Source of the DNA: Deltaproteobacteria bacterium
Lineage (GTDB): Bacteria > Desulfobacterota_D > UBA1144 > Nemesobacterales > Nemesobacteraceae
Direction: 5' to 3'
DNA: 34,340 nt
Assembly: GCA_029262295.1 (NCBI GenBank)
Contig: JAJCZR010000025.1
Coordinates: forward strand, 1 to 34,340
A program made the position numbers and the translations under genes. Shown one piece after another: positions 1 to 34,340 of this stretch (position 1 is the first letter of the stretch; every line of letters begins with the position of its first letter). The notes beneath the pieces were generated by a model that had not been told where the DNA came from, made no database searches, and saw nothing but the letters and a program-made list of their open reading frames with translations.

Positions 1-49
1 ATTTATTTCGAGAAATGGTTAAAATTATTTAGGGCAAAAGAAATGAAAA

Positions 50-1090
50 ATGAGAAGAATCTTATATATTACAACTACATTTTTTATCACATTTTTAGTA
101 ATAGTTCCTCTTACGAGCTCTAGCATTGAGGATGGGTTTCCCTCATCAAATATTATTGGGAAAGACACAAACTATACGGTCAAAAAAGGCGATAGCTTAA
201 AAAAGATCGCATCAAGGTTTGATATCACTGCTGAAGAACTTGTAAAGACTAATAAGCTTAGAAATGCGAATGTAATAAATCCCGGCCAAAAACTTAGGAT
301 ATCAACCAAAACTATTGTCCCAAAAAAAATCGACAAAGGCCTTATAATAAACCTTCCTGAATATAAAATCTATCATTTTGAATTTGGAAGGTTGTTTAAT
401 ACTTATGATATAGCAATCGGAAAAAAAAACTGGAGAACCCCCAGAGGAAAATTTGAGATTGCAAATAAAACATTAAATCCCACATGGCGGGTGCCGCCCG
501 GCATGGCAAGAAAGCTTAAAATAAAAAAAAGTTCAGTCCCACCGGGGCCATCTAACCCCCTTGGGAAATACTGGATTGGGCTTAGCCTGCCTCATATTGG
601 CATTCATAGCACAAATAAGCCTCGTTCCATTGGAAAGGCAAAAAGTCATGGTTGTATGAGAATGGAATCCGATAAAGCAAAAAAACTTTTTAATGATGTT
701 AATGTTGGCACTCCTGGTGAGATAATTTATCAACCTGTAAAAATTGCACAAAGTGATGGAAGTATTTTCTTGGAAGTACATCATGATATTTATGGTCTTT
801 TTCCCAACATTTACTCACATGCCCTAAGTTTATTGAGTAAAGAAGGCCTTAAAAACAAAGTGGACATTGAAGTTGTAAAAAAGGCTGTAGAGGAAAAAAG
901 AGGCTCCCCTGTAAAAATTGGGCATAATTATGTTAACACGGGTTATACCAAATTTGATTTTATCGATGAAAAAGTCGAATACGTTAAACAAAAAGCCAAA
1001 AGTTATATAGAAACCAAAAAAAAATCCAAAAGTACTCAAAAAGAAAGTTCGCCTATTTGGGGCTCGTCCTACTCAGTAGAAAAAAATTAG
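50..1090 (+). CDS. LysM-containing L,D-transpeptidase (YkuD/ErfK family)
   Basis: Predicted exported peptidoglycan L,D-transpeptidase, which forms 3-3 cross-links or attaches proteins to peptidoglycan. Residues 3-24 form a hydrophobic signal segment. A LysM repeat covers about 41-84 (YTVKKGDSL...INPGQKLRI) and would bind glycan. The YkuD catalytic domain runs from about 97 to 232, with His186 (HIGIHST) and the SHGCMRM signature containing His200 and nucleophile Cys202. A lysine-rich tail of about 110 residues follows and is not part of the known catalytic fold. The ATG at 50 is chosen because it leads directly into the signal peptide; no strong Shine-Dalgarno sequence is visible. coaBC follows on the same strand after 31 bp. 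The family is certain; the exact cross-linking role is not. Confidence 0.93.
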   Translation: MRRILYITTTFFITFLVIVPLTSSSIEDGFPSSNIIGKDTNYTVKKGDSLKKIASRFDITAEELVKTNKLRNANVINPGQKLRISTKTIVPKKIDKGLIINLPEYKIYHFEFGRLFNTYDIAIGKKNWRTPRGKFEIANKTLNPTWRVPPGMARKLKIKKSSVPPGPSNPLGKYWIGLSLPHIGIHSTNKPRSIGKAKSHGCMRMESDKAKKLFNDVNVGTPGEIIYQPVKIAQSDGSIFLEVHHDIYGLFPNIYSHALSLLSKEGLKNKVDIEVVKKAVEEKRGSPVKIGHNYVNTGYTKFDFIDEKVEYVKQKAKSYIETKKKSKSTQKESSPIWGSSYSVEKN

Positions 1091-1121
1091 ATTTTGCCTC
1101 TTTTACCAATATAATTAGCTT

Positions 1122-2318
1122 ATGACATTACTCTCTAAGAAAAACATCGTATTGGGAATAACTGGCGGAATTGCAGCATATAAATCCTGTGAGCTAACCA
1201 GAAGCCTTATAAAAGAAGAAGCTAACGTACAAGTGGTTATGACCAGAAATGCTTCAAGGTTTGTTACACCCCTCACCCTTCAAACCCTTTCAAATAATAA
1301 AGTTGTATCAGACATGTTTGATCTTACAACTGAGTCAGAAATTGGACATATAAAAATAGCGGACAATGCTGATTTAATTGTTGTTGCACCTGCCACAGCT
1401 TCATTTATCGGGAAAATCGCATCCGGGATTGCCGATAGCCTTCTGGCAACTATCATTCTTGCAACAAGAGCCCCGATCATTATTTGCCCTGCAATGAATG
1501 TAAATATGTATTCAAACAGTATTGTGAAAGAAAACATAAATAAACTGAAAGACCATGGTTTTATAATAATGCAGCCAGGAGAAGGAAACCTTGCATGCGG
1601 TTGGGAAGGAAAAGGAAGGCTACCTGAAACTGAAAAGATCATTTCTGAAATAAAAAAAGCCCTTACTAAACAGGATTTTAAAAACAAAAAAATACTTGTA
1701 ACTGCAGGGCCAACAAGAGAACATATTGATCCCACAAGATTTATATCAAACCCTTCTTCAGGAAAAATGGGCTATGAAATTGCAAAAGCAGCATGGTTAA
1801 GAGGCGCTATCACAACTTTAATTTCTGGCCAAACCACACTTGAGCTCCCATATGGGGTTAATATTGTAAGGGTTCGGAGTGCAGAGCAGATGTTTCAAAA
1901 AGTTCACTGTAATTTAAAAGAGGCCGACATTATTATTAAAGCTGCTGCAGTATGTGACTACAAACCAATTAAGAAATCAAAACAAAAAATCAAAAAATCT
2001 GAGAATGATTTTACACTTAAACTAGAACGCACTGAGGATATTTTAAAATCAATTGGTGCAAAGAAAACAAATCAAATAGTAGTTGGATTTGCTGCTGAAA
2101 CTGACAATATTGTTGAAGGCGCCTTAAAAAAAATCAAAGATAAAAATCTCGATCTTATTGTAGCAAATGATATTACTAAAGAAGGGGCAGGATTTGAAAG
2201 TGATACAAACATTGCCTGCCTTATAGACAGAAATGAAAATGTTGAAGAACTGCCAATTATGACAAAACTTGATCTTGCAAATAAAATTTTGGATAAAATA
2301 GCTGAACTGAGTAATTAA
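1122..2318 (+). CDS. coaBC: Bifunctional phosphopantothenoylcysteine decarboxylase / phosphopantothenate-cysteine ligase
   Basis: Coenzyme A biosynthesis: the CoaB half ligates cysteine to 4'-phosphopantothenate using CTP and the CoaC half decarboxylates the product with FMN. The N-terminal flavoprotein domain has GGIAAYKS (15-22), His76 in GHIKIAD, PAMN (123-126) and the substrate-lid cysteine Cys159 in LACGWEGKGRL. The CoaB domain starts near 190 with LVTAGPTREHIDPTRFISN, then Asn210, AAAVCDYKP (274-282) and Lys289, matching E. coli numbering for Asn210 and Lys289. The length of 398 aa is typical for the fused enzyme. Its stop overlaps the stop of the convergent response regulator gene by 4 bp. 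Confidence 0.97.
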   Translation: MTLLSKKNIVLGITGGIAAYKSCELTRSLIKEEANVQVVMTRNASRFVTPLTLQTLSNNKVVSDMFDLTTESEIGHIKIADNADLIVVAPATASFIGKIASGIADSLLATIILATRAPIIICPAMNVNMYSNSIVKENINKLKDHGFIIMQPGEGNLACGWEGKGRLPETEKIISEIKKALTKQDFKNKKILVTAGPTREHIDPTRFISNPSSGKMGYEIAKAAWLRGAITTLISGQTTLELPYGVNIVRVRSAEQMFQKVHCNLKEADIIIKAAAVCDYKPIKKSKQKIKKSENDFTLKLERTEDILKSIGAKKTNQIVVGFAAETDNIVEGALKKIKDKNLDLIVANDITKEGAGFESDTNIACLIDRNENVEELPIMTKLDLANKILDKIAELSN

Positions 2319-2689
2319 GTTCCAAGAGTTTGAAGTATTACACTTATTTTTTTATCAATCTCGTCTGTGGAAGATCCTTTAAGGATGTATCCCGCAGCAC
2401 CATTATCAAGACAAATTTTAATATCGTTAATATCAGATACACCTGTGATCATAATTACAGGAATAGATTTATACCGGGGGCTTTGTTTTAAAAATTTCAG
2501 GAACTCTTTACCATTAAGCCCAGGCATCATAATATCCAAAAGAATTGCATCCGGTTTAAAATCAGGAAGTTTATTTAAAGCATCATTTCCATCAGAAGCA
2601 CTTTCAACCGTATAATCTCTTCTTGTAAGATTTTTAGTATAAATCTGTCTTAGATTTTCATCATCTTCAACAACTAGTAGTTTTGACAT
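2315..2689 (-). CDS. Single-domain response regulator (CheY-like receiver)
   Basis: Stand-alone receiver domain of 124 aa with no output domain. The acidic pair is Glu8-Asp9 (VVEDDENLR), the phospho-acceptor is Asp52 in ILLDIMMPG, the switch residue is Thr82 (MITG) and the invariant lysine is Lys104 (YILKG). Such proteins act through protein contacts or as phosphorelay intermediates; the partner kinase is not in this window. It lies 42 bp downstream of the zinc dehydrogenase gene on the same strand and may be the last gene of that transcription unit. No clear Shine-Dalgarno precedes the ATG. It is tail-to-tail with coaBC with a 4-bp overlap of stop regions. Confidence 0.93.
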   Translation of the reverse strand: MSKLLVVEDDENLRQIYTKNLTRRDYTVESASDGNDALNKLPDFKPDAILLDIMMPGLNGKEFLKFLKQSPRYKSIPVIMITGVSDINDIKICLDNGAAGYILKGSSTDEIDKKISVILQTLGT

Positions 2690-2731
2690 CTTTAATTAAA
2701 GGTATAGCAACAAGAAGATATTGCAACCATT

Positions 2732-3757
2732 TTAAGAATTGGGCTTAATTATAACTTTCAAACTTTGAGAATTGCCCCCCACAAGATCAAAACCTCTTTT
2801 TATTTCAGAAAGGTGAAGCCTGTGTGTAATCATTTTTTCTACATCAACCCTTTCTTCTGCTATCAGATTTAATGCTAACTCAAGATCTTTTGGCGCAGCA
2901 GCATAAGAACTGGCTAATTTTACTCCTGACCACCAAAGCTTATTAAAATTAAGATTGAGCTCTAGTTCCGGGCTAGACGGAGCAAAAAAAAGTATTCTTC
3001 CACCACTATCTACGAGCTCAAAGGCTTGTTCCAAAGCGCTTTTTACACCAATACAAACAATAACAAGATCACAAAGCTTTTCTTCATTGTTTTCTTTTAT
3101 TTTTGAGGCGACATCATCTTTGGCATTTACTGCATAACTTGCTCCAAAATCAATCGCATTTTGAAGCTTATATTCATCAATATCAACAGCAAAAACCCTA
3201 CCGGCGCCAAGCGAACGAACATACTGTAAATTAAGAAGGCCGGTTATACCGCTTCCAATAATTGCAACGCTATCTCCGGGATTAAACCCAATATTTCTAA
3301 CTCCCCTGACCACGCACCCCAAAGGTTCAACAAAAGTTCCTTCCTCATACGAAACATTATCTGGAAGCTTAAACATTCCTCTATCAACATTTACTTCGGG
3401 AATCCGAAGATACTCAGCAAAACCTCCTGGATCAAAACTGGTGGATTTAATCATAGGGCAGATTGTATGACGGTCGGTTAGGCAATAATGGCAAGTATTA
3501 CAGGGAACATGGTGTGTCACGACAACCCTGTTACCTATATTAAAATCTTTTACATTTTTACCTGCTTCTACTACTTCACCAGTAACTTCATGTCCTAATA
3601 CCAAGGGTGCTTTTGGAAGACGGTACCACTCCATTAAATCGCTTCCACAAATGCCACTTGCTTCAACTTTTATCAGAACTTCTGCCTCACCAATCTCAGG
3701 CTTTGAGGCTTCCTCAATTCTTATATCGTTATTATTGTAATAAACGGCAACACGCAT
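2732..3757 (-). CDS. Zinc-dependent medium-chain alcohol/polyol dehydrogenase
   Basis: MDR-superfamily NAD(P)-dependent dehydrogenase of 341 aa. Visible elements are the catalytic-zinc region SGICGSDLMEW near 35-45, GHEVTGEVVEAG near 55-66, four structural-zinc cysteines in CNTCHYCLTDRHTIC near 90-104, and a Rossmann motif AIIGSGITGLL near 165-175. It resembles the sorbitol/threonine dehydrogenase branch, but the substrate cannot be read from the sequence. The start lies 5 bp after the stop of the LsrF-like aldolase, so the two genes are almost certainly cotranscribed and probably act on related phosphorylated or keto-sugar metabolites (inference). Confidence 0.92.
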   Translation of the reverse strand: MRVAVYYNNNDIRIEEASKPEIGEAEVLIKVEASGICGSDLMEWYRLPKAPLVLGHEVTGEVVEAGKNVKDFNIGNRVVVTHHVPCNTCHYCLTDRHTICPMIKSTSFDPGGFAEYLRIPEVNVDRGMFKLPDNVSYEEGTFVEPLGCVVRGVRNIGFNPGDSVAIIGSGITGLLNLQYVRSLGAGRVFAVDIDEYKLQNAIDFGASYAVNAKDDVASKIKENNEEKLCDLVIVCIGVKSALEQAFELVDSGGRILFFAPSSPELELNLNFNKLWWSGVKLASSYAAAPKDLELALNLIAEERVDVEKMITHRLHLSEIKRGFDLVGGNSQSLKVIIKPNS

Positions 3758-3762
3758 TTTAA

Positions 3763-4563
3763 TTAAGTTACTTTTCCTTGTTTAATATCAATAAAAAGTT
3801 CATGTGCTTCTTTTGGTTTCATATTCTCATGCACAACCCCGCGTATAGCCCTTATCATCGCAATAGGATGATCGTGCTGCCAGATATTCCTTCCCATATC
3901 CACACCCACTGCACCTTTGTTTATTGCATCATAAGTCATCTTAAAAACATCGAGTTCAGTTTCGAGCTTTGGGCCTCCTGCAATTACGATCGGCGCAGGA
4001 CAAGAAGCCGTTACTTTTTCAAAATCCTCGCAGTAATAAGTTTTAACTATATGTGCCCCTAATTCAGCACAAATTCTGCAGCAAAGAGATAAATATCTTG
4101 AATCCCTTTTCTCAAGTTCTTTACCCACTGCGGTTATACCCAAAACAGGAATTCCATATTTCTCACCCTGATTCACAAGCTCAGAAAGTCCCAAAAGAGT
4201 TTGCCTTTCATACTCAGTGCCAATAAACACCGACAGCCCTACCCCGGCCACATTCAGCCTTATAGCTTCTTCAAATGTTGTGGTGATGCCTTCATTTTCA
4301 AGATGAGGCCCTACAATACTTGTTCCACCTGAAACCCTTAGAACGACATTAGTATTAGCCTCAGGATCAACAGATGTTCTTAAAACACCTCTTGTAAGCA
4401 TAATTGTGTCAGCATAGGGAATTAGGGGAGTAATAGTTTCTCTTGGATCTTCAAGCCTGTGTGTGGGCCCAAGAAAATATCCATGATCAAGTGCAAGCAT
4501 TACAGCCCTACCCGTATCAGGCTGAATTATCCGTGACATTCTGTTTTTCATACCCCAGTCCAT
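3763..4563 (-). CDS. lsrF: LsrF-like class I aldolase/thiolase (DeoC/FbaB fold)
   Basis: The protein starts MDWGMKNRMSRI and continues with GRAVMLALDHGYFLGPT, very like E. coli LsrF, which transfers an acetyl group from 3-hydroxy-2,4-pentadione 5-phosphate to CoA in autoinducer-2 breakdown. Asp26-His27 and the Schiff-base lysine Lys174 in HIVKTYY are present, as are the phosphate-binding PIVIAGG (191-197) and GVDMGRN (220-226). The length of 266 aa is slightly shorter than the enterobacterial protein. A good Shine-Dalgarno (GAGGTG at 4570-4575) supports the start. No lsrACDBK genes are in the window, and the partner is a zinc dehydrogenase, so a role other than AI-2 processing is likely. The related archaeal 2-amino-3,7-dideoxyheptulosonate synthases are an alternative family. 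Confidence 0.85.
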   Translation of the reverse strand: MDWGMKNRMSRIIQPDTGRAVMLALDHGYFLGPTHRLEDPRETITPLIPYADTIMLTRGVLRTSVDPEANTNVVLRVSGGTSIVGPHLENEGITTTFEEAIRLNVAGVGLSVFIGTEYERQTLLGLSELVNQGEKYGIPVLGITAVGKELEKRDSRYLSLCCRICAELGAHIVKTYYCEDFEKVTASCPAPIVIAGGPKLETELDVFKMTYDAINKGAVGVDMGRNIWQHDHPIAMIRAIRGVVHENMKPKEAHELFIDIKQGKVT

Positions 4564-4641
4564 AAAATCACCTCTCTCTTATTATTTAAATTTAAAAATG
4601 AGCTTAATAAAATATCAAACTCCCAAGTTCTTATCAAATAA

Positions 4642-5817
4642 CTATGAATAAACTATTTCATAGACTTCTTTAAAGGCATTAAGAGCAAAGTCTATTTTTT
4701 CTTCAGTATGAGTGGCCATTATTGAAGATCTAATTCTACATTTTCCGGTAGGAACAGAAGGAGGTCTTACAGCAGGACTGTAAACTCCTTTCTCTCTCAA
4801 CATTCTAGAAAATTCAAGTGCCGGCTCTGGTTCACCAATTAACACTGGAATAATTGCTGAATGGGTTGGCAAAATTTCAAGACCGATATTTTTGATTCCA
4901 GCTTTAAATCTCTTAATCAATCTCCAAAGATTATCTCTTCTCTCTTTTTCATTTTCTATAATATTTATTGCCTCAATTGAAGCAGCAAGTGAAGATGCCG
5001 GAAGAGATGTATCAAAGATATAAGTCCTAACTCTGTTTCGAATAAAATCTATAAGTTTTTGGCTGCCACAAACATAGCCGCCAAGAGAACCAACCGCTTT
5101 AGAAAGAGTACCCATTACAATTGGCACTCTTTTTTCAACATCAAAATACTCTGTTGCCCCGCTACCTCTTTCGCCAAGCACGCCCATAGCATGAGCTTCA
5201 TCAATCATAAGCATACAGCTAAATTTTTCACAGATTTCAACCAATTTTCTAAGATTAACCAAATCTCCGTCCATACTGAAGATTGTATCTGTAACCACTA
5301 GTTTCTTTTTGTAACTTTGATTATTTGAAATAAGTTCTTCAAGATGTTTGAGATCAAGATGCTTGTAAATTTCTGTTTTAGCTTTTGAAAGTTTGCAGCC
5401 ATCAATTATTGATGCGTGGTTTAATTCATCACTAAAGATAATATCATCAGGCCCAACAATTGAAGAGATTGTACCAACATTAGCAAGATATCCACTGCTG
5501 AAAAGTATTGCAGCTTCAGTATTTTTAAACTCTGCAATTCGTTCTTCAAGCTGCCTGTGCAAATCAGAGCTTCCACTCACAAGCCTGGAACCACCCGACC
5601 CAGTTCCATATTTTTCCAAAGCAGACTTTGAAGAGTTTATTACTCTTGGATCAACAGAAAGCCCAAGATAGCTGTTTGAAGCAAGTAAAACATGTGATTT
5701 ATTGTCAATCTTTATTTGGGGAAACTGACCTGTTTGTAATTCGGTTAAGTTTCTGAAAAGATTATTGTCGTGAATTGATTGAATCTCATCATTAATCCAG
5801 ATTAGAGGGTCATTCAT
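4642..5817 (-). CDS. bioF: 8-amino-7-oxononanoate synthase
   Basis: PLP-dependent alpha-oxoamine synthase that condenses pimeloyl-ACP/CoA with alanine in biotin synthesis. Length is 391 aa. Motifs: GTGSGGSRLVSGSSDLH (71-87) near the N-terminus, His134 in DELNHASIIDG (stacks on PLP), Asp206 in MIDEAHAMGVLGERG, and the PLP lysine Lys240 in GTLSKAVGSLGG. The paralogue Kbl (glycine C-acetyltransferase) is similar, but the adjacent bioA, only 9 bp upstream, settles the assignment. The next gene downstream is the LsrF-like gene after a 78-bp gap. Confidence 0.94.
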   Translation of the reverse strand: MNDPLIWINDEIQSIHDNNLFRNLTELQTGQFPQIKIDNKSHVLLASNSYLGLSVDPRVINSSKSALEKYGTGSGGSRLVSGSSDLHRQLEERIAEFKNTEAAILFSSGYLANVGTISSIVGPDDIIFSDELNHASIIDGCKLSKAKTEIYKHLDLKHLEELISNNQSYKKKLVVTDTIFSMDGDLVNLRKLVEICEKFSCMLMIDEAHAMGVLGERGSGATEYFDVEKRVPIVMGTLSKAVGSLGGYVCGSQKLIDFIRNRVRTYIFDTSLPASSLAASIEAINIIENEKERRDNLWRLIKRFKAGIKNIGLEILPTHSAIIPVLIGEPEPALEFSRMLREKGVYSPAVRPPSVPTGKCRIRSSIMATHTEEKIDFALNAFKEVYEIVYS

Positions 5818-5826
5818 AAGACTATT

Positions 5827-7185
5827 CTAACTATCTTCAGTAACTTCTTTAATAGACTTATATGTTGCATGGACAAGTTTTTTAAGATCATCCATCTCAA
5901 TACCGAGCGGGGGCATCAGAACTACTACATCACCAAGTGGTCTGAGAAGTACTTCATCTTCAAGAGCTTTATCTGCAACCTTCGAGCCCATTTTAAGGTT
6001 TGATTTATAAGGAGTTTTATTTTCTTTATCCTGTACAAGCTCAATTCCTACCATAAAACCCTTGTTTCTTACATTTCCTACATGCTCCAAACCCTCAAAC
6101 TCTTTCAGCTCTTTTTCGAGATAGTCAATCTTATACTGAAGCTTCTCTAATGTATTGTTATTTTCAAACGCCTTAAGATTTCCTCTTGATGCAGCACAAG
6201 AAAGTGGATTTCCTGCATAGCTGTGACCATGAAAAAAAGTCTTATATTCATCATAATTCCCAAGAAATTCATCATAAATCTTCTGAGTTGTAATAGTTGC
6301 AGAAAGTGGAAGATATCCTCCGGTAAGCCCTTTACCCAGAACCAGCATATCAGGAGTAACATCCTCATGTTCACAGGCAAACATCTTTCCGGTTCTGCCA
6401 AAACCTGTAGCGACTTCATCAAGAATCATGAGGACATCGTATTTATCGCAATAATCTCTAACCTTTTTCAAATAACCTTCAGGCGAAACGATCATTCCAC
6501 CTGCAGCCTGTACATAAGGCTCAAAAATCACTGCTGCTATTTCTTCATTATTTTCTTCAAGTATTTTTCCAAGTTCATCAGCACAAGCAATATTGCATGA
6601 TGGATAAGTTTTGTTTAACGGGCATCTGTAACAGTAATAAGAAGGTGCCCTGAAAGTCTCAAACAAAAGAGGCGCAAAAGTCTTATGAAATATATCAATC
6701 CCGCCAACTGAAACCGCCCCCAAGGTATCGCCATGATAACCATTATCAAGGCATAAAAACTTTTTCTTTTCACTCTTGCCTTTATTCTGCCAGTATTGAA
6801 AAGCCATCTTTATAGCAACTTCCACAGCAGATGCGCCATCACCTGAGTAAAACACTTTTTTTAAGCCGGGAGGACAAATATCTATCAGTTCTTTTGCAAG
6901 CTCGGCTGCAGGAGGATTAGTTATTCCCAAAAGAGTGCTGTGGCTTATTTGCTTAACTTGTTCCTGAATAGCTTCATCAATCTCAGGGACTTTATGTCCA
7001 TGCACATTTACCCAGAGCGAAGAAACTCCGTCTATATATTTTTTTCCTTCCGAGTCAATAAGGTATGAACCCTCAGCACTCTCGATAACTATAGGTTCTT
7101 TTTCCTCATAATCTTTCATTTGTGTGAACGGATGCCACACAAATTCTTTATCGTATGAACCTATTTTTTTGGATTTATCAGACAT
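5827..7185 (-). CDS. bioA: Adenosylmethionine-8-amino-7-oxononanoate aminotransferase
   Basis: Biotin pathway class III aminotransferase that makes 7,8-diaminopelargonate using S-adenosylmethionine as the usual amino donor. The family opening is present (FVWHPFTQMKDY, 15-26), as are SGDGASAVEVAIKMA (114-128), the PLP-contacting Asp256 in LDEVATGFGRTG, and Lys285 in LVLGKGLTGGYLPLS. The length of 452 aa is normal. A short Cys-rich stretch YCYRCPLNKTYPSC (184-197) is typical of the long BioA subgroup. It is followed by bioF after 9 bp. It is separated from bioB by 307 bp of repeat-rich DNA, so it may have its own promoter. No Shine-Dalgarno is obvious before the ATG. Confidence 0.95.
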   Translation of the reverse strand: MSDKSKKIGSYDKEFVWHPFTQMKDYEEKEPIVIESAEGSYLIDSEGKKYIDGVSSLWVNVHGHKVPEIDEAIQEQVKQISHSTLLGITNPPAAELAKELIDICPPGLKKVFYSGDGASAVEVAIKMAFQYWQNKGKSEKKKFLCLDNGYHGDTLGAVSVGGIDIFHKTFAPLLFETFRAPSYYCYRCPLNKTYPSCNIACADELGKILEENNEEIAAVIFEPYVQAAGGMIVSPEGYLKKVRDYCDKYDVLMILDEVATGFGRTGKMFACEHEDVTPDMLVLGKGLTGGYLPLSATITTQKIYDEFLGNYDEYKTFFHGHSYAGNPLSCAASRGNLKAFENNNTLEKLQYKIDYLEKELKEFEGLEHVGNVRNKGFMVGIELVQDKENKTPYKSNLKMGSKVADKALEDEVLLRPLGDVVVLMPPLGIEMDDLKKLVHATYKSIKEVTEDS

Positions 7186-7233
7186 AGATTATTTTTTAAT
7201 TCTTTTGGGCATTGCAAAAATGGCCGTAAAGAA

Positions 7234-7302
7234 AATGAATTAATATTGCGTAAAAAAGTATCCAGGGTGGGGGATGATTTGGATACTTTAGCAATATTCA
7301 TT
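7234..7302. repeat. Long imperfect inverted repeat (about 69 bp)
   Basis: AAAGTATCC (7255-7263) pairs with GGATACTTT (7281-7289). AATATTGC (7242-7249) pairs with GCAATATT (7291-7298). AATG (7234-7237) pairs with CATT (7299-7302). Asymmetric internal loops separate the helices and a 17-nt loop caps the structure. It could be a small non-autonomous palindromic element or an RNA hairpin in the bio transcript. Confidence 0.7.
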
Positions 7303-7339
7303 TATTTTTAGCTAAATTTTTGCACAGCCTTGATTTTTG

Positions 7340-7363
7340 TTTCTTTGTATCAAGACAAAGAAA
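7340..7363. repeat. 9-bp stem inverted repeat
   Basis: TTTCTTTGT (7340-7348) and ACAAAGAAA (7355-7363) are perfectly complementary around ATCAAG. Read on the + strand it is followed by an A-run, so it is not a good terminator in either direction. It is more like a dispersed intergenic repeat. Confidence 0.6.
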
Positions 7364-7441
7364 AAAGAATGACTATAAATTTAACTATTTTGCACAATCA
7401 AAGATAGTTGGTAAATAACTACCTACTTATCATTACTCTGG

Positions 7442-7462
7442 ATTCCTGATCAAGTCAGGAAT
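7442..7462. repeat. 8-bp stem inverted repeat downstream of bioB
   Basis: ATTCCTGA (7442-7449) and TCAGGAAT (7455-7462) flank a 5-nt loop, followed by GACAAC. It lies 30 bp past the bioB stop and could stop or stabilise the bioB transcript, but there is no U-tract. Its form (ATTCC...GGAATGAC) resembles common dispersed intergenic palindromes. Confidence 0.6.
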
Positions 7463-7492
7463 GACAACAAATAAAGAACGAAGTTGAGAAAT

Positions 7493-8482
7493 TTAATTCA
7501 CAATATCCTTTCTGATTGGCATTTCAAGATCATCTAGCATCCTAAGGTCTTCTTCAGGAGTTCTTCCAGGAGTTGTAAGATAATTGCCAAGGATCATTGC
7601 GTTAGCTCCAGCCACAAGTCCCATAGCCTGAAGATCACGAAGAGTAACTTCTCTTCCACCAGCAGTCATTATTATCTTATCTGGCAAAATCAATCTGAAT
7701 ATAGATATTGTTTTAACCGCTTCAAATGGAGAAACCATTTCAAATTTCTCAAATGGAGTTCCAGGTCGCGGATTTAAAAAGTTGATAGGTACCCAGGTTG
7801 GATCCATATCCTTTAGTTCAAATGCAAATTCAACTCTTTGTCTTACAGATTCGCCCATACCCAGGATTCCACCACAACAAAGGTTCATTCCTGTTTCTTT
7901 TACTAAATAGGCTGTCTTTGCTCTGTCATCATAAGAATGAGTTGTACAAATATTAGGAAAGTGACTTCTGCATGTTTCTACATTGTGGTTATACCTCCAC
8001 ACACCATGATCTGCCAGTTCAAAAGCCTGTTCTTCTTTAAGGTCACCAAGTGAACAACCAATCTTTAGAGTTGTTTCTTCTCTCAGTAGGTCAACTGCTT
8101 CTAATACTTTATTAAATATTCTTGGAGTTGGCCCTTTTGCACTTATAACAATACAAAAATCCATTGCACCCATTTTCTCAGCATGTTTCGCTGCACCTAA
8201 AATCTTTTCTGCAGCCATAAGTGGGTGTGCTTCAACTTCAGTATCAAAATGAGCGGACTGTGAACAAAAAGAGCAGTCTTCCGGACAGTTGCCGGTTTGA
8301 GCACTAATAATTGATCTTAAAAATACTCCATCTCCTTTATATTTAAGTGTCACTTTTCTTGCAAGAGAAATAAGATCCGACACTTCATCCTTTGGAAGTT
8401 CGGTAAGGGCTATTGCTTCATCGAATGTGATTGATTCATTTTTAACAAGTAATTTTTCGCTAACAGTATTTAAAACGCTAAT
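7493..8482 (-). CDS. bioB: Biotin synthase, probable ATT start
   Basis: Radical SAM enzyme that inserts sulfur into dethiobiotin. The radical-SAM cluster cysteines are in GNCPEDCSFCSQS (Cys66, 70 and 73 with the start used here). Further BioB motifs are YNHNVETC, CCGGILGMGES, INFLNPRPGTP and TAGGREVTLRD. The reading frame continues upstream of the first standard start (GTG at 8383) with coding-like BioB sequence, including ITFDEAIALTELPKDEV. That stretch holds no ATG, GTG or TTG before the in-frame stop near 8524. A strong GGAGG (8490-8494) sits 7 nt before an ATT at 8480-8482, giving 329 aa, close to the family norm. The alternative GTG at 8383 would remove 33 residues; it has an AAGGA only 4 nt upstream. 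The gene identity is certain and the start is an inference. Confidence 0.9.
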   Translation of the reverse strand: MSVLNTVSEKLLVKNESITFDEAIALTELPKDEVSDLISLARKVTLKYKGDGVFLRSIISAQTGNCPEDCSFCSQSAHFDTEVEAHPLMAAEKILGAAKHAEKMGAMDFCIVISAKGPTPRIFNKVLEAVDLLREETTLKIGCSLGDLKEEQAFELADHGVWRYNHNVETCRSHFPNICTTHSYDDRAKTAYLVKETGMNLCCGGILGMGESVRQRVEFAFELKDMDPTWVPINFLNPRPGTPFEKFEMVSPFEAVKTISIFRLILPDKIIMTAGGREVTLRDLQAMGLVAGANAMILGNYLTTPGRTPEEDLRMLDDLEMPIRKDIVN

Positions 8483-8489
8483 TTTGATG

Positions 8490-8494
8490 CCTCC
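8490..8494 (-). promoter_or_regulatory. Strong Shine-Dalgarno deciding the bioB start
   Basis: GGAGG read on the - strand, 7 nt upstream of the ATT codon at 8480-8482. No standard start codon is available at a workable distance in the bioB frame, so this site is the main reason for proposing ATT initiation. Confidence 0.65.
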
Positions 8495-8518
8495 AAAAAT
8501 CTTAATTTGAGTATATCT

Positions 8519-8546
8519 AAATTACAGAATGGGCATTGATTGTCAA
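8519..8546 (-). promoter_or_regulatory. Putative sigma-70 promoter of bioB
   Basis: On the - strand a perfect TTGACA -35 box (8541-8546) is followed after 16 bp by TAATTT (8519-8524) as -10. The predicted RNA would start about 20 nt before the GGAGG, a short leader. No obvious BirA-type dyad was seen across the promoter. Confidence 0.55.
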
Positions 8547-8562
8547 TAATATTTAGTTGCAC

Positions 8563-9045
8563 TCATGAATTGAAAATTTTATTTAGATGATATGGAATAT
8601 CGCTGTAATTTTTTATTATCTCACCACCACTTTCTTTGATAAAATATTCAACTTGCAAATTAACTTCAGCTCCTTCGTTATCACCACTCAACCTAAAGTC
8701 TCCCCTGTAGCCAAAAATAGTTTTTCCCTTTGCAAATGCATAACCGATTTCACTTGCAGTGCCACTGTCAACATCAGTTCCATCAAGAATAGCCAGAAGC
8801 ACATCAGATGAATCAATCGCATCTGCATTTCTTTCAGCAATTTCTTTATTTAATTTTTTCCAGGCTTCCTTTTTCTTTTGGCCATACTCCATACCGTCAA
8901 CTTTGCTTATCATTGCTTGTGGTGTTAGAACCCAGGGATCAATAACATCAAAACCTTCTTTTACTAAAAGCGTTATAAGCTCTTCATAGTAAAATTTCTT
9001 CCCGATTTCTGAAAACCCCAAGGGGCTTGCTATATAGATTTTCAT
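8563..9045 (-). CDS. Nucleoside 2-deoxyribosyltransferase family protein
   Basis: A 160-aa protein with the NDT/Rossmann-like fold: it starts MKIYIASPLGFSE and has AILDGTDVDSGTASEIGYAFAKGK near 85-107. This holds the conserved Asp residues (91, 93) and the glutamate nucleophile Glu99, followed by NLQVEYFI near 129-136. The family transfers or hydrolyses 2-deoxyribose on nucleobases and serves in purine/pyrimidine salvage; substrate choice is not visible. The gene stands alone, divergent from the aldehyde dehydrogenase gene (79 bp between starts), with its 3' end near the bioB promoter. Confidence 0.88.
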   Translation of the reverse strand: MKIYIASPLGFSEIGKKFYYEELITLLVKEGFDVIDPWVLTPQAMISKVDGMEYGQKKKEAWKKLNKEIAERNADAIDSSDVLLAILDGTDVDSGTASEIGYAFAKGKTIFGYRGDFRLSGDNEGAEVNLQVEYFIKESGGEIIKNYSDIPYHLNKIFNS

Positions 9046-9073
9046 AATTCTAATTACCGATTAATTATACATA

Positions 9074-9118
9074 TTGACCGTAATATTTTAATATTATTAT
9101 CATACACTAATCTGGAGG
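9074..9118 (+). promoter_or_regulatory. Putative promoter and ribosome binding site of the aldehyde dehydrogenase gene
   Basis: TTGACC (9074-9079), 18-bp spacer, TATCAT (9098-9103), and a strong GGAGG at 9114-9118 seven nt upstream of the ATG at 9125. The promoter boxes are moderate matches; the ribosome binding site is clear. Confidence 0.5.
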
Positions 9119-9124
9119 CAGTTT

Positions 9125-10600
9125 ATGAGCAGCAAATTGAGAGTATGTAATTCTTTTATAAATGGAAAAGAGCACAAACCGAGCGGCGGCAATTATTTCA
9201 TAAGGGAAAATCCAGCAACTGAAAAACCGTTTGCCAAAATTGCTGAATCAAATAAAAAAGATGTGGATAAAGCTGTAAAAGCAGCAAGAAAAGCTTTTGG
9301 TAAATGGTCTAAATTACCCGCTTTTGAAAGATCAAAATATCTTTTAAAAATAGCAGAGACACTTCAAAAAAATCAAAAAAAACTTGCTGAAATTAACACT
9401 CTTGAAACTGGAAAGCCGATAAGGGAAAGCAGCATTGTGGAAATAGGCGGGTCGATCAGAACTCTTGAATACTATGCAGGACTTCACACTGAGCTAAATG
9501 GTGAGACTATTCCAGTTAATGAAAACCAGATTTCTATCACTGTAAAAGAACCTGTAGGTGTAGTAGGTAACATAATTCCCTGGAACTTTCCGCTTCTCCT
9601 TTCATTCTGGAAAATTGCCCCTGCCCTTCTTTCAGGCTGCACAATTGTTTTAAAACCTGCTGAGTTAACTTCCTGTGCAATCACCGAGATTGCAAAGCTT
9701 TGTTCAAAAGCCGGGCTCCCTGACGGGGTTTTAAATATAGTTCCGGGAAAAGGTGAAGATGCAGGACAGGCACTTGTTGAACATCCTGATATCGACAAGA
9801 TTGCTTTTACCGGCTCAACAAGTGTTGGAAAGATAGTTATGAAAACCGCTGCCGATAACATAACAAAAGTTTCTTTAGAGCTTGGAGGAAAAGCACCCTG
9901 CATAATTTTTGATGATGCCAATCTTGATAATGCGGTTGAAGCATGTTTGAGAGGTGGGTTCTTTAATCAGGGTGAGAACTGTACTGCTGTTACAAAATTG
10001 ATGCTTCATAAAAAGATATATAAGAAATTTTTAGATCTTTATTTAAAACGGGTTAAAAAGATTAATATTGGCGATCCTTTAAAACAGGATACTGAAATGG
10101 GAGCTGTCATTTCGAAAGAACATTTTGAGAGCGTCCTCAACTATATTAAAAAAGGTAAATCTGAAGGTGCAAAAGTAATAGCAGGTGGAAGCAGGCCAAG
10201 AAAATTTAAAAAAGGTTATTTCATAAGCCCGACTGTTCTGGAAAGTGTTGATCCGAACGCAACAGTTGCCTGTGAAGAGATATTCGGCCCCGTTGTAGCT
10301 GTAATTCCATTTAGCGAAGAAGAAGAAGCAATTGAGATTGCGAATAATACACAATATGGTCTAGCAGGAGGAGTGTGGACTCAGGATATAACCCGTGCAC
10401 TTAGAGTTGCAAAATCTATTAAAGCAGGATACCTCTGGATAAACACTTATGGCGGAATCATTCCTCAAACTCCTTATGGCGGTTTTAAACAAAGCGGAAT
10501 CGGAAAAGAACTCGGAAAAGAAGGACTTGAGAACTATCTTGAAACTAAGTGCATAAATATCTACACAGGCGATTCAATGCCAAAGTGGTATAAAGGATAA
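9125..10600 (+). CDS. NAD(P)-dependent aldehyde dehydrogenase (betaine-aldehyde dehydrogenase-like)
   Basis: ALDH-superfamily enzyme of 491 aa that oxidises an aldehyde to the acid. Catalytic Asn154 is in IPWNFPL, the Rossmann motif is FTGSTSVGK (228-236), the general base Glu252 is in LELGGKAP, the nucleophile Cys286 is in NQGENCTA, and CEEIFGPV lies near 381. The overall pattern resembles the BetB/GabD group, but no choline or betaine genes are nearby, so the substrate is open. A strong GGAGG precedes the start. It is monocistronic here; a weak stem (TTGTAGT/ACTACAA, 10604-10627) follows the stop. Confidence 0.94.
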   Translation: MSSKLRVCNSFINGKEHKPSGGNYFIRENPATEKPFAKIAESNKKDVDKAVKAARKAFGKWSKLPAFERSKYLLKIAETLQKNQKKLAEINTLETGKPIRESSIVEIGGSIRTLEYYAGLHTELNGETIPVNENQISITVKEPVGVVGNIIPWNFPLLLSFWKIAPALLSGCTIVLKPAELTSCAITEIAKLCSKAGLPDGVLNIVPGKGEDAGQALVEHPDIDKIAFTGSTSVGKIVMKTAADNITKVSLELGGKAPCIIFDDANLDNAVEACLRGGFFNQGENCTAVTKLMLHKKIYKKFLDLYLKRVKKINIGDPLKQDTEMGAVISKEHFESVLNYIKKGKSEGAKVIAGGSRPRKFKKGYFISPTVLESVDPNATVACEEIFGPVVAVIPFSEEEEAIEIANNTQYGLAGGVWTQDITRALRVAKSIKAGYLWINTYGGIIPQTPYGGFKQSGIGKELGKEGLENYLETKCINIYTGDSMPKWYKG

Positions 10601-10603
10601 ATT

Positions 10604-10627
10604 TGTAGTTTATATTCTCTGACTACA
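10604..10627 (+). terminator. Weak hairpin after the aldehyde dehydrogenase gene
   Basis: TTGTAGT (10604-10610) and ACTACAA (10621-10627) form a 7-bp stem with a 10-nt loop just past the stop codon. There is no clean U-tract, so termination activity is uncertain. Confidence 0.3.
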
Positions 10628-10696
10628 ACTTCTCAATTTCTTTGAGATTCAAAGCTTTTAAAATACCCTCGATTTTTGATCGACTTGTTATATGAT

Positions 10697-10933
10697 TTAA
10701 CTCTCTGGCAGAGCTTCAAATTCTTTTCTCTTAGACTCAAACCATTTATTCATGTCTTCAGGACTCTCCATAAGTTTTTGCATTTCATTCATTGCATCTA
10801 GATGGGCAGGATCTTGCTTTTGATGCATTTCCATTCCATGCTGCTTGCTCAACTCCGCCACTTCTTCAAATGTATTTGCGCGGAATTCCTTTTCACACGC
10901 ACCACCCAGTTGCTTGCAAGTCATCGTCTTCAT
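10697..10933 (-). CDS. DUF1059 family small protein
   Basis: A 78-aa protein with the DUF1059 pattern: MTCKQLGGACEKEFRA, then a helix with TFEEVAELSKQHGMEMHQK and an acidic, charged tail. Two cysteines (Cys6, Cys13) are typical of the family. The function is unknown; members are often stress- or redox-linked small cytosolic proteins. An excellent Shine-Dalgarno (GAGGAGG at 10939-10945) supports the start. It lies downstream of the buf operon on the same strand but is separated by a strong palindrome, so it is probably expressed separately. Confidence 0.85.
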   Translation of the reverse strand: MKTMTCKQLGGACEKEFRANTFEEVAELSKQHGMEMHQKQDPAHLDAMNEMQKLMESPEDMNKWFESKRKEFEALPES

Positions 10934-10975
10934 TTTTGCCTCCTCTTTTTGATTAAGATGTGCACATAATTAATT

Positions 10976-11001
10976 ATTAAACGGAAACATTTCCGTTTAA
11001 T
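10976..11001. terminator. Near-perfect 26-bp palindrome after the buf operon
   Basis: ATTAAACGGAAA (10976-10987) and TTTCCGTTTAAT (10990-11001) are perfectly complementary around CA. It sits 27 bp past the bufC stop and about 43 bp upstream of the DUF1059 gene. It may be the buf transcription terminator, an operator for the DUF1059 gene, or both. No U-run follows in either direction. Confidence 0.5.
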
Positions 11002-11027
11002 CACCCACATTATCATAAGAATTAGAT

Positions 11028-11762
11028 TCAAACAATAATTTCAATATCAACAATCCAACCATTATTAATTGAAGTGGCAATAAAATTTTCCAGCTCTTTT
11101 TCTTTATCGCTGTAAATTTCACTTAGTTCATTAAATGATTTTTTTTGGGAGAGAAGATTAAGAAAATTAAATTCGTTTTCATCAATATTTTGATAAACAA
11201 CATCCTTATTATGTTTCCAGACTACAACATAATTTTTTGAATTAATAAGTTCAATTTTTCCAACTTCCTCATTTTGATGTTCTTTCCAGATCTCAATTAT
11301 TGGGTAGTTGAAAACTGATAAGGAGAGTGACGGATTTAAGATGAATATCACATCGACATTCTCGTTAGAAACGATTTTTGAAATAATTTCTTCAGGAGAA
11401 TTTGGGACAAAATCTTTTCTGGATGCACTATAAATATTCCATTCAAACTCTGTGACTTCACTTAGATACCCCAACTCTGAAAGTTCTTCTCGTTCAGTGA
11501 TCTCATTTAACAAGAAATCGGAAAAATCATGGCCGTAAACATTAAGGTCAGGTTCGTTAGTTGGTCTTTTTTCTAAATAAATTTCGGAAAGATAAGAAAA
11601 ATATTTTTCTCCGACTATTCGCAAGCAAACAGGATAAACATCTTTTAATGCACTAAGATGGTTTGTGACAACAAGATCACGGTAAACGCTTAATGATTTA
11701 TTCTTATTTTCTTTGAGAACTCCATTTAAAAAATCTTTTTGAATAGAAGCTAAATCACGCAT
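11028..11762 (-). CDS. bufC: BufC-like DUF2063 partner protein
   Basis: A 244-aa protein with an N-terminal DUF2063 domain: MRDLASIQKDFLNGVL, then YRDLVVTNHLSALKDVYPVCLRIVGEKYF and LNVYGHDFSDFL. This is the partner of DUF692 enzymes that presents the precursor peptide's leader. The C-terminal half is an IDIE-like winged/substrate-recognition region, less conserved. It overlaps bufB by 13 bp and is the last gene of the bufA-bufB-bufC set. The assignment rests on the family pattern plus the diagnostic gene order. Confidence 0.88.
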   Translation of the reverse strand: MRDLASIQKDFLNGVLKENKNKSLSVYRDLVVTNHLSALKDVYPVCLRIVGEKYFSYLSEIYLEKRPTNEPDLNVYGHDFSDFLLNEITEREELSELGYLSEVTEFEWNIYSASRKDFVPNSPEEIISKIVSNENVDVIFILNPSLSLSVFNYPIIEIWKEHQNEEVGKIELINSKNYVVVWKHNKDVVYQNIDENEFNFLNLLSQKKSFNELSEIYSDKEKELENFIATSINNGWIVDIEIIV

Positions 11763-12595
11763 ATTGAATCAATTCGCCTGTTGGCATTAGCAGCTTCATC
11801 TATTAGTACCGAAAGCTCAGGGATATCATTATCCCATTCAATAAGTGTTGGAATTTGCCCATAACTCCCTAAAGCATATTCATATAAATCCCACACTTCG
11901 TCCCAAACCCTGCAGTTATGAGAATCAAGGATATACCCTTCCCTTTGCTCACCACCTGCAAGATGCATTTCGCCTATAAGATTTTTAGGAACTTCGGAAA
12001 CATATTTTTTAGCGTCAAGACCAAGGTTTTTAGAGTTTATAAAAATATTATTGATATCTAAAAGAATTCCACTACCACTTTTCCTGGCAATCTGAGTAAT
12101 AAACTCAGGTTCGCTCATCTCTGATTCTACAAAATCAGTGTAAGCTGAGACATTCTCAATTAATATTTCATGGCCAAAAAATTCCTGTATCTGCTCAACT
12201 CTCTCAGCGACATGCAAAACAGTTTCTTCAGTCATTGGAAGTGGAAATAGATCATGAAGATGTACACCATGAGCACCAGACCAGCAAAGATGTTCGGAGA
12301 CTGAAAATGGTTCAAGCCTTTCTGAAAGTTTTCTTAGTTCCTTTAGATAATCAAAATTGAGATCATCTACTGAACCTATGGAAGTACCCACACTGTGAAG
12401 GCTAAAAGGATAATCACTTCTTATCTTCTCAAGCATTTGAAGAGTTTTTTCATCAGCATTGATTAGGTTATCTGTAATTATCTCAAACCAGCCTATATTT
12501 GGCTTTTCTTCGATTATTTGCTCGAGATGGGGGTCACGCAGACCGATTCCTGATTTGAGATTAGACCTGCGTGAAGTATTATCAAATTTAAACAT
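11750..12595 (-). CDS. bufB: DUF692 multinuclear non-heme iron oxidase (bufferin-modifying enzyme)
   Basis: MbnB-like MNIO enzyme of 281 aa with a TIM-barrel pattern of metal ligands: FSLHSVGTSIG, SEHLCWSG, HLHDLFPLP, ILIENVSAY, ILLDINN, GEMHLAGG, DSHNCRVWDEVW and LIEWDNDIP. These His, Glu, Asp and Asn positions bind two or three irons. Known relatives oxidise cysteines of bufferin precursors to thiooxazole-type groups. The start is 3 bp after the bufA stop, and the gene overlaps bufC by 13 bp, so the three are translationally linked. Confidence 0.94.
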   Translation of the reverse strand: MFKFDNTSRRSNLKSGIGLRDPHLEQIIEEKPNIGWFEIITDNLINADEKTLQMLEKIRSDYPFSLHSVGTSIGSVDDLNFDYLKELRKLSERLEPFSVSEHLCWSGAHGVHLHDLFPLPMTEETVLHVAERVEQIQEFFGHEILIENVSAYTDFVESEMSEPEFITQIARKSGSGILLDINNIFINSKNLGLDAKKYVSEVPKNLIGEMHLAGGEQREGYILDSHNCRVWDEVWDLYEYALGSYGQIPTLIEWDNDIPELSVLIDEAANANRRIDSICVI

Positions 12596-12598
12596 TTA

Positions 12599-12880
12599 TT
12601 ACTTTGCAGGTTTTACCTTAGCTACTGTTCCCCCAGCAATTTTTTCACAGGTCCCGCCAGGAACATAAACCCACTCATTGGGATCTTTATCTTCTTTAGC
12701 CTGTCCTGCACAACCGTGTTTTCCATCAAGAGAACCACAGTCGTTCTTGCCGGCTTTTGCAATACCTGCACACTTTTCCCATGATGTTGGCGCGCTGGGC
12801 ACTGCGTTTGCACTTATTGTAAACATTAATAATGCTGATGCTACTCCTGCTAAAGTTGCTCCTTTCTTTAAATTTTTCAT
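12599..12880 (-). CDS. bufA: Bufferin precursor (DUF2282), post-translationally modified copper-handling peptide
   Basis: A 93-aa exported precursor. Residues 1-26 form a signal peptide ending ANA. The core has four cysteines (Cys37, 48, 57, 78) in the bufferin arrangement [24 protein letters not shown] and [10 protein letters not shown]. In characterised bufferins the central cysteines are oxidised by the DUF692 partner and the periplasmic product binds copper. A strong Shine-Dalgarno (AAGGAGAG at 12887-12894) precedes the ATG, in keeping with high expression of the precursor. The partner enzyme starts 3 bp downstream. No DoxX-type bufD is present. Confidence 0.93.
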
Positions 12881-13355
12881 TTATTACTCTCCTTAAATAA
12901 GTTTGTATTTACAATTTCGAAGAATTGCATTTTAGTATTAACTACGATTAAATAAATGAAATAGTTCTAACATGCAAAATCTTAATTGAAGTATATTTCG
13001 ATTTTATTTAATGCATATCTTTATTATTCATACATGGTATTCTATCAACAATTAAATAACCCTTTTGAATCTCTGTATTGAATCAACTCACAATATGTAT
13101 TTGGGATCTATGGGGTTGATAATTCCTTAAAAAGGAATTTAGCGGCGCGAAAGATACAGAAATGCTCTCCAATATGTTCAGAAAATCTGAACACCCGCTT
13201 TAAACAAAAATACTTGAGTAATTTTGTATAGGAAAAAGATTAATATAAAAACTGTTCAGCTTATTATAGATTTGAGTCAAAAAAAAACACATCAACCTGC
13301 TTCAATTTAATTTTTCTTGATAAAGAAATCGAGAAGAAAAGGAAATGTATAACAT
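12881..13355. other. 475-bp divergent intergenic region between bufA and the helicase gene
   Basis: No ORF of note. The left part holds the bufA ribosome binding site and an unidentified promoter, with a small TTGTA-TT-TACAA dyad at 12903-12914. The right part (about 13110-13200) folds into a stack of hairpins and is listed separately. The stretch between about 12925 and 13090 shows nothing beyond AT-rich DNA. Confidence 0.6.
13121..13199 (+). promoter_or_regulatory. Structured leader upstream of the DEAD-box helicase gene
   Basis: AATTCCTT/AAGGAATT (13121-13128 with 13132-13139) makes an 8-bp stem. GTTCAGA/TCTGAAC (13176-13182 with 13186-13192) makes a 7-bp stem. AGCGG (13141-13145) can pair with CCGCT (13195-13199) to enclose the second hairpin. 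It lies 150-230 bp upstream of the start codon, consistent with a long 5' UTR. I could not match it to a known riboswitch class. Confidence 0.4.
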
Positions 13356-14951
13356 ATGGAAAATAAAATTGCATTTAACGACCTCGGTCTTTCAGAAAAA
13401 ACATTAGAGGCAATAAACAAAAAGGGTTTTGAAGAACCAACTCCAATTCAAGCTATGACAATCCCATTAATGCTTAGGGACGATACAAACATTATTGCTC
13501 AGGCACAAACAGGCACAGGAAAAACAGCTGCATTTGGTCTGCCATTAATTGAATTAATAGATAGCAGTGAAAGAACTGTCCAGGCACTTATACTTACTCC
13601 AACAAGAGAACTCGCCATACAGGTATCTGAAGAAATCCTTTCGCTTAAAGGAAACAAAGATTTAAGAATTGTTCCAATTTATGGTGGGCAATCAATTAGT
13701 CAACAACTGAGAAGTCTTAAAAAAGGTGTACATATAGTTGTTGGAACTCCTGGAAGAGTAATAGACCATTTAAAAAGAAAAACCCTTAAGATTGGAAATA
13801 TTGAACACCTTATTCTCGATGAGGCAGATGAGATGCTAAATATGGGTTTTATTGATGATATGGAAGAAATAATGGCTCATACCAATCCCAATAAAAGAAC
13901 GCTTCTTTTCTCTGCAACAATTCCCAAAAAAATTAAAGATCTGGCGCATAAATATATGGATGGCTATGAGCTTCTTGCGGTAAAAAAAGAACAGCTCACA
14001 ACTAATCTTACTGAGCAAATATATTTTGAAGTGAAGGCATCAGAAAAGTTTGAATCTCTTTGCAGAATAATCGATATAGAAGATGATTTTTATGGACTTG
14101 TTTTTTGCAGAACAAAAAATGATGTTGATACAGTTGCATCCCATTTAATGGGCAGGGGATATGATGCTGAAGCTATTCATGGAGATATTTCACAGGCACA
14201 AAGAGAAAGGACTCTTGATAAATTCAAGAATCAAAATGTCAATATCCTTGTAGCAACCGACGTTGCTGCGCGCGGGATTGATGTAAACAATCTTTCACAT
14301 GTAATAAATTATTCTCTTCCGCAGGATCCTGAATCTTATGTTCATAGAATCGGACGTACGGGGAGAGCAGGAAATGAAGGAACTGCCATAACTTTTATAA
14401 CTCCAAGTGAATATAAGAAACTCATGTTTATACAGCGCGCTGCCAAAACAGATATAAAAAAATCGAAAATACCTAATGTAAAAGACATAATAAAAGCCAA
14501 AAGAAAAAAAATATTTGATGATCTTGCAGCAGTTATGTCAGAAAAGGTTGATGATGCTTATCTCAAGTTGGCAAAGAAACTGCTTGAGGATAAAGATCCT
14601 GAAGAAATTCTTGCAGCTACACTAAATTACTGTTTTGAAGATGAACTAAATCCTGAGAATTATAAAGAAATAACAACTTCCAATGGGAAAAGAAACCAGA
14701 TCGACCAGCAAGGAAAAGCAAGACTTTTTGTATCACTTGGAAAAAAAGACAAATACAATCCAAAAAAACTTGTAGAATTAATTACTGGCAAGGTTTCCAT
14801 AAAATCAAAGCAAATAAATGACGTTCAGGTAATGGATAAATTCTCATTTATCACAGTTCCCTTTGAAAAAGCTGAAGAAATTGTCCAGCGCTTTAAAGAA
14901 AAAGGTCAACGCCCCATTTTCACTCATGCCAAGAAAGATAAAAGAAGATAA
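13356..14951 (+). CDS. deaD: DEAD-box ATP-dependent RNA helicase with DbpA-type C-terminal RNA-binding domain
   Basis: CsdA/DeaD-type RNA helicase of 531 aa that remodels rRNA and mRNA structure, often at low temperature. Q motif at 25-32 (FEEPTPIQ), Walker A AQTGTGKT (50-57), PTRELA (82-87), TPGR (131-134), DEAD (155-158), SAT (186-188), and C-terminal RecA motifs VATDVAARGID and HRIGRTGRAG. Residues from about 457 (KARLFVSLGKKDKYNPKKLVELI) form the DbpA RNA-binding RRM-like domain. A lysine-rich end follows. AGGAAA at about 13340-13345 acts as ribosome binding site. The structured leader upstream suggests autoregulation or temperature control, as in other deaD genes (inference). Confidence 0.95.
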   Translation: MENKIAFNDLGLSEKTLEAINKKGFEEPTPIQAMTIPLMLRDDTNIIAQAQTGTGKTAAFGLPLIELIDSSERTVQALILTPTRELAIQVSEEILSLKGNKDLRIVPIYGGQSISQQLRSLKKGVHIVVGTPGRVIDHLKRKTLKIGNIEHLILDEADEMLNMGFIDDMEEIMAHTNPNKRTLLFSATIPKKIKDLAHKYMDGYELLAVKKEQLTTNLTEQIYFEVKASEKFESLCRIIDIEDDFYGLVFCRTKNDVDTVASHLMGRGYDAEAIHGDISQAQRERTLDKFKNQNVNILVATDVAARGIDVNNLSHVINYSLPQDPESYVHRIGRTGRAGNEGTAITFITPSEYKKLMFIQRAAKTDIKKSKIPNVKDIIKAKRKKIFDDLAAVMSEKVDDAYLKLAKKLLEDKDPEEILAATLNYCFEDELNPENYKEITTSNGKRNQIDQQGKARLFVSLGKKDKYNPKKLVELITGKVSIKSKQINDVQVMDKFSFITVPFEKAEEIVQRFKEKGQRPIFTHAKKDKRR

Positions 14952-15052
14952 TATAATTTGCTTAACAAAAACTTTTTGATTTCACACTTTATTCCCGCCA
15001 TATTCTTTAGTTAATATTGAATCCATAATTCATATATAAGGCTAAAACAAAT

Positions 15053-17011
15053 ATGGGAATAGCAGCAGACATATCAATAATAGTAATTGCCGGCCTGATA
15101 GGTGGTGTAGTAGCTTTATTAGTAAAGCAGCCACTTATACTTGGCTACATAATAGCTGGCATTGCAGTGGGCCCTTACACCGGTGGAGTAACGATAACCG
15201 AGGTTCATAATATTGAACTCCTTGCTGAGATAGGAGTAGCACTCCTGCTTTTCGCCCTTGGTCTTGAATTTTCACTAAAAGATCTGAAACCAGTAAGAAA
15301 AATTGCGCTTATTGGTACACCTATACAAATAGTTTTAACAATTGCCTTGGGCTATGCTATTGGCAGTTTTCTTGGTTTTGGGCGTTCTGAATCAATCTGG
15401 CTCGGAGCTTTAATATCCCTTTCAAGCACAATGGTAATCCTTAAAACCCTTATGAGCCAGGGGCGAATTGGCACACTTTCAAGCCGTGTAATGATTGGGA
15501 TGCTTATCGTTCAGGATCTTGCAATTATCCCGATGATGATAATTCTTCCACAATTAAACAGCGGAGACAGCGCTCTTCCTATAGTTGGAGGCGCTATTTT
15601 ACGTGCGGCATTATTTATATTTGGAATGATCTTTTTAGGCACACGAATTATTCCCAAATTCATGGCCTATATCGCAGGCTGGAATTCAAGGGAATTATTC
15701 CTTTTAGCAGTAACGGCAATGGGTCTTGGAATTGGTTATGCTACGCATCTTTTTGGACTTTCCTTTGCTTTCGGGGCATTTGTTGCAGGCCTTGTCTTAA
15801 GTGAATCAGATTATGGTCATCAGGCGCTAAGCGATATTATTCCGGTTCGTGATCTCTTTGCCCTACTCTTTTTTGTATCAGTGGGAATGCTTTTTGATCC
15901 AGCATTTCTTTTTGCAAATTGGGAAACTGTTTTGTTAGTCGTATTACTGGTCTCCCTCGTAAAAGGCGTTATCTTTGGAACACTGGCCCCTATTTTTGGT
16001 TACAGAAATGTTGTGCCACTTGCAGTTGCATTCGGACTTTTTCAAGTGGGTGAGTTTTCATTTGTGCTTGCACGAATTGGAATTAACTCAAATTCAATAA
16101 GTAATGAACTTTATTCGTTAGTACTTAATACTGCTGTCATTACTATGGTTTTAACACCACTTGTTTCCGGACTAACCACACCTCTTTATACACTAAAAAA
16201 ACGCTGGTTTAAAAGAGAGCCGCTTCAAACTATTAACCTTCCCAAAATGGGATTGCACAACCATGTTGTAATTGCAGGTGGTGGGAGAATTGGAAGATAT
16301 GTTGCCGAAGTGCTTAAGCGATTAAATATGGATTATGTGCTGATTGAATTAAACCACTTACGTGTGGAAAAAGCTAAAGAGCTTGGATATTCAGTAATAT
16401 ATGGTGATGCCACTCAGGAAGTTGTTTTGCATGCAGCAAATCTCGGTGAGGCAAGGCTTTTTATAATCACAATCCCGGCAATAGTTTCAACGCAATCTGT
16501 AGTTGACCAGATACGCAGGATTAATCCTGATCTTCATATTGTGGCAAAAGCTAGTGGGGCCGAACAAATGAAAACACTGCATGATAATGGTGTTTATGAA
16601 GTTGTTCAGCCAAACTTTGAAGCCGGGCTTGAAATCACACGTCAGGCTCTTTTGCATTTGAATATTCCAACCACCGAAATTTACAAATTTACTGATGCAG
16701 TACGAAAAGAACTCTACTCACCAATACTTCAAAGGCATAAAGAGTATGAAACTCTCAAGCAATTACAGGGAGCTATGCACCATCTGGAGCTATCATGGAT
16801 TGAATTAGAAGAAAAAAGTACTTCAATCGGGAAAACAATAAATGAACTGCATATTCGAAGCCGAACCGGAGCTACTGCAGTGGGAGTAATGCGTAATGAC
16901 AGTTTTCATCCAAATCCAGATGCCAGCTTTCGTTTTTTGAGTGGGGATCTTATAGCTGTAATGGGTAATCCAGAGCAAATAGCAGCATTTCAAAAACTTA
17001 CAGAGTCATAA
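15053..17011 (+). CDS. KefB/YbaL-type monovalent cation:proton antiporter with RCK domains (CPA2)
   Basis: A 652-aa inner-membrane protein. Residues about 5-380 form 12-13 membrane spans of the CPA2 exchanger fold, including the conserved [16 protein letters not shown] (31-46) and [12 protein letters not shown] (67-78). The cytosolic RCK_N (TrkA-N) domain starts near 402 with [18 protein letters not shown], an intact nucleotide-binding loop. A TrkA-C domain fills about 565-650. Such proteins export K+ (or Na+) in exchange for protons, gated by nucleotides or thiols. A weak ribosome binding site (AAGG near 15040) is present. It is followed after 34 bp by the small VOC gene. Confidence 0.94.
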
Positions 17012-17045
17012 AAAATATTGAAAAATTAAACTGACAAGGTGAGCA

Positions 17046-17369
17046 ATGAATAAACTACATTTAGCAATTGGTGTAGCCAATATAAAGAAAACGGTTGAAG
17101 ACTATTCTAAACGTTTTGGCAAAAAACCTGATCTTGTAATACCAGATGAATATGCACTTTGGAGAACAGACAAACTAAACGTATCGGTGCGTAAGGCAAC
17201 AAATGAAGAAGTTGGTCAATTGCGACATCTAGGTTGGGAATCGGATGATATAGAAAATTTCTCTACCGATGTGGATTGCAACGGTATTCTTTGGGAAGAA
17301 TTCTCAGCAAAAAAACAAGCTGACGAAATTAACGATTTATGGCCTGGAACGGATTACAAACCAAAATAA
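17046..17369 (+). CDS. Small VOC/glyoxalase-fold protein
   Basis: A 107-aa protein whose N-terminus, HLAIGVANIKKTVEDYSKRFGKKPDLV, is the beta-alpha-beta opening of vicinal-oxygen-chelate proteins. His5, His75 (QLRHLGWE) and the Glu residues of WEEFS near 93-96 are candidate metal ligands. Family members include glyoxalases, dioxygenases and antibiotic or metal resistance proteins; the reaction cannot be read here. A good ribosome binding site (AAGGTGAG, about 17036-17043) supports the start. It is probably cotranscribed with the KefB-like antiporter gene, whose relatives can be activated by glutathione adducts of toxic electrophiles, so a detoxification link is possible (inference). Confidence 0.75.
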   Translation: MNKLHLAIGVANIKKTVEDYSKRFGKKPDLVIPDEYALWRTDKLNVSVRKATNEEVGQLRHLGWESDDIENFSTDVDCNGILWEEFSAKKQADEINDLWPGTDYKPK

Positions 17370-17384
17370 ATATATCTAATCAAC

Positions 17385-18557
17385 TTATTGAGAATAGCTT
17401 ATCCTGTAGATCTTATCTCCATAATCATCTGAAACTAAAAGTGAACCATCTGGCATTTGAAGAACATCAACTGGCCTACCAGTTTGATTTTGAGTAGTTT
17501 CATTGAGCCAGCCGTCAGCAAACACTTCACTTTTCACAGCTTTACCATTTTCAATATAAACCCTCATGATCCTATACCCAATCTTACTTGAGCGGTTCCA
17601 GCTCCCGTGCTGGGCAACAAACACATCACCCTTGTATTCTTTTGGAAACATATCACCTGAGTAAAAAGTCATTCCAAGTGGGGCAGTGTGGGCCTTAAAA
17701 TTAAACTCAGGTTTTGTGAACTCACTACATTTTCTTTTGGAACCAAACTTAGGATCTGAAACAGAATCTCCGTGGCAATATGGATATCCAAAATGCTGGC
17801 CTTTTTTAGTGAGCTTGTTTAATTCACAAGGTGGAAGTTCGTCGCCCATATTATCTCTTCCATTATCTGTGAACCACAAATTGCCGGTTTCAGGATTCCA
17901 GCCAAAACCCACAGTATTTCTTATGCCATGAGCAACAATCTCAATGTCAGTCCCATCAGGGTTCATTCTTGTAATAGATGCAAATATTTCTTCTTTTCTC
18001 TCACAGATATTACAAGGGGCTCCAACAGGCACATAAAGTTTTCCATCTGGCCCAAATGCAATATATTTCCAGCCATGATGTCTTGTAGTCGGATAATCTG
18101 AATAAATAACCTGGGGCTTAGGAGGATTTTTCAGTTCAGTCTCAATATTTGGATATTTCAGGATTTTACTTACTGCTGAAACATAAAGATCACCATCTTT
18201 AAATGCCACTCCGTTTGGCATTCGAAGGCCCGAATCAATTATATATTTTTCATCTGCCTTCCAATCACCATCTATATCCCGAAGAGCATAGACCTTATCC
18301 TTACCTCGGTTGCCAACATAGATCACTCCCGACGGACTGATTGCCAGAGAACGAGCATTCTCTACTTCAGCAAACACATCTATTTGGAAGCCTTCTGGAA
18401 GATTTACACCTAGATTATTTGAAGGACTTTTTTTTCTTTCTTTTGTAACTTTCTCGGCAGATTTACTACTTTCAGACTGTTCACCAAAAGAGTTACAAGA
18501 AAGAAAATTCAAAGTAAAAACGGAAATTATTGCTAAAAATAAAGTTTTATTTTTCAT
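17385..18557 (-). CDS. Sorbosone dehydrogenase-like beta-propeller lipoprotein (COG2133 family)
   Basis: A six-bladed beta-propeller of the PQQ-type aldose/L-sorbosone dehydrogenase family. An N-terminal lipoprotein signal (MKNKTLFLAI...LNFLSC) is followed by the Cys; an upstream in-frame ATG at 18593 would put 12 extra residues before the signal, so the start at 18557 is preferred. Family motifs: RSLAISPSGVIYVGNRG, RHHGWKYIAFGPDGKLYVPVGAPCN, GIRNTVGFGWNPETGNLWFTDNG, GQHFGYPYCHG and FVAQHGSWNRS. Homologues oxidise sugars periplasmically using PQQ, but many members are uncharacterised. No PQQ genes are in the window. Confidence 0.88.
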   Translation of the reverse strand: MKNKTLFLAIISVFTLNFLSCNSFGEQSESSKSAEKVTKERKKSPSNNLGVNLPEGFQIDVFAEVENARSLAISPSGVIYVGNRGKDKVYALRDIDGDWKADEKYIIDSGLRMPNGVAFKDGDLYVSAVSKILKYPNIETELKNPPKPQVIYSDYPTTRHHGWKYIAFGPDGKLYVPVGAPCNICERKEEIFASITRMNPDGTDIEIVAHGIRNTVGFGWNPETGNLWFTDNGRDNMGDELPPCELNKLTKKGQHFGYPYCHGDSVSDPKFGSKRKCSEFTKPEFNFKAHTAPLGMTFYSGDMFPKEYKGDVFVAQHGSWNRSSKIGYRIMRVYIENGKAVKSEVFADGWLNETTQNQTGRPVDVLQMPDGSLLVSDDYGDKIYRISYSQ

Positions 18558-18640
18558 AATACTGAAATTACATTCATATAATCGGTAAAACAAGTAATTT
18601 CCTTATGATCATCCAACAATTGATCTACATTAAGCTAAAT

Positions 18641-18907
18641 ATGAGAAAATTTGTTCTGTTTACATTACTATTTATTTTGATATTCATACCTGCTGCAACC
18701 TGGGCATTTGATAAACCTTCAAGAATTTTAGCTCCAGAACTGAATGGGATTTCATGTGTAAGTGATTTTATTTGTCTCGAAGATAAATCACGTCTCAAAG
18801 ATGCGAAAAAGTTAAGAGCAAATTCTTTATCTTTGTTTACGATTTCCAACCACTTACCAATCTATCAAAGACAGTTCTCAAAGATTCAGATAAATCAGAA
18901 TTATTAG
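18641..18907 (+). pseudogene. Truncated secreted protein ORF
   Basis: From the ATG at 18641 the product has a clear signal peptide (MRKFVLFTLLFILIFIPAATWA). A plausible mature start follows, with two cysteines in ISCVSDFICLEDKSRLKDAKKL, and then about 30 residues of low-complexity sequence. The 3' third overlaps the end of the opposite-strand gene (stop at 18837), so only about the first 65 codons look like protein-coding sequence. I read it as the 5' remnant of a longer exported protein whose remainder was lost when the neighbouring - strand cassette arrived. A short genuine secreted peptide is the alternative. The start could also be 18605. Confidence 0.35.
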
Positions 18908-19289
18908 TATTGAGTCCAATTATATAAGTTTCTTTAAAACTATTTCCATTGCCATCAACGGATAAAATATTTGTTCTCCATCCATCTTTAATCAATTTAT
19001 CAGTTTTAGATTGTAACACTCTATTAATTTCAATTTCAGACCTGGTTTTGATTAATTGGGGACCGCTCAAGTTAATTTCATATACAACATCTGTTTCTTT
19101 ATCCCACCTAGGGCGGCTTTTTACTTTCAAAACTCCTTCATTTCCATTTTTGCTCAGAAGTAAAGCTTTACATGATCTGCCATGCGGAAGAAAAGCCGAG
19201 TGAAACTTTACATAAAATCCATTTTGAGTGATTTCATAATCAGTTTTAGGTTTAATAAAGTTCTTTAAGAAATCCTTCAATACTTTCAT
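18837..19289 (-). CDS. Hypothetical 150-aa protein, last gene of the secreted-protein operon
   Basis: Not recognised. The ATG at 19289 overlaps the upstream stop as TAATG, which argues for translational coupling and against the earlier in-frame ATG at 19319. The product has no signal peptide. It starts with a basic amphipathic helix (KVLKDFLKNFIKPKTDYE), has a Gly/aromatic-rich strand region (NGFYVKFHSAFLPHG) and ends with a helix LSESLRTVFDRLVSGWKS. By pattern it is mixed alpha/beta and cytosolic. It is the 3'-most gene of the five-gene - strand run. Confidence 0.65.
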   Translation of the reverse strand: MKVLKDFLKNFIKPKTDYEITQNGFYVKFHSAFLPHGRSCKALLLSKNGNEGVLKVKSRPRWDKETDVVYEINLSGPQLIKTRSEIEINRVLQSKTDKLIKDGWRTNILSVDGNGNSFKETYIIGLNTNNSDLSESLRTVFDRLVSGWKS

Positions 19290-19843
19290 TAAAAATCCAA
19301 CTTCTTTACTTCCAACCATGTGAGCGCATCAAAATTAATAACTTCATCTTTTTTGATCAAGAAAAACTTCTCAAGGCTAATTCCACCAATTTTATAATTG
19401 TAATTTTTAAGCGAAGTACCGAGTTCCTTAATAAAACTTGTATGCGATACCGCTTCTTTAAATGGCTCACGAAGAGCTACTATCTTCGGATTATGAAGAT
19501 TACCCGCAGATTCAAGAGCTTCTTTTAATTCATTGGGATAATTTGCTTTAAGGTAAGTATTAATTTCGCTCTGAAGTTCATTCGAGTATAAGTGCAATAG
19601 GCGGCCTAAAAAAATACCCTTTAATGTTTTATTAAGTTCAATTTTCTTAATAATTTCATCAAGACTTTTATTGCCTACTTCCCCATATTTAATATAAACA
19701 GCATCTTCCTCTTTATAATTTTCAGAAATTTGCCATTTCTGTGCCATTGCAGGAATGCACAAACAAAAAATGATTATTATAAAAACTACTGTTTTCAATC
19801 TGTTACCAACCGAATATTTAGTTGCAATTACACCTTCTATCAT
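19289..19843 (-). CDS. Hypothetical exported 184-aa protein
   Basis: Not recognised. A hydrophobic segment with an AMAQ cleavage site (about residues 17-35, KTVVFIIIIFCLCIPAMAQ) predicts export to the periplasm. The mature part is rich in Lys, Glu and Leu and mostly helical. The first ATG would place 16 residues before the signal and overlap the upstream gene by 26 bp. A TTG just before KTVVF would give a standard signal peptide without overlap, so the start is uncertain. It is coupled to the next gene by TAATG. Confidence 0.65.
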   Translation of the reverse strand: MIEGVIATKYSVGNRLKTVVFIIIIFCLCIPAMAQKWQISENYKEEDAVYIKYGEVGNKSLDEIIKKIELNKTLKGIFLGRLLHLYSNELQSEINTYLKANYPNELKEALESAGNLHNPKIVALREPFKEAVSHTSFIKELGTSLKNYNYKIGGISLEKFFLIKKDEVINFDALTWLEVKKLDF

Positions 19844-20222
19844 TGGTGTTTAGTAAAGAAAAAGTGCCATAACCTTTATAATACCAAAGACATAAACTTG
19901 AAGATCCCTCTTCTTTAAAATCAAACCAAAATGAAACCTTATTTGAATTTCCCTTCTTTATTTGTACGAGATGATTTTTGTCTAAGGATAAACCATAAAT
20001 TTTTCCACCTGAATCAGGAGAAACCATTATTTCATTTTTACCAACCTGCACTACAATCGTATCAGCGGCTCCCACGTATGTTTCTGCGGAAGTCATATTT
20101 GGCCCATTATATGCCTTTTCCCCGGGCATTGAAGCAACACATAAAGATCCTTTATCGACAGTAAATCCGAGAGAATAAAAAGAAGCAATAAATACAATAT
20201 TTAGTAAGAAAAACTTCGTCAT
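19818..20222 (-). CDS. Hypothetical exported 134-aa protein with Cys-rich C-terminus
   Basis: Not recognised. A signal peptide covers residues 1 to about 20 (MTKFFLLNIVFIASFYSLGF). The mature domain looks beta-rich (DTIVVQVGKNEIMVSP, KIYGLSLDKNHLVQIKKG, KVSFWFDFKEEG). Four cysteines are present, including the final CNC, suggesting disulfides or metal binding. It starts 21 bp after the lipoprotein gene on the same strand. Confidence 0.65.
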   Translation of the reverse strand: MTKFFLLNIVFIASFYSLGFTVDKGSLCVASMPGEKAYNGPNMTSAETYVGAADTIVVQVGKNEIMVSPDSGGKIYGLSLDKNHLVQIKKGNSNKVSFWFDFKEEGSSSLCLWYYKGYGTFSLLNTNDRRCNCN

Positions 20223-20243
20223 GAAAGAATTGCCATTATTAAT

Positions 20244-20594
20244 TTATACATAGCCAATACATTCCCATTCAACCTCATCAATACTTGTTGAACAAATATT
20301 TTGGCCCAGCTTCGGCCAACTTGGAGAATATGTCAGAGCAATTTCTCTTTTATCAGAACTATAAATAAGATACTTCACAATCTCAGAACTTTCTGAAATA
20401 TATTCAGGAATCAACATTTCTAACTTTTCAGGTAGTTCCCCTTTTTCTTTTTCATAAATTTTAAGTGACTCAACAACTTGGGTAGCCTCAGAAATAAGAG
20501 TTTTTCCTTTTGGATCTTCTCCAGGTTGCCATATAGTGCAGCCAATTATTAATAAAAATGAAAAGCACAAAACAAGTAAACTTTTTTTAATCAT
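20244..20594 (-). CDS. Small hypothetical lipoprotein
   Basis: A 116-aa protein with a lipoprotein signal ending LIIGC, so Cys19 is probably acylated and the protein membrane-anchored. The mature part begins with a helix (GKTLISEATQVVESLKIYEKEKGELPEKLEMLIPEYI) that recalls the spacing of pseudopilin C-terminal domains, followed by a short beta region with two cysteines. This resemblance is weak and the function is unknown. Its start overlaps the upstream MBL-fold stop by 4 bp, showing tight coupling. Confidence 0.72.
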   Translation of the reverse strand: MIKKSLLVLCFSFLLIIGCTIWQPGEDPKGKTLISEATQVVESLKIYEKEKGELPEKLEMLIPEYISESSEIVKYLIYSSDKREIALTYSPSWPKLGQNICSTSIDEVEWECIGYV

Positions 20595-21394
20595 TTAATT
20601 GCTCTTATATAACGATCAGCAGAAAGTTTAACTCTTTCTTTAGCATTAGTTGGAATAACCGTTCCCCAGAAAGCTCCATAAACACAGTCATAGGAATAGT
20701 CATCCACAGTGCCAACAATTCGACTAACTTCTGAAGCTGAAAGTGGAATATAGTTTGGATAGCTATACATAAAACTCACCCACCTTCTGTCTGCAACAAC
20801 CTGAATAATATCACCGGTTAAAAGCGCTCCTTTACCATTTGCCCCTCCACTCCAATGGCATACGGCTCCACCATCAAAATGACCACCACAACAAATAAGT
20901 GTGATATCTTCATTGAGATTTAATTTATCACCCTTCCAAAACTCAGTAGTTGGGTCTGGTCTCATAACCCACTTTTTATCTGCTTCATGAATATAGATTT
21001 TTGCATCAAAAGCTTCTGCCCATTCAACCATTGATGAATAGTAATGAGGGTGTGAAACTGCAATTGCAGAAATACCTCCTAACTCATTGATTCTGGCAAT
21101 TGTTTCATCATCGATAAGACTAATGCAGTCCCATAATACATTGCCTCTATTCGATTGAATAAGAAGTGCTCTTTGACCAATACCAAATTTAGGTTCAGTA
21201 CCAATGCCGAATAATCCATCTTCAAGCTTTTCTATTCTATTTGTATGATATTTTTTAATTTCAGAGAGTGTTGTCCATTTTTGCCCATCATGACCAACAT
21301 ATTGACGCTCATCTTCACAGATTGGGCAATTCTGAGGAGTTTCCAAGCTTTCGGCAAACTGTGTTCCACATGTCACACAAATATAATTATCCAT
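20591..21394 (-). CDS. MBL-fold protein with N-terminal rubredoxin-like zinc ribbon
   Basis: A 267-aa protein. Cys6, Cys9, Cys23 and Cys26 (CVTCG...CPIC) form a rubredoxin/zinc-ribbon knuckle. A metallo-beta-lactamase fold follows. The metal motif is partly degenerate: instead of HxHxDH it reads HPHYYS (His115, His117, Ser120), while His172 (GGHFDGG) and Asp195 (LLTGDII) are kept. The family is common in bacteria and fungi but lacks an assigned reaction, so it may bind a single metal or use a non-hydrolytic mechanism. It is the first gene of the five-gene run at 18837-21394 and overlaps the lipoprotein gene by 4 bp. Confidence 0.85.
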   Translation of the reverse strand: MDNYICVTCGTQFAESLETPQNCPICEDERQYVGHDGQKWTTLSEIKKYHTNRIEKLEDGLFGIGTEPKFGIGQRALLIQSNRGNVLWDCISLIDDETIARINELGGISAIAVSHPHYYSSMVEWAEAFDAKIYIHEADKKWVMRPDPTTEFWKGDKLNLNEDITLICCGGHFDGGAVCHWSGGANGKGALLTGDIIQVVADRRWVSFMYSYPNYIPLSASEVSRIVGTVDDYSYDCVYGAFWGTVIPTNAKERVKLSADRYIRAIK

Positions 21395-21429
21395 TGGCTT
21401 ACTTTAAATCAATTTTTTACTGGTCGACT

Positions 21430-23136
21430 CTACACCTCAAAATGTTCGGCAAAATCTTTTCTTTGCTCTGTTGTACCAATCATTACAAGCTCGCAACCTT
21501 TATGAAGGATTGTAGAAGCTGGTGGATTTGTGATCACATCACCATCCTGCTGTATTGCAATTACATTTAGGCCAATCTCTTTTCCGATACCGCTTTCTGC
21601 AAGCTTCTTATTTTCCAAAGAAACTGGAAGATCAACATAAAAAAGGTCTATTCCTTCTTCAAGCGTAATCATCTCTCGTCCTTTGATAATTGAAAGAATT
21701 GCAGACACTCCGAGGGAATATGTGCTTAAAGCAAAGTCTGCACCTGCACGGTGAATTGCCTCAATATTCCTTTCATAAGTTATTCGGCTTACTATACGGA
21801 TTTCCGGATTAAGGCTGCGGCAGTATGAAGTAAGGTAAATATTCATCGCATCATTATTCGTTGTGAGAAGCACAGAAGGGGCATCTTTTAATCCGGCTTC
21901 CATAAGAATCTTGGAATCTGCAGCATTACCAATAATTAGCTCGTCAGGAATATCTCCAATCTTATCCTTAAGAGATTTTTCTCTTTCTATCATATTTACT
22001 GTAACACCACTCTCTTTTAGTGCACTTGCAGCAGAACGCCCAACTTTTCCTCCACCAATTACAAGAAGTGGATTGTCGTTTACATCGTAGATAACCAGGA
22101 GCTCATCAAGTGCATCAATCTGTTTTTCAGTTCCAACCAAAATCACAACGCTGTTTTCAGTAAGAAGGTATTCAGGGAGTGCTGGTATAAGTTTTCCTTT
22201 TTGCAAGACACCTACAATGCTTATCCCAAACTTTTCCCTTAAATTTGTTTCTCTTATTTTCTTTCCTGAAAGAAGTGTTGTGCCATGAACTGGGAGTTCC
22301 ACAATCAAAAGGTCTTTATATTTTCCAAGAGTATGAGTTTTAGCATGGCCTCCACTTACACGGTTGGCAAGCTGTTCCCCAAGCCATTTTTTTAAAGGCA
22401 GCACATGACTTGCACCACTTAATTGGAGTATATCAATAGAATCATCATATCCAGCCGTGGTAACAATTGGAACATCCGGGGCAATTTCACGGATTGTAAG
22501 CACTATATTTGTGTTTACCGTGTCTTCCCTGTTTACAACAATCAATCTTGCATTTTTTGCCCGAAAGAGTTCATAACTGTTTTTGTTATCTACATCCCCG
22601 GTAACAACTGAAATCCCCTGCTCAAAAAGTTCCGCAGCTTCTGTAAAATCAGTTTCTATAACAAAATACGGAATATCACTAATCTTTAGCCTCTGTATCA
22701 GTTTTTCTGCAAGCGCATCAAATTTACAAATTAGAACATGACCGCTTACATTTTCCGGCACTTCCCTTGGAGCTTTGGTCTTTATCTGAGTTTCAAGCCA
22801 CGGAGCATAGAAATACTGGATAAATGCAAAAGGAAGCACTATCAGAAGAAGCACAACACCGGAAATAAGGACAAGCATGCTGAAAAGTCTTCCAATATCG
22901 GTTTGAAAAGTAATATCACCGAAGCCAAGCGTGCTCATTACTGTTAAAGTCCAATAAAAACCAGTTATCCAGGAATGTTTTTGGCCCTCAACATTCCACA
23001 TTATTATGTGAAAAAGAATTGAATAGACTATAACAACAGCAATAACAAGCCCGACAATCTTTAGAAGTGCCCGAATATTTTTTTTTACTTTTGCATCGGA
23101 GAAAAAATAAGCAACCTGTGTGCTGACTAGTTTCAT
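21430..23136 (-). CDS. Two-TM potassium channel with tandem RCK domains
   Basis: A 568-aa ion channel subunit. TM1 covers about 24-48, the pore helix and filter about 55-77 with TLGFGD (69-74), and TM2 about 81-109. Two cytosolic RCK modules follow. The first starts at about 132 (GHVLICKFDAL) and has lost the glycine-rich loop. The second starts near 355 (LLVIGGGKVGRSAASAL) with an intact GxGxxG. Each is followed by a TrkA-C region (about 262-345 and 490-568). This architecture and length match GsuK/MthK-like channels with both RCKs in one chain, gated by nucleotides or cations. It opens a run of - strand genes downstream of the yefM-yoeB pair, 57 bp away. Confidence 0.92.
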   Translation of the reverse strand: MKLVSTQVAYFFSDAKVKKNIRALLKIVGLVIAVVIVYSILFHIIMWNVEGQKHSWITGFYWTLTVMSTLGFGDITFQTDIGRLFSMLVLISGVVLLLIVLPFAFIQYFYAPWLETQIKTKAPREVPENVSGHVLICKFDALAEKLIQRLKISDIPYFVIETDFTEAAELFEQGISVVTGDVDNKNSYELFRAKNARLIVVNREDTVNTNIVLTIREIAPDVPIVTTAGYDDSIDILQLSGASHVLPLKKWLGEQLANRVSGGHAKTHTLGKYKDLLIVELPVHGTTLLSGKKIRETNLREKFGISIVGVLQKGKLIPALPEYLLTENSVVILVGTEKQIDALDELLVIYDVNDNPLLVIGGGKVGRSAASALKESGVTVNMIEREKSLKDKIGDIPDELIIGNAADSKILMEAGLKDAPSVLLTTNNDAMNIYLTSYCRSLNPEIRIVSRITYERNIEAIHRAGADFALSTYSLGVSAILSIIKGREMITLEEGIDLFYVDLPVSLENKKLAESGIGKEIGLNVIAIQQDGDVITNPPASTILHKGCELVMIGTTEQRKDFAEHFEV

Positions 23137-23193
23137 GGTTGGAGAATATTATTACATATAGACAGGATATTGAGAATCAGAGCGCAAGAAAGA

Positions 23194-23460
23194 TTATTTT
23201 TCATAATGATATCTACTAGAAATTATGATTAACTGCTTTTCACCAACAACATAAACCAACCGGTTTGAATCATCAATACGGCGAGACCAAAATCCTGATA
23301 GATTTTCTTTTAGTGGTTCTGGTTTTCCAATTCCTTCAAATGGATTTCGGAGTGTATCAAGAATTATCTTATTTATACGTTTTAGAGTTTTCTTATCCTG
23401 CCCTTGCCAATAAACATAATCTTTCCAGGCTTCCGCTGTCCAGACTAATTCTTTAATCAT
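23194..23460 (-). CDS. yoeB: YoeB-family mRNA interferase toxin
   Basis: An 88-aa RelE/YoeB toxin that cleaves mRNA in the ribosomal A site. The family residues are in place, offset by two from E. coli: Glu48 (KPEPLKENLSGFWSRRI), Arg67 (SNRLVY), His85 and Tyr86 in the terminal SRYHYEK. It overlaps the yefM gene by 8 bp, the usual coupling in this module. All catalytic positions are intact, so the toxin should be active. Confidence 0.95.
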   Translation of the reverse strand: MIKELVWTAEAWKDYVYWQGQDKKTLKRINKIILDTLRNPFEGIGKPEPLKENLSGFWSRRIDDSNRLVYVVGEKQLIIISSRYHYEK

Positions 23461-23707
23461 CAGTTAGATCATGCTTTTCAACTTTTCCTGAACGGTACTG
23501 CTTTATTGATTTAGCAAGGTGTGCCGCATTAGCAGGACTTTTAAGAAGGTGAACAGTCTCCATGAGGCTGTTAAAATGATCGAGAGACATCACCACGGCA
23601 TCTTCTGCATCCCTTCGGGTTATAACTGTGTAATCAACATCCTTAACAACATCATCCAATACTTTCTTTAATGTATTTCTCGCCTCAGAATAATTTATGA
23701 CTTTCAT
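23453..23707 (-). CDS. yefM: YefM-family antitoxin
   Basis: An 84-aa antitoxin with the Phd/YefM DNA-binding N-terminal fold (MKVINYSEARNTLKKVLDDV, VVMSLDHFNSLMETVHLLKSP). Its acidic flexible tail wraps and blocks YoeB. It is the first gene of the pair and should repress its own promoter together with YoeB. A TGTACA-type operator lies about 40-60 bp upstream. It is flanked by a zinc-ribbon gene and a potassium channel gene, with no sign of mobile DNA beside it. Confidence 0.94.
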   Translation of the reverse strand: MKVINYSEARNTLKKVLDDVVKDVDYTVITRRDAEDAVVMSLDHFNSLMETVHLLKSPANAAHLAKSIKQYRSGKVEKHDLTDD

Positions 23708-23748
23708 TTAGAAACCTCTATTTTTAAATTTACCCAATAAATTTGACA

Positions 23749-23766
23749 TGTACTAATTATTGTACA
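23749..23766. promoter_or_regulatory. Probable YefM-YoeB operator (paired TGTACA motifs)
   Basis: TGTACA at 23761-23766 and TGTACT at 23749-23754 are spaced exactly 12 bp start to start, about one helical turn apart. This is the arrangement known for the E. coli yefM operator. They lie 42-59 bp upstream of the yefM start, where a promoter would be expected. Confidence 0.7.
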
Positions 23767-23847
23767 AGTGCTGCTAAATAATATTAAATGAAATTTGATC
23801 TACTAAATCACTAAAAAAAAATATTATCTTTACTCATTTTCAGACAA

Positions 23848-24243
23848 TTAAGCTCTTTTAAATGGATCTTTAATTTCATTGTACTGTCCACAATAGGGAC
23901 AAACCGATGCAGTACTAAAAATAAAGCGTTCACAGTTTGTACAATTTGATTTTTCTTTTTTATGTGAAACTATCCCATCTTTTTTCCCGTCAAGAAGGTC
24001 TATATCAGATATATATTTCCTTAAATCTGACTCCAATAAACCAGAGTGATCTCTTAACAATGACCAAAGAGAAAGAGTAATTAGTTTTAACTGTTCATGA
24101 CGTCTTTCAATTTCTCTTAGTCTAGAATCAATACTATCTTGCTTAACATTTTGATGATCCAATTTTACATCTACTACTTTTTGTTTGGAAGCTACCCCTT
24201 CTACTCTTGTTGTCTGAAAAATTTCCCAAATTAAATCAATCAT
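23848..24243 (-). CDS. Hypothetical protein with coiled-coil and C-terminal zinc ribbon
   Basis: A 131-aa protein. The N-terminal two thirds are charged and helical with heptad-like patterning (DSIDSRLREIERRHEQLKL, 37-55), suggesting a coiled coil. The C-terminus has a zinc ribbon with Cys101-Cys104 and Cys115-Cys118 (CTNC...CPYC). No known family is recognised. It is on the same strand as, and 140 bp upstream of, the yefM-yoeB pair, and divergent from the crotonase gene. Confidence 0.7.
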   Translation of the reverse strand: MIDLIWEIFQTTRVEGVASKQKVVDVKLDHQNVKQDSIDSRLREIERRHEQLKLITLSLWSLLRDHSGLLESDLRKYISDIDLLDGKKDGIVSHKKEKSNCTNCERFIFSTASVCPYCGQYNEIKDPFKRA

Positions 24244-24384
24244 AAGTTTCTCCCATTTTAATTTATCTGACCTTTCACGAATTCAACTATTACATAATTA
24301 CAAAATATAATATAAGTTGGTTTAGTCTTTTTAGAAAGCATTCTTTAATTTCTCATTACTAAAATAACATGGTAGAAAATTATC

Positions 24385-25176
24385 ATGAATTATGAAGACA
24401 TTATCTACGAAAAGAGTAAAGGAAAAGCCATAATAACTATTAATCGCCCAAAAGTTCTCAATGCATTCCGAGCAAAGACCCTATATGAAATGATAGATGC
24501 AATAATGGATGTGTGGAAGGATAATGAGATTGGGGTTTTGGTTCTGACCGGAGCAGGAGAAAAAGCATTCTGCACCGGCGGAGATCAAAAAGCAAAAAAA
24601 AATAAAAGTAAGGATGATGATAAATATCTTCCAGTTGGTCAGTATGTTGCCCAACTTCACTACTTATTAAGGAATATACCAAAACCTGTAATTGCAGCAG
24701 TAAAAGGTTATGCAATTGGCGGTGGAAATGTATTGCAAGTAGTTTGTGATATTACGCTTGCTGCTGAAAACGCCGTATTCGGTCAGGTCGGCCCGAAAGT
24801 AGGAAGCGTGGATGCAGGGTTTGGCACTGCATACCTTTCAAGAATAGTCGGAGAGAAAAAGGCAAGGGAGATTTGGTATCTTTGCAGAAAATACTCAGCA
24901 CAAGAAGCGCTGGACATGGGGCTTGTAAATGCTGTTGTGCCAACGGACAAACTTATGGGTGAAGTGGATCAGTGGTGCTCTGAAATTCTTGATAAAAGTC
25001 CGACAGCAATAAAAGTAGCAAAATACTCTTTTAATGCCGATACCGACAGTATCTTTGGTATCTCAAGAATGGGATTAAGTGCACTTGAGCTATTTCATAC
25101 AACTGATGAAGCTCATGAAGGAATAAACGCCTTTTTAGAAAAACGTCCACCAGATTTTGGTAAGTATAGAAAGTAA
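24385..25176 (+). CDS. Crotonase-family enzyme, MenB/BadI-like
   Basis: A 263-aa enoyl-CoA hydratase/isomerase superfamily enzyme in the MenB/BadI branch. Seen: INRPKVLNAFRAKT, the oxyanion loops AFCTGGDQ (61-68) and GYAIGGGNVLQVVCD (108-122), then FGQVGPKVGSVDAGFGTAYLSRIVGEKKAREIWYLC (132-167) with the conserved Asp143, and EKRPPDFGKYRK at the end. MenB cyclises O-succinylbenzoyl-CoA; BadI opens 2-ketocyclohexane-carboxyl-CoA. His238 replaces the Tyr found near the C-terminus in both by recollection (MenB Tyr258 in E. coli). No men or benzoyl-CoA genes are near, so the substrate is open. Confidence 0.9.
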   Translation: MNYEDIIYEKSKGKAIITINRPKVLNAFRAKTLYEMIDAIMDVWKDNEIGVLVLTGAGEKAFCTGGDQKAKKNKSKDDDKYLPVGQYVAQLHYLLRNIPKPVIAAVKGYAIGGGNVLQVVCDITLAAENAVFGQVGPKVGSVDAGFGTAYLSRIVGEKKAREIWYLCRKYSAQEALDMGLVNAVVPTDKLMGEVDQWCSEILDKSPTAIKVAKYSFNADTDSIFGISRMGLSALELFHTTDEAHEGINAFLEKRPPDFGKYRK

Positions 25177-25183
25177 GGGAATC

Positions 25184-25222
25184 CCACTCACCCTTAAACC
25201 CTCTCCCACAAAGGGGCGAGGG
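25184..25222. repeat. Dispersed-type CCCTCTCCC intergenic palindrome
   Basis: Just after the crotonase stop, a stretch of the form CACCCTTAAACCCTCTCCC precedes a short loop and GGGGCGAGGG. CCCTC (25199-25203) pairs with GAGGG (25218-25222). This sequence type recurs as a dispersed intergenic repeat in many bacterial genomes. No other copy is in this window. Confidence 0.55.
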
Positions 25223-25338
25223 AAATTGTAAAATTTAATCTGGCCTTGCAAAAACTTGTTTTTTATTATTATTTACTTCCTTGCATTCTTATGAGCTTAT
25301 TTTATAATAATGGTTTTTGCTAAAATTCTTTAATTATT

Positions 25339-25364
25339 TCAGATAAATATATCAGATAAATATA
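25339..25364 (+). repeat. 13-bp tandem duplication abutting the prs start codon
   Basis: TCAGATAAATATA occurs at 25339-25351 and again, exactly, at 25352-25364. The second copy is followed at once by the prs ATG. No Shine-Dalgarno is present between the repeat and the start. Confidence 0.9.
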
Positions 25365-26306
25365 ATGGAACACGCAAAGATATTTAGCGGCAATTCAAAT
25401 ATTCCGCTTACAGAAGCTGTTTGTGATTATCTTAAAGTTGAACCCGGAAAGATTGATATAAGAAGGTTTAGCGATGGAGAGATATCAGTAGAAATTGCTG
25501 AGAGTGTAAGAGGTGCAAATGTATTCTTAATACAATCTACTTGCCCTCCTGTAAATGAACATTTGATGGAGCTACTAATTATTTCAGATGCACTTAAAAG
25601 AGCTTCTGCTAGAGGTATTATTGCTGTAATTCCTTATTATGGTTATGCAAGACAAGATAGAAAAGCACAACCCAGATCACCTATTAGTGCAAAACTTGCA
25701 GCTGATCTTATTGCAACATCGGGAGTGCAAAAAATAGTAACAATGGACCTTCATGCAGGGCAGATTCAGGGATTTTTTGATGTACCTGTAAACCATCTGT
25801 TTGCTACTCCAATTATTATTGATTATCTGAAAAAGAAATATAAAGGTGAAGAAGTTGTAATTGTTTCACCAGATGCAGGTGGTATGGAAAGAGCAAGAAT
25901 TTTTGCAAACAGAATTGATGCAGGGCTTGCTATGGCAGATAAAAGACGGCCAAGACCAAATGTGGCTGAGATATCATACGTAATTGGTGATGTTCAAGGA
26001 AAAAGAGCTGTAATAATTGACGACCTTGTGGACACAGCCGGCACTGCCACTCTTGCTGCAAAAATACTGTTGAGAGAAGGGGCTAAAAGTGTATCATTAT
26101 GCTGCACTCACGGGGTGCTTTCAGGCCCGGCCCTTGAAAGAATTAATGAATCTGATTTTGAAGAGGTGATAGTGACAGACACTATACCTCAAAGCGAAAA
26201 TATGAAAAAATGTAAAAAAATAAAGCTGCTGAGCATTGCAAATCTGCTTGGAGAATCTATAAAAAGAATAAACCAGGGCGAATCAATCAGTGCTTTATTT
26301 GCATAG
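25365..26306 (+). CDS. prs: Ribose-phosphate pyrophosphokinase
   Basis: Makes PRPP from ribose 5-phosphate and ATP for nucleotide, His and Trp synthesis. A 313-aa class I enzyme: it opens AKIFSGNSNIPL, then RRFSDGEISVEI, FLIQSTCPPVNEHLMEL, PYYGYARQDRK (ATP site), the metal-binding DLHAGQIQGFFDVPV, and the PRPP loop VIIDDLVDTAGT (residues about 218-229). First of a conserved prs-rplY-pth gene string common in several Gram-negative lineages. The start matches the family N-terminus, although no ribosome binding site is visible. Confidence 0.97.
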   Translation: MEHAKIFSGNSNIPLTEAVCDYLKVEPGKIDIRRFSDGEISVEIAESVRGANVFLIQSTCPPVNEHLMELLIISDALKRASARGIIAVIPYYGYARQDRKAQPRSPISAKLAADLIATSGVQKIVTMDLHAGQIQGFFDVPVNHLFATPIIIDYLKKKYKGEEVVIVSPDAGGMERARIFANRIDAGLAMADKRRPRPNVAEISYVIGDVQGKRAVIIDDLVDTAGTATLAAKILLREGAKSVSLCCTHGVLSGPALERINESDFEEVIVTDTIPQSENMKKCKKIKLLSIANLLGESIKRINQGESISALFA

Positions 26307-26324
26307 ATAACAGGAGATAAAAAA

Positions 26325-27029
26325 ATGGCGCAAAGTGTACTTAACGCTAAAGTTAGAAAAAGAACAGGGAAATCCGAGGTAAAAGAAGTAAGGAGAGAAG
26401 GGAATGTTCCTGCAATTCTTTATGGAAAAGAGATAGAATCCGTAGCTCTCTCAATTAATCCAAAAGAACTGAAAGAAGCATTAAAAACTGAGTCAGGAAT
26501 AAACACACTTTTAGAACTTAACTTTACAGATGAGGGAAACGAATATAAAAGAGTTTCACTTTTAAGAGAAGTTCAAATGGATCCGATTTCAAGCGATCCC
26601 ATTCACCTCGATTTTCAGATTCTGGAAATGGATCAGAAAATTGTGGTTGAAATCCCGATTGAGCTAGAAGGAAGGCCTGCCGGTGTTAAAGAAGGCGGAG
26701 TCTTAATGGAAAACCTAAGAGAGATAGAAATCTCATGTTTACCAAATAATATTCCAGGCTCAATCAAACTGGATGTAACCGAAATGAATATTGGTGATTC
26801 AATTTTTATAAAAGACCTTAACCTTGGTGAAGGAATTGAAGCTTTAAAAGAAGAAGATGAAGTAGTTGTATCAGTTGTTCAGCCAAGAAGCATGGACCTT
26901 GGTGATACTACGGATCAGGAAGAAGCTGCAGCTGAAGGTGAAGAAGGTGAAGAAAAAGCTGAGGCAGCCGAAGGCGGCGATGAAGCCGAATCTGATAGTG
27001 AAGATAGCGGTGAGGAAGAAAAAGGCTAG
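26325..27029 (+). CDS. rplY: 50S ribosomal protein L25/general stress protein Ctc
   Basis: A 234-aa long-form (CTC) L25 that binds 5S rRNA through the N-terminal domain (QSVLNAKVRKRTGKSEVKEVRREGNVPAILYGKE). A TL5-type beta domain follows (PIELEGRPAGVKEGGVLMENLREIEISCLP). The C-terminus is strongly acidic and low complexity (poly Glu/Gly/Ala, about 195-234), usual for long L25 proteins. A clear AGGAGAT precedes the ATG. Spacing to prs is 18 bp and to pth is 5 bp, so it is cotranscribed. Confidence 0.96.
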   Translation: MAQSVLNAKVRKRTGKSEVKEVRREGNVPAILYGKEIESVALSINPKELKEALKTESGINTLLELNFTDEGNEYKRVSLLREVQMDPISSDPIHLDFQILEMDQKIVVEIPIELEGRPAGVKEGGVLMENLREIEISCLPNNIPGSIKLDVTEMNIGDSIFIKDLNLGEGIEALKEEDEVVVSVVQPRSMDLGDTTDQEEAAAEGEEGEEKAEAAEGGDEAESDSEDSGEEEKG

Positions 27030-27034
27030 CATAA

Positions 27035-27601
27035 ATGCGGTTTTTAATTGTCGGGCTTGGAAATCCGGGAGCTGAGTATGATGATACAAGGCACAATATT
27101 GGGTTTAAAGCAGTTGACAATATAGCTTCAAAATTTGGCACTGAAATAAAAAGAAAAGGGTATAGCAGCTTATACGAAGAAATAAATTGTTCTGAAAACA
27201 AACTTTTTCTGATTAAACCTCAGACTTTTATGAACCGCAGCGGAAAAGCTGTTCATGAAATAAAGAGTTTTTACAAAATTCCCACAGAAAACCTGATAGT
27301 AATTTATGATGAGCTCGATATTCCACTTGGAAACTTAAAAATAAAATCAGGTGGAGGATCTGCTGGACATAATGGTATAAGATCAATTTTAAATTCTATA
27401 GGTGATGAAAATTTTTCAAGAATAAGATTTGGCATTGGCAAACCGCTTAGAAGAGAAAAGACAGTTGGTCATGTTTTAAGTAAGTTTGCAAAAGATGAAA
27501 AACAGATTGTAGATGATATGATAACTACGGTTTATGAAGCAGTAATTGAAATCATAGAAAATGGTGTAGAAAGCGCCATGAATAAATTTAACAATAATTA
27601 A
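27035..27601 (+). CDS. pth: Peptidyl-tRNA hydrolase
   Basis: Recycles peptidyl-tRNA released from stalled ribosomes. A 188-aa protein with the family start FLIVGLGNPGAEYDDTRHNIGF and catalytic His20. KPQTFMNRSG (61-70), IYDELDIPLG (90-99, including the conserved Asp) and GGGSAGHNGIRSI are also present. The start is 5 bp after rplY, with the ribosome binding site inside the rplY tail. hppA follows after 36 bp. Confidence 0.97.
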   Translation: MRFLIVGLGNPGAEYDDTRHNIGFKAVDNIASKFGTEIKRKGYSSLYEEINCSENKLFLIKPQTFMNRSGKAVHEIKSFYKIPTENLIVIYDELDIPLGNLKIKSGGGSAGHNGIRSILNSIGDENFSRIRFGIGKPLRREKTVGHVLSKFAKDEKQIVDDMITTVYEAVIEIIENGVESAMNKFNNN

Positions 27602-27637
27602 GAATAAAGATTAGTTTTTTTAAGGAGGATTTTACCC

Positions 27638-29683
27638 ATGGGCGAGATAATTGCAGGCCAAGTTGGAATAGCAGTAGGCTTAATAGTTTTACTTTATGCC
27701 TATCTGGTTTATAGAGATTTAAACAGTTACTCGGAAGGAAGTGACAAAATGAAGGAAATTGCAGCTTCAATTCAAGATGGTGCAATGGTTTTTCTTCAAA
27801 GAGAATACAGAATTATTGTAATTTTTGTAGCTATCGTATTTGCTTTGCTTTGGATAGCGTTAGGATTTAAAACCGGATTAGCATATGTGAGCGGAGCAGG
27901 TTGCTCTATACTAGCTGGTTTTTTTGGTATGAGGTCTGCCACAAAGGCAAATGTACGTACTGCTCAGGCAGCTGCCACAGAAGGCCAGGGAAGCGCATTA
28001 TTGGTAGCTTTTAAAGGTGGGAATGTAATGGGCCTTTCAGTAGCTGGATTAGGGCTTCTTGGTCTTTCAATTGCATTTTTTATTGGAGTAACTTCAGCTT
28101 CCAAACCTGATGATGCTGCTGAACTATCCGCATTTCTTCAAAAATTTGGTGGAATCATTGGCGGGTTCGCAATGGGTGCCAGCACAGTTGCCCTTTTCGC
28201 AAGAATTGGTGGAGGTATTTTCACGAAGGCAGCCGATGTGGGTGCAGACCTTGTAGGTAAGGTAGAAGCCGGAATACCTGAAGATGATCCCAGAAACCCT
28301 GCAACTATTGCTGATAATGTTGGTGACAACGTTGGTGATGTGGCAGGTATGGGGGCCGACCTTTTTGAATCTTATGTTGGTGCTGTAATTGCCACTATGG
28401 TTATAGCAGCAAGTAGCGGTGCAAATCAGGTTGTATTAATGTCTATTCCTATGATCCTGATTGCTATAGGAAGCCTTGCATCACTTGTTGGATCTAAATC
28501 TGTTGAATGGTTTAAAGATGGAGAACCAAGTGAGGTGCTTGAAAAATCAACGCTTTATGCAGGCGGGGCCTACCTACTTCTTTCTCTGTTTGTTCTTTTG
28601 GTGGTAGCGGCAGTTGATAATCTTGCAATAAGATCAGCCTTTATGATCTGGCTTACTTCAGTTATTGGCCTCGGAGCAGGTGTAATTATAGGAAGGATTA
28701 CAGAGTATTTTACTTCTGGAAAACCGATAAGAAAAATTGCTGAATCATCTGAAACAGGTGTTGCAACAAACATTATTGAAGGGCTTTCAATTGGATTATA
28801 CAGCACAACTTATCCGGTAATAACAATAGCAATTGCAATTGTTTTATCTCACTGGTTTGCGGGACTTTATGGAATTGGAATTGCTGCAGTAAGTATGCTT
28901 GCAACAATTGGTATAACAATGTCAGTTGATGCTTATGGACCTGTGGCAGATAATGCAGGTGGAATAGCCGAGATGTCTGAGCTTGGAGATGACGTAAGGG
29001 CTATCACTGACAAACTTGATTCACTTGGCAATACAACAGCTGCTATTGGTAAAGGTTTTGCAATAGGATCAGCTGCACTGGCTGCACTGGCTCTATTTGC
29101 TGCATACACAAACGCTGTTGGACTTGATTCTATAAATATTACAAAAAGTAAAGTTGTTGCCGGAATGCTTGTTGGAGGCACAATACCATTTCTTGTGGCG
29201 GCATTAACCATGGGCGCAGTAGGAAGATCGGCCCAGAAAATGGTTGAGGAAGTAAGAAGACAGTTTAGAGAAATTGCCGGAATTCTTGAAGGCACAGGGA
29301 AACCTGATTATGCAAGTTGTGTAAAAATCAGTACAGATGCATCATTAAGAGAAATGATTGTTCCAAGTGTAATTGGAGTATTTGCTCCACTTGCAATTGG
29401 ATTTCTTCTAGGTGCTGAAGCTCTTGGTGGTTTTCTTGCCGGGGCAGTTGTAAGCGGTGTTATGCTTGCGCTTATGATGGCAAATTCAGGTGGTGCCTGG
29501 GATAATGCTAAAAAATATATTGAAGAAGGTAACCATGGAGGAAAGGGATCAGATGCACATAAAGCTGCTGTAGTGGGTGATACAATTGGTGATCCTTTTA
29601 AAGATACTTCGGGCCCAGCAATGAACATATTGATAAAATTAATGTCGATTGTTTCACTTGTAATAGCCCCACTTCTTCTTTAA
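27638..29683 (+). CDS. hppA: Membrane-bound ion-pumping pyrophosphatase, K+-dependent type
   Basis: A 681-aa integral membrane pyrophosphatase (about 16 membrane spans) that couples PPi hydrolysis to H+ or Na+ export. The substrate/metal site is [22 protein letters not shown] and [21 protein letters not shown] near residues 200-245. A second acidic cluster is in [17 protein letters not shown], and [14 protein letters not shown] lies near the C-terminus. GNTTAA with Ala468 marks the K+-dependent subfamily (Lys at this site in K+-independent enzymes). A perfect AAGGAGG precedes the start. A strong terminator follows, ending the prs unit. Confidence 0.96.
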
Positions 29684-29711
29684 ATTAACAATAATTATTT
29701 AGATATAAACC

Positions 29712-29740
29712 AAAGGCAGGGACTTCACCCTGCCTTTTTT
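29712..29740 (+). terminator. Rho-independent terminator after hppA
   Basis: AAAGGCAGGG (29712-29721) and CCCTGCCTTT (29728-29737) form a 10-bp stem with a 6-nt loop, followed by a T-run. This is a textbook intrinsic terminator between hppA and the ribosomal protein operon. Confidence 0.92.
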
Positions 29741-29743
29741 ATT

Positions 29744-29770
29744 TTGATTTTTTTAAATATTTGGTAAAAT
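29744..29770 (+). promoter_or_regulatory. Putative promoter of rpsF-rpsR-rplI
   Basis: TTGATT (29744-29749), 15-bp spacer, TAAAAT (29765-29770). The spacer is shorter than ideal, but the position just past the hppA terminator fits. Transcription from here would include the hairpin at 29785-29807. Confidence 0.4.
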
Positions 29771-29784
29771 AACGGTTCTCTGTC

Positions 29785-29807
29785 GCTTTAGATATTTCAT
29801 CTAAGGC
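29785..29807 (+). promoter_or_regulatory. Leader hairpin before rpsF
   Basis: GCTTTAGAT (29785-29793) pairs with ATCTAAGGC (29799-29807), 9 bp with one G-U pair and a 5-nt loop, in the leader of rpsF. It could serve autoregulation by the S6:S18 complex, known in other bacteria, but the characteristic bulged CCG element is not evident. Confidence 0.4.
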
Positions 29808-29838
29808 CAAACAAGACCAGGGCAGGAGGTATTACACT

Positions 29839-30198
29839 ATGGCTATAAAGCCAAAAAATTACGAAACACTCTACATGGTAAGACCAGACTTAACGTCAGA
29901 AGAACTTACAAAGATCCAGGATAAGCTCGAGAGCTCAATTAAAAACAACGAGGGTGAAATCACAAGGGCAGATAAGTGGGCTGATCGTGATCTTGCATAC
30001 GCAGTTAAAGATTACAACAAAGGCACTTACTATATTTTGGAATATTCCACTCTTCCACCAGGTGTGGCGCAAATTGAGAAACATCTCGGTTTTCACAACA
30101 CTGAAGTCCTCAGGTTTATAACAGTGGATTTATCAGAACAGTTGGCAGAAGAGGCAAAGAAATCACCTCAGCCACAATCAAATGGAGGTGAGGGTTAA
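29839..30198 (+). CDS. rpsF: 30S ribosomal protein S6
   Basis: A 119-aa S6 protein of the small subunit platform, which binds S18. Family features: [48 protein letters not shown] and [19 protein letters not shown]. The Gln/Glu/Pro-rich tail is variable in the family. A strong ribosome binding site (GCAGGAGGT) is present. The stop overlaps the rpsR start as TAATG. Confidence 0.97.
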
Positions 30199-30446
30199 TG
30201 GCGGATTCAAGGGACAACAGAAGAAGATCATATTCCAGAAAAAAAAGAAGCAGAAACCTGGCAAAAGAAGGAAAGAAAATTGATTATAAAGACATTGAGC
30301 TTTTATCCCAGTTTATCACTGAAAGAAAAAAAATAATGCCAAGAAGAAGCACAGGGCTTAACGCCCAGGAACAAAGAAAAGTTGCGTTGGCTATAAAAAG
30401 GGCAAGATTTATGGCACTTATTCCTTATACAGTGCTTCATAAATGA
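30198..30446 (+). CDS. rpsR: 30S ribosomal protein S18
   Basis: An 82-aa S18, the S6 partner on the subunit platform. It has the basic N-terminus ([18 protein letters not shown]), then [50 protein letters not shown], the family core. It starts at the rpsF stop (1-bp overlap), so it is translationally coupled. rplI follows after 25 bp. Confidence 0.97.
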
Positions 30447-30471
30447 TCTTTAAAAACCTGGAGAGAAACTA

Positions 30472-30951
30472 ATGAAAGTTATCTTTATAGAAGATGTTAG
30501 AAATATTGGAACAATTGGTGAGATAAAAGATGTGAAAAACGGATTGGCAACAAATTATCTCATACCCAAAAAATTTGCTATCAAAGCAACAGATGCCAAT
30601 TTAAAAATTTGGGATAAGAAAAGTGAAGCACTGGAAGCACAGAAAACTGAAATATACAATGAGGCAAAATCCCTTGGAGAAAACCTGCAAGGCTTAACCC
30701 TTGAATTCATAATGAGAGCGGGAGAAGAAGATAAACTCTTTGGCTCTGTTACATCTCAAAACATAGCAGACGGCCTCAATGAAAAAGGTTTTGATATATC
30801 AAGAAAAGATATTGTACTTGATGACTCAATCAAAACACTTGGGAGCTATCAAATTTCTATAAAAATTCACCAGGAAGTTAGCCCAGAAATCACTGTAAAT
30901 GTTCTTAAAAAAGATGATATTGAAGAAGAACCTTTCGAAGGTAATGTTTAA
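30472..30951 (+). CDS. rplI: 50S ribosomal protein L9
   Basis: A 159-aa L9 with the usual architecture: N-terminal 23S rRNA-binding domain (MKVIFIEDVRNIGTIGEIKDVKNGLATNYLIPKKFA), long connecting helix (about 42-75) and C-terminal domain (LFGSVTSQNIADGL...ISIKIHQEVSPEITVNVL). A GGAGAGA ribosome binding site precedes the start. It is last in the rpsF-rpsR-rplI operon; the strong stem-loop at 30999-31030 follows. Confidence 0.97.
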   Translation: MKVIFIEDVRNIGTIGEIKDVKNGLATNYLIPKKFAIKATDANLKIWDKKSEALEAQKTEIYNEAKSLGENLQGLTLEFIMRAGEEDKLFGSVTSQNIADGLNEKGFDISRKDIVLDDSIKTLGSYQISIKIHQEVSPEITVNVLKKDDIEEEPFEGNV

Positions 30952-30998
30952 AATCACATAAAGGGTTTTTATTTAGACAAATCATTACAAAAACATAA

Positions 30999-31030
30999 AA
31001 GAAAGCCCGGTAACTTTACCGGGCTTTCTT
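30999..31030 (+). terminator. Strong stem-loop after rplI
   Basis: AAGAAAGCCCGGTAA (30999-31013) and TTACCGGGCTTTCTT (31016-31030) are perfectly complementary. Purines on one arm and TTTCTT on the other make it a likely intrinsic terminator for the ribosomal protein operon, 47 bp past rplI. The symmetric arms could also work from the other strand. Confidence 0.88.
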
Positions 31031-31160
31031 CACTCTTAAATGGAGGATGGAGGATAATATAAAGGTTAGAAGCCAAATAGCTGTTAAGGATTCAAACTTT
31101 TACCCTCTCACACTTAATTATAACCCCACATATTTTAGAATGTTTCAGTAAAAACTGTTT

Positions 31161-31970
31161 TTATTTAAAAGCAGGGGAAAGAAGCTTTTCAAGTGACTCA
31201 AATTCATAACCTTTTGGTGGAAAAAACTGCTCTTTTTTTATCTTCTTCTTATCAACATTCTTTATCTCTTCAATAAAAACCGATCCATCCACAGAATGAT
31301 CAATAGTTTTTAGTGGATATCCATTTTTTTCAAATAGATCAAGAAATGCCTGTTCATTATCAACCACTATATCATTTCCAAGGCTCTTGCCGATTTTTTT
31401 AAATTCATTCATAAAGGATGAAAGCTTTTTGATGTCCACATCATCTTTATAATCAAGCTCATTACTTAGGCATATTTCTTCATTCAACTTTTCGTTTTTA
31501 TAAATTTCAAAAGTCTTACAGCTGTAACCAGCCACTTTCTCCGCTTTATTTGTTTCTTTGATAGAAACTTTTACATTCCCGGATTTACTATTTAAAAAAC
31601 CTTTTTTCTTCAGCTCTTTTTCCACTTTTTCCTTTTGATCAGGGGGAAGTTTTGCCAAATCAGCTTCAATCTGTTTATCAATCTTATCTGAAATTTGTTT
31701 AAAAAACTGAAGAAGCTCTTCTGGAGTTGTTACAGTGTAGGTTTTTTCTCCATAATTTATGTATATTAATTGCCCTTTTTCAAGGTTGAAAATAGTTGCT
31801 ATATCCTGGCTATCATCATAAAACTTAAACATATTATCCTGAAGATATACCTTGCCTGATTGCCTTATTGAGCTCTCACTCTCATACCTTTCCTGATCCA
31901 TGATCAATCCAGCATAAGAATATTGGATATTTATTAAAAGCAACGTGGTAAAAATTAAAAGATATTTCAT
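31161..31970 (-). CDS. DUF4412-like exported protein
   Basis: A 269-aa protein with a signal peptide (MKYLLIFTTLLLINIQYSYA). The mature region opens GLIMDQERYESES, then KVYLQDNMFKFYDDSQDIATIFNLEKGQLIYINYGEKTYTV, which fits the DUF4412 beta-sheet pattern seen in many deltaproteobacterial-type genomes. A Lys/Glu-rich helical insert follows (about 85-125). VSIKETNKAEKVAGYSCKTFEIYKN with a Cys pair ends the sheet. The function is unknown; the fold is thought to resemble outer-membrane lipid-carrier barrels. It is divergent from thi4. Confidence 0.8.
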   Translation of the reverse strand: MKYLLIFTTLLLINIQYSYAGLIMDQERYESESSIRQSGKVYLQDNMFKFYDDSQDIATIFNLEKGQLIYINYGEKTYTVTTPEELLQFFKQISDKIDKQIEADLAKLPPDQKEKVEKELKKKGFLNSKSGNVKVSIKETNKAEKVAGYSCKTFEIYKNEKLNEEICLSNELDYKDDVDIKKLSSFMNEFKKIGKSLGNDIVVDNEQAFLDLFEKNGYPLKTIDHSVDGSVFIEEIKNVDKKKIKKEQFFPPKGYEFESLEKLLSPAFK

Positions 31971-32076
31971 TTCACTCCCCTTTTGAGATTAAAGTATAAG
32001 CAATAATATTACATTAAAATTCTGTTTATTCTTAAAAGTTTTTGGAATAATTATTTATGCAATATTATCTTTAGTA

Positions 32077-32104
32077 TTGACCGCCTATCAGCTTATGATA
32101 GATT
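32077..32104 (+). promoter_or_regulatory. Putative thi4 promoter with a small dyad
   Basis: TTGACC (32077-32082), 16-bp spacer, TAGATT (32099-32104). CTATCA (32085-32090) and TGATAG (32096-32101) form a dyad inside the spacer and -10 box, a possible operator. No thiamin pyrophosphate riboswitch is seen in the leader. GGAG at about 32129-32132 is the likely ribosome binding site. Confidence 0.45.
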
Positions 32105-32144
32105 AAACACTCTTTCTTAGAATTTATCGGAGGTATCATATCAC

Positions 32145-32948
32145 ATGGCAGAATTTAAGACGAAATTTGCACCTGTAGGCGAAAAAGAAGTCACAAGAGC
32201 AATTGTAGAAGGATTTACTAAGGAATTCACTGAATATATTGAAAGCGATGTAATTGTGGTAGGAGCAGGCCCAAGCGGGCTCGTGGCGGCTAAAGATATT
32301 GCAAAAAAGAACTATAAAGTACTACTGGTTGAAAGAATGAACTATCTTGGCGGAGGTTTTTGGATTGGCGGCTACCTTATGAATAAGGTAACTGTGAGAG
32401 ATCCAGGTCAAACTGTGCTTGATGAAATTGAAGTTCCATATGAAGAAGTCTCAGAAGGCCTTTATGTTTCAGATGGCCCTTATGCATGTTCCAAGCTTAT
32501 AGCAACTACTTGTGAAGCCGGGGCAAAGATAAGAAATATGACAATGTTTGATGACCTTGTATACAGAGAAAATGGAAGAGTGGCTGGAATAGTTATTAAC
32601 TGGACACCTATTGCAAATATGCCTAAGGAAATAACCTGTCTTGATCCTATAGCTATTGAATCCAAACTCGTAATTGATGCAACAGGGCATGACGCATACT
32701 GCGTTTCAAGGCTCTCGCAGCAGGGTCTTTACAAAAAGCTTCCCGGACATGGTTCAATGTGGGTTGAAAAATCCGAAGAAGCACTTGTTGAATACACTGG
32801 TGAAGTTCATCCCGGGCTTATAGCTTGTGGTATGTCAGTTAACACAATATACGGACTGCCAAGAATGGGACCGACTTTTGGTGGAATGCTGCTCTCTGGC
32901 AAAAAAGCTGCTGAAGTTGCAATTAACATCTTGAAAGAACAGAAGTAA
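32145..32948 (+). CDS. thi4: Thi4-type thiazole synthase with sulfur-donor cysteine
   Basis: A 267-aa Thi4/Thi1 enzyme that makes the thiazole precursor of thiamin from NAD, glycine and a sulfur source. Rossmann loop DVIVVGAGPSGLVAAKDIA (35-53), acidic ribose-binding Glu63 (LLVERMNYLGGGFWIGG), conserved RDPGQTVLDE, ATGHDAYCVSRL (179-190) and the C-terminal GPTFGGMLLSGKKAA. At the position where plant/yeast enzymes have the sulfur-donor cysteine (C-M-D-P) and archaeal enzymes have His (H-V-D-P), this protein has Cys165 in TCLDPIAI. This suggests suicide-type chemistry, which would be unusual in a prokaryote. The gene is monocistronic with its own promoter and terminator. Confidence 0.93.
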   Translation: MAEFKTKFAPVGEKEVTRAIVEGFTKEFTEYIESDVIVVGAGPSGLVAAKDIAKKNYKVLLVERMNYLGGGFWIGGYLMNKVTVRDPGQTVLDEIEVPYEEVSEGLYVSDGPYACSKLIATTCEAGAKIRNMTMFDDLVYRENGRVAGIVINWTPIANMPKEITCLDPIAIESKLVIDATGHDAYCVSRLSQQGLYKKLPGHGSMWVEKSEEALVEYTGEVHPGLIACGMSVNTIYGLPRMGPTFGGMLLSGKKAAEVAINILKEQK

Positions 32949-32967
32949 AATTCAAAAATAATATAAG

Positions 32968-32996
32968 AAAGGGCAAATATTAATTGTCCTTTTTTA
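32968..32996 (+). terminator. Rho-independent terminator after thi4
   Basis: AAAGGGCAA (32968-32976) pairs with TTGTCCTTT (32984-32992), including one G-U pair, then continues into a T-run. It overlaps the 3' end of the convergent gene that stops at 32994. Confidence 0.85.
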
Positions 32997-33746
32997 TTTA
33001 ATCCTTTTAATCTCTTTTCTACATTCACTACAAATTTTCCCTTTATATTGAACACTCAAAACTTCTTCCTGCCAATGTGAATTAAATAAAGAACAACCTC
33101 TGTTTTCACAAAACTCTTTGCCTGTGAAATAATATAAAATCGGTTGGAGAGTATAAGCAGAAACAATTTTTGTTATCTTTTCATCGTTATAATCCAAAAA
33201 CTTATCTTTATAAATTTCATCCAATTCACTTAGATCATTACCGCTTTGAAGAAGATTAGCCTTGGCAAAATAATATTCCCTTGGTCTTGCAGGTGCTTCA
33301 ATAAGCCCGGATGTTGAAATTAGAGTTGGTTGCCCACCTAGAACCACTCTTGCATGGTATCTTTTGGAGCCAAATGTGCCAAAGAGTCTATCGGTGTAAA
33401 TTATATGTAGATCATTTGGGCTATCTATTTTTGACAGAAAAAGCTTGAACAATACTCTTTGCAACCAGTTTGCATCATATAAATATCTCTTAACATCTTT
33501 TCCTGTCTGAAAATATTCCCCATGAAAAATATTTTCTTCTAAACTATCAATAGGTTTTTCAATATCAAAAACTCGCGATAGATCCAAAACAGTTTTATAT
33601 TTATCAAATTCCTTTTCACTTAAATTTAAGTACTGATGAAAGTCTCCTCTGTACTTTGCCTCCAGATTGAGACTCTTTAGGAACTCAACAACCTTTTCAA
33701 TTTTTAGTGATTTGGATGGATTATCAGAGTAAAGGGAAATTGGCAT
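32994..33746 (-). CDS. Hypothetical protein with C-terminal four-cysteine zinc motif
   Basis: A 250-aa cytosolic protein with no assigned function. The C-terminal end has Cys213-x4-Cys218 and Cys239-x2-Cys242 (EFCENRGCSLFNSHWQ...KICSECRKEI). This is the layout of the structural zinc site of archaemetzincins, but no HExxH metalloprotease motif is present. A central region YTDRLFGTFGSKRYHARVVLGGQPTLISTSGLIEAP may be an altered catalytic core. The start codon lies only a few bp from the IS481-type element, and no Shine-Dalgarno is close, so expression may depend on the insertion. The 3' end is convergent with thi4. Confidence 0.72.
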   Translation of the reverse strand: MPISLYSDNPSKSLKIEKVVEFLKSLNLEAKYRGDFHQYLNLSEKEFDKYKTVLDLSRVFDIEKPIDSLEENIFHGEYFQTGKDVKRYLYDANWLQRVLFKLFLSKIDSPNDLHIIYTDRLFGTFGSKRYHARVVLGGQPTLISTSGLIEAPARPREYYFAKANLLQSGNDLSELDEIYKDKFLDYNDEKITKIVSAYTLQPILYYFTGKEFCENRGCSLFNSHWQEEVLSVQYKGKICSECRKEIKRIK

Positions 33747-33749
33747 TTA

Positions 33750-34340
33750 CTTGTCTATTTGTCATTCCTGTAAAGGTCAAGTAATTCGTTGCGCTAATTG
33801 CTCTAACATTTTCTTGGGAGTAAGACCATTAATTCCCTGATGAGGCCTTGCAGTATTGTAGTAAAGTAAATACTGCTGAAGCTCATCTTTAAAATGTTCT
33901 AAACTCTCAAAATACGTACCCTCAATAAGATCATCATTAAGCGTTCTCCAAAACCTTTCTACTTTACCGTTTGTCTGTGGCCTGTAAGGTCTTGTGTACT
34001 TATGCTTTACCCCAAGCTCTATTAACATCCTTTCAAATGGATGTTCTTGTTTTCTTGCCCCTTTTGAGCAAAGCTCTGAACCATTGTCAGTCATTATTGA
34101 TTCAAACTGTATCCCATACTCCACATTCAATAGATTTAGCATTGCCAGTGACGAAAACATTACATCAAGTGATTTAAGGCTCTTTATCACACTTGCCCAG
34201 CCTATCCTTGATGCATCATCCACTATTGCCACAAGATAGTAACGAGTGGGATCATTAGCTATTAGGTCTTTACTTAAGTAGTGACAGTCTAAATGTCCTA
34301 ACTCTCCTGCTCTTTTCTTTATTATCTTTCGTTTGTTTTG
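33750..34340 (-). mobile_element. IS481-type insertion sequence, 3' part (cut by window edge)
   Basis: This region holds the transposase gene plus about 27 bp beyond its stop to a candidate left boundary near 33750, where TTGTC occurs twice (33751-33755 and 33759-33763), consistent with a TGT-starting terminal inverted repeat. The other end is outside the window, so exact ends cannot be proven. It abuts the start of the four-cysteine gene. Confidence 0.7.
33777..34340 (-). CDS. IS481-family transposase, N-terminally truncated by window edge
   Basis: An open frame to the window edge: 187 residues seen, of about 320 expected. It holds the retroviral-integrase-like DDE core. The first Asp is in AGELGHLDCHYLSKD (upstream of the first standard start at 34232), the second in SIMTDNGSELCS, and the Glu in TNGKVERFWRTLNDD. 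YRPQTNGKVERFWRTL and YNTARPHQGINGLTPKKML are IS481/IS3-like signatures. The catalytic triad is intact, so the element may be active if its 5' part is complete. The N-terminal helix-turn-helix lies outside the window. Confidence 0.92.
   Translation of the reverse strand, partial: QNKRKIIKKRAGELGHLDCHYLSKDLIANDPTRYYLVAIVDDASRIGWASVIKSLKSLDVMFSSLAMLNLLNVEYGIQFESIMTDNGSELCSKGARKQEHPFERMLIELGVKHKYTRPYRPQTNGKVERFWRTLNDDLIEGTYFESLEHFKDELQQYLLYYNTARPHQGINGLTPKKMLEQLAQRIT

Follow-up and report, generated by a model that had tools for sequence, protein, structure and literature searches.

The question raised by this locus is which codon initiates translation of bioB, the reading frame of which contains no ATG, GTG or TTG over its 5′ part. 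The sequence analysed (the window, 34,340 nucleotides in all) comes from Candidatus Dadabacteria, a group of uncultured bacteria to which named homologues assign it, and the features relevant to the question are the following:

8522–8524, minus strand: TAA, the in-frame stop codon that bounds the bioB frame upstream (from the sequence)
8490–8494, minus strand: GGAGG, Shine-Dalgarno sequence (read directly)
8480–8482, minus strand: ATT, very probable start codon of bioB, in frame and 7 nt 3′ of GGAGG
8384–8479, minus strand: codons 2–33 of bioB, 5′ of the first standard start (GTG 8383), with a coding-type substitution pattern
7493–8482, minus strand: bioB, biotin synthase, 329 codons plus stop (TIGR00433, Pfam, solved relatives)

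The product of the frame scores 378.7 bits against TIGR00433 (cut-off 225), has the Pfam domains Radical_SAM and BATS, and carries the radical-SAM CxxxCxxC motif of BioB at codon 66. The best solved relative is 8vdw, with which the alignment begins at query residue 7, well upstream of GTG 8383.

An earlier note on this DNA had claimed that the bioB frame is open back to a stop near 8524 and that its 5′ extension has no standard start; all coordinates and the encoded peptide bear this out. The first in-frame standard codon after TAA (8524–8522) is GTG 8383–8381, no ATG, GTG or TTG lies in frame between the two, and the extension between the ATT (8482–8480) and this GTG encodes ITFDEAIALTELPKDEV. 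Reading of the sequence also confirmed that GGAGG (8494–8490) stands exactly 7 nt before the in-frame ATT, the spacer being CATCAAA on the minus strand.

Start codons in related genomes

Start codons were compared across 58 genomes of the phylum, 44 in the order to which the window belongs (families f1–f7) and 14 in its sister order (f8), for those bioB copies whose start lies on a contig. The type of bioB found in the window (bioB-1; 70–86% identical) is represented with its start by 35 copies from 34 genomes, which span all seven families of the order. The homologous first codon is ATT, ATA or ATC (AUH in the mRNA) in each of the 35 copies, and ATG, GTG or TTG in none of them; the 34 distinct sequences comprise 18 with ATT, 11 with ATA and 5 with ATC. 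Reading of the sequences reveals a Shine-Dalgarno-like stretch 4–9 nt upstream of the AUH codon, retained despite divergence of the leader, although in some copies (L073, L081) it is no more than a G-rich stretch. One genome (G022) has two bioB copies in tandem (L078), both of which start with AUH. This pattern at a homologous codon is not a matter of chance.

Neither of the two refuting outcomes named in the earlier note, a conserved start at GTG 8383 in relatives or a standard start codon in place of the ATT, was found at the level of genomes. The proposal that bioB starts at the ATT is thus supported, but in a refined form: what is kept is any of ATT, ATA and ATC, not AUU itself, and the AUH start is shared by the whole order, not peculiar to one genome.

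The GTG at 8383 is the first standard codon in the frame of the window, and a start there would leave the extension untranslated. It is, however, not conserved in the relatives, where the position of the first standard codon varies between codon 6 and codon 89; in 9 of the 34 distinct copies this codon falls 3′ of the CxxxCxxC motif, such that a canonical start there could not give an active enzyme. Since, in addition, the codons 5′ of the GTG evolve as coding sequence and the alignment with 8vdw, a solved BioB, takes in the extension, GTG 8383 is ruled out as the general start, and we regard it as hardly credible as the real one in the window. An assembly or sequencing error that turned ATG into ATT has practically no probability: although the window comes from a draft assembly of 83 contigs, ATT, ATA or ATC is found in 34 genomes, including the single-contig G013 and G026, and the agreement of so many separate assemblies excludes such an error in practice.

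Two further candidates were rejected. TTG codons at position −5 in L067 and L081 lie on or before the Shine-Dalgarno sequence itself and are not conserved, and a frameshift from an upstream ATG was discarded since no leader ATG is conserved in any frame.

Substitution pattern around the AUH codon

Summed over every pair among the 34 sequences, the differences in codons 2–33 of bioB number 5688 at first, 4198 at second and 11122 at third codon positions, whereas the corresponding figures for the 12 codons in frame before the AUH codon are 4475, 4393 and 4364, with no codon pattern. The excess at third positions, present in codons 2–33 and absent upstream, places the boundary between non-coding and coding sequence at the AUH codon. 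From these sequence comparisons, the AUH codon is almost certainly the translation start of bioB.

On the tree, at least 7 substitutions have exchanged T, A and C at the third base of this codon, none of them yielding G. With G at 24.7% of fourfold sites, the chance that drift would produce no ATG over 7 third-base changes is approximately 0.14 (0.753^7), so that it is chiefly the uniformity of the start across families that speaks for selection against ATG. Taken together, the uniformity over seven families and the changes that avoid G support what appears to be selection for a weak start over drift.

Start codons of other genes

Eleven genomes, from f2 and f7, have a second, paralogous type of bioB (bioB-2; 49–60% identical; L082–L092), which starts with ATG in 11/11 copies. 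The bioB of the sister order also has an ATG start (13/13 loci). These controls indicate that the AUH start is confined to one gene lineage and is general neither to bioB nor to the genes of these organisms. By comparison, the start codon of infC is ATA in 30/30 loci from the order of the window (L098–L127) and in 13/13 from the sister order (L230–L242), and a Shine-Dalgarno-like stretch precedes this ATA in each of the Dadabacteria genomes read from the two orders. This is the known IF3 arrangement, and it serves as a positive control for AUH starts.

The frequency of such starts was estimated in a blind search of 324 pairs of conserved genes, from 400 kb of G013 and a stretch of G014, for AUH codons with a Shine-Dalgarno sequence in both genomes and upstream of any shared standard start. 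The top matches include infC and bioB; the sole other convincing match is an amino-acid ABC permease gene. AUH starts are accordingly rare, at about 3 in 324 conserved genes, a figure that applies to about a quarter of the genome and to two close genomes, genes present in only one of which would be missed.

The permease gene, from genus g2 (L178–L183; G013:C1:1500677-1501789 and relatives), has more than 50 codons without a standard start. Two ATA codons lie just 3′ of a GGAGG, and the gene stands directly behind another permease gene; it may have an AUA start or be translationally coupled.

That all three AUH codons serve as starts could be explained by a modified anticodon, i.e. by a dedicated initiator tRNA or an altered code that reads AUH efficiently, in which case the codon would not be weak. 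G013, a single-contig genome, encodes 38 tRNAs, those of the CAU type being one ordinary initiator, one elongator Met and one Ile2-like; no second or unusual initiator is present among the 38. Given this set, and the rarity of AUH starts among the genes of G013, we see only a slim chance for efficient reading of AUH.

A more serious alternative is that the AUH start is real but neutral, the result of a single fixation in the order's ancestor that was tolerated since the cell needs little BioB, and that has no part in regulation. Changes among T, A and C without a G are not improbable by themselves, and the Ile codon used most often inside genes of genus g2 is likewise ATA. Nonetheless, AUH is uniform over seven families with a stronger start only one step away, the Shine-Dalgarno sequence is kept in the relatives, and bioB shares its codon class with infC in genomes where AUH starts are otherwise rare. 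We therefore consider neutrality unlikely.

Upstream element

One further feature lies 5′ of the Shine-Dalgarno sequence:

8519–8546, minus strand: promoter-like TTGACA-N16-TAATTT, the pair being kept at the same place across the order

The earlier note had described a good promoter upstream of bioB. In favour of this, TTGACA (8546–8541) is perfect, stands 16 nt before TAATTT (8524–8519), and the pair is conserved; against it, TAATTT is a poor match to TATAAT as a −10 hexamer, and the site is absent from the predictions of a generic promoter scan. Nearly all bioB-1 copies have TTGACA followed after 16 nt (18 in L096) by a TAANNT or TTAA form, approximately 60 nt before the start and within surrounding DNA that diverges. 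A complete match is seen a single time in the window and a single time in each 400-kb sample, always at bioB. We infer from sequence that the element is the promoter of bioB itself, with a leader of roughly 30 nt.

The same conserved element, which precedes bioB as a TTGACAA-N15-GTAANNTA-like sequence and is found nowhere else in the samples, might instead suggest that the AUH codon forms part of a switch in the leader, either an RNA that responds to biotin or a repressor site. This is very unlikely, as the spacing of the element is that of a −35/−10 promoter. The leader has no Rfam match and its consensus RNA fold is empty, which argues against a riboswitch or other structured leader.

Gene order around bioB

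Two genes follow bioB on the same strand:

5827–7185, minus strand: bioA, a class III aminotransferase gene, second in the operon and ATG-started (Pfam; 3′ of bioB in relatives)
4642–5817, minus strand: bioF-like, a class I/II aminotransferase gene, third in the operon and ATG-started (Pfam; gene order in relatives)

In most relatives examined bioA lies on the same strand 19–126 nt after bioB, with bioF next where the sequence reaches far enough, and both have normal starts; the three genes are presumably co-transcribed. A dispersed repeat lengthens the gap between bioB and bioA in the window to 307 nt. This repeat of about 160 nt (within 7190–7492) has about nine long copies elsewhere in the genome, 77–96% identical, and the same interval contains a shorter repeat that is seen in several other places.

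Proposed role of the start codon

BioB belongs to the iron-sulfur radical-SAM enzymes and gives up a cluster as its source of sulfur; little of it is needed, and an excess is costly. In the mechanism that we propose, the AUH codon of bioB (AUU in the window) would be read by the ordinary formyl-Met initiator tRNA, positioned by the good Shine-Dalgarno sequence. The initiator tRNA would make standard pairs with the first two bases of AUH only, and the mismatch at the third base would render the codon a poor start, discriminated against by IF3, which is reported to reject weak third-base pairs (PMC10158994). A good promoter and Shine-Dalgarno sequence would thus be combined with a poor start on bioB alone. 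As bioB heads the series bioB-bioA-bioF, in which the other two genes have ATG starts, BioB is likely to be scarce relative to BioA and BioF, and its synthesis would vary with the stringency of initiation (IF3 level, growth state).

We consider it probable, on the present analysis, that the bioB start is weak, IF3-discriminated and limits BioB relative to BioA and BioF; a function of the AUH codon as an IF3-discriminated attenuator is likewise likely. Weak initiation at AUH, its dependence on IF3 and a benefit to the cell are what we infer, and the link to IF3 fits the ATA start of infC in the same genomes. A broader proposal is that the start constitutes an order-wide translational valve, through which BioB output would follow IF3 or initiation stringency, a cofactor enzyme would be tied to the translation machinery, and selection would favour any AUH over AUG; this is a possibility that we would sooner doubt than accept.

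Precedents

Starts of this kind are already known, from infC, pcnB, ccpN, cvfC1, Borrelia pncA and, with a non-AUH codon, sigR. The bioB of the window resembles infC (AUU/AUA, IF3-autoregulated) in having an AUH start with a good Shine-Dalgarno sequence, but is a metabolic gene and so lacks an autoregulatory loop; whereas the ATA of infC spans the phylum, the AUH start of bioB is limited to one order. In Escherichia coli, pcnB has an AUU start that limits its expression (Binns and Masters 2002, as cited in PMC13009471); both genes share the AUU start and an enzyme kept scarce (for bioB, as proposed here), although pcnB is a different gene and bioB heads an operon with ATG-started partners. The Staphylococcus genes ccpN (AUA) and cvfC1 (AUU) also have conserved AUH starts and strong Shine-Dalgarno sequences, and in S. 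aureus kept in poor medium expression from AUA/AUU starts was about 10% of that from AUG, the value measured for these two genes (PMC13009471). They encode a regulator or small protein, while bioB exchanges AUU, AUA and AUC between relatives.

A parallel in operon position is sigR of Streptomyces, the GTC start of which is repressed by IF3 and sets the ratio to its co-operonic partner (PMC5472188). Both are first genes of an operon with a weak start (a predicted weakness for bioB), but sigR differs in its codon, in encoding a sigma factor, and in the translational coupling of its partner. In Borrelia burgdorferi, pncA (BBE22) has an AUU start, as a result of which its database entries are truncated (PMC13398362); like bioB it encodes a metabolic enzyme, albeit from another pathway, and the AUH start of bioB is found throughout an order.

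The gene, the lineage, the breadth of occurrence and the exchange of three AUH codons appear to be new. The suggestion that this is a new case in biotin synthesis stands, as a literature search that was not complete returned no earlier report of unusual start codons in bioB or in Dadabacteria.

Bacterial AUH starts have so far mostly been isolated cases in model species. The 34 genomes amount to a natural experiment in which AUU, AUA and AUC interchange, and AUG never appears, in a biosynthetic gene, some of these genomes having an ATG-started bioB paralogue beside the AUH-started bioB; why weak starts are kept thereby becomes testable. Gene finders limited to ATG, GTG and TTG would truncate bioB in this group, and comparative scans are suggested as a route to further AUH cases.

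A gene pair elsewhere in the window

At 11028–12595 of the window, a DUF2063 gene overlaps a gene of the MbnB/TglH/ChrH type (DUF692), a pair typical of RiPP (modified-peptide) clusters.
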